This document shows positions 1 to 44,596 of a DNA stretch of 44,596 nucleotides, one piece after another (the stretch's first letter is position 1; every line of letters starts with the position of its first letter). Below the pieces are notes generated by a model. That model was not told the DNA's origin. It did no database searches and saw nothing but the letters and a program-made list of their open reading frames with translations. The stretch comes from Candidatus Firestoneibacteriota bacterium. GTDB lineage: Bacteria; Oederibacteriota; D2-FULL-39-29. The DNA is taken from contig CAIYPD010000119.1 of the NCBI GenBank assembly GCA_903928075.1, positions 1 to 44,596 of the forward strand, in the 5' to 3' direction. The position numbers and the translations under genes are program-made.

Positions 1-195
1 GGCTCAGGTGCGGCGAATGAAGCAGAAGGCGCTCAGACGGCAAATAACTATTTAATAGGCAGTGACGGACCGGACGGGACACAGGATCCGGATGACGATG
101 TCGAACCGCCAATTAACACCAAGCGGCATACTTTCAAGAAGAGCAAAGGCGATGATTCTTCCACCACAACCACGGGCGGAACGGGCGTCCAATAG
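1..195 (+). CDS. C-terminal end of an unidentified protein (5' truncated)
   Basis: The frame is open from the first base to TAG at 193-195, giving 64 residues. The fragment is hydrophilic and of low complexity: an acidic Asp/Pro stretch in the middle, a basic TKRHTFKKSKG segment, then a Thr/Gly-rich end. It has no membrane segment or recognisable motif. Such tails are typical of disordered C termini of larger proteins, so no function is assigned. A GC-rich hairpin about 125 bases downstream probably terminates this transcript. The reading frame is reasonably sure; the identity is unknown. Confidence 0.6.
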   Translation, partial: GSGAANEAEGAQTANNYLIGSDGPDGTQDPDDDVEPPINTKRHTFKKSKGDDSSTTTTGGTGVQ

Positions 196-230
196 CAAAA
201 TTTATATATTTAAATAAAACTAATTGTCCA

Positions 231-267
231 ATCTTTTCTTTAGATTTTTAGGTTAAGAAGAAAAGAT
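231..267 (+). other. AT-rich hairpin followed by an orphan SD-like sequence
   Basis: ATCTTTTCTT (231-240) is perfectly complementary to AAGAAAAGAT (258-267) across a 17-base loop. AAGGAGGAGAG follows at once, but no ATG, GTG or TTG sits 5-10 bases downstream. This may be part of the 3' UTR of the upstream gene or a small RNA; the role is not known. Confidence 0.35.
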
Positions 268-319
268 AAGGAGGAGAGAGCACAGAACATATAATCATAG
301 AAGCATCGATCGACCCTAT

Positions 320-351
320 GCCCGGGACGGCTGACCCCCTCCCGGGCTGTT
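320..351 (+). terminator. Rho-independent terminator-like hairpin
   Basis: GCCCGGGA (320-327) pairs perfectly with TCCCGGGC (340-347) across a 12-base loop, and the T-rich TGTTGTTTT follows. It lies downstream of the truncated first gene and upstream of the glycerate kinase promoter, as expected for a transcript end. The T-run is interrupted by G, so termination is likely but not certain. Confidence 0.55.
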
Positions 352-475
352 GTTTTCAATTGCTAATAGCTAATAAATGATTGCTAATAATTTAAAAACT
401 ATATCCCTGTTTTTGTAAATAGGCGGAGGTTTTATCCCGGAACGCGCAACCTCGCGACACGAAACTATCTTTTTA

Positions 476-484
476 TGCTATAAT
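476..484 (+). promoter_or_regulatory. Extended -10 promoter abutting the glycerate kinase start
   Basis: TGCTATAAT is a perfect extended -10 element (TG-N-TATAAT). The best -35 is only GCGACA at 454-459 with a 19-base spacer. Transcription would start at about 490-492, on the ATG at 491, so the mRNA would have no leader. No Shine-Dalgarno sequence precedes the gene, which agrees with this. Confidence 0.6.
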
Positions 485-490
485 CAAATT

Positions 491-1633
491 ATGAATATTC
501 TTATTGCTCCGAACTCTTACAAAGGAAGTCTGACTGCATTTGAGGCCGCTCTTGCCATTGAAAAAGGCGTTAAAAAAATATTTCCCGGAGCTAAAACAGT
601 AAAGGCACCTTTGGCGGACGGCGGAGACGGGACCATGGAAATTATGGTCTCCGCTACCGGCGGAAAAATAAGAACCGCAAAAGTAACAGGGCCGCTCAAT
701 CACAAAATAACCGCAAAGTACGGTGTATCGGGTAACGGCAAAACGTTCTTTTTAGAGATGGCAGAGGCCTCCGGGCTGAAGCTTGTGCCGGAGAAAAAGA
801 GAAATCCGATGCTGACAACCACCCGGGGAGTTGGTGAACTAATTAATATTGCGATGCACGATGGGGCAAGAAAGATAGTTCTCGGTATCGGCGGCAGTGC
901 TACTAATGACGGCGGAGCCGGACTGGCCGCGGCTTTGGGGTATAAACTCCTGAATAGGAACGGTAAAGAGATTGCCGGCGGCGGTTTTGGCCTGGTGGAA
1001 CTTGACCGGATAGAAAACATAGAAATATTGAAGAAATTTAAGAAGCTTGAAATTATTGTTGCTTGCGATGTTAACAACCTGCTCTGCGGTAATTCCGGGG
1101 CTTCCAGGATATTTGGTCCGCAAAAGGGCGCCGGCCCTGCGATGGTAGAGGTGCTGGATAAGGCGCTTTTAAAATATGCGAAAATAATCAAACGGGATTT
1201 AGGCGTCAATGTTTTCGGGCTTAAAGGGGGTGGGGCCGCAGGCGGTCTTGGCGCGGGCCTTTTTGCCTTCACGGGTGCCCGGCTTCAAAAAGGCATTAAT
1301 ATCGTTATGGGTGTTTCGAATATTGAAGAAAAAATTAAAAATGCTGATCTGGTCATAACCGGTGAAGGTCAGATAGATACTCAGACTCTATTCGGGAAAG
1401 TGCCTGTTGGAGTTGCGCTCCTGGCAAAAAAATACAGGGTCCCGGTTCTTTGCCTGGCCGGAAAAATAGGTGATATGAATGAAAAAATTTATAGCGCAGG
1501 AATATCGGCGATTGTGCCTCTGGTCGACGGACCGGTAACGCTTGAGTTTGCTATGAAAAACGCCTCTGCACTTTTAACGGAAGCTACCGCCCGGACCTTC
1601 ATGATAATAAAAAAGATAAAATTAAGGGCGTGA
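491..1633 (+). CDS. Glycerate kinase (GarK/GlxK family)
   Basis: This 380-residue protein matches the usual length of bacterial type-1 glycerate kinases, which phosphorylate D-glycerate with ATP to feed phosphoglycerate into glycolysis. Recognisable blocks are the N-terminal APNSYKGSL, ADGGDGT (residues 42-48), GIGGSATNDGGAG (132-144) and ITGEGQIDTQTLFGK near residue 290. The protein is soluble. Family members make either 2- or 3-phosphoglycerate, and the sequence alone does not decide which. The gene stands alone: a promoter lies directly on its start codon and the next gene has its own promoter. It probably salvages glycerate in the cytoplasm. Confidence 0.93.
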   Translation: MNILIAPNSYKGSLTAFEAALAIEKGVKKIFPGAKTVKAPLADGGDGTMEIMVSATGGKIRTAKVTGPLNHKITAKYGVSGNGKTFFLEMAEASGLKLVPEKKRNPMLTTTRGVGELINIAMHDGARKIVLGIGGSATNDGGAGLAAALGYKLLNRNGKEIAGGGFGLVELDRIENIEILKKFKKLEIIVACDVNNLLCGNSGASRIFGPQKGAGPAMVEVLDKALLKYAKIIKRDLGVNVFGLKGGGAAGGLGAGLFAFTGARLQKGINIVMGVSNIEEKIKNADLVITGEGQIDTQTLFGKVPVGVALLAKKYRVPVLCLAGKIGDMNEKIYSAGISAIVPLVDGPVTLEFAMKNASALLTEATARTFMIIKKIKLRA

Positions 1634-1647
1634 TTACTCGGTTTTAA

Positions 1648-1677
1648 TTGACTAAATCCCTCCTTCCATATTATAAT
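1648..1677 (+). promoter_or_regulatory. Sigma-70-type promoter for the sugar-nucleotide operon
   Basis: TTGACT (1648-1653), an 18-base spacer and TATAAT (1672-1677) form a near-consensus promoter. Transcription would start near 1684, leaving a leader of about 60 bases that carries AGGAGAGG (1735-1742) just before the ATG at 1745. Confidence 0.75.
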
Positions 1678-1744
1678 AAGACATTGTTCGGGAAAGTGTC
1701 TGGTCTTAATAGAGCGGAAAATAATTTCAGGAAAAGGAGAGGCC

Positions 1745-4288
1745 ATGAAGTCAGTTATTCTTGCCGGCGGGTTTGGCACCAGATTAAGGCCGTTAACCTG
1801 TAATATTCCCAAACCTGTAGCACCCTTAGCCAATAAACCGATAATGGAACACCTGGTTGACCTTCTAAAAAAACACAATATTAAAGATATTATTTCGGCT
1901 TTGTATTTCCAGCCGGAGTCCATTATAAGTCATTTCGGGGATGGCTCAAAGTTCGGCGTTAAGATGGATTATATCACGACCGAAGCAGAACTGGGGACGG
2001 CCGGTTGCGTAAAATATGCGGCAAAACATATTGACGGGACCTTTATTGTAATGAGCGGTGATGTGTTGACCGATTTTGACCTGACCAAAGCGATTGAATT
2101 TCATAAAAAGAAAAAAGCTGCGGCGACTATGGTTCTTACCCGGGTGGATAATCCGCTGGCTTTTGGAGTTGTTATTGCGGATAAGAACGGTAAGATTGCC
2201 CGCTTCCTGGAGAAACCCTCATGGGGCGAAGTATTTTCTGACACAATAAATACCGGAATTTATATACTGGAAAAAGAAGTTCTGGACCTGATTCCGGCAG
2301 AAAGAGATTTTGATTTTTCAAAAAACCTTTTTCCTCTTATGCTTCAAAAAAAGATGCCGCTTTTCGGCTATGTAGCCAAGGGCTACTGGAAGGATGTGGG
2401 CAGCCTGTCCGAATACCGGATCTCGCATTATGATGTTATGGCCCGCAAGCTTGAGGTAATTATTCCCGGAACCAAAACGAACCAGGTGGGTAAAGGCATC
2501 TGGATCGATTCCGAGGTTAAAATCCATCCTACAGCTCTGCTCAAAAATCCGGTCATTCTGGGGAAGAATGTTCTTATAAAAGCCAACGCCATTATAGAAA
2601 ATTCCACCATAGGCGATAATTGCATAATAGAAGCCGGAGCCAAGATAACCAACAGCGTGCTCTGGTCAAATTGTCTGGTGGGAAAAGAAACTAATATTTT
2701 TGAAACCATACTTTGTCACGGGGTGGAAGTCGGCAAAAAAGTCGTTATTCATACAAATTGCGTAATAGGCGATAATTGTATAATAGGCGATGAATCTACT
2801 TTAAAAGAAAATGTAAAACTCTGGCCGCATAAGAATGTGGAGTCGGGTGCCATACTTTCCACCAGTTTGATCTGGGGCGATAAGTGGAGCCGCACAATAT
2901 TTTCCGAGCACGGAGTTATTGGCCTGGCAAATATGGAGATTACTCCGGAGTTTGCGGCTAAACTAGGGGCGGCTTACGGTGCCGGCCTGCCGAAAGGCTC
3001 CGCTGTGACAACTTCCAGGGACAATCACCGGATTTCCAGGATGACCAACCGGGCTTTCATGACCGGAGTACTTTCCTCCGGGGTCAATGTGTTTGATGTG
3101 GGTGTTTCACCAATAAGTGTTGCCCGCTATGTTCTAAAGCCTTTAAGAAGCGTCGGGGGAATCCATATAAGAATGTCTCCTTTTGACCCGGAAAAAGTTG
3201 ATATTAAATTTTTTGATGACCAGGGTATAGATCTTGCTTCCAATAAGGAAAAGAGCATCGAAAGCCTGTTTTTCCGCGAGGATTTCAGGAGAGCTAAATA
3301 TCAGGAAGTAGGGGAAATTTCTTTCCCTTCCCACGCTTTTGATCACTATCGAGAAGGTTTTCTGCATGAGCTTAACAAGGATGCCATTAAAAAACGGAAG
3401 TTCAAGCTTGTAATTGACTACGGATATGGCAGTTCATCCACCGTTTTCCCATCCATGCTCGGTAAACTAGAGTGCGAAGTAGTTTCACTTAACTCCTATC
3501 TTGACGAGAAAAAACTTACGAAATCAGAGGAAGAATTTAAGCATTCTATGGAGCAGCTTTCAAATATTACCTCCACGCTAAAAGCGGATATCGGCATCAT
3601 GCTTGATGCCGGCGCGGAGAAGATATTTATTGTCGATGAAAAAGGCCGGGTTTTGACCGGGGATCAGTCCCTGGGACTCCTGGCCTATCTGCAATTTAAA
3701 ATCAATAAAGGCGGCACGATAGCGGTGCCTATCTCGGCTTCTTCCGCAATAGATCAGATAGCGGCAAAGTACGGCGGAAAAGTTATAAGAACCAAAACCA
3801 GCTATAGAAGCATGATGGAGACGGCTATGTCAGGCAAGGTTGATTTTGTGGGCGAAACACTCGGGGGTTTTATCTTCCCAAAATTTATGCCCTCTTTAGA
3901 TGCTATGATGTCCGTTGTGAAAATACTCGATGCGCTGGCTGTGGTGGATGAGAAAATTTCGGATATTCTTAAAAAAATTCCCGAATCCAGCCTTATTCGT
4001 GACCGTGTCGCCTGTCAGTGGGAAACCAAGGGAACGGTAATGCGGCAGCTCAATGATTTCGCCAAGGACAAAAAAGCCGAGATGATAGACGGAGTTAAGA
4101 TTTATTCCAAAGAAGGCTGGATAATGATTCTTCCTGACGGAGAAAAACCGTTATTTCATCTCACCGCAGAAGCAAAAACCATGGAAGCGGGAAGAATGTT
4201 AATAGCAGAGTATGCGGAAATGATTAAGGCCTGGCAGGTCACAGGCAGCGACAAAGGAGAGTCCGTGTATGACGGAAGCGAAGATTGA
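1745..4288 (+). CDS. Sugar-1-phosphate nucleotidyltransferase fused to a degenerate phosphomannomutase-like domain
   Basis: The 847-residue protein has three parts. Residues 1-235 are a nucleotidyltransferase with LAGGFGTRLRPLT near the start, KPVAP, and the metal-binding GDVLTD (105-110); this domain should make an NDP-sugar, probably GDP-mannose or an NDP-glucose. Residues 250-375 are left-handed beta-helix hexapeptide repeats (IGDNCIIEAG, IGDNCIIGDE). Residues 385-835 follow the phosphohexomutase fold, but the usual TASHNP loop reads RMSPFDP (Ser478), the metal loop DGDADR reads DAGAEK (621-626), and GEESG reads GETLG. The mutase half is therefore likely inactive or regulatory. Such fusions are known in cyanobacteria and other phyla. 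The stop overlaps the next gene, an intact mutase, by 20 bases. Confidence 0.88.
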   Translation: MKSVILAGGFGTRLRPLTCNIPKPVAPLANKPIMEHLVDLLKKHNIKDIISALYFQPESIISHFGDGSKFGVKMDYITTEAELGTAGCVKYAAKHIDGTFIVMSGDVLTDFDLTKAIEFHKKKKAAATMVLTRVDNPLAFGVVIADKNGKIARFLEKPSWGEVFSDTINTGIYILEKEVLDLIPAERDFDFSKNLFPLMLQKKMPLFGYVAKGYWKDVGSLSEYRISHYDVMARKLEVIIPGTKTNQVGKGIWIDSEVKIHPTALLKNPVILGKNVLIKANAIIENSTIGDNCIIEAGAKITNSVLWSNCLVGKETNIFETILCHGVEVGKKVVIHTNCVIGDNCIIGDESTLKENVKLWPHKNVESGAILSTSLIWGDKWSRTIFSEHGVIGLANMEITPEFAAKLGAAYGAGLPKGSAVTTSRDNHRISRMTNRAFMTGVLSSGVNVFDVGVSPISVARYVLKPLRSVGGIHIRMSPFDPEKVDIKFFDDQGIDLASNKEKSIESLFFREDFRRAKYQEVGEISFPSHAFDHYREGFLHELNKDAIKKRKFKLVIDYGYGSSSTVFPSMLGKLECEVVSLNSYLDEKKLTKSEEEFKHSMEQLSNITSTLKADIGIMLDAGAEKIFIVDEKGRVLTGDQSLGLLAYLQFKINKGGTIAVPISASSAIDQIAAKYGGKVIRTKTSYRSMMETAMSGKVDFVGETLGGFIFPKFMPSLDAMMSVVKILDALAVVDEKISDILKKIPESSLIRDRVACQWETKGTVMRQLNDFAKDKKAEMIDGVKIYSKEGWIMILPDGEKPLFHLTAEAKTMEAGRMLIAEYAEMIKAWQVTGSDKGESVYDGSED

Positions 4289-5681
4289 GTTTGGCACCTC
4301 CGGGTGGCGCGGGATAATAAGCGACGATTTTACTTACGATGGGGTCCGGAGGGTAACGCAGGCTATAGCGCAGCATCTTAAAGAAAAAGAGTGTGCGCTG
4401 GTAAAAAACGGCGTGATTGTAGGTTATGACACACGGTTTCTTTCCGAGAATTTTGCCGCCGCTGCTGCAGGTGTGCTCTCTGCCAACGGCATTAAAACTT
4501 TTCTTACTAAACGTGATACTCCGACTCCCGTGCTCTCTTCGGAAATAATAAAGAAAAAACTGGCCGGAGGAATAAATATAACTGCCAGCCATAATCCGCC
4601 GGAATATAACGGGCTTAAGTTTTCTCCTTCCTCAGGCGGCCCGGCACTGCCGGAGACCACAAGGATTATTGAGAAGTATGCCAACAATCCCCGGCTTGCG
4701 GTTCCTTTAGAGAATAACAAAAATATTTATGGTTTGGAACCGAGTAAAGAATATCTGAAACTTATAAGAAACATAGTAGATTTTAAACTTATAAAAAAGG
4801 CCGGTCTTAAGGCCGGCGTTGATTTGCTTTTTGGAACCGGCAGAGATTATCTTGATTTGCTGCTTCTGGAATCCTGCCGGAAAGTTAAAGTTTTGCACAA
4901 TTACCGTGATGCTTATTTTGGCGGGGGCGCGCCTGAACCTTCCAGGGAACGCCTGGGGAACTTAAAAGCGGTAATTAAAGAAGACAAACTGGACCTGGGT
5001 TTGGCCACGGACGGCGATGCCGACAGGTACGGAATAATCGACCGCGACGGGACATTTATTACCCCAAATGAAATATTGCCGTTGCTGATGGTATATTTAA
5101 AAAAGAGCCGGGGCTGGACGGGCTGCGTGGTGCGTACGGTTGCAACGACCCACCTCGTGGATGCGCTGGCAAAAAAATACGGTATAACGGTCAGGGAAAC
5201 GCCTGTGGGTTTTAAATACATAGGGGAAATAATGATGAAAGAACCGATGATTATCGGCGGCGAAGAGAGCGGTGGATTAACTATATTTAAACATATTCCG
5301 GAGAAGGATGGAATACTGGCCTGTCTTCTCGTTTTGGAAATGGTGGCAGCGGAAAAGAGCAGCATTAAAGAAATATTGCACAGATCTTACGCGGAAGTAG
5401 GTTATTTTGCCACCGGAAAAGGGAATGTCAGTCTTGCCGGGGCAAAAAAAGAAAAACTATTTGAGGGGCTTAAAAAAAAGCCGCCTTTAAAGTTCGGCAA
5501 TTACGCGGTAGAAAAACTTATAACTCTGGATGGTTTCAAATTCCTCCTCGGCGGAAAAAACTGGTTAATGATCCGGCTTTCCGGCACAGAGCCTCTGGTG
5601 CGGCTTTATGCTGAAGCTGATTCCGATAAACACCTTAATGAAATTTTAAATCTCGGGAAAAAATACATTTTAAGTTTTTAG
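4269..5681 (+). CDS. Phosphoglucomutase/phosphomannomutase (alpha-D-phosphohexomutase family)
   Basis: The 470-residue protein is a complete phosphohexomutase that interconverts hexose 1- and 6-phosphates. It has the N-terminal FGTSGWRG, the phosphoserine loop TASHNPPEYNG with Ser107, the Mg loop DGDADR (248-253), the sugar-binding GGEESGG, and the C-terminal phosphate-binding RLSGTEPLVR. Every catalytic element missing from the fused domain upstream is present here. The start overlaps the preceding gene by 20 bases, so the two are translationally coupled. The pair probably takes hexose 6-phosphate to a nucleotide sugar. Whether glucose, mannose or glucosamine phosphate is preferred cannot be read from the motifs. 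Confidence 0.92.
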   Translation: MTEAKIEFGTSGWRGIISDDFTYDGVRRVTQAIAQHLKEKECALVKNGVIVGYDTRFLSENFAAAAAGVLSANGIKTFLTKRDTPTPVLSSEIIKKKLAGGINITASHNPPEYNGLKFSPSSGGPALPETTRIIEKYANNPRLAVPLENNKNIYGLEPSKEYLKLIRNIVDFKLIKKAGLKAGVDLLFGTGRDYLDLLLLESCRKVKVLHNYRDAYFGGGAPEPSRERLGNLKAVIKEDKLDLGLATDGDADRYGIIDRDGTFITPNEILPLLMVYLKKSRGWTGCVVRTVATTHLVDALAKKYGITVRETPVGFKYIGEIMMKEPMIIGGEESGGLTIFKHIPEKDGILACLLVLEMVAAEKSSIKEILHRSYAEVGYFATGKGNVSLAGAKKEKLFEGLKKKPPLKFGNYAVEKLITLDGFKFLLGGKNWLMIRLSGTEPLVRLYAEADSDKHLNEILNLGKKYILSF

Positions 5682-5683
5682 CA

Positions 5684-5721
5684 GGTTGCTGAAAACTCTT
5701 TTTAAGAATTTTTCAGCAGCC
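5684..5721 (+). terminator. Hairpin after the phosphohexomutase gene
   Basis: GGTTGCTGAAAA (5684-5695) pairs with TTTTCAGCAGCC (5710-5721) over 12 bp with one G-T pair and a 14-base loop. The downstream T-run is weak, so it may be a leaky terminator or an mRNA-stabilising stem. The next gene has its own promoter. Confidence 0.45.
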
Positions 5722-5748
5722 AATTAGATTCTTAAAGGCGTTTCTTTG

Positions 5749-5757
5749 TGCTACAAT
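5749..5757 (+). promoter_or_regulatory. Extended -10 promoter for the divIC-tsaB-rimI operon
   Basis: TGCTACAAT is an extended -10 element with one mismatch to TATAAT. The -35 region is weak (TTCTTA at 5729-5734). Transcription would begin at about 5763-5765, almost on the SD sequence AGGAG (5763-5767) of the gene starting at 5777, giving a very short leader. Confidence 0.5.
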
Positions 5758-5776
5758 ATTTCAGGAGAAAAGTCAG

Positions 5777-6181
5777 ATGGGCAAGAGGAACCGGTATAGA
5801 ACATACAATGTCAACACTACTTCTGATTCTAGAGGCAGGTTCTTTAATTGGCTGTTCCGGGAAAAGGGCAAAAAGTATTTATTGCTTCTTTTATTCGGCG
5901 TAATCGTCTTTTTTTATTTCTGGGGTAACACCGGCATAATTCATTTGATTGACTCTAAATACAGACAACACAATATTCAAAAAAGCATAGCTCTGATGGA
6001 AGAAGAAAACCGGCGCGCGGCCGCAGAAATACAGGCGCTAAGAAGCGACCTGAAAACTCTGGAGCGTTTGGCCCGCGAAGAACTCGGACTGATAAAGAAG
6101 GGCGAAGTAGTTTATAAATTCATAGTAAAAAAAGAAGATAAAAATGCTAATTCTGGCGATAGAAACAGCAACAAGCGTTGA
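5777..6181 (+). CDS. FtsB/DivIC-like septum formation initiator
   Basis: This 134-residue bitopic membrane protein has a basic cytoplasmic N terminus, one hydrophobic helix (about residues 35-53: YLLLLLFGVIVFFYF), and an extracytoplasmic coiled coil rich in Glu, Lys and Leu (about 62-105). It ends with the family signature LAREELGLIKKGEVVYKF. Proteins of this type join FtsL and FtsQ/DivIB in the divisome. The last 38 bases overlap the start of tsaB in another frame, so the two genes are cotranscribed. The family call is firm; FtsB versus DivIC is a matter of naming. Confidence 0.85.
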   Translation: MGKRNRYRTYNVNTTSDSRGRFFNWLFREKGKKYLLLLLFGVIVFFYFWGNTGIIHLIDSKYRQHNIQKSIALMEEENRRAAAEIQALRSDLKTLERLAREELGLIKKGEVVYKFIVKKEDKNANSGDRNSNKR

Positions 6182-6896
6182 AAGTCTGGCGCTCGTGACA
6201 GAAGGGCGAACCCTGGCGGAAGTCAGTTTTGATAACGGACTTGCACATTCTCCGCGGCTTATGAAAAATGTAGATTATCTATTTAAAACCGCCGGTCTGG
6301 CTATTTCCGGGATTTCGGCCGTCGCGGTTTCCTCAGGCCCTGGCTCTTTTACGGGGCTGCGCGTCGGCTTTTCTCTGGCGAAAGGCCTGGCTTATGCAGC
6401 AAAAAAACCCTTCTTGACCATTCCTACCCTGGACGCTTTTGCCTTTTCTGTTTGCCGCCTGAACGCCGGTGTTACGGTAAAAAAAACCGTAAACAACAGG
6501 CGTAATGCATATTGTCCCGTTATTGACGCCCGGAAAAATGAATTTTATTTTTCCGCCTATATGGAAAATATTTCTACGCTGGTAAAACTCAGGGAAGAAA
6601 GCGCTCTTCCCGCCGCTGAGATGTTAAAAGCGCTTAAAACCCTGAAAGCGGCAAAATACTATTTTTTCGGCGACGGTATTAGTAAATGCGCCGGAGAAAT
6701 AACCAATTCTATCGCTAATGCAGTGTTTCTGGAAGCCGCCCCGCGCGCTTCCGCCATAGGTGCACTTGCCCTGCTTAAACTTAAGGGGGGGGATTTGCAG
6801 GATTTTAACAAGGCGCTTCCCTTCTATGTCAGAAAGCCGGATGCCATAATTAATAAGGAAGAAAAGAAAAGCAAGGAATTCAAGTGCCGGAAATAA
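6144..6896 (+). CDS. tsaB: tRNA N6-threonylcarbamoyladenosine biosynthesis protein TsaB
   Basis: The 250-residue protein starts with LILAIETATS and carries SSGPGSFTGLRVGFSLAKGLA near residues 62-82, the hallmark of TsaB, an ASKHA-fold protein. TsaB pairs with TsaD and TsaE to make the t6A modification at position 37 of ANN-decoding tRNAs. Length is normal for the family. It overlaps the division gene upstream by 38 bases and rimI downstream by 13 bases; the tsaB-rimI order is common in bacteria. A short basic tail (KEEKKSKEFKCRK) follows the conserved domain and is produced by the overlap with rimI. Confidence 0.92.
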   Translation: MLILAIETATSVESLALVTEGRTLAEVSFDNGLAHSPRLMKNVDYLFKTAGLAISGISAVAVSSGPGSFTGLRVGFSLAKGLAYAAKKPFLTIPTLDAFAFSVCRLNAGVTVKKTVNNRRNAYCPVIDARKNEFYFSAYMENISTLVKLREESALPAAEMLKALKTLKAAKYYFFGDGISKCAGEITNSIANAVFLEAAPRASAIGALALLKLKGGDLQDFNKALPFYVRKPDAIINKEEKKSKEFKCRK

Positions 6897-7348
6897 GAAG
6901 AATGGAAGAGAGCGACCTGGATGAAGTCGCAGCGATAGAGAGAGCCTCTTTTCCGCTTCCCTGGTCCAGAAACCTTTTTCTGAGAGACCTTAAAGAAAAT
7001 AAAATTGCGTTTTTTCTTGCCGTCAGAGACCGCGGCGAACTGGTTGCTTATGGCGGATTTTGGCTGCTGCAGGAAGAGATAAATATAGTCAATGTGGCGG
7101 TGCATCCGGACCATAGAAAAAAGGGTTTTGGCCGGCTTGTTCTCGACGCGCTCCTGAAGGAAGGACAAAAGCAGGGAGCCACAATTGCAACTCTTGAAGT
7201 GCGGGAAAGCAATAAAGCTGCCCGCACTCTTTATGAACGGCTGGGTTTTATTCAAATAGCAATTAGAAAAAAATACTACTCTGACAACCGGGAGGATGCC
7301 CTGGTTATGTGGCTGAATCCTATTCCTAATATGAAGGAGCTGAATTGA
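6884..7348 (+). CDS. rimI: Ribosomal-protein-alanine N-acetyltransferase RimI
   Basis: This 154-residue GNAT-fold enzyme acetylates the N-terminal alanine of ribosomal protein S18 in its best-studied form. It shows the acetyl-CoA loop HPDHRKKGFGR (near residues 73-83), EVRESNKAARTLYERLGF in motif B, and the family's RKKYY near the C terminus. Translation starts at GTG 6884 inside the end of tsaB. The first in-frame ATG (6902) would remove part of the first beta strand. It overlaps the EamA gene by four bases, so the run from 5777 to 8256 behaves as one operon. Confidence 0.9.
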   Translation: MPEIRRMEESDLDEVAAIERASFPLPWSRNLFLRDLKENKIAFFLAVRDRGELVAYGGFWLLQEEINIVNVAVHPDHRKKGFGRLVLDALLKEGQKQGATIATLEVRESNKAARTLYERLGFIQIAIRKKYYSDNREDALVMWLNPIPNMKELN

Positions 7349-8256
7349 ACGCGCACAAAAAAGGTATTATGTACGGAATTCTCGCCTCAATCTCCTGGGG
7401 CACAATATGGCCTTTATCAAAGTATATTCTGGAGTGTTATCCCTCTGTAAGCCCGTTCTATATCGCATTTCTCAGGTTTTTCTCGGCTGCTTTAGCTATT
7501 TTTGTCTTCTTTGTTATTAAGAAAGATAAAGCCTGGTTTACAACTCTTAAAAAATACTGGCGGCTCTCTTTGGTGCTCGGTTTTTTCGGGATTTTCGGGA
7601 TGGGCTGCCTTGTGTTTTTTTCTATTAAGTATACCAGTACCGTCAATTCCGCACTCTTGATGAACTCCAACGCACTTTTTATTATTCTGTTTTCTGTTTT
7701 TATAGGCGAGAGAATAACTAAAATAAAAGCAGGCGGGGCTTTACTCGGTTTTTCCGGCTGCTACCTTATTATAAATAACGGTCTAGCTTTTAATTTCTTT
7801 TCAAGTCTGACCTTGAAAGGTGATTTGCTGGCCATAGCCGGCGCTGTTTGCTGGGCGGTTTATACCGTTATAGGCCGTGCGAAAGTAAAAGAAGTGGATT
7901 CGGCGCATCTTTCCTCGTTGAATTTTTTCTTTGGGTCACTTATGATCCTGGCTTTGACGCTTTTTCTTAAAATCCCCGCGACGGATATTTTAAAACCCGT
8001 GCCATTTATTTTTGTTGTTTTTATCGGGCTAATTCCCACGGCCTATGGTTTCACCGTCTGGTATTATGCTCTTGAACATGTGGAAGCAGGTACGCTCGGG
8101 CTCCTGCAGTTTATTGTTCCGCTTATGACCACTATAACAGGTATTATATTTTTTCACGAGAGTTTCACAAAAATTACTTTTGCCGGGATGGTCTTGATTC
8201 TGGCCGGTATTTATGTTACGAGTAAGAATGCCGGAATAAAACCCGCGGGGGATTAA
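7345..8256 (+). CDS. EamA/DMT-family transporter
   Basis: The 303-residue integral membrane protein has ten hydrophobic segments in two EamA repeats (about residues 6-140 and 155-295), as in drug/metabolite exporters such as RhaT- or YdcZ-like carriers. The N-terminal helix contains ASISWGTIWPLSKY and the second repeat begins at AGAVCWAVYTVIGR. The substrate cannot be inferred. The start is TTG at 7345, chosen because GAAGGAG (7333-7339) lies five bases upstream; it overlaps the rimI stop. Confidence 0.88.
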   Translation: MNAHKKGIMYGILASISWGTIWPLSKYILECYPSVSPFYIAFLRFFSAALAIFVFFVIKKDKAWFTTLKKYWRLSLVLGFFGIFGMGCLVFFSIKYTSTVNSALLMNSNALFIILFSVFIGERITKIKAGGALLGFSGCYLIINNGLAFNFFSSLTLKGDLLAIAGAVCWAVYTVIGRAKVKEVDSAHLSSLNFFFGSLMILALTLFLKIPATDILKPVPFIFVVFIGLIPTAYGFTVWYYALEHVEAGTLGLLQFIVPLMTTITGIIFFHESFTKITFAGMVLILAGIYVTSKNAGIKPAGD

Positions 8257-8430
8257 AAAGACAGGCCCAAAAGCCGGATAACTTTAATAAAAAGACAAGG
8301 AATGCCAATGAAACTAAAATAGAGTGTTTTTATCTGCGGTATTTCTTATTTAATCTGTGTTATCAACCTGAAATCCATACTGAGGCTATTTATCGTTATT
8401 AGTTAGTTGCTCAAGATTTCGGGTTTTAAA

Positions 8431-8460
8431 TTGACAAAACCCTCTGTTTACCACTATAAT
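8431..8460 (+). promoter_or_regulatory. Consensus sigma-70-type promoter
   Basis: TTGACA (8431-8436), an 18-base spacer and TATAAT (8455-8460) match both hexamers perfectly, making this the strongest promoter seen in the window. It drives the dehydrogenase gene at 8505, leaving a leader of about 38 bases with AAAGGAG before the ATG. The preceding 175 bases (8257-8430) hold no gene. Confidence 0.85.
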
Positions 8461-8504
8461 ATATATTCTAATTAAAATTACATAAGCAACTAAAGGAGAA
8501 AAAG

Positions 8505-9572
8505 ATGGGAAAGACTTATAATATAGCTCAAGTCGGCGGAGACGGGACCGGACCTGAGGTGCTCGCAGAAGGCCTTAAGGTAGTCGGGGAAGCCCAGACG
8601 AAATATGGGTTTAAACTGAACTACACAAAATATGATTTTGGCGCAGAGCGTTATTTAAAGACCGGCGAAACCCTGCCGGATTCCGCGATAGAAGAATTCA
8701 GAAAACAGGACGCTATCTATCTGGGCGCCATAGGGCACCCTGATGTCAAGCCCGGTATTCTTGAGCTGGGAATACTTCTAAAAGCCAGATTCAGGCTTGA
8801 CCAGTATATCAATTTAAGACCGGTAAAACTTTTTCCTAATGTCGAAACCCCTTTAAAGGATAAAAAACCCGAGGACATCGACTTTGTGGTTATCCGGGAA
8901 AATTCCGGCGGTATCTATACCGGGATAGGTGGCGCGACTATGGTCGGCACACAAAATGAAATTGCTACCCAGGTTATGACCTATTCCAGACCCATAGTAG
9001 ACAGGTGTATGAAGTACGCCTACGACTTGACGAGAAAGAGAAATAAGAAAAAGATGCTTACTCTGGTCCATAAGAGCAATGTGCTTACGCACTGCGGCGA
9101 CCTTTGGGTCAGGTCCCACAAAGAAATGGGTGACCGCGATTATAAAGATATTAAACAGGATTATAACCATGTGGACGCAACGACCATGTGGTTTGTGAAA
9201 CAGCCGGAGTATTATGATGTTATTGTTACAGAAAACCTTTTCGGAGATATAATAACGGACCTGGCCGCAATAATTCAGGGCGGGCTCGGAGTCGCCGCGG
9301 GCGGCAATATTAATCCCGAGGGTGTCTCCATGTTTGAACCCATGGGCGGCAGTGCTCCGAAATATACCGGAAAGAATGTTATCAATCCTATTGCCGCTAT
9401 TATGGCCGGAGGAATGATGCTGGATGCGCTGGGTGAAGAAAAAGCGGCACAAGCGGTGGAAAGGGCGGTTGTTGACGCGCTGACTACTGGAAAAATAAAG
9501 AGCATGGCTGCCGGAAGAATGGGCATGGGAACAAGGGAAGTCGGTGACCTGGTGGCTTCGTTCATTAAATAA
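8505..9572 (+). CDS. Isocitrate/3-isopropylmalate dehydrogenase family protein
   Basis: This 355-residue beta-decarboxylating dehydrogenase is NAD(P)-dependent and cytoplasmic. Visible family blocks are GGDGTGPEV near the N terminus, the substrate-binding RFRLDQYINLRP (about residues 94-105), VVIRENSGGIYTG, the metal-binding TENLFGDIITDLAA and the cofactor loop MFEPMGGSAP. The residues before NLRP resemble the 3-isopropylmalate dehydrogenase group more than isocitrate dehydrogenase, but no other leucine genes are nearby and tartrate- or homoisocitrate-type activity is not excluded. A consensus promoter upstream suggests high constitutive expression. Confidence 0.88.
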   Translation: MGKTYNIAQVGGDGTGPEVLAEGLKVVGEAQTKYGFKLNYTKYDFGAERYLKTGETLPDSAIEEFRKQDAIYLGAIGHPDVKPGILELGILLKARFRLDQYINLRPVKLFPNVETPLKDKKPEDIDFVVIRENSGGIYTGIGGATMVGTQNEIATQVMTYSRPIVDRCMKYAYDLTRKRNKKKMLTLVHKSNVLTHCGDLWVRSHKEMGDRDYKDIKQDYNHVDATTMWFVKQPEYYDVIVTENLFGDIITDLAAIIQGGLGVAAGGNINPEGVSMFEPMGGSAPKYTGKNVINPIAAIMAGGMMLDALGEEKAAQAVERAVVDALTTGKIKSMAAGRMGMGTREVGDLVASFIK

Positions 9573-9616
9573 TTGTATTGTTTTGAATGCGCTTTTTAAG
9601 CGCGGGATGGTGGGTC

Positions 9617-10489
9617 ATGGAACCGATTAAAATTGGATTGCCGGCGGGCAGTTTGCAAGAAGCGACGATAGGGATGTTTAAAAAAGCTGGCTGGACCATA
9701 TCTGTCGGCAGCCGTTCTTATGTGCCGAAGATAGATGATCCGGAATTAACGGCAAGGTTTATACGCGCTCAGGAAATTCCAAGATATGTGGAATCAGGAA
9801 AACTTGATTTTGGACTTACCGGCGCGGACTGGGTCCTGGAAAATAATGCAGACGTAGTGGAAGTTGTGAAGCTTGTTTATGCCAAGAGAACCCGCAGCGT
9901 GCTTAAATGGGTGGTCGCAGTTCCGAATGATTCTAAGATTAAGACCGTAAAAGACCTGGCAGGTAAAAAAATAGCCACCGAGGTTGTCAATATAACAGAA
10001 AGATACCTGAAAGCTAACGGCGTTAAAGCGGATGTTGAGTTTTCCTGGGGAGCTACAGAAGCCAAGCCGCCGGAGCTTGTAGACGCGGTAGTAGAAATTA
10101 CCGAGACGGGTTCTTCTCTCAGGGCAAATAACCTGAGGATTATAGATACCATAATGGAGTCTTCCACGGTAATAATAGTCAATAAAAAATCCTGGAAGAA
10201 TAAAGCGATAAGAAAGAAGGTGGAAGCTATTGCGCTGCTGCTGCAGGGCGCGCTTGAAGCCGAAACAAAAGTAGGGCTTAAGATGAATCTGCCCAAAAAG
10301 AAACTTGAGAATATCATTAAGGCTCTGCCGGCATTGAAGAAGCCTACGATTTCATCTCTCTCGGACCCGGAATGGATTGCTATAGAGGTGATAATTGACG
10401 AAAGTGTCGTAAGAAGCATAATTCCGGAACTGAAGGAATACGGCGCCCAGGGGATAATCGAATATCCGTTAAATAAAGTCGTCTACTAG
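9617..10489 (+). CDS. hisG: ATP phosphoribosyltransferase, long form
   Basis: HisG joins ATP to PRPP as the first step of histidine synthesis. The 290-residue length indicates the long form with a C-terminal ACT-like regulatory domain, which works without HisZ. Residues [13 protein letters not shown] open the protein, and the PRPP loop [13 protein letters not shown] (about 157-169) is intact. The C terminus [13 protein letters not shown] is typical. The frame is open from 9587, but ATG 9617 puts the N terminus where HisG proteins begin and has GGTGGG just upstream. A small hairpin (GCGCTT-TTT-AAGCGC, 9589-9603) precedes it. No other his genes are present in the window. Confidence 0.92.
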
Positions 10490-10490
10490 G

Positions 10491-11429
10491 ATGAAAGTAG
10501 CTGCAGGAATAAACAGCGCCGTTCTGAAAAATATTAAAGCCTCGGTAGTGACTTTAGGCGTTTTGGACGGAGTACACCTGGCGCATCAGAAGATAATAAA
10601 AAAGATAATTCAAAAAGCAAAAGAGCTTAAGCTTAAAAGTGTAGTTCTGACTTTTGAGACGCATCCCAAAAATACCACGCACAAAAAAGCGCCGCCCATC
10701 CTGACCACCGCACGAAAGAAAATAGAACTTATTGAAAAGCTGGGTGTGGATATTCTTGTTTTTGTGAAATTTGACCGGAAATTCGCTGCACTTTCTGCTA
10801 AGAATTTTATCGAAAATATTCTGGTCGAAAAGTTAAAAGTCAGGGAAATAATTATTGGGCATGATTATGGTTTTGGCCGGGGCAAACAGGGCGACGGCGC
10901 CCTTCTAAAAAAAGAAGGTGAAATATTTGGTTTTAAAACTCAGGTTATTTCTCCGCTTAAAATGGCCGGGAAAAGAATTTCAAGCACCGGTATAAGAAAA
11001 GCCATACAGAAAGGCAATGTGGAAACCGCAAAGAAATATCTGGGCCGTTATTATTCCGTAATAGGCCGTGTGGAAAGCGGGAAAAAACTGGGGCGGACTT
11101 TTGGTTTTCCCACGGCCAATTTGAACTGCTTCAACGAAGTAGTCCCGAAAGAAGGAGTTTACGCTGTTCGTATCCTCATGGATAATAAATGGTATAACGG
11201 AGCCTGCAGTGTTACAAGTCCCACCTTTGACCGCCCGGGCAAGCCTACGCTTAGTCCCGAGGTGTTCATCTTTGACTTCAAAAAGAGTATTTACCGGAAG
11301 GTTATGGAATTGTTTTTTATAAAGAAAATCCGCGGCAGCCGTAAATTTTCGGGTGTGCCGGCACTGGTCAAGCAGATAAAAAATGACATCGTAAAAATAA
11401 AAAGAGCACTGAAAAAAGTGCCGCAATAG
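10491..11429 (+). CDS. ribF: Bifunctional riboflavin kinase/FAD synthetase
   Basis: RibF phosphorylates riboflavin to FMN and adenylates it to FAD. The 312-residue protein has an N-terminal nucleotidyltransferase domain (about 1-170) and a C-terminal flavokinase domain (about 180-310) with GRTFGFPTANL. The adenylyl site usually reads GxFDGVHxGHQ; here it is GVLDGVHLAHQ, with Phe to Leu and Gly to Ala changes, while both histidines remain. SSTGIRKAI, the second nucleotidyl signature, is intact. The start lies one base after the hisG stop, so the two are probably cotranscribed. This flavin supply fits the flavoproteins encoded downstream. Confidence 0.9.
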   Translation: MKVAAGINSAVLKNIKASVVTLGVLDGVHLAHQKIIKKIIQKAKELKLKSVVLTFETHPKNTTHKKAPPILTTARKKIELIEKLGVDILVFVKFDRKFAALSAKNFIENILVEKLKVREIIIGHDYGFGRGKQGDGALLKKEGEIFGFKTQVISPLKMAGKRISSTGIRKAIQKGNVETAKKYLGRYYSVIGRVESGKKLGRTFGFPTANLNCFNEVVPKEGVYAVRILMDNKWYNGACSVTSPTFDRPGKPTLSPEVFIFDFKKSIYRKVMELFFIKKIRGSRKFSGVPALVKQIKNDIVKIKRALKKVPQ

Positions 11430-11522
11430 TACCACCCGCCAGCCCGAAAATTTTCCCAAAAGTTTTAGTAGAGGCGTAACCCTCGATAAACTTTGTGGCT
11501 TGGTTCTGTGTGTTATTCTGTG

Positions 11523-11551
11523 TTGACTAAGAACGGACTATGAGGTAGAAT
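11523..11551 (+). promoter_or_regulatory. Sigma-70-type promoter that decides the M23 peptidase start
   Basis: TTGACT (11523-11528), a 17-base spacer and TAGAAT (11546-11551) make a good promoter. Transcription would begin near 11558, after the in-frame GTG at 11552, so that GTG cannot be the start. The ATG at 11576, preceded by AAAGG (11566-11570), is the likely one. Confidence 0.65.
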
Positions 11552-11575
11552 GTGATACTAAAGTTAAAGGTTGGA

Positions 11576-12532
11576 ATGAAACATAAAAAAGACTTATTAC
11601 ATAGGCTCTTCGGGCAGGCCATTACCTTCATGATAGTTCCGCATAATGAAAGCCGTCCGTTGCGGTTGCGGATACCCGTGGCTATTTCAGTCGTCGTTGC
11701 CGCCGGGCTGATTTCCATGCTGACATATTCGGTGCTGGTATTAAAGGAGAATGTGGATTACCGCAAAGCCCAGGAATCTGTAAAAGACCTTAAAGAAAAG
11801 GCTATCATTATAAATGAAGAAAATAACAGGAGCCAGCAAATTGTCAGGAAGTTTAAAGAAGAAGAGAAGAAACTGCGCGAGATGCTGGGCCTGAAAAATA
11901 AAAAAGCCATTATTGAAAATAGCGGGATTGGCGGCCCGACGAAGAGGGACCAGAACCGTCTTGATAATATTTTAAACGCCGATATAGACAAAGAGGATAT
12001 TAAGAAGTCCATGCAGAATCTCCAGGCGGATATAGTCGAACAAATGGAGAGTTTCGAGGAAGTCAAAAAGTATATATCGACGCTTACCTCGGTATGGACG
12101 GCGACCCCAAAAGGAAAACCCGTTCAAGGTTATTTAAGTTCAAAATACGGATACCGTCGTATGGTATTTGATTATCAGACGGCCGGAGTAGATAGCGGAG
12201 AAAAAAATGACTGGCATGCCGGGGTTGATATAGCCAACCGGGAAGGTACAGCAATAAAAGCTACCGCACCGGGAAAAGTAATATTTGCCGGTAAATGGGG
12301 CGGTTATGGCCAGCTTGTAATTTTAGAGCACGGGTATGGTTTCTCCACAAGATATGGCCACTGCAGCAAGATACTTGTTAAAAAAGGCGATAAGGTTAAA
12401 GAAAATGACACGATAGCACTTATAGGTATGACCGGGAATACTACCGGGCCTCACGTGCATTACGAGGTGCGCAGATACGGCAACACAATTGATCCCGCTG
12501 TTTTGGATCGTGATTTTTACGCGAAAAGATAA
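11576..12532 (+). CDS. M23-family cell-wall peptidase with N-terminal membrane anchor and coiled coil
   Basis: The 318-residue protein has a short cytoplasmic segment, one transmembrane helix (IPVAISVVVAAGLISML, about residues 33-50), a long Lys/Glu-rich coiled coil (about 60-170), and a C-terminal LytM domain. Zinc-site motifs are intact: HAGVD for HxxxD, and GPHVHYEV for HxH. The domain should cut or regulate cutting of peptidoglycan cross-links in the periplasm; coiled-coil LytM proteins often act as divisome activators. The ATG at 11576 is preferred because the promoter lies over the more upstream GTG. tRNA-Val follows 11 bases after the stop. Confidence 0.88.
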   Translation: MKHKKDLLHRLFGQAITFMIVPHNESRPLRLRIPVAISVVVAAGLISMLTYSVLVLKENVDYRKAQESVKDLKEKAIIINEENNRSQQIVRKFKEEEKKLREMLGLKNKKAIIENSGIGGPTKRDQNRLDNILNADIDKEDIKKSMQNLQADIVEQMESFEEVKKYISTLTSVWTATPKGKPVQGYLSSKYGYRRMVFDYQTAGVDSGEKNDWHAGVDIANREGTAIKATAPGKVIFAGKWGGYGQLVILEHGYGFSTRYGHCSKILVKKGDKVKENDTIALIGMTGNTTGPHVHYEVRRYGNTIDPAVLDRDFYAKR

Positions 12533-12543
12533 CCCTGTCAAAA

Positions 12544-12620
12544 GGGCGCATGGCTCAGCTGGTTAGAGTGCCGCCTTCACACGGCGGAGGTCATAGGTTC
12601 GAATCCTATTGCGCCCACCA
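12544..12620 (+). tRNA. tRNA-Val (anticodon CAC)
   Basis: The acceptor stem GGGCGCA/TGCGCCC closes perfectly and an encoded ACCA end follows. The anticodon stem CCGCC/GGCGG holds the loop TTCACAC, with CAC at 12578-12580, reading GUG valine codons. The T arm is ATAGG-TTCGAAT-CCTAT. It sits alone between the M23 peptidase and deacetylase genes, with no separate promoter seen, so it may be processed from the peptidase transcript. Confidence 0.96.
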
Positions 12621-12646
12621 AAAAAACATAATAAAGGTGTAATGAG

Positions 12647-13441
12647 TTGACGAAACTTGAACTTTATTTTAGGCGTTCGTTGGTTCTTATTGTGCTTGGT
12701 GGAAGTCTTTTTATGATAACAAAACTGTTTTTGTTTTTATTCCCGCTCGAAGAAAAATTGATCGATGTCCCGCAGGAAATTGTTCCTGTGGCTGTACCGG
12801 CACCGGTAAAAAAAGCTATTGCCCTTACCTTCGATGACGGCCCCCACCCGGAGTTTACCTTAAGGCTTCTGGAAGTTCTTGATCGAAACAGTGTTAAGGC
12901 TACTTTTTTTGTTGTCGGTAAACAGGTGAGAAAGTACCCCGAGTTTCTCCGTGAAATCCAAAAACGCGGCCATGATATCGAAAATCATACCTTTAATCAT
13001 CCGCTTCTTCCCTCTCTGGATCGGGAGGGTGTAATAAGGGAACTCGAACGGAACAAAGTTGAAATAAAAAAGCAAACGGGCTTCGAACCGGTGTTTTTCC
13101 GGCCGCCTTCGGGCCGGTATGATGTAAAAGTAATAGAAGCGGCCTTGAGCCGCGGGTTTATTGCCGTACTCTGGTCTGTCAGCGGTTCCGACTACGGCGC
13201 CACCGATCCGGAAAATATAAAACAGAATGTATTATTTCAACTGAAAGACGGCGACATTATACTGCTACATAGCGGTGTTGAGGCTACACTAAAAGCCCTG
13301 CCCGGTATAATAACCGAGATCAAGATGCGGGGGTTTGAATTTGTTAAAATCTCTGATTTGCTAAAGGTGGATAACGAATTGGCTAAGAAAGAAACCTATA
13401 TCTATAAAAATTTTAAACCATTCATTCTGGAGAAAAAGTGA
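12647..13441 (+). CDS. Polysaccharide deacetylase (CE4/NodB domain), membrane-anchored
   Basis: The 264-residue protein has an N-terminal transmembrane anchor (about residues 10-33) and an extracytoplasmic CE4 domain (about 55-245). The metal site and catalytic motifs are all present: TFDDGP (61-66, with Asp63 and Asp64), HTFNHP (114-119), RPPSGRY (152-158) and a late LLHSG. Such enzymes remove N- or O-acetyl groups from peptidoglycan or exported glycans. The start is TTG at 12647 with AAAGGTG (12633-12639) upstream; an ATG at 12713 would delete part of the anchor. Its TGA overlaps the next gene's GTG. Confidence 0.9.
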   Translation: MTKLELYFRRSLVLIVLGGSLFMITKLFLFLFPLEEKLIDVPQEIVPVAVPAPVKKAIALTFDDGPHPEFTLRLLEVLDRNSVKATFFVVGKQVRKYPEFLREIQKRGHDIENHTFNHPLLPSLDREGVIRELERNKVEIKKQTGFEPVFFRPPSGRYDVKVIEAALSRGFIAVLWSVSGSDYGATDPENIKQNVLFQLKDGDIILLHSGVEATLKALPGIITEIKMRGFEFVKISDLLKVDNELAKKETYIYKNFKPFILEKK

Positions 13442-14475
13442 CTCACCCGGCAAGAGAATTTTCATTCATACCGGGGCCTCCTTTGTATATTCAAAAAGAG
13501 AAGGTACTGGGGGAGAGCGGTCCAATAATTGCCTTTCTTGGAAAAAAAGCGCTTATTGTCTGTGATTCTTTTATAAAAGAAACTTTCCTTCCTGAATTGG
13601 AGACCTCTTTTAAAAGCTCTTTTATTGAAAACGAGTGTCATATTTTTGGCGGGGAATGCACTTATGAAGAATCGGGAAGAGTCTATGAGTTTGCAAGAAA
13701 CAAAGGTTTTGATTTTCTGGTAGGACTCGGCGGAGGGAAGACACTGGATACGGTAAAACTTGCAGGCCTGCAGCTAAATTTACCCTGGGTGCTAATTGCC
13801 ACCTCTGCGGCTACCTGTGCTGCCTGGACCGGGGTGGCCATAGTATATAATGCTGATGGAACCTTCAGGGATATAGTTGATACCGGGCGTGCGCCTGCAG
13901 CCACTCTCGTTGATGAAACAGCCATTATGCAAGGGCCCAAAGAACTTTTGACGGCGGGAATAGGCGATACTTTTGCAAAATACCACGAAGCAAAACATGT
14001 TTCGGCTTTCAAAAAAGTTGAAAAAGATACCATGGCTTTAGTTGCGCTTGAGACAGCAAAGAAGATGTATACTATTATAAAAACAGTTAAATCCGGGGGA
14101 AAAGAGCTTATATTTGCCAACATAGCTTTGAGCGGTTTTGTAAGCACAGCGGGCAGGAATGCCACCGGGGCCTTGTATGCTCACGCCTTTGCCAATGCAG
14201 TCCTTGTAGTTAAAGGCGCAAAAAAAATACTTCACGGCAGGCTGGCGGCCCTAGGCGTTGTTTTTGAGTTTCTGATGCGGGGTAAGAGATTTCCGGAGGC
14301 TCTTATTTTCAGGAAGCACGGTCTTCCCTTAATTTTTAAAGAGGCCGGTTTAAGCCCCGTGCCCGCGGAATTTGAGGCTATGGCGGATTTAATAACAAAA
14401 GATGACTCCGTTGAATATTTTTTTCCGGAAGTAAAACCGGAAAAAATAATCAGGGTGCTGAAAAAAATGCAGTGA
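13438..14475 (+). CDS. GldA-like metal-dependent dehydrogenase (glycerol dehydrogenase family)
   Basis: The 345-residue protein belongs to the iron/zinc alcohol dehydrogenase group, near glycerol dehydrogenase and glycerol-1-phosphate dehydrogenase. The NAD loop GGGKTLD (98-104) is intact, and the metal ligands line up as Asp177 (GIGDTFAKYHEA), His249 (YAHAF) and His266 (ILHGR). It would oxidise a small polyol or reduce the matching ketone in the cytoplasm; the real substrate is not decided by sequence. The start is GTG at 13438, overlapping the deacetylase stop by four bases. The gene is convergent with the thiol-redox operon. Confidence 0.82.
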   Translation: MTHPAREFSFIPGPPLYIQKEKVLGESGPIIAFLGKKALIVCDSFIKETFLPELETSFKSSFIENECHIFGGECTYEESGRVYEFARNKGFDFLVGLGGGKTLDTVKLAGLQLNLPWVLIATSAATCAAWTGVAIVYNADGTFRDIVDTGRAPAATLVDETAIMQGPKELLTAGIGDTFAKYHEAKHVSAFKKVEKDTMALVALETAKKMYTIIKTVKSGGKELIFANIALSGFVSTAGRNATGALYAHAFANAVLVVKGAKKILHGRLAALGVVFEFLMRGKRFPEALIFRKHGLPLIFKEAGLSPVPAEFEAMADLITKDDSVEYFFPEVKPEKIIRVLKKMQ

Positions 14476-14500
14476 GCCGGCGGAGCCTTTCCGCGGCTTT
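14476..14500. terminator. Possible terminator between convergent genes
   Basis: GCCGGCGG (14476-14483) can pair with CCGCGGC (14491-14497) with one bulge across a seven-base loop, and TTT follows. It starts directly after the stop at 14475 and lies between two convergent operons. The short T-run makes this tentative. Confidence 0.4.
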
Positions 14501-14513
14501 AGCCCTTGGTATT

Positions 14514-15029
14514 TTATTTCACGCTCTGGGCAATAAGTGTTTTTACCTGTTCTCCAAAACTGCCGCCGTAGATTACATTGCCTTTCTGATCAACAAGAAT
14601 ATTCATAGGAATACCCTGTACTTCATAGGCTCTTGCTACTTCGCCTTTGATATCTAAAAGAATGGTGTAATTTACCTTGCTTTTCTCGAGGAAGGGTTTA
14701 ACCTTGCCTGCTTCCTCCTGAATATTTATACCTAAAATCTCAAGGTTTTTACTTTTGTATTGCTCCTGAAGCGCAATAAGCTCGGGAATTTCCTGCCTGC
14801 AATAAACACACCAGGTGGCCCAGAAAACGAGCAACACGGCTTTTTTACCTTTGTAATCGCTCAACTTTACTTCCTTCCCGGATATATCTTTAAGTTTAAA
14901 ATCGGGAGCCGCCTGGGATGTCCCTGTTGTTGCGGCTTTATTCTCATTGACGGGTGCGGCGGCAGGCTTCTTTGCCATACCCAACGCAAAAACCGAGAAA
15001 ACAAGAGCTATCATTATTATTTTTTTCAT
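14514..15029 (-). CDS. TlpA/ResA-like thiol-disulfide oxidoreductase, exported
   Basis: The 171-residue protein has a signal peptide (about residues 1-19, MKKIIMIALVFSVFALGMA), an Ala/Pro/Thr linker, and a thioredoxin-fold AhpC/TSA-type domain from about residue 41. The active site is WCVYC (Cys74, Cys77), and the cis-proline lies in GIPMN. Proteins of this kind reduce disulfides outside the cytoplasmic membrane, for example in cytochrome c apoproteins. It is the last gene of a three-gene operon; the CcdA-type gene upstream, 10 bases away, would supply the electrons across the membrane. No cytochrome c maturation gene is seen nearby. Confidence 0.9.
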   Translation of the reverse strand: MKKIIMIALVFSVFALGMAKKPAAAPVNENKAATTGTSQAAPDFKLKDISGKEVKLSDYKGKKAVLLVFWATWCVYCRQEIPELIALQEQYKSKNLEILGINIQEEAGKVKPFLEKSKVNYTILLDIKGEVARAYEVQGIPMNILVDQKGNVIYGGSFGEQVKTLIAQSVK

Positions 15030-15039
15030 GAAGCCTCCC

Positions 15040-15759
15040 CTAAAAAAGAAATATTACTGCTTTGTAAATAAAATAGATACCTAGAACGGACATAGCCACG
15101 CCCATTATCTTTCTAATATTACCCATCCAGCGTCCGGCTTTCGGCAGAGTCATTAATAAACCGGAGAAAGTTCCTGCTAATATCAGGAGTAGTCCCATTC
15201 CCAAAGAGAATGTAAAAAGCAAGGTACTGCCATAAAAAACATTGTGCGTTTTTGCTACATAGGCAAGCGCGACCAGAAGCACGGCTCCGGCACAAGGACC
15301 TACCACCAACCCGGAAATAAGACCGAGAAAGAATATAGTAATGAAACCGGAACCGACTCTTTTTCCTGCAAGATTATTTATGGATTCCGGAATACGGATT
15401 TCATAGAAATCAAACATTGAAAGGGCAAGAATAATACAGACTAAACCCATGATGATATTTGGCCAGATGCTGCTTTGTATTTGCCCGAAGACAGAACCGG
15501 TCAGAGCTGCAATGGTTCCAAGCAGGGTATAGGTAACAGCAATCCCCAATACATATACAATGGAAAGAAAAAATCCCCTTATTTTACTTCCGTCTGCTTG
15601 CGAAGCGATAAAAGTCATAGTTACGGGCAGCATTGTATAAATACAGGGTTCAAAGCTGGTAAGAATACCTGCAAGAAATATCAAAACGTATGATAGCAGA
15701 ATATCATTCTGCATTGCCAGTTTTAAACTGCCTGCAAGCTGGTTTATCAATTCTGTCAT
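15040..15759 (-). CDS. ccdA: CcdA/DsbD-type transmembrane thiol electron carrier
   Basis: The 239-residue polytopic protein has six or more hydrophobic helices and the two conserved membrane cysteines of the family: one in the first helix (EPCIYTMLP) and one in VVGPCAGAVLL. CcdA proteins carry reducing power from cytoplasmic thioredoxin to periplasmic TlpA-like acceptors. The operon supplies both partners: a thioredoxin upstream, overlapping by four bases, and TlpA downstream. The length is that of stand-alone CcdA rather than full DsbD. Confidence 0.9.
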   Translation of the reverse strand: MTELINQLAGSLKLAMQNDILLSYVLIFLAGILTSFEPCIYTMLPVTMTFIASQADGSKIRGFFLSIVYVLGIAVTYTLLGTIAALTGSVFGQIQSSIWPNIIMGLVCIILALSMFDFYEIRIPESINNLAGKRVGSGFITIFFLGLISGLVVGPCAGAVLLVALAYVAKTHNVFYGSTLLFTFSLGMGLLLILAGTFSGLLMTLPKAGRWMGNIRKIMGVAMSVLGIYFIYKAVIFLF

Positions 15760-16079
15760 GAGTTTTTATCGATAAAAACCTTAAGATCTGAATCCGGCAT
15801 GTAGCCGATATTCCTGGCTTTTTCGATACCTGCTTTAAAAATAATAAGGGTGGGAATTGCTAAAACTCCGTATTCCGTGGCTATCTTCATATTCTTTACG
15901 GCATCGGTCCAGATAAATTTTGCTTTATCTTTATATTCTCCGGCTGTTTTTTCGAAAACAGGAAAAAGCCTTTTACAGGAAGGGCACCATTCTGATTTAA
16001 AAAGTACAAGAACCACACCGGCATTCTTTTTTATATCTTCTTCATACTTTAGATCGTCTGTTTCCGTTAAATCAGCCAT
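15756..16079 (-). CDS. Thioredoxin-family protein
   Basis: The 107-residue cytoplasmic protein has a thioredoxin fold with the active site WCPSC (Cys32, Cys35) in place of the classical WCGPC and a cis-Pro in AIPT. It probably reduces the CcdA protein encoded next, whose start it overlaps by four bases. ATG 16079 is preferred over ATG 16085, because GGGAG lies seven bases upstream of the former and only one base from the latter. A promoter is visible upstream on the minus strand. Confidence 0.88.
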   Translation of the reverse strand: MADLTETDDLKYEEDIKKNAGVVLVLFKSEWCPSCKRLFPVFEKTAGEYKDKAKFIWTDAVKNMKIATEYGVLAIPTLIIFKAGIEKARNIGYMPDSDLKVFIDKNS

Positions 16080-16101
16080 TTTCATTCTCCCTTGCAGTCT
16101 T

Positions 16102-16130
16102 ATTACCTCATTATGCTACTTCTTTGTCAA
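16102..16130 (-). promoter_or_regulatory. Promoter of the trx-ccdA-tlpA operon
   Basis: On the minus strand a perfect TTGACA (16130-16125) is followed by a 17-base spacer and GGTAAT (16107-16102), which matches four of six -10 bases. Transcription would start about 15 bases before the SD of the thioredoxin gene. Confidence 0.5.
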
Positions 16131-16184
16131 AAAGTAAAGTATGACGATAGTCAATAAGACAATGGATAATAATGATAACTACTT

Positions 16185-16216
16185 GAGGCTTGGAGGCTTA
16201 GATGTTTAGATGCTTG
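16185..16216. repeat. Short tandem repeat, four 8-bp units
   Basis: Four consecutive units read GAGGCTTG, GAGGCTTA, GATGTTTA and GATGCTTG, and a G/A-rich tract (GGAGGACGGAAGACGGAGGG) follows. It lies between the divergent thioredoxin and pgi genes and encodes nothing. It differs in unit length and sequence from the 9-bp repeats elsewhere in the window. Confidence 0.6.
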
Positions 16217-16279
16217 GCCGGAGGACGGAAGACGGAGGGCTGAGGATGAGGGAATAGAATGGTAAGTGTAAACTGTAAT

Positions 16280-16308
16280 TTAACTTTGGCCTACTAATAT
16301 GGTAGAAT
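16280..16308 (+). promoter_or_regulatory. Promoter of pgi
   Basis: The extended -10 TGGTAGAAT (16300-16308) is preceded at 17 bases by TTAACT (16280-16285), four of six to the -35 consensus. Transcription would begin at about 16315, beyond the in-frame GTG at 16312, which rules that codon out as the pgi start. Confidence 0.55.
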
Positions 16309-16365
16309 ACTGTGCAGTTATCATTTATTATTCGTTATTTGTGTTTTATTGCACCCGGAGGTTCC

Positions 16366-17829
16366 ATGTCTATCAAATTTGATTTTAACGGGCTTTTTGA
16401 TTTTAATCTCGGGAAAAATGGGGTTTCAAAAAAGGAGTTGAAAAAATATTACGGGACTGCGAAAACTGCTTACTTGCATCTTGCAGGACTTCTAAAAAAC
16501 AAGGGAGCCCGGGTCAAACTTGCTCTCGAGTGGTTTAATCTTCCTGCCCAGGACCGAAAACTTATTCTAAAGATTCAAAAGTTGGGCAATGAAATAGCGG
16601 GCAAATATGAAAATATCCTGTCTTTGGGTATAGGCGGATCCTATCTCGGGCTTAAAGCCGCGCAGGACGCGCTTCTTTCCCCGTACTATAATGATTTTTC
16701 CGAAGCCAGAGGGAAAAGGCCCAGAGTTTATTTTGAAGGCAACAACCTCGATCCTGAAACGCTCACAGTTTTACTGAAGAACCTGAATCCCAAAAAGACC
16801 TTTGTCATCTGTATTTCAAAATCAGGTGAGACAACAGAGACCAAGGCAGCTTTTGAGATAGCGCTCGGGTGGCTGAAAAAAGGAGCCGGAAAAAACTACG
16901 GCAGGCAGGTCTTCGCGATAACAGATCCCAAATCCGGCACGCTCCGGAAAATAGTTAACCGTGAAAACGGGAAAGACCCGCTTGCCTTTAAGAATCTTCC
17001 TCTGCTTGAAGGTGTGGGCGGACGGTTTTCCGAACTGAACATGGGACTGTTGCATCTTGCCATAGTAGGTATTAGCCTAAAAGAAGTTCTCGCGGGCGCG
17101 CGCGCCATGGCCGGGCGCTGTTTGAATCCCGAAGTAAATAAAAATCCGGCCCTGATGTATGCCCTTCTTCATAGTATTTTGCATAAAGAAAAAAGAATGA
17201 ACCTGGCAATACTTATGCCATTTTCCGAGCAGCTAAAGTCCACTGCGGATTGGTATATTCAGCTTCTGGCGGAAAGTACCGGTAAGAAGTTTGAAAGAAC
17301 CATAATCAGGGAAAGTGACGGGCTTGAGAAATGGCTGGCCGGTAAAAAAGTTTTAAATACGGGGCGTACTCCTGTTTCTGCAAGAGGGACAAACGACTTG
17401 CATTCGATACAGCAAAACAATATCGAAGGTGAGAATAACAAAGTGGTTACTTTTATAAAAGTCGGCAAGTTTAAGCACGACCTTGTCATTCCTGATACTA
17501 GAGATTTTCTGGCGGGGAAAAAATATTCAAAACTTCTTTCAATTGCGCAGGAAGGAACCGAGTGGGCGCTGAACAGGGCCGGCCGGCCGTCCTGCACTCT
17601 GACTCTGCCGGAAGTAAACGGTTTTAGTTGGGGAGAATTAATTTTCTTTTTTGAAATGGCGACGGCATATGAGGGCGAACTATTAAATATTAACGCTTTT
17701 GACCAGCCAGGTGTGGAGAGTTATAAGAATTACATGTTCTACAAGCTAAAGAAACCCGGGATAAAACTGGAAGTTGCAAAAGAGATAGAAGGAAACCCGG
17801 TAGTTAAGAAAGATAAATATATTTTTTAA
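16366..17829 (+). CDS. pgi: Glucose-6-phosphate isomerase
   Basis: Pgi interconverts glucose 6-phosphate and fructose 6-phosphate in glycolysis and gluconeogenesis. The 487-residue protein has SLGIGGSYLGLKAA, the phosphate-binding SKSGETTET, GVGGRFSE, and the late DQPGVESYKNYM, where Glu is the usual catalytic base. The frame is open from GTG 16312, but ATG 16366 with CGGAGG (16356-16361) five bases upstream is the start, since the promoter lies over the earlier codon. A strong hairpin terminator follows at 17880. The gene links the glycan and Leloir genes to central metabolism. Confidence 0.94.
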   Translation: MSIKFDFNGLFDFNLGKNGVSKKELKKYYGTAKTAYLHLAGLLKNKGARVKLALEWFNLPAQDRKLILKIQKLGNEIAGKYENILSLGIGGSYLGLKAAQDALLSPYYNDFSEARGKRPRVYFEGNNLDPETLTVLLKNLNPKKTFVICISKSGETTETKAAFEIALGWLKKGAGKNYGRQVFAITDPKSGTLRKIVNRENGKDPLAFKNLPLLEGVGGRFSELNMGLLHLAIVGISLKEVLAGARAMAGRCLNPEVNKNPALMYALLHSILHKEKRMNLAILMPFSEQLKSTADWYIQLLAESTGKKFERTIIRESDGLEKWLAGKKVLNTGRTPVSARGTNDLHSIQQNNIEGENNKVVTFIKVGKFKHDLVIPDTRDFLAGKKYSKLLSIAQEGTEWALNRAGRPSCTLTLPEVNGFSWGELIFFFEMATAYEGELLNINAFDQPGVESYKNYMFYKLKKPGIKLEVAKEIEGNPVVKKDKYIF

Positions 17830-17837
17830 GACTACTC

Positions 17838-17864
17838 GTTTATAAGGTTTGTAAAGTTTATAAT
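17838..17864. repeat. 9-bp tandem repeat, three units
   Basis: GTTTATAAG, GTTTGTAAA and GTTTATAAT stand in tandem just after pgi. The same unit recurs in longer arrays at 22265-22354, inverted at 22391-22426, and at 41265-41309. No coding function is seen. Confidence 0.75.
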
Positions 17865-17879
17865 GTAAGAGCGATAATA

Positions 17880-17916
17880 AAAAGGGATAAATGCATCTAA
17901 AACATTTATCCCTTTT
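17880..17916. terminator. Strong bidirectional terminator hairpin
   Basis: AAAAGGGATAAATG (17880-17893) pairs perfectly with CATTTATCCCTTTT (17903-17916) across a nine-base loop. The A-tract and T-tract flanks suit termination on both strands. It serves pgi from the left and the small Cys-rich gene (stop at 17943) from the right. Confidence 0.8.
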
Positions 17917-17942
17917 ATTTGCAATTCAAAAAGCAACGGTAG

Positions 17943-18065
17943 TTACTTTTTTGCCATCGGTTTGCCGCAACAATTACCGGCCTTGGTGCTGGTCTTTCCG
18001 CAAGCTGCGCATTTATAAATATCGCAACTCTTCCCGCCGCCCCCGCAACATGAACATCCGCCCAT
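17943..18065 (-). CDS. 40-residue Cys-rich protein, desulforedoxin-like
   Basis: On the minus strand ATG at 18065 opens a 40-codon frame ending in TAA at 17943, with GGAGG about eight bases upstream. The protein has seven cysteines. An N-terminal GGCSCCGGGG segment is followed by YKCAACGK (Cys19, Cys22) and NCCGKPM (Cys32, Cys33). The CxxC...CCGxPM layout is that of desulforedoxin and the N-terminal iron domain of desulfoferrodoxin, which bind one Fe in a Cys4 site. The gene is divergent from a flavodiiron protein and 1.4 kb from a rubredoxin, which supports a role in electron transfer or oxygen defence. Zinc binding or a metallothionein-like role are alternatives. The coding call is strong; the function is inferred. 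Confidence 0.8.
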   Translation of the reverse strand: MGGCSCCGGGGKSCDIYKCAACGKTSTKAGNCCGKPMAKK

Positions 18066-18136
18066 TTTGTTTTCCTCCGTTTCTTGAATTTAAACTCTCT
18101 TAGGCTAAAGTATACACTCTGAAGTAAGCATCATAT

Positions 18137-18150
18137 ATGACCGCGGTCAT
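18137..18150. promoter_or_regulatory. Perfect 14-bp palindrome, possible operator
   Basis: ATGACCGCGGTCAT is its own reverse complement. It lies between the divergent starts at 18065 and 18272, in a region otherwise AT-rich, so its GC-rich core stands out. It could bind a dimeric regulator acting on both redox genes. It does not match the FNR, Fur or Rex consensus sites. Confidence 0.45.
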
Positions 18151-18180
18151 GTAAAAATAATTACGGAACAAATATCAGAA

Positions 18181-18204
18181 ATTGTAAAAGAAATATTTCA
18201 CAAT
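18181..18204. promoter_or_regulatory. Imperfect inverted repeat upstream of the flavodiiron promoter
   Basis: ATTGTAAAA (18181-18189) and TTTCACAAT (18196-18204) are inverted repeats matching at eight of nine positions around a six-base centre. It ends four bases before the -35 hexamer. The arms resemble a Rex half-site, but the spacing is not that of Rex operators. Confidence 0.35.
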
Positions 18205-18208
18205 TGTA

Positions 18209-18237
18209 TTGCATTGTAAGGGATATTTCGGTAAAAT
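18209..18237 (+). promoter_or_regulatory. Promoter of the flavodiiron gene
   Basis: TTGCAT (18209-18214), a 17-base spacer and TAAAAT (18232-18237) form a good sigma-70-type promoter. Transcription would begin near 18244, leaving a leader of about 28 bases with AGGAGG (18261-18266). Confidence 0.6.
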
Positions 18238-18271
18238 AACGACAGGTGACAGCAAGTAACAGGAGGTATGG

Positions 18272-19465
18272 ATGTCTGCAATAAAGATTCAGGAAGGCGT
18301 CTACTGGGTCGGAGTGGTGGACTGGAATGTAAGAAGTTTTCATGGTCATACTTTTAATACAAAAAGAGGAAGTACCTACAACGCCTACCTGATTGTCGAT
18401 GAAAAAATTGCCCTGGTCGATTCTGTTTACGGCCCCTTCTCAAAAGAGCTTATTGCCAATATAAGTGAAATAGTCCCTCCGGAAAAGATAGACTATATGG
18501 TTGTTAATCATGTGGAAACCGACCATTCAGGTTCCGTTCCGGAAATTATGAAGTTATGCCCGAAGGCTAAGGTTATAGGCACGGAAAAATGCAAACTCGG
18601 TATGACCCGCAACTATTACGGCAGCTGGGATTGGCAAACAGTAAAGTCCGGGGATAAAATTTCTCTGGGTAAAAAAACTCTGACTTTTCTTGAAGCCCCT
18701 ATGCTGCATTGGCCGGATAGTATGTTTACTTATTTGCCTGAATTGGAACTTCTCATGCCCAACGATGCTTTTGGTCAACATCTTGCCACCTCAAAGCGGT
18801 TTGATGACGAAGTTAATCAGTTTGAACTTATGGATGAGTCTGCCGCCTATTATGCAAATATACTTTTGCCTTTCAGCCCGCTGGTAATAAGGAAAATAGA
18901 AGAAGTTGTAAAACTGGGTATCCCTATAAAAATGATTGCACCGAGCCACGGAATAATATGGCGGAAAGATCCGGGTAAAATAATCGAAGCCTATCTGAGC
19001 TGGGCGCGAAACGAGACAAAGACTAAGGTCGTTATTGCGTATGAGACAATGTGGAAATCTACCGAAATTATGGCTAAAAGGATTGCTGACGGTATCGCCT
19101 CAACCGGTGTTGAACTGGTAATTGCGGATGTAGCTGAAACTGACAATACAAATATTATTAAAGAAATGCTGGATGCAAAAGGCTATTTGATAGGTTCGTC
19201 CACCCATGGCAATGACATGCTCCCTCAACTCGCGGGTTTTTTGGCTTTCCTTAAAGATATGAAACCTAAAGGCAGGCTGGGTGCGGCTTTTGGTTCCTAT
19301 GGTTGGGCCGGCGGGGCGGCAAAAAATATAGAAAATAAACTAAAAGAAATGGGGGTCGAGCCGGTACTGCCCCTGATTCAGTGCCAGTTTGTTCCGGACA
19401 AACAAGAAATGCAGAAGCTGTTTGAATACGGAGTCGAATTTGCAAAGCGGCTTAGTACAAAATAA
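18272..19465 (+). CDS. fprA: A-type flavodiiron protein (FprA/ROO family)
   Basis: The 397-residue cytoplasmic protein reduces O2 to water, and often NO to N2O, in anaerobes. Residues 1-250 are a metallo-beta-lactamase-like domain with all seven diiron ligands: His80, Glu82, Asp84 and His85 in HVETDHSG, then His146, Asp165 and His226. Residues 255-397 are a flavodoxin domain that binds FMN. There is no C-terminal rubredoxin extension, so this is class A, and a separate rubredoxin gene follows 32 bases later as the likely electron donor. The divergent small Cys-rich gene shares the control region. AGGAGG precedes ATG 18272. Confidence 0.95.
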
Positions 19466-19497
19466 CAGAAAAGCAGAAAGTAATAGAGGGGAAAACT

Positions 19498-19659
19498 ATG
19501 AAAAAATACACTTGCACTGTTTGTAGTTATCTCTACGATCCGGCAAAGGGAGATCCCGATGGGGGTATAGCTCCGGGGACGCCTTTTGAGCAGATACCGG
19601 ATACCTGGGTCTGCCCGCAGTGCGGGGTGGGCAAGGATATGTTTGAAGAAGCTAAGTAA
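19498..19659 (+). CDS. Rubredoxin
   Basis: This 53-residue frame starts at ATG 19498 after GAGGGG. It shows the two rubredoxin knuckles, [12 protein letters not shown] (Cys6, Cys9) and [14 protein letters not shown] (Cys39, Cys42), with [18 protein letters not shown] between them, which is the standard sequence of a single-iron FeCys4 rubredoxin. It almost certainly passes electrons to the flavodiiron protein encoded immediately upstream, in the same transcript. Confidence 0.96.
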
Positions 19660-19998
19660 GTCTTTCAAAGTCGCGGGAGGCGGGCAAAATATTATTTTAT
19701 CCGCAGCTTGTGCATAGATTGTAACCAAAAGCTTGTTTGTGGTCGAGTCTGCTTTACGGGGCTTTGCCAAAGGAGGATATCTCAGTGGCAAAAGCGAAAA
19801 AAGTAGTAAAAAAAGCAAAAAAAAAAGGGTAAAAAGTAAGAATTTTAGCTCCGCGAAAGCGGGGCTAGGCCTCATAGAAATTTAGTAGCCGGTATCGAAT
19901 TTTGAGTTAATCTAAAAAGTATTTAACTCGAGACTCGATGCCGGTCACCCCTGAACAAAATATGCAGAGAAAATGTAAGTCAAGTAAGGATAGAGCAG
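19660..19998. other. Rubredoxin-trxB intergenic region with structured elements
   Basis: These 339 bases hold the possible 15-codon gene (19785-19832) and two hairpins. The first, TAGCTCCGC-GAAA-GCGGGGCTA (19846-19867), has a GNRA tetraloop and one G-T pair. The second (19889-19944) pairs CCGGTATCGA with TCGATGCCGG and an inner GAGTTAA with TTAACTC. Neither has a T-tract. They may be transcript ends, degraded repeats or parts of a small RNA. Confidence 0.45.
19785..19832 (+). CDS. Possible 15-residue Lys/Ala-rich peptide
   Basis: A GTG start at 19785 lies eight bases after a perfect AGGAGG (19771-19776) and opens 15 codons to TAA at 19832, encoding MAKAKKVVKKAKKKG. The composition (eight Lys, three Ala) resembles histone H1-like or ribosomal protein tails. 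The strong SD and the hairpin just downstream favour a real translated unit. A chance A-rich tract cannot be excluded, because poly-A codons give lysine. Function is unknown. Confidence 0.35.
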   Translation: MAKAKKVVKKAKKKG

Positions 19999-20907
19999 AT
20001 GGCTAAAGTTTATGAACTTATCATTGCGGGCGGGGGGCCTGCCGGTATCACCGCTGCCGTTTACGCCGCAAGGAAAAAGCTTGATTTTGTTCTCGTCACA
20101 CGGGACATAGGCGGGCAGGCGGCCTGGAGCGGTGATATAGAAAATTACACAGGCTACCAGTTTGTAACCGGGCCTGAACTTGCCGTGAAATTTGAAGAGC
20201 ATGCCAGAAAATATCAATTCCCTATCAAAGAAAACGAAGGTCTTATTTCTATTGAAAAAGAAAATGAAATAATCTCTATCAACACCGGAAAAGCCAGATA
20301 TAGTACCAAAGCGCTTATAATAGCCTCAGGAAAAAGAAGCCGGGAGTTAAATGTTCCCGGAGAAAGAGAATTAAAAAATAAAGGCGTTGCTTACTGCGCA
20401 ACCTGTGACGGGCCACTTTTTGCAGGAAAAGAAGTTGCCGTAATCGGCGGGGGTAACTCGGCACTGGATGCGGCGCTGCAAATGGTCAAGATTGCGAAAA
20501 AAGTGTATCTGGTGAACAATACTCCCGAACTGGGAGGCGATAAAGTTATGAGGCAGAAATTAGAAGAAGCGGCTAATGTGACTATCTTTAACGGTAGCCG
20601 GGTGGAACGGATAAACGGAGAAAAATTTGTTACCGGAATTGGTATTTCTTCCGGATCCGTAAAAAAAGAGCTAGAACTGCAGGGCGTTTTTGTCGAGATT
20701 GGGCTCCTGCCCAATTCGGAATTTGCAGGTATTGTGAAAAGAAATGCGAATGATGAAATAATGGTTAATAACGCCTGTGAAACTGATATTCCGGGTATCT
20801 TTGCCGCAGGTGATGTGACGGATGTGCCGGAAAAACAGATTATAATAGCCGCCGGGGAAGGCGCGAAAGCAACCCTTGCTGCTTTTAAATTTCTTATGAG
20901 AAATTGA
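19999..20907 (+). CDS. trxB: Thioredoxin reductase-like flavoprotein
   Basis: The 302-residue protein has the FAD loop GGGPAG (11-16), the redox pair CATC (133-136), a second dinucleotide loop GGGNSA (150-155) and the late FAD motif GIFAAGDVTD. It would reduce thioredoxin or a related thiol protein. The NADPH signature HRRxxxR expected about 25 residues after GGGNSA is absent; the region reads VYLVNNTPELGGDK, closer to AhpF and the NADH- or ferredoxin-linked enzymes. NADPH is thus not the likely donor. Position between rubredoxin and the sulfur-carrier genes suggests a role in thiol or persulfide redox balance. AAGGAT precedes ATG 19999. Confidence 0.88.
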   Translation: MAKVYELIIAGGGPAGITAAVYAARKKLDFVLVTRDIGGQAAWSGDIENYTGYQFVTGPELAVKFEEHARKYQFPIKENEGLISIEKENEIISINTGKARYSTKALIIASGKRSRELNVPGERELKNKGVAYCATCDGPLFAGKEVAVIGGGNSALDAALQMVKIAKKVYLVNNTPELGGDKVMRQKLEEAANVTIFNGSRVERINGEKFVTGIGISSGSVKKELELQGVFVEIGLLPNSEFAGIVKRNANDEIMVNNACETDIPGIFAAGDVTDVPEKQIIIAAGEGAKATLAAFKFLMRN

Positions 20908-21054
20908 AAAGCAGCCAGAAATTCAAAAATAACTGAAAAGAAATAAAGTAGAAATCCAAATGTTTTGTCTGTTTTTTGTTTGAAAGTTGAGTTTTATCTT
21001 TTTTGTTTTGAGTTTCGAATTTAGTGCTTCGAGTTTGTCTTTATAGGAGTTAAT

Positions 21055-22248
21055 ATGAAACGAGTCTACTTGGATAATGCAGCCTGTACACCTCTTGATA
21101 ACAGGGTTTTTGAGGCGATGAGGCCATTTTTTGTGGAGGAGTTCGGTAATCCCGCGACCATTCATTCCTACGGAAGCGTGCCTAGAGAAGCCCTGGATAA
21201 GGCCAGAGCGCAGGTGGGTGCGTTGATTAATTCTAAACCGGAATATATTTTTTTTACGGCAAACGGTTCGGAAGCTAATAATATGGCGGTTAAGGGAATT
21301 TGCCTGGCTAATCAAGCCAGAGGAAAGCATGTAATTTGCTCCGAGATAGAACATTTTTCCGTCCTGCAGGCGATAAAGTCCATGGAAAAACTGGGCTTCA
21401 CTTCTACTCAGCTTAAAGTGGATAAGAACGGAATAATTCAAACCGGAGAACTGGAAGAACTTATTAAAGATGAAACCGTTCTGGTCTCCGTTATGCTGGC
21501 AAACCACGAGGTTGGCACTATTGAGCCGGTTGCCGGAGTGGCGGCACTCATCAAAAAAATTAACGCAGAGAGAGCGACAAGGAAACTTCAGCCGGTTTAT
21601 CTGCATGCAGATGCAATTGCCGCGGCCGGTGTTATTCCTGTGGATGTAGAGGCTCTCGGCGTCGATCTGCTTTCTCTGGCTTCGAGTTCTTTCTATGGGC
21701 CTAAAGGTGCAGCGGCTCTGTATATAAGGAAGGGCGTGCGAATAAATCCCCTAATAGACGGCGGTATCCAGGAAGGCGGGAGAAGAGCCGGGCTTGAAAA
21801 TGTCCCGGCAATTGTGGGGATGGGCAAAGCCGCAGAACTGGCACGGTCTGAAATGGCGGAGCGGGATAAAAAGATGGAACCCTTAAGAGATCTCCTGATA
21901 GAACTTATTTTAAAGAATATCCCGCAGGTGCGGTTAAACGGTGATGCAAAAAAACGGCTGCCTAATAATGTAAATGTGGCGGTTGAATATATAGAAGGTG
22001 AATCGATGCTGATGTGGCTTGATGACGCCGGAATTGCAGCTTCCTCGGGTTCGGCCTGTACCTCGAAGGCACTCAAGGCCTCGCATGTGCTTCTTGCCAT
22101 AGGCGTGCCGCAGGAAGTCTGCCACGGTTCTATGCTATTTTCGCTTAACAAGGATACAACGAAGGAAGAGATCGAGTATACGGCGACCGAGTTGGCGAAG
22201 ACGGTAAAAAAACTACGGGAGATGTCGCCTCTCTACAAAAAACCCTGA
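21055..22248 (+). CDS. NifS/IscS-like protein lacking the PLP lysine
   Basis: The 397-residue protein is a full-length class V aminotransferase-fold homologue of cysteine desulfurase. It keeps the start YLDNAACTPLD, His100 of EIEHFSVL, NHEVGTIEP and the sulfur-accepting loop SSGSACTS with Cys335. The Schiff-base site is lost: the usual SAHKFYGPKG reads ASSSFYGPKG (209-218), with Ser212 for Lys and Ser211 for His. The Gln of HxDAxQ is Ala189, and the phosphate-contacting Thr of RxGTxN is Leu247. Normal PLP chemistry is therefore unlikely. A natural lysine loss is known in Archaeoglobus fulgidus IscS. Persulfide carrier, scaffold or salvage functions are possible. An SD (AGGAG) precedes ATG 21055; DsrE2 and TusA genes follow. 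Confidence 0.9.
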   Translation: MKRVYLDNAACTPLDNRVFEAMRPFFVEEFGNPATIHSYGSVPREALDKARAQVGALINSKPEYIFFTANGSEANNMAVKGICLANQARGKHVICSEIEHFSVLQAIKSMEKLGFTSTQLKVDKNGIIQTGELEELIKDETVLVSVMLANHEVGTIEPVAGVAALIKKINAERATRKLQPVYLHADAIAAAGVIPVDVEALGVDLLSLASSSFYGPKGAAALYIRKGVRINPLIDGGIQEGGRRAGLENVPAIVGMGKAAELARSEMAERDKKMEPLRDLLIELILKNIPQVRLNGDAKKRLPNNVNVAVEYIEGESMLMWLDDAGIAASSGSACTSKALKASHVLLAIGVPQEVCHGSMLFSLNKDTTKEEIEYTATELAKTVKKLREMSPLYKKP

Positions 22249-22265
22249 GGGTTTTTTGTAGAGAG
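22229..22265. terminator. 17-bp hairpin whose loop is the stop codon
   Basis: The sequence from 22229 to 22245 is perfectly complementary to 22249-22265, and the three-base loop is the TGA stop of the NifS-like gene. The core AAAAAACCC-TGA-GGGTTTTTT resembles a bidirectional intrinsic terminator, extended by CTCTAC/GTAGAG. It probably limits read-through into the DsrE2 gene, although the tight loop is unusual. Confidence 0.65.
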
Positions 22266-22354
22266 TTCGTAAGGTCTGTAAAGTTTATAAGGTTCGTAAG
22301 GTCTAGAATTAAAGAAAAGTTTATAAGGTTTGTAAAGTTTTTAAGGTTTATAAT
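22265..22354. repeat. 9-bp tandem repeat array, ten units
   Basis: Consecutive units are GTTCGTAAG, GTCTGTAAA, GTTTATAAG, GTTCGTAAG, two diverged units, GTTTATAAG, GTTTGTAAA, GTTTTTAAG and GTTTATAAT. The consensus is GTTTRTAAR. This is the longest array of a family found at three loci in the window, always between genes. Confidence 0.85.
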
Positions 22355-22390
22355 GTGAATGATGTAAACAAGCAAAGAAAAGGCTTTTAC

Positions 22391-22426
22391 TTTACAAACG
22401 TTAAAAACCTTATAAACTTTATAAAC
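22391..22426. repeat. Inverted copy of the 9-bp repeat, four units
   Basis: On the minus strand the units read GTTTATAAA, GTTTATAAG, GTTTTTAAC and GTTTGTAAA. They face the ten-unit array 36 bases to the left, so transcripts could fold into a long imperfect stem. The array ends nine bases before the SD of the DsrE2 gene. Confidence 0.75.
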
Positions 22427-22446
22427 TATTTTTGTGGGAGGGAAGA

Positions 22447-22932
22447 ATGACTGATAACAAAAATAAAATGACCCTTATTCTTTTTTCGGGGGAACTCGAC
22501 AAAGCTCTTGCGTGTTTCACACTGGCCACGACTGCGGCCGCGGCGGGTTTTGAAGTGACCATCTTCTTTACTTTCTGGGGGCTTAATGTTTTAAAGAGAG
22601 GCGGGATTTCCGCGGGGAAGAAGAATCTTTTGCAGAAAATGTTTGCGTTTATAAATAAAGGTACAAATAGAAGCCTGCCGTTAACCAAGTTTAACTTTGC
22701 CGGGGCCGGGCCAAAGATGATGGAGCTGCTTATGAAACAGAAGAAAATGGCTTCACTTCCGGAGATGATGAAAGCGGCAAGAGAAATGAAAGTAAAATAC
22801 ATTGCTTGTACCACCTCCTGCGGCATAATGGGTGTGGATAGAGCCGATTTGATTGAGGAAGTGGATGAGATGGCCGGTGCGGCCACCTATCTGGCGGAAG
22901 CTAAAAATTCAAATGTTAATCTGTTTATATAA
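22447..22932 (+). CDS. DsrE2-type (DsrE/DsrF/DrsH-like) sulfur carrier protein
   Basis: The 161-residue protein has the DsrE2 layout: LILFSGELDKALACFTLA at the N terminus, the hydrophobic FEVTIFFTFWGLNVLK, and the reactive-cysteine segment YIACTTSCGIMGV with Cys121 and Cys125. DsrE-family proteins hold or pass persulfide sulfur and often work with TusA, which is encoded 15 bases downstream. The ATG at 22447 is chosen because GGGAGGG (22436-22442) precedes it; an earlier in-frame TTG at 22432 overlaps that SD. One or two weakly hydrophobic stretches may let it associate with the membrane. Confidence 0.88.
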   Translation: MTDNKNKMTLILFSGELDKALACFTLATTAAAAGFEVTIFFTFWGLNVLKRGGISAGKKNLLQKMFAFINKGTNRSLPLTKFNFAGAGPKMMELLMKQKKMASLPEMMKAAREMKVKYIACTTSCGIMGVDRADLIEEVDEMAGAATYLAEAKNSNVNLFI

Positions 22933-22947
22933 AAAAAGGAAAATAAT

Positions 22948-23184
22948 ATGGCTAACATAAAAGCGGATAAAGAACTTGATTGTCTCGGGCTTTATTGCCC
23001 GGTGCCCATAATGAAAACTGCGGAAATGATGAAAAATATGAAGAGCGGTGAAATTCTGGAAATAATTGCCGACGATGAAGGTATAATAAAAGATATGCCG
23101 GCCTGGGCGAAAATGACCGGAAATGAAGTTTTGAGCAGTGAAACCGAAGGCGAGATCCACAAGCTCTATGTTAAGAAAAAATGA
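22948..23184 (+). CDS. tusA: TusA-family sulfurtransferase
   Basis: The 78-residue protein has the complete TusA/SirA/YedF signature DCLGLYCPVP (11-20), with Cys17 as the persulfide-bearing residue followed by Pro-Val-Pro, and the usual IxADDEG segment in the second half. TusA proteins accept sulfur from a desulfurase, rhodanese or DsrE partner and hand it on for tRNA thiolation, cofactor synthesis or sulfur oxidation. Here the neighbour candidates are the DsrE2 protein and the NifS-like protein. Its stop overlaps the next start in ATGA, coupling it to the 2-oxoacid:ferredoxin oxidoreductase. Confidence 0.93.
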   Translation: MANIKADKELDCLGLYCPVPIMKTAEMMKNMKSGEILEIIADDEGIIKDMPAWAKMTGNEVLSSETEGEIHKLYVKKK

Positions 23185-24890
23185 TAAATGATGCGGAAAT
23201 AGGTATAGCCGGTGCCGCCGGCCAGGGAATGCAGACCATAGCCTTTACTCTGGGTAAGACCTTTGCCTGCGCCGGATATTTTTCCTATACATATCACGAT
23301 ATAATGTCTCGTATTCGAGGCGGTTCCAACCTGTCCGTTCTCAGGATAAAAAATACTCCGGTCAGCTCCATCTCCTATCATTTGGACCTTCTTGTAGCGC
23401 TTGACTTTGAAGGGATACTTAAGAATAAAAACATAATTAAAAAACCCGGACTTATAATTTACGATGGAGAAAAAATAAAACTTGAGCGCGGTGAAGCCGG
23501 TCTTTTCTCTGTACCACTTGAACGCCTGGCACTGGAAGCAGGAAAAGATAAAGTTACGGTTAACTCTGTAGCAACCGGCGCGGTAGTAGCCCTTTTAAAC
23601 GGGGAAGTTGCCGCCTGCTGTGAAGTTATCCGGGAATTGTTTGCCGGCAAAAGTGAGGAGGTAATAGCCAATAATATAAATGCCGTAAAATCGGGTTTTG
23701 AGTATGCCAAAAAAAATATGCCCGCCGGCGCGGGTCTTCAAATAAAACCTGCCAACTTAGCGGCTAAATCTCTGTTTATAAACGGTAGTGATGCTCTGGC
23801 TCTTGCGGCTATCGCCTCGGGTTTGAAATTTTATGCAGGCTATCCTATGTCTCCCTCAACTGCGGTAATGGAATATGTAGCAGCTAAAGCCAATAGTTTT
23901 AAGATTATCTATGAGCAGGCTGAGGATGAAATTGCGGCTATTAATATGGTAGTCGGCGCGGCTTATAGCGGAGTTCGGGCTATGACGGCAACAAGCGGAG
24001 GGGGTTTCGCTTTGATGACTGAAGGAATTTCTCTTGCCGGTATGACAGAAACTCCTGTTGTTATAGTCCTTACTCAAAGGCCCGGTCCCGCAACCGGCTT
24101 TCCTACAAGGACTGAACAGGCGGACTTAAATATGGCCCTTTATTCCGGGCATGGCGAATTTGCAAAGGTTATTCTGGCTCCGGGGACAGCGGCGGAATGC
24201 TTCATTATTATAAGCAGGGCGTTTAATCTTGCAGAGAAATACCAGGTGCCGGTTATTGTGCTTACGGACCAGTGCCTGAATGATTCAAGTTATACACTGA
24301 AGTTTTCTGATCTCGAAATTGAACCGGTTAACCGGGGCCAGCTTGGTTTTGTCCCGGCAGGAGAACCTTACACCTATCAAAGATATTCCCTTAAAGAAAC
24401 CGGGGTCTCGCCCCGGCTGGTCCCGGGCTGCGAAAAACAGGTGGTTTGCGAAGATAGCGACGAGCACACCGAGGCCGGGCATATCAGCGAGAGCGCGGAA
24501 CTAAGAAAGCTTATGGTACAAAAACGCCTGGGGAAACTAAAAGCCATAGCCGCAGAAATAAGGCCGCCGGCTTACAGCGGGGCAAACGAGCCCGAAATAC
24601 TTTTGGTCAGCTGGGGTTCGACCTTCGGCGCTGTTAAAGAAGCGGTGGAACTCCTAAACGAAAAAGGTGTAAAGGCGGCAATGCTCCACTTTTCAGAAAT
24701 CTGGCCTCTTCCGGAGCTGGAACTTCCCTGCAACTTGGCGCAAATAAAAAATATTATCGCCGTAGAGGGTAATGCTACCGGCCAGTTTGGCGCATTATTT
24801 TCTGTACACACCGGCGTAACCCCGCATAAGTCGATACTGCGCTTTGACGGCAGACCTATAACCGCGGAATATATAATAACAAAGGTATAA
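23181..24890 (+). CDS. 2-oxoacid:ferredoxin oxidoreductase, fused gamma-alpha subunit
   Basis: The 569-residue protein fuses a gamma domain (about 1-185, starting IGIAGAAGQGMQT and containing YHDIMSRIRGGSN) to an alpha domain (about 205-569, with GYPMSPSTAVMEY and the TATSGGGFALMTEGIS block). With the beta subunit encoded 27 bases downstream it should oxidise a 2-oxoacid with CoA and reduce ferredoxin. The fused gamma-alpha order is typical of the 2-oxoglutarate/branched 2-oxoacid group rather than classical pyruvate enzymes, though the substrate is not settled. No delta ferredoxin subunit is encoded here. Translation is coupled to TusA through an ATGA overlap. Confidence 0.92.
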   Translation: MINDAEIGIAGAAGQGMQTIAFTLGKTFACAGYFSYTYHDIMSRIRGGSNLSVLRIKNTPVSSISYHLDLLVALDFEGILKNKNIIKKPGLIIYDGEKIKLERGEAGLFSVPLERLALEAGKDKVTVNSVATGAVVALLNGEVAACCEVIRELFAGKSEEVIANNINAVKSGFEYAKKNMPAGAGLQIKPANLAAKSLFINGSDALALAAIASGLKFYAGYPMSPSTAVMEYVAAKANSFKIIYEQAEDEIAAINMVVGAAYSGVRAMTATSGGGFALMTEGISLAGMTETPVVIVLTQRPGPATGFPTRTEQADLNMALYSGHGEFAKVILAPGTAAECFIIISRAFNLAEKYQVPVIVLTDQCLNDSSYTLKFSDLEIEPVNRGQLGFVPAGEPYTYQRYSLKETGVSPRLVPGCEKQVVCEDSDEHTEAGHISESAELRKLMVQKRLGKLKAIAAEIRPPAYSGANEPEILLVSWGSTFGAVKEAVELLNEKGVKAAMLHFSEIWPLPELELPCNLAQIKNIIAVEGNATGQFGALFSVHTGVTPHKSILRFDGRPITAEYIITKV

Positions 24891-24917
24891 AAACATTTTT
24901 TTGGAAGAGAGGAGTGT

Positions 24918-25778
24918 ATGGTAACAAAACAAGATTATAACAGCACCGATCCTGTTGCCTGGTGTCCGGGGTGCGGGAATTTTTCGATACTTAATTCGCT
25001 TAAGGACGCTCTTGTCGAACTGGGCTTGGAACCCTGGCAGGTTGTTCTTGTTTCGGGGATAGGTCAGGCGGCAAAACTTCCTCATTATCTGAAATGTAAT
25101 CTTTTTAACGGGCTGCACGGACGGGCTTTGCCTGCGGCGTTTGGTATCAAAGCCGTTAACCATAAGCTAAAAGTGATTGTTCACGGCGGGGACGGGGATG
25201 CTTATGCGGAAGGCGGCAATCATTTTGTCCATGCTATCAGGCGAAATGCGGACCTGACCTATTTTGTTCATGATAATCAGATCTACGGGCTTACCAAAGG
25301 TCAGGCCTCACCCACAACCGACCCCGGAATGAAGACCGGAACCACCCCGTTTGGCAGTTATAATGAACCGGAGCAGCCCATGGCCGTGGCTATCGCTCTT
25401 AATGCTTCGTTTGTTGCCCGGGCTTTTGCCGGAGACCCGGTACAGCTGGTTAAAATAATGAAAAGCGCACTATTACACCGGGGTTTTTCTTTCGTTGATA
25501 TTCTACAACCCTGTATAACATTTAATAAAACAAATACCTATCAGTGGTATAAGGAGCGGGTTTACAAGCTGGAAGAGGATCCCGGTTATGACCCGCGGGA
25601 CCGGTCTGTCGCCTTCACAAGATCACTGGAGTGGGGAGACAAGATTCCGACCGGAATAATTTATGAATGCGACCGGCCTGTCTATGAAGATCATTCCCCG
25701 GTTAGTAAAGATATTTCTCTCTGCCGGGAAAAATTAGTTCTGCCAAAACTTGAAGACTTACTAAAAGCTTATTTCTGA
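24918..25778 (+). CDS. 2-oxoacid:ferredoxin oxidoreductase, beta subunit
   Basis: The 286-residue TPP-binding subunit has WCPGCGNF near residue 16, the first Fe-S cysteines, the Mg-TPP motif GDGDAYAEGGNHFVHAIRRN (about residues 92-111), and DNQIYGLTKGQASPT, all diagnostic of KorB/VorB-type beta subunits. It pairs with the fused gamma-alpha subunit upstream to form the active enzyme and carries the proximal iron-sulfur cluster. GAGAGGAG precedes ATG 24918. This is the last gene of the sulfur/2-oxoacid run; no terminator hairpin is obvious. Confidence 0.93.
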   Translation: MVTKQDYNSTDPVAWCPGCGNFSILNSLKDALVELGLEPWQVVLVSGIGQAAKLPHYLKCNLFNGLHGRALPAAFGIKAVNHKLKVIVHGGDGDAYAEGGNHFVHAIRRNADLTYFVHDNQIYGLTKGQASPTTDPGMKTGTTPFGSYNEPEQPMAVAIALNASFVARAFAGDPVQLVKIMKSALLHRGFSFVDILQPCITFNKTNTYQWYKERVYKLEEDPGYDPRDRSVAFTRSLEWGDKIPTGIIYECDRPVYEDHSPVSKDISLCREKLVLPKLEDLLKAYF

Positions 25779-25844
25779 GATCTGCTGTCTGTTTTTCCCA
25801 TACCGGAAATTAAGTTTTAGACTATATTGTAAAGGATGTTAAAT

Positions 25845-28274
25845 ATGTGCAGGAGAACTTTTTTTTGTTTCACGGCTCTTTTAATGTTTGCCTCTTTTTT
25901 AAATTCACAGACGGTCTGGGAACCGGTCTTTCTCCGGACCGCCGCTATGAAATCCGCGGGTATGCTCGGAGGTGACGGGGGCCAATACCAGACGGGGATG
26001 GAAAGGGGCGGTTCTGATAAAAAGACACTACTTTGCGGGGTGGATGTAGGCCAGGTAAGGAAAAGTTCCGATGAAGGGGCTACCTGGATTTTTCCAAAAA
26101 TGGAAGGCCTCCGGGGCGGAGGCATTTCTTCCGTCCTTATTCATCCTACCGACGCAAATATTATGTATGCTTATGGGCATTATATAAACTATAAACCCTC
26201 TTCTCTTACAGGTGTATATAAATCAACCAACGGCGGGGATACCTGGACTTTGCTCCCTGTTGGAATTGCAACCAGCCTTGCAACACTGAATGTAGCAAGC
26301 AGTCACCATCAGCTGGAGTTTGAACCCGGAAATCCGTCAAAGATATATTTCGGGTCCTACCAGCAGGGTTTTTATATCTCAACCGACTCCGGGGCAACCT
26401 GGACGAAAAAAACCGCTTTCACAAATGAATCGGTCAGGTGGGTCAGGGTAAAAAATTCCATAATACTTGTCGGGACCGATGAAGGAGAGATCTGGAAGTC
26501 TACGAATGACGGAAACAACTGGGCCCTTTCAACAGGCATAGCTTCAGGAAACCAAATAGGAGCACTGGTTTATCTTCCTTCCGATACTACAGGTGCAACC
26601 GTCTTTGCGGTTAGAAGCTCTGACCGGCTGTATAGATCTATAGACGGAGGCAGTACCTTTCCCACGGCAATAACAGGAACAAATAAAGCAGGGGTGTATT
26701 TGTTTGATATTAGTCCAGCTAATTCTAACTATATGTACCTTATGACTACCGACGGTAGATATTCCTATCACAGTAATGACGGTGGCGTTAACTGGTACGG
26801 GCCCTCCACCGTAAATACGGGGCTAACTTTTATCGGTGCCTGGGTAGGAAGTGCCGCAACAGGCATGAGTTTAAGCCCGACTAATCAAAACGAGGGAATT
26901 GTCAGCATCGGAACCAGGATATATAAAACAACTGACGGCGGAGCGACTTACAATCCTACAAATAACGGAAATTCCGGCTATGCTCACGGCTGGGGTTGTG
27001 ATCCGGCGATGGTCTTTGATAAAAACGATAAAAATAGGATGTGGACTTTTAATCTGGATTTTGGCACTGTTTACACGGATAACAACTGGGATACTGCCAC
27101 AGCCTTTGGCGGCGACGATACTTTTTTTGATCCGCTTGATAGCGGGACTTCTTTAGCGACGGAGTGGGGTTCTGATCAGTACGGGGGAGTTGTTCTTCCG
27201 AGTGGAAGGATAATTGCCCTTGGCGGAGGGTATTTTAATAATACCATAAAGGTAACTGACAATATGTCTACCTGGAGGGTGGTACTTAAGACTACACTGG
27301 TACTGTCTGCCGGTGCAGACGGTCCCGGGGCACCTTATCCGGTTAAACTTAATTATGCCGAGACCATTAAGCTTCATCCGCAAAACAGCAATGTTGTTTA
27401 CTGCGCAAACTTAAGGTCTGATGACGGCGGGAATACCTGGAGCCAGATGAAAGACGGAACCTACCGTATTCTGGGAATGCATAATAAAAACGGAGATATT
27501 ATTTACGGAAAAAAAACAAAATCAGATCCGGTTGTTTACAAAAGCTCTGACCGGGGCAACAACTGGACACCGCTTCCGACTTCAGGAGTTACCGTCGGGT
27601 ATGTATGGAACGGACCGGCGGGGTTTGCCGTAGATCCTCTGACAGAAGACAGGTTTTATGCCGTGAATGCTACCAACCGCAACAGTCTTTATAAATATGA
27701 TGCCGGAACCTGGACGCAGCTAACACCCAAAGCCGGACGGCAGGTTAATACGATCGCTATCGACCCGAGCAATCCCAGAATATTATATGTCGGCCTTGAT
27801 GGGAAAGGGGAATCAAGTATTTACAAAAGTTCTGACTTCGGTGCGACCTGGGAGAGTATTCAATATAATCTTCCTATGACCGGCGACGCTTATCTAAGCG
27901 TAAGCCCCGACGGGACTCTTTATTATGGTGGAGCCATGGGAACCTGGAAATTGGGAAGTGCTTCTACGCTGGTGACCGGCGGCAGTGATCCATTAAGCCT
28001 GGTTCGGTGTTATCCTAACCCATATAATCCGCTTAAAGCCGTGGGCGGGACCGCAAAAATAGACCGTCTGCCGGCAAATTGCACCGTTAAAATATTTTCG
28101 ATACAGGGTGAGCTTCTAAATACAATAAAAGAAGAGGATTTTGGAAACAACGGTTATGTGGAGTGGAACGGTAAGGACACTAAAGGTGACATGGCGGCTT
28201 TTGGTGTTTATTTGTATCTGGTTGAAGATTTGCTGGGGCATAAGAGAACCGGGAAACTTGCATTAATAAAATGA
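25845..28274 (+). CDS. Secreted Asp-box (BNR/GH74-like) beta-propeller protein with FlgD-like C-terminal tail
   Basis: The 809-residue protein starts with a signal peptide (MCRRTFFCFTALLMFASFLNSQ). At least nine Asp-box motifs of the form SxDxGxTW are spread over residues 100-700, for example STNGGDTW, STDSGATW, SNDGGVNW, DDGGNTW and SSDFGATW. They indicate one or two beta-propellers as in xyloglucanases of family GH74 and sortilin-like proteins. The last 90 residues, from CYPNPYNPL to GVYLYLVED, form an FlgD/Ig-like module like the sorting tails of secreted proteins. Catalytic residues of GH74 cannot be assigned, so glycan binding or hydrolysis is an inference from the neighbouring enzymes. 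ATG 25845 is chosen because AAAGGA lies eight bases upstream. Confidence 0.85.
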   Translation: MCRRTFFCFTALLMFASFLNSQTVWEPVFLRTAAMKSAGMLGGDGGQYQTGMERGGSDKKTLLCGVDVGQVRKSSDEGATWIFPKMEGLRGGGISSVLIHPTDANIMYAYGHYINYKPSSLTGVYKSTNGGDTWTLLPVGIATSLATLNVASSHHQLEFEPGNPSKIYFGSYQQGFYISTDSGATWTKKTAFTNESVRWVRVKNSIILVGTDEGEIWKSTNDGNNWALSTGIASGNQIGALVYLPSDTTGATVFAVRSSDRLYRSIDGGSTFPTAITGTNKAGVYLFDISPANSNYMYLMTTDGRYSYHSNDGGVNWYGPSTVNTGLTFIGAWVGSAATGMSLSPTNQNEGIVSIGTRIYKTTDGGATYNPTNNGNSGYAHGWGCDPAMVFDKNDKNRMWTFNLDFGTVYTDNNWDTATAFGGDDTFFDPLDSGTSLATEWGSDQYGGVVLPSGRIIALGGGYFNNTIKVTDNMSTWRVVLKTTLVLSAGADGPGAPYPVKLNYAETIKLHPQNSNVVYCANLRSDDGGNTWSQMKDGTYRILGMHNKNGDIIYGKKTKSDPVVYKSSDRGNNWTPLPTSGVTVGYVWNGPAGFAVDPLTEDRFYAVNATNRNSLYKYDAGTWTQLTPKAGRQVNTIAIDPSNPRILYVGLDGKGESSIYKSSDFGATWESIQYNLPMTGDAYLSVSPDGTLYYGGAMGTWKLGSASTLVTGGSDPLSLVRCYPNPYNPLKAVGGTAKIDRLPANCTVKIFSIQGELLNTIKEEDFGNNGYVEWNGKDTKGDMAAFGVYLYLVEDLLGHKRTGKLALIK

Positions 28275-28286
28275 ACAAGTTATAAT
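28258..28286 (+). promoter_or_regulatory. Promoter of the SGNH hydrolase gene
   Basis: TTGCAT (28258-28263), a 17-base spacer and TATAAT (28281-28286) make a good promoter that overlaps the end of the Asp-box gene. It should allow separate expression of the two secreted enzymes downstream. Confidence 0.6.
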
Positions 28287-28327
28287 AAAGAGAAAGCCTT
28301 AAAAATATATTAATTTTTGGAGGAGTA

Positions 28328-29590
28328 ATGAAAAAAAAGCTTGCAGTATATTTCATATTTGCGTTCCTGAGTGTTTTGTTTGCAGAGGAAACAGTGCAGA
28401 AAAAAGTTCACGCGTTGACTCCCGCAAAAATGGCGGTTAAGGCGGAAGCCGGGGAAGCGGTATTTCCTGACGGCTCCAGAGTTAAATTCAGCGGCGCGGA
28501 ACTGGTCTTTGCCGGACCGGAAGTCAAGCAGGAAAGTATAACCGAAAAAACACCGGGAAATTACGATAAGGGTTGGGAAGAATGGGGGCCCTGGGATAAA
28601 AAAAATGCGATAGTTTTAAAACCTAAAGTTGACTCTCTGATGCTCGGGGCGCTGCAAAACGGTGTTTTGCCGGACTCAGTTATGGTCTCAGGCGGCGGGA
28701 AAACATTTAAAAAAGACGAAGATTATAAGTTAAGCGACGATTTTGGCGCGGTGGCTAATTTAGGTGATAAACTCGGTAAAAAAGGCGTTTCTGCGGTAGT
28801 TTGCCCCATGATCCCGGATCCTGATGCGGGCTGCGCAGGGGTTGCCGGTGTTTATATATATACGGTCAATCATCCCATGAAGTTTATCGTAACCGACGAG
28901 GATATCTTTGAGATAAAGCAGGTGAAGCCGGTACTGCCGGTAAATAAAGACGGTGTTAAGAACACGCTGGAAAAATTGAAAGCTAAAAAAGATATTTCAA
29001 TCGCTTTTGTAGGTGACAGCGTCACACTGGGCGCTGAAGCGGGAGAATGGTGGAGCGACAGAAGCAAGACCTATACGGGCTTGATCGTTTCCGGAATTAA
29101 AAAGAAATTTGGCGTAAAAATTACCGAAGTCCCGGGTTACGCGGGCGGGGGCGATACTGCCGGAGGTGTTAAACTTTTCAGCAAGGATATTTTGCCTAAG
29201 AAGCCAGACCTGGTATTTATTGCTTTCGGCTTAAATGATGCCAACGGCGGCAAAAGCAACAACCCGAGAATCACGCCCGGTCAGTACAAAAAGAATATTT
29301 TAACCATGGTAAAAAAAGCAAAAGAAGCGGGTATGGATGTTATTCTTATTTCTCCGCTGCAGGGAACGCCGTTTTTGGGTATCAAATTTGATAAGACCCT
29401 GCCGAAGTATGTTGAGAAATTGAATGAAGTTGCCAAGGAAGAGAATGTTGGTTTTGCCGATGTTAATACGGAATGGCTTAATATGGCAGATAAAGGTATT
29501 CCGCCTTACAGCCAGCTGCATAACTGGATGAATCATCCCGGCACCTTCGGGCATGCGCTATATGCGGATGTAGTTTTGAAATTTTTCTAA
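28328..29590 (+). CDS. Secreted SGNH/GDSL-family esterase with N-terminal accessory domain
   Basis: The 420-residue protein has a signal peptide (MKKKLAVYFIFAFLSVLFA), an accessory region (about 20-215) with no recognised motif, and a C-terminal SGNH hydrolase domain. The blocks are VGDSVTLG with nucleophile Ser231, a Gly-containing block II, FGLNDANGG for the oxyanion Asn, and the C-terminal MNHPGTFGH with His403 or His409 as catalytic base. Such enzymes remove acetyl or other acyl groups from plant or microbial polysaccharides. The WGPWDKKNAIVLKPKV segment in the accessory domain may be a beta-sandwich. GGAGGAG precedes the ATG. Confidence 0.87.
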   Translation: MKKKLAVYFIFAFLSVLFAEETVQKKVHALTPAKMAVKAEAGEAVFPDGSRVKFSGAELVFAGPEVKQESITEKTPGNYDKGWEEWGPWDKKNAIVLKPKVDSLMLGALQNGVLPDSVMVSGGGKTFKKDEDYKLSDDFGAVANLGDKLGKKGVSAVVCPMIPDPDAGCAGVAGVYIYTVNHPMKFIVTDEDIFEIKQVKPVLPVNKDGVKNTLEKLKAKKDISIAFVGDSVTLGAEAGEWWSDRSKTYTGLIVSGIKKKFGVKITEVPGYAGGGDTAGGVKLFSKDILPKKPDLVFIAFGLNDANGGKSNNPRITPGQYKKNILTMVKKAKEAGMDVILISPLQGTPFLGIKFDKTLPKYVEKLNEVAKEENVGFADVNTEWLNMADKGIPPYSQLHNWMNHPGTFGHALYADVVLKFF

Positions 29591-29605
29591 TAAAAAGGGG
29601 CAGGC

Positions 29606-31042
29606 ATGAAAAAAGTGCTTCTTGGTATGTTTTTTATTTTCGGATCAGCTTTGCTCTTTGCCGCAGGTGACCCCGGTAACTGGCGTGAGCTGGTAAAAGA
29701 AAAAAAAGTTATTCAGCCGGAAACCGAGTCAGGCGAATGGAAATTTACTCCGCAGCCTTTCCCGACAGTTGAGAGCATTGCGGCGCAAACACCCGATGAG
29801 ATTCCTTTATACGGTGTTTATCACTGGGGCGGGGAATACATCCGGTTTAGAAAGGAGATAAAAGCAGTAGGCTGGAAGACCTACCGTATGGGCGGTTTTG
29901 AGGACGAAAAAGCGCTCGTTATGGCTATGGAAGACGGAATAGAAATTATGATGACCCTGCAGATCGGAAAAACGCTGAATGATTTAAGGACTTCCGGTAA
30001 GCGGAATGCTTATAAAAATGACAGGGATTTCATTGAAAAATACCTGCAGGGACTCGATGAATTCTGCGGAAAATACGGACCTAATGGGAGCATATTTAAC
30101 AAGAGGCCGGAACTGGCAAAGAATCCGGTGCGGTATATTGAGATTTGGAATGAACCGAATTTTCAGTACATGATAGCCGATAAAACTGATGTAAAAAAAG
30201 TGCAAAAAGAACGCGACCTGCTGTATGCTGAACTACTCAAAGCCGCCTATGTTTTTGTGAAAAGTAAATATCCTAAGATGATGGTCGTAGGCTTTGGCGC
30301 CGGGGGAGCTTCCGCGGATGACAAACGCTTCATTGGCAATGTTCATGCTATTAATCCCTTAATCGGCAATTATTATGATATTCTTTCCACCCACCCCTAT
30401 ACAGTTACCCCGCCTATGGCCGGCCGGGTAAAGAAGTGGGGCGCCTATTCCGTCGCCGGTGGCTGGAAAGGCATTCAAGATATTTTAGCAAAATATGGCT
30501 ACGGCAATAAGCCTATATGGTATACCGAAGTTGGCTGGCCGATTTTAACTAAAGACGGCGGAAATTTTAAAGACAAACCGGAATTCCTGCCGGCTATGAC
30601 GGCTGCGGGCTGTGTAACAAAAATGTATATTTTATCGGCCCGCCTCGGAGTAAAAAGAGTACATATTATGTCGGTTTCCGACGCAGACAATTATAACTCC
30701 GGCTTTTTTAACCGGAAGGACGGCGAGTGGCGTCCATCAGCCTATGCGACGCAGCAGTTAATAAAACTTTTACCCAGGCCCCGTATTCTATCGGCGCTCT
30801 CGGAGGAGACCGGGGGCTTGTATGCGTATCAGTTCAAGAGTGACTGGACAAAGAAGGACTCAAAAGAAGTTGTAATTGCTTGGCAGGAACAAAAAAGCGG
30901 GGACCTGAATGTCTGCCTCCCTTCCGGACGGAAAATCTCGCAACTTTTGAATATGTTTGGCGGAGAAGAGAAGTTTGCTCTCCAGGATAACAAAGTTAAA
31001 TTTGCAGGCGGACCTTTGCCTTCTTATTTGGTGCTGGAATGA
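29606..31042 (+). CDS. Secreted clan GH-A glycoside hydrolase
   Basis: The 478-residue protein has a signal peptide (MKKVLLGMFFIFGSALLFAAG) and a TIM-barrel domain (about 60-390). The acid/base is Glu183 in IEIWNEPNF and the nucleophile is Glu308 in WYTEVGWP, the retaining pair of clan GH-A on strands 4 and 7. The layout resembles families GH39, GH5 and GH51-like enzymes without matching one clearly. A beta-rich region follows the barrel (about 395-478). It probably cuts a plant or microbial glycan outside the cell, together with the esterase encoded 15 bases upstream. Confidence 0.85.
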   Translation: MKKVLLGMFFIFGSALLFAAGDPGNWRELVKEKKVIQPETESGEWKFTPQPFPTVESIAAQTPDEIPLYGVYHWGGEYIRFRKEIKAVGWKTYRMGGFEDEKALVMAMEDGIEIMMTLQIGKTLNDLRTSGKRNAYKNDRDFIEKYLQGLDEFCGKYGPNGSIFNKRPELAKNPVRYIEIWNEPNFQYMIADKTDVKKVQKERDLLYAELLKAAYVFVKSKYPKMMVVGFGAGGASADDKRFIGNVHAINPLIGNYYDILSTHPYTVTPPMAGRVKKWGAYSVAGGWKGIQDILAKYGYGNKPIWYTEVGWPILTKDGGNFKDKPEFLPAMTAAGCVTKMYILSARLGVKRVHIMSVSDADNYNSGFFNRKDGEWRPSAYATQQLIKLLPRPRILSALSEETGGLYAYQFKSDWTKKDSKEVVIAWQEQKSGDLNVCLPSGRKISQLLNMFGGEEKFALQDNKVKFAGGPLPSYLVLE

Positions 31043-31046
31043 GGCG

Positions 31047-31282
31047 ATGAAAAAGATAACTTTATTAAGCACCGGAAAATAGGATCGGGGTGGGCTTTGT
31101 TTTTTCCTACCAGGTCTCCGGTTCTGTGGCTTTTGCCGTAGCGGTGATCCATGTTTTAGTCTGTCAGCGGCACCAGTCTTTCCGGACTTTCAGGGGCTAT
31201 CTGTGATCCGGATGGTAAGCAGGATGCGGAACTAATAGCGGCGACCCGGGAGTTAGTGTGGAAAGTAGTGAAAGAATATTAA
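31047..31282 (+). pseudogene. Remnant of a small gene with internal deletion and frameshift
   Basis: ATG at 31047 begins MKKITLLSTGK and stops at once (TAG). A second open stretch in another frame (about 31069-31206) encodes RIGVGFVFSYQVSGSVAFAV. A third frame (about 31160-31282) ends in SGAICDPDGKQDAELIAATR, then ELVWKVVKEY and TAA. The start-like and end-like segments in different frames look like a decayed gene. The opening resembles flavodoxin-fold reductases, but this is only a guess. The remnant lies between the glycosidase and MFS genes. Confidence 0.4.
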
Positions 31283-31331
31283 CGGATTGATAATCTGAAA
31301 TAGAAGTTATTTTAAATGTTAAAAGGGAGAA

Positions 31332-32675
31332 ATGGAAAAGCCGGGAATATCTCAACGGATTGAACGCCTGCCCATGACCTCTTACCAGAGGATCATTGGT
31401 ATTATAATTGTTGTTGCCTGGTTTTTCGATGCCGTGGACCTGGGGACTATGACCTTTTTACTTCCCGCCTTAATGAAAGAGTTTAAGTTAACAAACATAA
31501 ATGCCGGGTTGCTGGGCTCTATGAGTTTTGTGGGTATGCTTTTTGGCACGATGTTCTCCGGTTTTCTCTCTGATAAGTTAGGGCGCAAAACCATTCTTCA
31601 GTGGTCTATGATCATCTGGGGTGTGGCCGGACTTTTGACCGCCTGTTCCTGGAATATATCGTCATTATTTGTTTTCAGGTTTATTCTCGGGATCGGGTTG
31701 GGCGCGGAATTGCCGGTCGCGACCTCGATGCTCCCCGAGTTTTTGCCAAAAGGTTCCCGCGGGCGCTACATGGCAATAATGGAAGGGCTGTTGCCCGCAG
31801 GTATCATTACCGCCGGAGCGCTCGCTTTTTTCATTGTCCCGGTCGCCGGCTGGCGCTTTGTGTTTGTTGTTGAAGCTCTGCCCGCATTATGGCTGCTGGT
31901 TATCCGGCGGAATCTACCTGAATCTCCGCGCTGGCTTGAGGCGGTAGGCCGTGCGGAGGAAGCGGATAAGATAATGACAGCTATGGAAATTGAGGTAGAA
32001 AAACGCCATGGGAAACCTCTGCCCCCGGCTGTGGGGCCGAACCATTTGGAAAAAAAGCAGGCGCAGCAATCCGGGTTTGCCGAACTCTGGTCGAAGAAAT
32101 ATTTTAAAAGGACCATTATGCTCTGGATCCTCTGGCCGGCAGGCCTCTTTGGCTTCTACGGGTTGACCACCTGGTTTGGTTCCCTGTTAATGGCTAAAGG
32201 TTTCAGTATGACCAAGTCCATTGGATTTATAATAATGATAACCTCAGGAGGAATTCCGGGATTTATTCTGGCTACATATTTGATAGACCGGATCGGTAGG
32301 AAACCGGTTGTTATGTTCGGTCTTATCCTGACTGCGGCCGCCGCATATTTTTATGGCCAGGCTGGCACTTATAATATGTTATTTTTCTGGGGCTGTCTTT
32401 TGAATTTTTTCCAATATGCCATGTGGTCTGCAATATATGCCTACACGCCGGAATTATATCCGACCCATATTAGAGCAACGGGGGCCGGTATGGCTTCTTC
32501 TGTCGGACGGATAGGGGCTATACTTGGACCCTATGCAATGGGCGCAATGATGAACGCCTACGGGGCAGGGAGTGTTTTTAGTTTGGCCGCGGCTATCCTT
32601 GGATTTGCGGCGCTTACAATACTGCTCCTGGGACCCGAGACTAAGGGCAAAACCCTGGAAGAGATAAATAAGTAA
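31332..32675 (+). CDS. MFS transporter, sugar/organic-acid porter type
   Basis: The 447-residue protein has twelve hydrophobic helices in two halves with a cytoplasmic loop at about residues 205-255. The motif-A loop DKLGRKT follows helix 2 and its counterpart DRIGRKPVV lies in the second half. PESPRWL before the central loop and PETKGKTLEEI at the end are signatures of the sugar porter and metabolite:H+ symporter groups. It probably imports a sugar or sugar acid released by the secreted enzymes upstream for the GH2 enzyme downstream. AAGGGAG precedes ATG 31332. Confidence 0.88.
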   Translation: MEKPGISQRIERLPMTSYQRIIGIIIVVAWFFDAVDLGTMTFLLPALMKEFKLTNINAGLLGSMSFVGMLFGTMFSGFLSDKLGRKTILQWSMIIWGVAGLLTACSWNISSLFVFRFILGIGLGAELPVATSMLPEFLPKGSRGRYMAIMEGLLPAGIITAGALAFFIVPVAGWRFVFVVEALPALWLLVIRRNLPESPRWLEAVGRAEEADKIMTAMEIEVEKRHGKPLPPAVGPNHLEKKQAQQSGFAELWSKKYFKRTIMLWILWPAGLFGFYGLTTWFGSLLMAKGFSMTKSIGFIIMITSGGIPGFILATYLIDRIGRKPVVMFGLILTAAAAYFYGQAGTYNMLFFWGCLLNFFQYAMWSAIYAYTPELYPTHIRATGAGMASSVGRIGAILGPYAMGAMMNAYGAGSVFSLAAAILGFAALTILLLGPETKGKTLEEINK

Positions 32676-32687
32676 CGGTAGGATATT

Positions 32688-32703
32688 TTGGCATGTGCTG
32701 AGC
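32688..32703 (+). promoter_or_regulatory. Weak sigma-54-like site before the GH2 gene
   Basis: TTGGCATGTGCTGAGC contains the GG-N10-GC spacing and a near-consensus -24 half (TTGGCAYG), but the -12 half is GAGC instead of TTGC. It lies 34 bases before the GH2 start. Mentioned because a sigma-54 activator is encoded at 40283; a chance match is quite possible. Confidence 0.2.
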
Positions 32704-32736
32704 GTTAAGGCGAAGTGAAAGGAAAAGGAGAAGGAG

Positions 32737-35586
32737 ATGATTGAAGTACGCGAGAAAATACTTCTTAGCGGGGAGTGGGATCTGGCTTTTGATCCGGCTA
32801 ATACCGGCAAGAAAAAAGGCTGGTTCAAGAATTTTCCGAAACAGACTAAGAAGATGGCTGTGCCCGGGGTATGGGAGCAGTTAAAACCCGGCTATGACGG
32901 CGTGGGCTGGTATAAAAGAATAATAAAAATAGAAAAAAACCGGCTTAACAAGGTCGTAAGGATAGAGTTTAAAGCCGCCAACTATTTTGCTGAGGTTTAC
33001 ATAAATGGAAAATTCGCGGGCAGCCACGAAGGCGGGTATACTCCTTTCATATTTGATATTTCGGGATTAATAAGAGAAGGCGAAAATACGGTAACGGTAA
33101 GGGTAATTAATCCGCCCATCAACTCCGAAATAGAAGGGTTCAGGACCGGGGCGCCCTTAAACAAGGGTGATTTGCCTATTGGCAAGGCAGGTTGGTATTA
33201 TAATTTTGGCGGTCTCTGGCAGGATGTTTTTCTCCACATAACCGGAAAAACTTATACGGAAGATTGTTTTATTGAATCTTTTATCCGGGAGAAAAAAACT
33301 CTTCTTAACCTTAAGGTAAGGAATAACGGTAAAGCCGGAAGTTGCGAGGTGGTCTGCCGGATTTCTCCGAAGAAGAATCCCGGGGAAGTTGTCGCAGAGA
33401 AAAAGATAAAGGTCAAATTGAAGAACGGGGAGAACCTCTTTAAGGTAGAGCTGGTTTTTAAGCAGTTCAACCTCTGGTCTAATACCGACCCATTCCTCTA
33501 TGAGGCGGCGGTCGAGATTTTCAGGGATTTTGAAAAGTGCGATAGCGGCAGATATGTTTTTGGTATGCGTGAATTTAAAATAGAAAAAGGCAGTTTTTAT
33601 TTAAACGGGAAAAAGATATTTTTGAAGGGTTTTTTACATCAGGGCAGTTATGCTCGGACCTTGAGCTTTCCGCACTCCAGGGAATTATGTTTGAAAGAGC
33701 TCAGGATGGTTAAAGACGGGGGCTTTAACTTCTTAAGGATTCATCTTAAACCCGCCCCGTATTACTATCTGGATATGGCCGATGAAATGGGTCTTCTGAT
33801 TTTAGAAGAACCGCCCACAGGCTGGTTGGGCAAGACCGGAGAAATGCATAACTTAATGCGTCGTTTACGGACCGAAGTCAGGGAACTGATTCTAAGAGAC
33901 CGCAATCATCCGAGTATTATTATGTGGTGTCTCTTAAACGAAGCGTATCACTTCCGCGGGATGACTATTCCCGAGGTTGTTAAACTTAAAAATGAACTCG
34001 GATTATTGGGTAGAAAATATGATCCTACAAGGCTGCTTATAGATACTTCTGGCGGGCTGGCGGAACATGATAAGCCGACTCTCACCGATGTGAGGCTGCC
34101 CTACTCGAATAAGATGCTCGGGATTATGGATTTGCATGACTACTGCCCTCTGCCGGTTCCCGACCGGAGTCTTGTCCGGTACCGGACCAAAGGGCAAAAA
34201 GGTGTGGTGATTTATGCATCGGAGTACGGTGCGCCGCTGGTGCCACCGGATTACGAGAAGGTTCTTAACGGTTACACGCCCGCGGAAAGGAAGCTGGGGC
34301 TTGAAGATTATATTCTCCACCGGGATTTCTATGTCTCGTGCAAGAAATGGTTTGACAAGGATAACTTAAAAAAAGTATTTGGAAATATGAAAGGTTTGAC
34401 TGACGCAGTTAACGAAGTAAGAGCCTTGGACTTAAAGCATATAACCTCTGAAATGAGATCTAATCCGAATTACGACGGCATTGCTTTATGTCAATTGTCG
34501 GATGCGAGCGGAGAATTGTTTGGCGCAACAGATGTCTGGAGAGAGCCGAAGCCGCTCTTTAACGCCATGGTAACAGCCTGTCAGGTCCCCCTGCTTGCAC
34601 CCGAGATTCTTCCCCGGCTTATCTCTGAAAAAGACAATGTGACTCTCCGGGCGACGCTTATTAACGAAGATATGCTCAGGATTTCCTATTTCTGGTCGGG
34701 CGAGATCGTAACAAAGTCAGGCAAAGTAATAAAAACATTCAAAGGTAAGGTTCACGCAACAGGTTGTATCCAGACGCCGTTGCTTAAAAAAATAGGTTTG
34801 AACCTCAAAGCCGGGACTTATGCGTTTAGAACAAAGCTCTTAAACAGGAGGAAAATAGTTTCCCGGGATGAGATGGAATTTACCGTCATAAAAGAAGCTG
34901 CCCTGGAGCCCAAACTCATTGCGGTCTTTGAAAAAGAACACCTGCTGGAGAATTATATAAAAAGCAAAGGAGTTGTTTTTGAGGATTTTCACAACAATTA
35001 CAGAAAAAAGAATGTCCCCGTACTTTTTGATCTCCGGAAAGCGATAACAGAAGGCCATATTATGCGCGAGAATGTCCAGCAAATGCGGAAGGCCGTGCAG
35101 CTGGGCGGTTGTGCGGTTTTATTTGAGGCCGAGACCATTAATCTTTTTGAACTGGTTTTCCCCATGATCATCCGGCAGGAATACAGCATGGCCAGAGGTG
35201 TTGATTATGTAAAAAAGCACGCGTTATTTAACGGGCTGCCTTCCGGCTGTATAATGGGTTATGAGTATGCCAATATTTATCCGGCCAGATTTACCAAAGG
35301 CGAGGATATTAAAAAAGCCGGCGGGGAGGTAGTTGCCGGTTCGCTCTCTCCTCATATGTGGACCAGGCCTGCGGAGTACTATTGGGGCGCGGCCTTGAGC
35401 ATTATCCCTCTGGGTAAAGGGCATATAATAGTCCCGAACTTCAGGATAATTGATAATCTCGGGAAAGATAAAGCAGCGGACAGGTTGTTTGCCAATATTG
35501 TAAACTACGCGAACAAACTGATAAAGAAAGGCGGCGAAGAGAAGATGATTTATCGGTGTATAGATCCGCTGGGAAAAGAGTTTTGA
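32737..35586 (+). CDS. Glycoside hydrolase family 2 enzyme (beta-galactosidase/glucuronidase type)
   Basis: The 949-residue protein has no signal peptide and is probably cytoplasmic. Residues 5-175 form the jelly-roll sugar-binding domain (WDLAFDP, PGVWEQ, GSHEGGYTPF), residues 180-285 an Ig-like domain ending in FGMREFKI, and residues 290-610 the TIM barrel with acid/base Glu402 in WCLLNE and nucleophile Glu496 in YASEYG. The last 250 residues resemble the amidotransferase-like trimerisation domain of some beta-galactosidases. It would hydrolyse a beta-linked sugar imported by the adjacent MFS porter. The sugar is unknown. GGAGAAGGAG precedes ATG 32737. Confidence 0.9.
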   Translation: MIEVREKILLSGEWDLAFDPANTGKKKGWFKNFPKQTKKMAVPGVWEQLKPGYDGVGWYKRIIKIEKNRLNKVVRIEFKAANYFAEVYINGKFAGSHEGGYTPFIFDISGLIREGENTVTVRVINPPINSEIEGFRTGAPLNKGDLPIGKAGWYYNFGGLWQDVFLHITGKTYTEDCFIESFIREKKTLLNLKVRNNGKAGSCEVVCRISPKKNPGEVVAEKKIKVKLKNGENLFKVELVFKQFNLWSNTDPFLYEAAVEIFRDFEKCDSGRYVFGMREFKIEKGSFYLNGKKIFLKGFLHQGSYARTLSFPHSRELCLKELRMVKDGGFNFLRIHLKPAPYYYLDMADEMGLLILEEPPTGWLGKTGEMHNLMRRLRTEVRELILRDRNHPSIIMWCLLNEAYHFRGMTIPEVVKLKNELGLLGRKYDPTRLLIDTSGGLAEHDKPTLTDVRLPYSNKMLGIMDLHDYCPLPVPDRSLVRYRTKGQKGVVIYASEYGAPLVPPDYEKVLNGYTPAERKLGLEDYILHRDFYVSCKKWFDKDNLKKVFGNMKGLTDAVNEVRALDLKHITSEMRSNPNYDGIALCQLSDASGELFGATDVWREPKPLFNAMVTACQVPLLAPEILPRLISEKDNVTLRATLINEDMLRISYFWSGEIVTKSGKVIKTFKGKVHATGCIQTPLLKKIGLNLKAGTYAFRTKLLNRRKIVSRDEMEFTVIKEAALEPKLIAVFEKEHLLENYIKSKGVVFEDFHNNYRKKNVPVLFDLRKAITEGHIMRENVQQMRKAVQLGGCAVLFEAETINLFELVFPMIIRQEYSMARGVDYVKKHALFNGLPSGCIMGYEYANIYPARFTKGEDIKKAGGEVVAGSLSPHMWTRPAEYYWGAALSIIPLGKGHIIVPNFRIIDNLGKDKAADRLFANIVNYANKLIKKGGEEKMIYRCIDPLGKEF

Positions 35587-35617
35587 AAGATTATTTTGTA
35601 TAGCGGCGTATAGTACC

Positions 35618-35659
35618 TTTCATAATATGGCTCTTAGTGATTGCGCTTTCATTATGAAA
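35618..35659. repeat. 9-bp inverted repeat in an otherwise empty intergenic stretch
   Basis: TTTCATAAT (35618-35626) and ATTATGAAA (35651-35659) are perfect inverted copies 24 bases apart. They stand between the GH2 and TPR genes in 176 bases with no gene. This may be an operator or a weak transcript end; nothing else is seen in this gap. Confidence 0.35.
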
Positions 35660-35762
35660 AAAGTTAAGGAGTTAGAATCTTATTTTAGCTGGCGTCTGAT
35701 CTAATATCCGGAGATGTTGCCGCGAAAAATCTTTAAGATAAAAAAACTTTAGAAGGTCAAAA

Positions 35763-36821
35763 ATGAAAAACTTTATTGAAAAAGCCGGAAAAGCAAGGCG
35801 CTTGTCTCGTTTTAAAGAAGCCGGCAGGTATTATTATCTTGAAGCAAAAACCAGCCCTTCTTATGATGCCTATTACGGGCTTGGTGATATGTTCCGTATG
35901 ACAGGTTCTTACCGGAAAGCCTTGAAAGCCTATAAAACGGCCGGCCGGTTCGTTTTAGAAAATAAAGCTGCGTCTGCGGATATTTACATGGGCTGCGGTA
36001 TGGCTCTTAGAGCCGTCATGGAGTATAAAAAAGCCGCCGGTTATTTTCTGGGAGCCAAAAAAACCTACCTGGCTCTTTCTGACAGAGAAGGCCAAGCTTA
36101 TTCGCTCTGGTGCCTTGGCGGTTTATACCGGATAATGGGCAATCTGAAGGCCGCACTCGCCGCTTTTGACAAGTCCCTGGCAATATATAAAAAAATAGGG
36201 AATAAGGAATATTTTGCTTTTGCTTTAGCCGGCCGGGGTGGGACGCTCCGGATGCTTGGGAGATTTGAGGAATCGCTTTCGTGTTATAGAACGGCAAACA
36301 AATATTTCAAAAAAATGAAAGACATCTTCGGGCTGGCCTATTCAAATTGCGGGATGGGCAGCGCAAACAGGATGCTGGGAAATTATTTGGTCTCAGATGC
36401 GCATTACAAGAAGGCGGAGAAATATTACAGGTCTTTCAAGGATGAGATAAACTATGCTTATGTTCTTTTTGGCCATGCAAATACTCTTTTGTGCCTGGGC
36501 GTCGCCGGGAAATCTGTTCTGCTTAACCGCAAATCAAAAAAATTATTTAAGAGAGCCGGGGATAAAAGGGGCTATGTCTACGCGCTGCTTCAGGAAGGTG
36601 AAATAAAAAGAAATGCCGGCTGTAAAAAAGAAGCTTTAAGGGTATTTAAAACGGCAGTTAAAATAAGCAGGAAATATGGACTTAAATTAGAAAGCATCCA
36701 CGGCGAAATGGGCATTTTTTTCACGGAAGGGAAAGGACCTAATCCTATAAAAAAGTATTGCAAATTAAAGACAAATTGGCAAAGTGTTTTAAAAAGGAAC
36801 AGTATCCTCAATTTCCCTTGA
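35763..36821 (+). CDS. Tetratricopeptide repeat protein
   Basis: The 352-residue protein is almost entirely tandem 34-40-residue TPR helix pairs, such as YYGLGDMFRMTGSYRKALKAY, GLYRIMGNLKAALAAFDKSL and GRGGTLRMLGRFEESLSCYR, seven to eight in all. It has no signal peptide, membrane segment or fused catalytic domain, so it is probably a cytoplasmic scaffold. It is rich in Lys, Tyr and Gly. The stop TGA at 36819-36821 lies inside the -35 hexamer of the next promoter. AGAAGG precedes the ATG. Partner and function are unknown. Confidence 0.85.
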   Translation: MKNFIEKAGKARRLSRFKEAGRYYYLEAKTSPSYDAYYGLGDMFRMTGSYRKALKAYKTAGRFVLENKAASADIYMGCGMALRAVMEYKKAAGYFLGAKKTYLALSDREGQAYSLWCLGGLYRIMGNLKAALAAFDKSLAIYKKIGNKEYFAFALAGRGGTLRMLGRFEESLSCYRTANKYFKKMKDIFGLAYSNCGMGSANRMLGNYLVSDAHYKKAEKYYRSFKDEINYAYVLFGHANTLLCLGVAGKSVLLNRKSKKLFKRAGDKRGYVYALLQEGEIKRNAGCKKEALRVFKTAVKISRKYGLKLESIHGEMGIFFTEGKGPNPIKKYCKLKTNWQSVLKRNSILNFP

Positions 36822-36846
36822 TTTTTCGGTAAAAATCGGCTAAAAT
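36818..36846 (+). promoter_or_regulatory. Promoter giving a leaderless or nearly leaderless mRNA
   Basis: TTGATT (36818-36823), a 17-base spacer and TAAAAT (36841-36846) make a good promoter. Transcription would start at about 36852-36854, next to ATG 36855, and no SD sequence precedes that ATG. The -35 overlaps the stop codon of the TPR gene. Confidence 0.65.
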
Positions 36847-36854
36847 ATCTACCT

Positions 36855-37601
36855 ATGTTTGCCATAGTTCTTGCCGGTGGTATGGGAAAACGGATGAAAT
36901 CCGCCCTGCCAAAGGTTTTGCATAAAGTCTGCGGGAAACCAATGATTTTGCACATTCTGGGGCAACTATTTTCTTTGAAAGAAATTGAAAAGACAATAGT
37001 TGTTATAGGCTATAAAAGGGATCTTGTAAAGAAAGCTCTTCCAAAATGGGCAAAAACCGCTGTCCAGAAAAAGATGCTGGGTACCGGAGACGCTGTTAAA
37101 AGTGCAGCGTATCATTTTAAAAATTATGACGGTGATATTCTGGTCCTTTGCGGAGATACGCCGCTAATAAGGGCGGCAACCTTAAAGAGTATAGTAGGAA
37201 TTCACAAAAAAGAGCTAAGTAAAGTAACTATTGTTACAGCTAAAGTTACAGACCCGGCCAATTACGGCAGGATAATTAGAAACAAGAAGGGCGAAGCTGT
37301 AGGTATTGTAGAAGAGAAGAGTGCAACCGCTCAGCAGAAAAAGATTAAAGAAATCAACACCGGAATTTATTGCTTTGACTCCAAGATGCTTTACTTTGCT
37401 CTCGGTAAGATAAAGAAAAATAAGATAAAGGGTGAATATTATCTTACTGATGCAATTCAAATACTCAAAAAAAAGGGTTGCAGGATCGGCACGGTGTCCG
37501 TGAAGGATGCGCGTGAGGTTATGGGTGTGGATGATCCCTCGCGGCTTAAAAGCTGCCAAGAATATTTAAAGAAGCAAGTTTTAGGTACAAGGCGCAAGTA
37601 A
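36855..37601 (+). CDS. GlmU-like N-acetylglucosamine-1-phosphate uridyltransferase (uridyltransferase domain only)
   Basis: The 248-residue protein matches the N-terminal half of GlmU: LAGGMGKRMKSALPKVLHKV at the start, GTGDAVKSA, LCGDTPLI for the metal-binding Asp, NYGRIIRN, EEKSAT, EINTGIYCF and GEYYLTDAI. The C-terminal left-handed beta-helix acetyltransferase domain of bifunctional GlmU is missing, so UDP-GlcNAc synthesis would need a separate glucosamine-1-phosphate acetyltransferase, as in some other lineages. The order GlmU-Prs-L25-Pth is a common bacterial arrangement, which supports the assignment. A leaderless-type promoter sits on the start. Confidence 0.85.
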   Translation: MFAIVLAGGMGKRMKSALPKVLHKVCGKPMILHILGQLFSLKEIEKTIVVIGYKRDLVKKALPKWAKTAVQKKMLGTGDAVKSAAYHFKNYDGDILVLCGDTPLIRAATLKSIVGIHKKELSKVTIVTAKVTDPANYGRIIRNKKGEAVGIVEEKSATAQQKKIKEINTGIYCFDSKMLYFALGKIKKNKIKGEYYLTDAIQILKKKGCRIGTVSVKDAREVMGVDDPSRLKSCQEYLKKQVLGTRRK

Positions 37602-37687
37602 GAGATGAATGAACAGTGTAATTGTCTAAGCTTGCCTTATTAATTTGCGGTCATGTTTTCTTGTACGTTGCTTCAGAGGAGGCGTTA

Positions 37688-38641
37688 ATGCTGGTTCTAA
37701 GAAACTACAAGTTGAAAGTATTTGGCGGCAGCGCGAATCCGGAGCTTGTGCAAAAAATTTGTAGTTATTTGAAAGTTACTTCCGGTAAGATGGAAATAAA
37801 AAAATTCCCCGACGGGGAAAGTTGGGTTAAGATAGCGGACAATGTCCGCGGGGCTGATTGCTTTATCGTCCAGCCGACCTGCATACCGGTTAACGAGAAT
37901 CTTGTGGAATTATTTCTTATGATAGATGCTTTCAAGAGAGCTTCGGCCCGAAGGATTACCGTAGTTATGCCTTATTATGCCTATGCCCGGCAGGACAGGA
38001 AAGACCAGCCCCGGGTGGCCATTTCGGCAAAGCTGATTGCGAACCTTTTGACCAGCGCGGGCGCCTCCAGGATAATTGCGATGGATCTTCATGCGGCGCA
38101 GGTGCAGGGTTTCTTTGATATACCCGTGGATCATCTTATCGCGGAGCCGGTTCTAGCCAGAGAGTTTGCAAAGAAAAAGATTTTGGATTTGGTTGTGGCG
38201 GCTTCGGATATGGGCGGGTCAAAAATGGCCAGAAGTTTTGCAGAGCGGCTCGGATGCTCTATGGCTATTGTTGATAAGAGAAGGCACCACTCCAACAAGG
38301 TGGAAGCGCTTTCGCTTATAGGAGATGTGCAAGGGAAGAATGTTCTCATTCCTGATGATATGATTTCCACTGCGGGGACCATGGTGGAAGCGGCGAATTT
38401 TCTGAAAAAACACGGTGCCGGGGATATTTATGCCTGTGCAACTCACCCCGTTTTTTCGGGTTCGGCTCTGGAAAAAATCAGTAATTCCGTCTTAAAAGAA
38501 GTCATGGTAACAGACACTATTCCTTTGTCGGCAGAGGCCGGAAAGATTAAAAAAATTAAGGTTTTTTCTGTGGCGGGAGTATTAGGCGAGGCCATAAAGA
38601 GTATTCATAACGAAACTTCGGTAACGAAACTGTTTCGCTAA
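37688..38641 (+). CDS. prs: Ribose-phosphate pyrophosphokinase
   Basis: Prs makes PRPP from ribose 5-phosphate and ATP, feeding purine, pyrimidine, histidine and NAD synthesis. The 317-residue protein has the usual length and motifs: FPDGESWVKI, the flexible loop YARQDRKDQPR, DLHAAQVQGFFDIPVDH and the PRPP loop PDDMISTAGTM (usually DDIIDTAGT; here the central Ile-Asp are Met-Ile-Ser). The frame is open from TTG 37622, but ATG 37688 has AGAGGAGG (37675-37682) five bases upstream and gives the standard N terminus. It supplies the substrate of HisG encoded elsewhere in the window. Confidence 0.94.
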   Translation: MLVLRNYKLKVFGGSANPELVQKICSYLKVTSGKMEIKKFPDGESWVKIADNVRGADCFIVQPTCIPVNENLVELFLMIDAFKRASARRITVVMPYYAYARQDRKDQPRVAISAKLIANLLTSAGASRIIAMDLHAAQVQGFFDIPVDHLIAEPVLAREFAKKKILDLVVAASDMGGSKMARSFAERLGCSMAIVDKRRHHSNKVEALSLIGDVQGKNVLIPDDMISTAGTMVEAANFLKKHGAGDIYACATHPVFSGSALEKISNSVLKEVMVTDTIPLSAEAGKIKKIKVFSVAGVLGEAIKSIHNETSVTKLFR

Positions 38642-38667
38642 ATTTAAAAAAATTTTCAGGAGGCTAT

Positions 38668-39408
38668 ATGGATCAAGTCGAATTAAAAGCAAGAGTAAGA
38701 GAAGAAAGAGGTGGAAATGCCGTTTACCGTTTGAGAGAAAAAGCGGAGACCCCTGCGGTTCTTTACGGAAAGAAGGAAGAAGGAGTATCCCTTGCTCTCG
38801 ATTCCAAGGAATTGGGTACGGTACTCTCAACCAAGAGAGGTCGTAATGTTATGGTTAATCTTAAAGTGGAAGGGAAGGCTGATGTGGTAGCCATGTTCAA
38901 GGAAGTTCAAATGCATCCGGTTACAGGAAAAATAATTCATGTGGATCTTTATAAGGTCAATATGAAGGAAGAGATCATCGTATCTATTTCAACCCGGATA
39001 ATTGGTGAAGCCCCCGGCGTTAAACTCGGCGGCGTTCTTGACCAGCCTTTAAGAAGCCTCAAAGTAAAGGGTCTACCCGGAGAGCTTCCTGAAGCCATTC
39101 TGATCGATGTTTCCGGCCTGGCGATAAATGATTCAATTCATGTCGGCGATCTCAAGCTGGGTGCCGGCATCAAACTGCTTGATAATCCGAAAGATGTTGT
39201 GGTTATTGTCAGTGTTGTTAAAGTTGAGGAAGAAGTTGTTCCGGGTGCGGTTGTCGAAGAAGCGGCTACCGGGCCTGAAGTTATCGGCGAGAAAGAACGC
39301 GAAGAGAAACGGCTTGCGGCCGAGAAAGAGAAGGAAGGCAAGACCAAAGAAAAGGCCGAAGCAAAAACTGAAGCAAAAGCAGAAGCGAAAAAAGAAATTA
39401 AAAAATGA
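38668..39408 (+). CDS. rplY: 50S ribosomal protein L25 (CTC/TL5 type)
   Basis: The 246-residue protein has the L25 domain (about 3-93, LKARVREERGGNAVYRLRE, PAVLYGKKEEGV) that binds 5S rRNA, and the C-terminal beta domain of long TL5/CTC forms (about 98-185). A Lys/Glu/Ala-rich tail of some 60 residues (EKEREEKRLAAEKEKEGKTK and further) follows and is probably disordered. The tail is longer than in many homologues. Its stop overlaps pth in ATGA, a conserved gene pair. AGGAGG precedes ATG 38668. Confidence 0.94.
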   Translation: MDQVELKARVREERGGNAVYRLREKAETPAVLYGKKEEGVSLALDSKELGTVLSTKRGRNVMVNLKVEGKADVVAMFKEVQMHPVTGKIIHVDLYKVNMKEEIIVSISTRIIGEAPGVKLGGVLDQPLRSLKVKGLPGELPEAILIDVSGLAINDSIHVGDLKLGAGIKLLDNPKDVVVIVSVVKVEEEVVPGAVVEEAATGPEVIGEKEREEKRLAAEKEKEGKTKEKAEAKTEAKAEAKKEIKK

Positions 39409-39953
39409 AGCTGGTTATTGGGCTTGGCAATCCCGACGGGAAGTATTTAAACACGCGGCATAATGCGGGTTTTATGGTAATTGACGAGCTCTCAAGCCGT
39501 CTAAACCTGAAAGTTTCCCGTAAGGAATGCTTTTCTCTTCTCGGAGAGAAAGCCGAAACGGTTTACGCCAAACCGCAAACCTATATGAATAGCAGCGGAG
39601 ATGCAGTCAAATGTTTACTGCGCAGGTTTGATGCCACAGTTAAGGACCTGCTGGTGGTTTATGATGATCTGGATTTACCGCTCGGGAAGATCAGGATCAG
39701 GCACGGCGGCAGCAGCGGCGGGCATAAAGGTATTCAATCCATAATCGATTGCCTGGCGGATACGGGTTTTACCCGCGTCCGCCTGGGTATCTCCGGGGGG
39801 GATAAGCCAAAAGATGTCATAAAATATGTGCTTTCGGATTTTAAAAAAGAAGAAAAAGAAATCCTGAAAGAAGCATTAGGCAAAGCGGCGGATGCCGCGC
39901 AGTATCTTCTTGCGGGTAATTCCGTCGAAGCCTCTATGAACAAGTTTAACTGA
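39405..39953 (+). CDS. pth: Peptidyl-tRNA hydrolase
   Basis: Pth frees tRNA from peptidyl-tRNAs that drop off the ribosome. The 182-residue protein has GLGNPDGKYLNTRHNAGF with catalytic His19, KPQTYMNSSG, VVYDDLDLPLGKIRIR with the conserved Asp, and GGSSGGHKGIQSI. Length is normal. It overlaps rplY by four bases (ATGA), and the ComEA-like gene begins four bases after its stop. Confidence 0.95.
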   Translation: MKLVIGLGNPDGKYLNTRHNAGFMVIDELSSRLNLKVSRKECFSLLGEKAETVYAKPQTYMNSSGDAVKCLLRRFDATVKDLLVVYDDLDLPLGKIRIRHGGSSGGHKGIQSIIDCLADTGFTRVRLGISGGDKPKDVIKYVLSDFKKEEKEILKEALGKAADAAQYLLAGNSVEASMNKFN

Positions 39954-39956
39954 CAG

Positions 39957-40280
39957 ATGATGAAGAAACTGTCTCTCATATTCCTGGTCCTATTTTTAGC
40001 CGGTCTGGCGGTCTATCTCCTGGTTAATTCGCCTTTCAGAGAAACGGCCGGAAAAGTATACATCAACAGGCCTTCTTTGAACTACTCTTTGGTCAATATA
40101 AATACCGCAGGGGAAGCAGAGCTGGTTACCCTTCCTTCAATAGGCGAAAAAACGGCAAAGAATATTATTGAGTACCGCACTAAAAACGGAAAATTTGCCG
40201 GAATCGAAGAACTGAAAAATGTCAAAGGTATAGGCGAGAAGACTTTTCTGAAACTGAAAGAAAGAATTTCAGCGGAGTAA
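39957..40280 (+). CDS. ComEA-like helix-hairpin-helix DNA-binding protein, membrane-anchored
   Basis: The 107-residue protein has an N-terminal membrane anchor (about residues 5-24) and two helix-hairpin-helix motifs: VNINTAGEAELVTLPSIGEK (about 46-65) and ELKNVKGIGEKTFLKLK (about 86-102). This is the layout of ComEA, which binds incoming DNA outside the membrane in competent cells; stand-alone HhH proteins of this size also occur without competence. Two ATGs (39957 and 39960) are equivalent starts. It is probably cotranscribed with pth. Confidence 0.85.
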   Translation: MMKKLSLIFLVLFLAGLAVYLLVNSPFRETAGKVYINRPSLNYSLVNINTAGEAELVTLPSIGEKTAKNIIEYRTKNGKFAGIEELKNVKGIGEKTFLKLKERISAE

Positions 40281-40282
40281 CA

Positions 40283-41257
40283 ATGCTTCTAGGTGAAAAA
40301 AATATAGTCGGTAAAAGCCCTGTAATAAAAAAAATATATAATATTGTTGCTAAGGTCGCTCCGACCGATTCCACCGTGCTATTGACCGGTGAAACAGGCG
40401 TGGGGAAAGGTGTTTTTGCCGAAGCCCTTCACCGCTTAAGTAAACGCGCTGCACAACCTTTTGTTTCCATCAACTGTTCTGCTATTCCGGAAAACCTCTT
40501 AGAAAGCGAACTTTTTGGTTTCAAAAAAGGCTCCTATACGGGAGCGATTGCCGACAAAAAGGGCCTTATGGAGGAAGCAAATCACGGGACTATCTTCCTG
40601 GATGAAATTGGAGATATGTCCCTTTCTTTGCAATCCAAGATGCTTCGGGTGCTGGAAAACGGGGAAGTCCGGAGGATCGGCGAAACGGAATCAAAAAAAA
40701 TTGATGTAAGAATAATTGCTGCTACCAATAAAGATCTCTGGAAAGAAATAGGCGCCGGGCGCTTTCGTGAAGATCTTTTCTTCCGGCTTAATGTGGTGCG
40801 CATTCATGTTCCGCCGCTTCGCGAAAGAGACGAAGATGTTTTAATGCTAATCAGGCATTTTATGGAAAAATATAATGCGGAATATGATAAAAATGTCATA
40901 ACTATTGCAGATGATGTAATAACCACTCTTATGAATTACGATTATCCCGGAAATGTCCGGGAACTTTCCAATATAGTTAAGCATGCGGTTATTTTTTCGG
41001 AAAAAGGCGTAATTACAAAAGCTGACCTGCCGTCAGGCATGCCGGCTCAGGCCTTGCTTGAAGCTTCAAAAATTGAGAACCCTGAAAAAGGCGAGATTTT
41101 GGGCGGCGGTTTTGAAACCATAGCCGGAATGGAAAAGCGCCTGATAACGGAAACTCTTAAGAAAACCTCAAACAATCATACCATAGCCGCAAGAAAACTT
41201 GGAATATCCCGGTCCACGCTGTGGCGTAAAATGAAAGAGTACGGGATAGAGAAGTGA
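40283..41257 (+). CDS. Sigma-54-dependent transcriptional activator lacking a receiver domain (PspF-like layout)
   Basis: The 324-residue protein consists of the AAA+ sigma-54 interaction domain and a C-terminal Fis-type helix-turn-helix. Walker A is GETGVGKG (36-43), Walker B GTIFLDE (102-108), the arginine-finger region RFREDLFFRLNVV is intact, and the HTH reads NNHTIAARKLGISRSTLWRKM near residues 294-314. The sigma-54 contact loop, normally GAFTGA, is GSYTGA (83-88). There is no N-terminal sensory domain, so activity would be set by expression or a partner protein. The target genes are not known. The start lies two bases after the ComEA-like gene. Confidence 0.92.
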   Translation: MLLGEKNIVGKSPVIKKIYNIVAKVAPTDSTVLLTGETGVGKGVFAEALHRLSKRAAQPFVSINCSAIPENLLESELFGFKKGSYTGAIADKKGLMEEANHGTIFLDEIGDMSLSLQSKMLRVLENGEVRRIGETESKKIDVRIIAATNKDLWKEIGAGRFREDLFFRLNVVRIHVPPLRERDEDVLMLIRHFMEKYNAEYDKNVITIADDVITTLMNYDYPGNVRELSNIVKHAVIFSEKGVITKADLPSGMPAQALLEASKIENPEKGEILGGGFETIAGMEKRLITETLKKTSNNHTIAARKLGISRSTLWRKMKEYGIEK

Positions 41258-41264
41258 GGATAAG

Positions 41265-41309
41265 GTTAATAAAGTTTTTAAAGTTTATAAGGTCCGTAAG
41301 ATCTAAAAT
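41265..41309. repeat. 9-bp tandem repeat, five units
   Basis: Units read GTTAATAAA, GTTTTTAAA, GTTTATAAG, GTCCGTAAG and ATCTAAAAT directly after the activator gene. The unit is the same as in the arrays at 17838 and 22265. Confidence 0.75.
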
Positions 41310-41326
41310 CATTACGCAATGAGATC

Positions 41327-41339
41327 CCGCCAAAGGCGG
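41327..41339 (+). terminator. Short hairpin downstream of the activator gene
   Basis: CCGCC (41327-41331) pairs with GGCGG (41335-41339) across AAA, and GTTTTT follows about six bases later. The stem is short and the T-run is displaced, so termination is only possible. Confidence 0.35.
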
Positions 41340-41365
41340 AGAAGCGTTTTTCAAAAGAAGGTAAA

Positions 41366-41497
41366 ATGAAAACAAAAAAACTGACTAAGAGAACGGTTTG
41401 CCTTAAGGATGGCCGGTACCTGATTTACTACAGCTGGGCTAAACCAAAAACAAAGATAAAGCCAAAAGGTAGTGTCAAACATAACATGAAAAAATGA
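41366..41497 (+). CDS. Hypothetical 43-residue basic protein
   Basis: ATG 41366, preceded by AGAAGG (41356-41361), opens 43 codons to TGA 41497. The protein starts MKTKKLTKRTVCLKDGRYLI, continues YYSWAKPKTKIKPKG and ends in a Lys-rich tail. The central VCLKDGRYLIYYSW looks like a beta hairpin with aromatic residues, flanked by basic arms that could bind nucleic acid. The start, SD and codon pattern support a real gene. No family is recognised. It lies between the sigma-54 activator and the gal operon. Confidence 0.6.
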   Translation: MKTKKLTKRTVCLKDGRYLIYYSWAKPKTKIKPKGSVKHNMKK

Positions 41498-41594
41498 AGA
41501 AATATTTGCAAGGAATTATTTTCTGCTTTAACTTTTTTAATTATTTAATCAGCAATTAGTAATTAGAAATCAGTAATTAGGTGGGGGAGGGGAG

Positions 41595-42521
41595 ATGAAA
41601 GTAGTTGTTACGGGTGGGGCGGGTTTTATAGGTTCGCATATTGTTGATCTGTTAATTGAAAATAACTATAAAGTTGCGGTGATAGATAATCTCTCCACCG
41701 GCAAAGAAGCCAATGTTAATAAAAAAGCGCTGTTTTATAAGGCGGATATTAAGAGCAGGGAAACCGCGCTTATTTTAAAAAAAGAAATGCCGGATTATAT
41801 AATCCATGAGGCAGCGCAGATAAGTGTTGCTGCTTCGGTACGAAATCCCGTGTTTGACGCGGAAACAAATATTTTGGGTTCTCTTAACCTTCTGGAATTT
41901 ACAAAACTTAACGGCGTAAAAAAATTCATTTTTGCTTCTTCCGGCGGGACTGTTTATGGCGAGCCGGAGAAATTCCCGGTCACCGAGAAATTTCCTTTAC
42001 AGGCCTGCTCCCCGTATGGCATCTCAAAAATGACGGTAGAATACTATATCCGCTTTTACTGTAAAGAATTTAAATTGAATTATACAGCACTCCGGTATTC
42101 CAATGTGTACGGGCCCAGGCAGGATCCTCACGGGGAAGCAGGTGTTGTGGCAATATTTTCCAGAGCAGTACTTTCGGGAATCGCGCCGGTCATTAATGGG
42201 GACGGAAAATATATAAGAGATTATGTGTATTGCAAAGATGTGGCCCGGGCAAATCTACTGGCACTTGAGAGCGGTTTCTCGGGTAGCGTTAATATCGGAA
42301 CCGGAAGAGGCGTGGATGTCAATGAACTTTATACTGCCGTTGCTAAAGCCGCTTGTTTTAAAGGCAAAGCCGCCCACGGCCCGGCAAGACCCGGCGACAT
42401 ACGGAAAAATATTTTGGCCATAGCCGGAGCAAAAAAGACGCTTAAATGGGCGCCAAAAACCGGCCTTGAACAAGGGATAAAAGAAACTCTGGAATACTTT
42501 AAAAAGCAGGAAAAAAAGTAA
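41595..42521 (+). CDS. galE: UDP-glucose 4-epimerase family protein
   Basis: This 308-residue extended short-chain dehydrogenase has the NAD loop GGAGFIG (7-13), the ASSGGTVYG strand with Ser115/Ser116, and the catalytic YGISK (Tyr141, Lys145). RYSNVYGPRQDP is the usual epimerase block. It interconverts UDP-glucose and UDP-galactose, and the neighbouring galT and galK make the Leloir role firm. A broader UDP-GlcNAc/GalNAc activity is possible. GGGGAGGGG lies just upstream of ATG 41595. A TTTATTTA-type AT-rich stretch precedes it, with no clear promoter. Confidence 0.91.
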   Translation: MKVVVTGGAGFIGSHIVDLLIENNYKVAVIDNLSTGKEANVNKKALFYKADIKSRETALILKKEMPDYIIHEAAQISVAASVRNPVFDAETNILGSLNLLEFTKLNGVKKFIFASSGGTVYGEPEKFPVTEKFPLQACSPYGISKMTVEYYIRFYCKEFKLNYTALRYSNVYGPRQDPHGEAGVVAIFSRAVLSGIAPVINGDGKYIRDYVYCKDVARANLLALESGFSGSVNIGTGRGVDVNELYTAVAKAACFKGKAAHGPARPGDIRKNILAIAGAKKTLKWAPKTGLEQGIKETLEYFKKQEKK

Positions 42522-42537
42522 AAAGGGAGCCGTATAG

Positions 42538-43515
42538 ATGTCCGAGCTACGCTGGAATCCGATGCTGGAGGAGTGGGTTATCACGGCAACTCACAGACAG
42601 GAAAGGACCTTCCTGCCGCCCAAAGGTTTTTGCCCGCTTTGTCCGACTAAAAAGGGGAAGTTTCCTACCGAGATACCTGAAGGTAAATATGAAATAGCGG
42701 TTTTTGAAAATAAATTCCCCTCCCTCCGAAGGAATGCTCCGGCCCCCGCAGTTGAAAATAACCCTTTGTATAAGGCTGCGCCCTCGCGGGGCATTTGTGA
42801 AGTTGTGGTCTATACGCAAAAACACGCCACAACTCTGGCGGAGCAGCCGGTAGAGGAAATCTATAAGCTCGTTAAGGTCTGGAAGGACCGCTACAAGGAA
42901 CTTGGTGAAAGAAATTTTATAAAATATGTTTATATCTTTGAGAATAAAGGCGAGATTATCGGCGTAACTTTGGATCACCCGCACGGCCAGATCTATGCGT
43001 TTCCTTTTATACCGCCTAAAATAAAAACCGAACTTACCGCCGCGAAAAAGTATTATGCAAAAAACAAAAAATGCCTCTTTTGTGATATTTTGAAAACAGA
43101 AAGAAAAAACAAAAAAAGATTGGTGGCGGAAAATGCGGGTTTTACGGCTTTTGTTCCGTTCTATGCCCGGTTTCCGTATGAGGTTAATATTGTTTCCAAA
43201 AAACACAAAAGTTCTCTTCTGGATTTTTCCGAAAAGGACATGAAGAATCTTTCGTTGATATTGAAGACCGTTCTTGTCAAGTATGACAGGCTCTTTGATT
43301 TTTCTTTTCCCTATATAATGCTTATGCATCAAGCGCCGACCGACGGAAGGAAGCACGAGTATACTCACTGGCATATGGAATTTTTCCCGCCTTACAGGAC
43401 AGAAAAGAAAGTAAAATATCTCGCCGGCTGCGAGGCCGGAGCGGGCTCCTTCATTAATGACACTCTGGCAGAGGAGAAGGCTGCAGAACTCAGAAAGATC
43501 AAGGTAAAGCTTTAA
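42538..43515 (+). CDS. galT: Galactose-1-phosphate uridylyltransferase
   Basis: GalT swaps UMP between UDP-glucose and galactose 1-phosphate. The 325-residue protein has FCPLCP (Cys32, Cys35), which binds zinc, the active-site HPHGQIY (147-153, nucleophile His149), and a second CLFCDI zinc pair near residue 178. Late blocks MLMHQAPTDG and HWHMEF complete the HIT-like half. It overlaps galK by one base (TAATG) and follows galE by 16 bases, so the three form an operon. Confidence 0.94.
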   Translation: MSELRWNPMLEEWVITATHRQERTFLPPKGFCPLCPTKKGKFPTEIPEGKYEIAVFENKFPSLRRNAPAPAVENNPLYKAAPSRGICEVVVYTQKHATTLAEQPVEEIYKLVKVWKDRYKELGERNFIKYVYIFENKGEIIGVTLDHPHGQIYAFPFIPPKIKTELTAAKKYYAKNKKCLFCDILKTERKNKKRLVAENAGFTAFVPFYARFPYEVNIVSKKHKSSLLDFSEKDMKNLSLILKTVLVKYDRLFDFSFPYIMLMHQAPTDGRKHEYTHWHMEFFPPYRTEKKVKYLAGCEAGAGSFINDTLAEEKAAELRKIKVKL

Positions 43516-44596
43516 TGCCGGAGCGCATTGCTATTTTAAAAAAGAAATTTAAGGAATTTTATCCGGAAGGCGGTATGCCGGTGGTGGTTGCCGGGCCGGG
43601 CCGCATAAATATTATCGGCGAGCATGTTGATTATGCGGGCGGATTTGTGCTGCCCGCTGCCGTGGACCGGGAAATCCTGCTGGCGGCGTCTAACCGCAAA
43701 GACAGAGAGTTAAGATTTTTTTCTTTGGATTACAATGAAGGCTTTGAGACTTCACTGGACAACTTACAATTTAGCGGCTTGAAACGCTGGGCTAATTATC
43801 TGCAGGGAGTTTTCTTTTTTCTTAAAGAAAAGGGCTTGCTTTTAAACGGTGCTAATATAGTTTTCTCCGGCAATATTCCCAAAGGCGGCGGTATGAGTTC
43901 CTCTGCCGCCCTTGAAGTTGCCGTCTGCTTTGCTTTGCGCCTCCTTAACGGTTTTAAACTTTCTGATCTCGAACTCGTCAAACTTTGTCAAAAAGCCGAA
44001 AATAATTTTGTGGGCGTAAGATGCGGAATTATGGATCAGTTTGCCTGCACTATGAGTAAGGCGGAAAATCTTTTATTCCTCGATTGCCGGGACCTGAGTT
44101 ATCAACTTATTCCGGCCGATTTTTTTGGGATTGCTATAGTGCTTGCAGATACGAAAAAGGACAGGTCCCTTGCCGGTTCGGAGTATAATCTCCGCCGCGA
44201 GCAGGTGACCAGGGCCGCTGAAATACTCGGGAACCCTCTCAGGGATATTTCCATACCTGAATTTGAAGCAGAGAAAGAAAGACTCGACAGTATCTTAAGA
44301 AAGCGGGCAAAGCATGTTATATATGAAATAGACAGGACAAAACAGGCCGTAGAAGCACTTAAGAAAAGAGATATTATGCGGCTGGGCAGGCTTCTTTATG
44401 AAACCCACGAGAGTTTAAAAACAGATTTTGAGGTTTCATGCAGGGAACTTGACATTTTGGTGGAGCTGGCTTTAGGGGTTAAAGGTGTTGTGGGCTCGAG
44501 GATGATGGGCGGTGGATTTGGCGGCTGTACTATTACCCTGGTAAAAGAAGAGGCTGTGAGTGAATTGAAGGATAAACTGTCGAAGGAATATCTAAA
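43515..44596 (+). CDS. galK: Galactokinase (3' end beyond the window)
   Basis: ATG 43515 overlaps the galT stop, and the frame stays open to the window end, giving 360 complete codons. GHMP-kinase motifs are intact: PGRINIIGEHVDYAGG near residue 28, the phosphate-binding PKGGGMSSSAA near residue 122, the catalytic MDQFAC segment, DTKKDRSLAGSEYN, and the C-terminal SRMMGGGFGGCT. The enzyme phosphorylates galactose for GalT. Some 20-30 residues are probably missing at the end. The usual GEHTDY reads GEHVDY. Confidence 0.94.
   Translation, partial: MPERIAILKKKFKEFYPEGGMPVVVAGPGRINIIGEHVDYAGGFVLPAAVDREILLAASNRKDRELRFFSLDYNEGFETSLDNLQFSGLKRWANYLQGVFFFLKEKGLLLNGANIVFSGNIPKGGGMSSSAALEVAVCFALRLLNGFKLSDLELVKLCQKAENNFVGVRCGIMDQFACTMSKAENLLFLDCRDLSYQLIPADFFGIAIVLADTKKDRSLAGSEYNLRREQVTRAAEILGNPLRDISIPEFEAEKERLDSILRKRAKHVIYEIDRTKQAVEALKKRDIMRLGRLLYETHESLKTDFEVSCRELDILVELALGVKGVVGSRMMGGGFGGCTITLVKEEAVSELKDKLSKEYL

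Follow-up and report, generated by a model that had tools for sequence, protein, structure and literature searches.

A NifS/IscS homologue without the catalytic lysine is encoded in the window analysed here (the whole 44,596-nucleotide stretch, from a Candidatus Firestonebacteria genome of 2.72 Mb that is 98% complete), and it is very probable that the protein has no cysteine desulfurase activity and has a role in sulfur or Fe–S trafficking. We infer that it is best read as an IscS paralogue that is no desulfurase and either acts as a sulfur relay linking TusA/DsrE2 with IscU or ligates nascent clusters.

The protein is a full-length member of the NifS/IscS group with the class V aminotransferase fold, and its frame is open for 397 codons. 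Two minus-strand ORFs lying over the gene (20923–21606 and 21693–22151) were set aside because the plus-strand frame encodes a confirmed protein family. Family positions are numbered as in E. coli IscS, which served with A. fulgidus IscS as the alignment reference, both checked against PDB 1p3w and 4eb5. The gene and its key positions are:

21055–22248, plus strand: lysine-less NifS/IscS paralogue (P0001), 397 amino acids, identified from the ORF, a profile match, the alignment and an AlphaFold2 model
21685–21690, plus strand: Ser211-Ser212 replacing His205-Lys206, the latter being the Schiff-base lysine (alignment)
21619–21621, plus strand: Ala189 replacing Gln183 (alignment)
21793–21795, plus strand: Leu247 replacing Thr243, a phosphate contact (alignment)
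22135–22137, plus strand: Leu361 replacing Arg354, which binds the substrate carboxylate (alignment)
22057–22059, plus strand: Cys335, the persulfide cysteine of the mobile loop, present in 66 of 66 clade members (alignment)

In E. coli IscS, Lys206 makes the Schiff base with PLP, Arg354 binds the carboxylate of cysteine, Asp180 is the partner of the pyridine nitrogen, and the His104 and Asp180 positions contact the PLP ring. An initial annotation of the DNA had listed the replacements at Ser211, Ser212, Ala189 and Leu247 and the retention of Cys335 and His100. Alignment with E. coli and A. fulgidus IscS shows all of these to be right and adds a change that was absent from that list, Leu361 for Arg354. 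The window protein also keeps Asp186 (Asp180 in E. coli), alongside Cys335 (Cys328, in the motif SSGSACTS) and His100 (His104), and it retains the C-terminal SPLY motif. Hence, where a desulfurase has its PLP Schiff-base lysine and its carboxylate-binding arginine the protein has Ser212 and Leu361, and the loop cysteine is in place. By established biochemistry, a protein that has lost this lysine and this arginine should not desulfurate cysteine.

The AlphaFold2 model (mean pLDDT 91) has the NifS/IscS fold, with TM-scores of at least 0.90 to NFS1 and IscS, and is weak mainly at the Cys loop, residues 334–338 (pLDDT <50). Its top structural matches are human NFS1, A. fulgidus IscS and E. coli IscS, including complexes with IscU and with TusA. 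Against the NCBIfam NifS equivalog TIGR03402 the protein scores 467.1 bits, which is under the curated cut-off of 530.75.

The residue changes result neither from error nor from decay, since they are common to independent assemblies and purifying selection acts on the gene. The window's family includes four further Firestonebacteria genomes, all separately assembled, whose orthologues (81–87% identity) have Ser212 and Leu247 without exception, and three of the four have Ala189. A second Firestonebacteria family (59–64% identity) lacks the lysine as well, with Gln in its place, and also the arginine. This recurrence rules out the sequencing or assembly error that the initial annotation had already thought unlikely. 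Within the window's family, pN/pS for the nifS-like gene is 0.10–0.14, rough figures given that synonymous sites are near saturation, and dN/dS is about 0.04–0.06 where dS is unsaturated, compared with a pN/pS of 0.14–0.21 for canonical NifS from the same genomes. Purifying selection acts on the nifS-like gene no less strongly than on canonical NifS, which together with the intact frame rules out a pseudogene. A paralogue decaying without function, as the lost catalytic residues might suggest, is hardly credible in view of this selection, of a loop cysteine that is invariant across about ten phyla, and of an operon kept in both Firestonebacteria families.

Relatives were taken as the 80 sequences in the genome collection most similar to the window protein, a set that is no unbiased survey, and nearly all of them are lysine-less. 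Among these best 80, lysine-less copies occur in Dehalococcoidia, Anaerolineae, Scalindua, Brocadia, Kuenenia, Nitrospirae and Thermodesulfovibrio, and also in Aminicenantes, Elusimicrobia, KSB1, WOR-3 and Actinomycetota. Judged from the aligned residues, a clade without Arg354, and nearly always without Lys206, covers about ten bacterial phyla. In the 66 Arg-less sequences examined, Lys206 is kept twice and is otherwise mostly Gln, Gln183 has become Ala in 55, and Thr243 is kept in 57, while Cys328, His104 and Asp180 are invariant (66/66). All 19 canonical comparison sequences have the Lys, Gln and Arg. Of the residues that the initial annotation proposed to look for in a clade (Ser212, Ala189 and Leu247), the alanine is widespread, whereas the Ser-Ser pair and the leucine are specific to Firestonebacteria, with Ser212 recurring in a single WOR-3 sequence and the Thr-to-Leu change limited to the Firestonebacteria branch. 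Erosion private to Firestonebacteria holds for Ser211-Ser212 and Leu247 but is ruled out for the Lys and Arg, whose loss is clade-wide and spans many phyla, so that the local erosion first described gives way to a much broader change. Likewise, the description of the PLP pocket as eroded is apt for Lys, Gln, Thr and Arg but not for the ring-binding His and Asp.

In trees built without the trait columns, most canonical NifS are separated from the Arg-less bacterial sequences, which make up a single group (SH-aLRT 100; 99/90 in a second tree), and the complete NifS of the window's own genome lies among canonical NifS outside this group. PDB 9wep, in which all catalytic residues are present, falls inside the group in both trees, and loss and retention are therefore mixed near the base of the clade. 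Two Nitrospirae members (L016, 5272–6429, and L017, 5026–6183) keep Lys206 and have lost Arg354, Gln183 and Thr243; no other NifS was found in the L016 genome. The Candidatus Scalindua genome G060 contains two different lysine-less NifS paralogues (L011, L178, L193).

The invariance of His100 and Asp186 makes a PLP-dependent role conceivable, in which PLP would be bound with no Schiff base or with a different lysine, Lys341 for instance, in that role, and would support an altered reaction. Lys341 (22075–22077) lies just past the Cys loop, corresponds to Glu334 in E. coli, and is lysine in 95% of the Arg-less clade versus 5% of canonical NifS. Such a role is nonetheless improbable, given that the substrate arginine is gone in all members and the glutamine in most, and that the window's family has also lost the phosphate-contact threonine. 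The search for a replacement lysine that the initial annotation proposed was carried out on the alignment. No lysine other than Lys341 proved strongly clade-specific, and Lys341 is unlikely to be a replacement, since PDB 9wep combines its equivalent with an intact Lys206 and this position is Gln in A. fulgidus IscS.

The second, complete desulfurase whose search had been suggested was found on contig C67 beside recN and retains the catalytic Lys, Gln, Thr, Arg and Cys. It is the one complete NifS of the window genome and shares 48–49% identity with the lysine-less copy. Of 25 further genomes in which a lysine-less NifS occurs, at least 15 also have a complete one among the copies retrieved, and in some lysine-less genomes, for example G067, the retrieved copies include no complete NifS. 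With both copies in one genome, the lysine-less protein could pair with the complete NifS as the non-catalytic subunit of a heterodimer and shift the partner choice of that enzyme towards TusA. Thr243 of IscS is supplied to the PLP of the partner subunit, and its retention in 57 of 66 clade members would fit such a pairing. The window's family, however, has lost exactly this threonine (Leu247), and genomes such as G067 seem to offer no complete partner, so that we regard the heterodimer as decidedly improbable.

A search for the SUF core gave no matches in the window genome compared with 14 of 14 controls. The single iscU of the genome is on contig C16 beside mnmA, and its product retains its three cysteines. 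The IscU alignment is short and its tree poorly resolved; there the Firestonebacteria IscU groups with the IscUs of lysine-less operons with a support of 84.

Around the nifS-like gene, the window contains the following genes:

19999–20907, plus strand: thioredoxin-reductase/AhpF-like flavoprotein (trxB-like) with a CATC motif, the upstream gene of the conserved set
22432–22932, plus strand: DsrE2-family sulfur carrier, with a likely start at ATG 22447
22948–23184, plus strand: TusA-family sulfur carrier, CPxP cysteine present
23181–24890, plus strand: 2-oxoacid:ferredoxin oxidoreductase gamma-alpha fusion (KorA-like), overlapping tusA by 4 bases
24918–25778, plus strand: 2-oxoacid:ferredoxin oxidoreductase beta subunit (KorB-like)

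The gene order in Firestonebacteria is trxB-like, nifS-like, dsrE2, tusA, korA, korB, with iscU elsewhere, and the order trxB-nifS-dsrE2-tusA-korA is common to both families. In other phyla the usual order is nifS, iscU, (dsrE2), tusA, and in Nitrospirae it is Rrf2-type regulator, tusA, nifS, iscU, where iscU and the regulator are named from motifs. Counting genes no more than 3 kb away in the same orientation, tusA accompanies the nifS-like gene at 62 of 80 Arg-less loci versus 0 of 21 canonical NifS loci, and iscU does so at 61 of 80 versus 12 of 21, although these counts take in close relatives and the loci are not independent events. Seven Scalindua/Brocadia-type loci and a few others have neither TusA nor IscU within 3 kb, some of them on short contigs. 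The CPxP cysteine of TusA (Cys17) is present in 60 of 60 linked copies and Cys126 of DsrE2 in 20 of 20. A second cysteine, at TusA residue 54, occurs in 55 of 60 TusA proteins near a lysine-less NifS; the window TusA has Ala54. Promoter and terminator scans of the locus gave results at chance level and no operon boundary. Further upstream, the window contains an FprA-type flavodiiron protein gene (18272–19465, plus strand), a neighbour that Firestonebacteria loci conserve ahead of the trxB-like gene, and a cluster for a thioredoxin, a CcdA/DsbD-type membrane protein and a TlpA-like redoxin (14514–16085, minus strand). The thioredoxin and CcdA/DsbD-type genes of this cluster are also conserved in the upstream regions of other loci from Firestonebacteria.

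A close precedent, named already in the initial annotation, is A. fulgidus IscS (PDB 4eb5, 4eb7 and 4hvk; D199K mutant, 4r5f), which has likewise lost the lysine (Asp199), has Ala for Gln183 and Leu for Arg354, keeps the loop cysteine, and shares the fold of the window model (TM-score 0.96–0.97 by target length). The two differ in sequence (43–44% identity), in having Asp there and Ser in the window protein, and in context, as A. fulgidus IscS has a known IscU partner whereas the window gene is unlinked to iscU and is adjoined by tusA/dsrE2/korAB. A. fulgidus IscS falls outside the Arg-less clade in free trees, but keeping all Arg-less sequences together gave a tree that improved on the quick tree by 27 log-likelihood units (p-AU 0.935); a single origin of the archaeal protein and the bacterial clade is possible. 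Desulfurase activity is reported to be absent from A. fulgidus IscS (PMC7585200; also Pagnier et al. 2015, cited by way of PMC5176006), and when complexed with IscU the protein contributes a cysteine that ligates the cluster (PMC7585200, PMC5176006). This reported inactivity, with the missing lysine and substrate arginine and the complete NifS elsewhere in the genome, agrees with the earlier suggestion that the window protein may act without cysteine chemistry.

The same precedent provides the main rival to a sulfur relay, namely a pure scaffold that carries no sulfur: IscU would dock on the protein, Cys335 would be a temporary cluster ligand, sulfide would be the source, and TusA/DsrE2 would act in parallel. 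The shared losses of Lys, Gln and Arg, the cysteine ligand of A. fulgidus IscS, the IscU genes adjoining most lysine-less copies and the retained SPLY motif all favour a scaffold, but it leaves unexplained both the TusA linkage (62/80 versus 0/21) and a Firestonebacteria operon without iscU, and we consider it rather unlikely.

Other known systems are also comparable. The MIS system (MisS and MisU, a minimal ISC) resembles the present one in combining an IscS-like protein with an IscU-like scaffold while lacking the other ISC components, and most relatives of the window protein adjoin IscU. However, MIS is described with a working cysteine desulfurase, MisS (PMC12192291), whereas the window copy has lost catalytic residues, is predicted to be no desulfurase and has no adjacent iscU; by residues and gene neighbours, the window locus is predicted not to pair a desulfurase with an IscU-like scaffold. 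The E. coli IscS–TusA pair (PDB 3lvj) is similar in having the IscS fold and a TusA partner with the CPxP cysteine, but E. coli IscS draws on cysteine to form the persulfide that it hands to TusA, and the window protein is not expected to make persulfide.

A TusA/DsrE2-linked relay through Cys335 is quite possible, if somewhat doubtful. The protein would retain the docking surfaces of IscS, with Cys335 serving as the relay: persulfide sulfur from TusA/DsrE2, or sulfide, would be loaded on Cys335 and then passed to IscU, and cysteine would not be the source. Judging from the operons, the sulfur might alternatively serve Fe–S enzymes, the adjacent 2-oxoacid:ferredoxin oxidoreductase KorAB being a possible client. 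Both the direction of transfer and the source of sulfur are putative. The relay is favoured by the loss of Lys, Gln and Arg, the TusA and IscU linkage, the invariant Cys, His and Asp, the selection, the operon order, the conserved cysteines of the linked TusA and DsrE2 copies, the complete NifS found in this and other genomes, the IscU grouping, the structural matches to complexes and the A. fulgidus parallel. The initial annotation had suggested a sulfur carrier without sight of TusA, DsrE2 or IscU, and the operons strengthen that idea. Against the relay stand the location of iscU outside the Firestonebacteria operon, the loci with neither TusA nor IscU within 3 kb, the PLP-dependent role that His100 and Asp186 leave conceivable, the Lys206 of L016 and L017, and the grouping of PDB 9wep with the clade. 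More tentatively, we propose that a widely distributed branch of bacteria, most of them anaerobic, may feed Fe–S assembly from persulfide and not from cysteine, from TusA and DsrE2 through the loop cysteine of a lysine-less IscS to IscU, the reverse of the IscS-to-TusA direction, with a Firestonebacteria version tied to ferredoxin-linked 2-oxoacid metabolism.

In the literature examined, lysine-less IscS is known from archaea only, in A. fulgidus and in one of several IscS copies of Methanosarcina acetivorans, IscS1 (PMC7585200). M. acetivorans IscS1 thus resembles the window protein in lacking the catalytic lysine and in having further IscS copies in its genome, and differs in being archaeal. 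Lysine-less IscS is therefore no new kind of protein. What appears to be new is the bacterial TusA-linked branch of about ten phyla and the Firestonebacteria form that is off iscU and tied to dsrE2-tusA-korAB; no TusA/DsrE-linked or pseudoenzyme desulfurase was found in the literature searched, to which the MIS/SMS survey by Garcia et al. (2022) and the paper by Pagnier et al. (2015) did not belong. This is a clade-wide, operon-supported bacterial form that often coexists with a complete NifS, and a similarity-based label of ‘cysteine desulfurase’ for such genes would lead metabolic models astray. A real relay would amount to a cysteine-independent route of sulfur into Fe–S clusters with simple partners, TusA, DsrE2 and IscU.

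A possible second persulfide source in the genome is encoded on contig C115 (about 35800–36400, minus strand; L114), where an 826-codon frame joins a pyridine-nucleotide oxidoreductase, by eye CoA-disulfide-reductase-like, to rhodanese, TusA and DsrE2-like parts.
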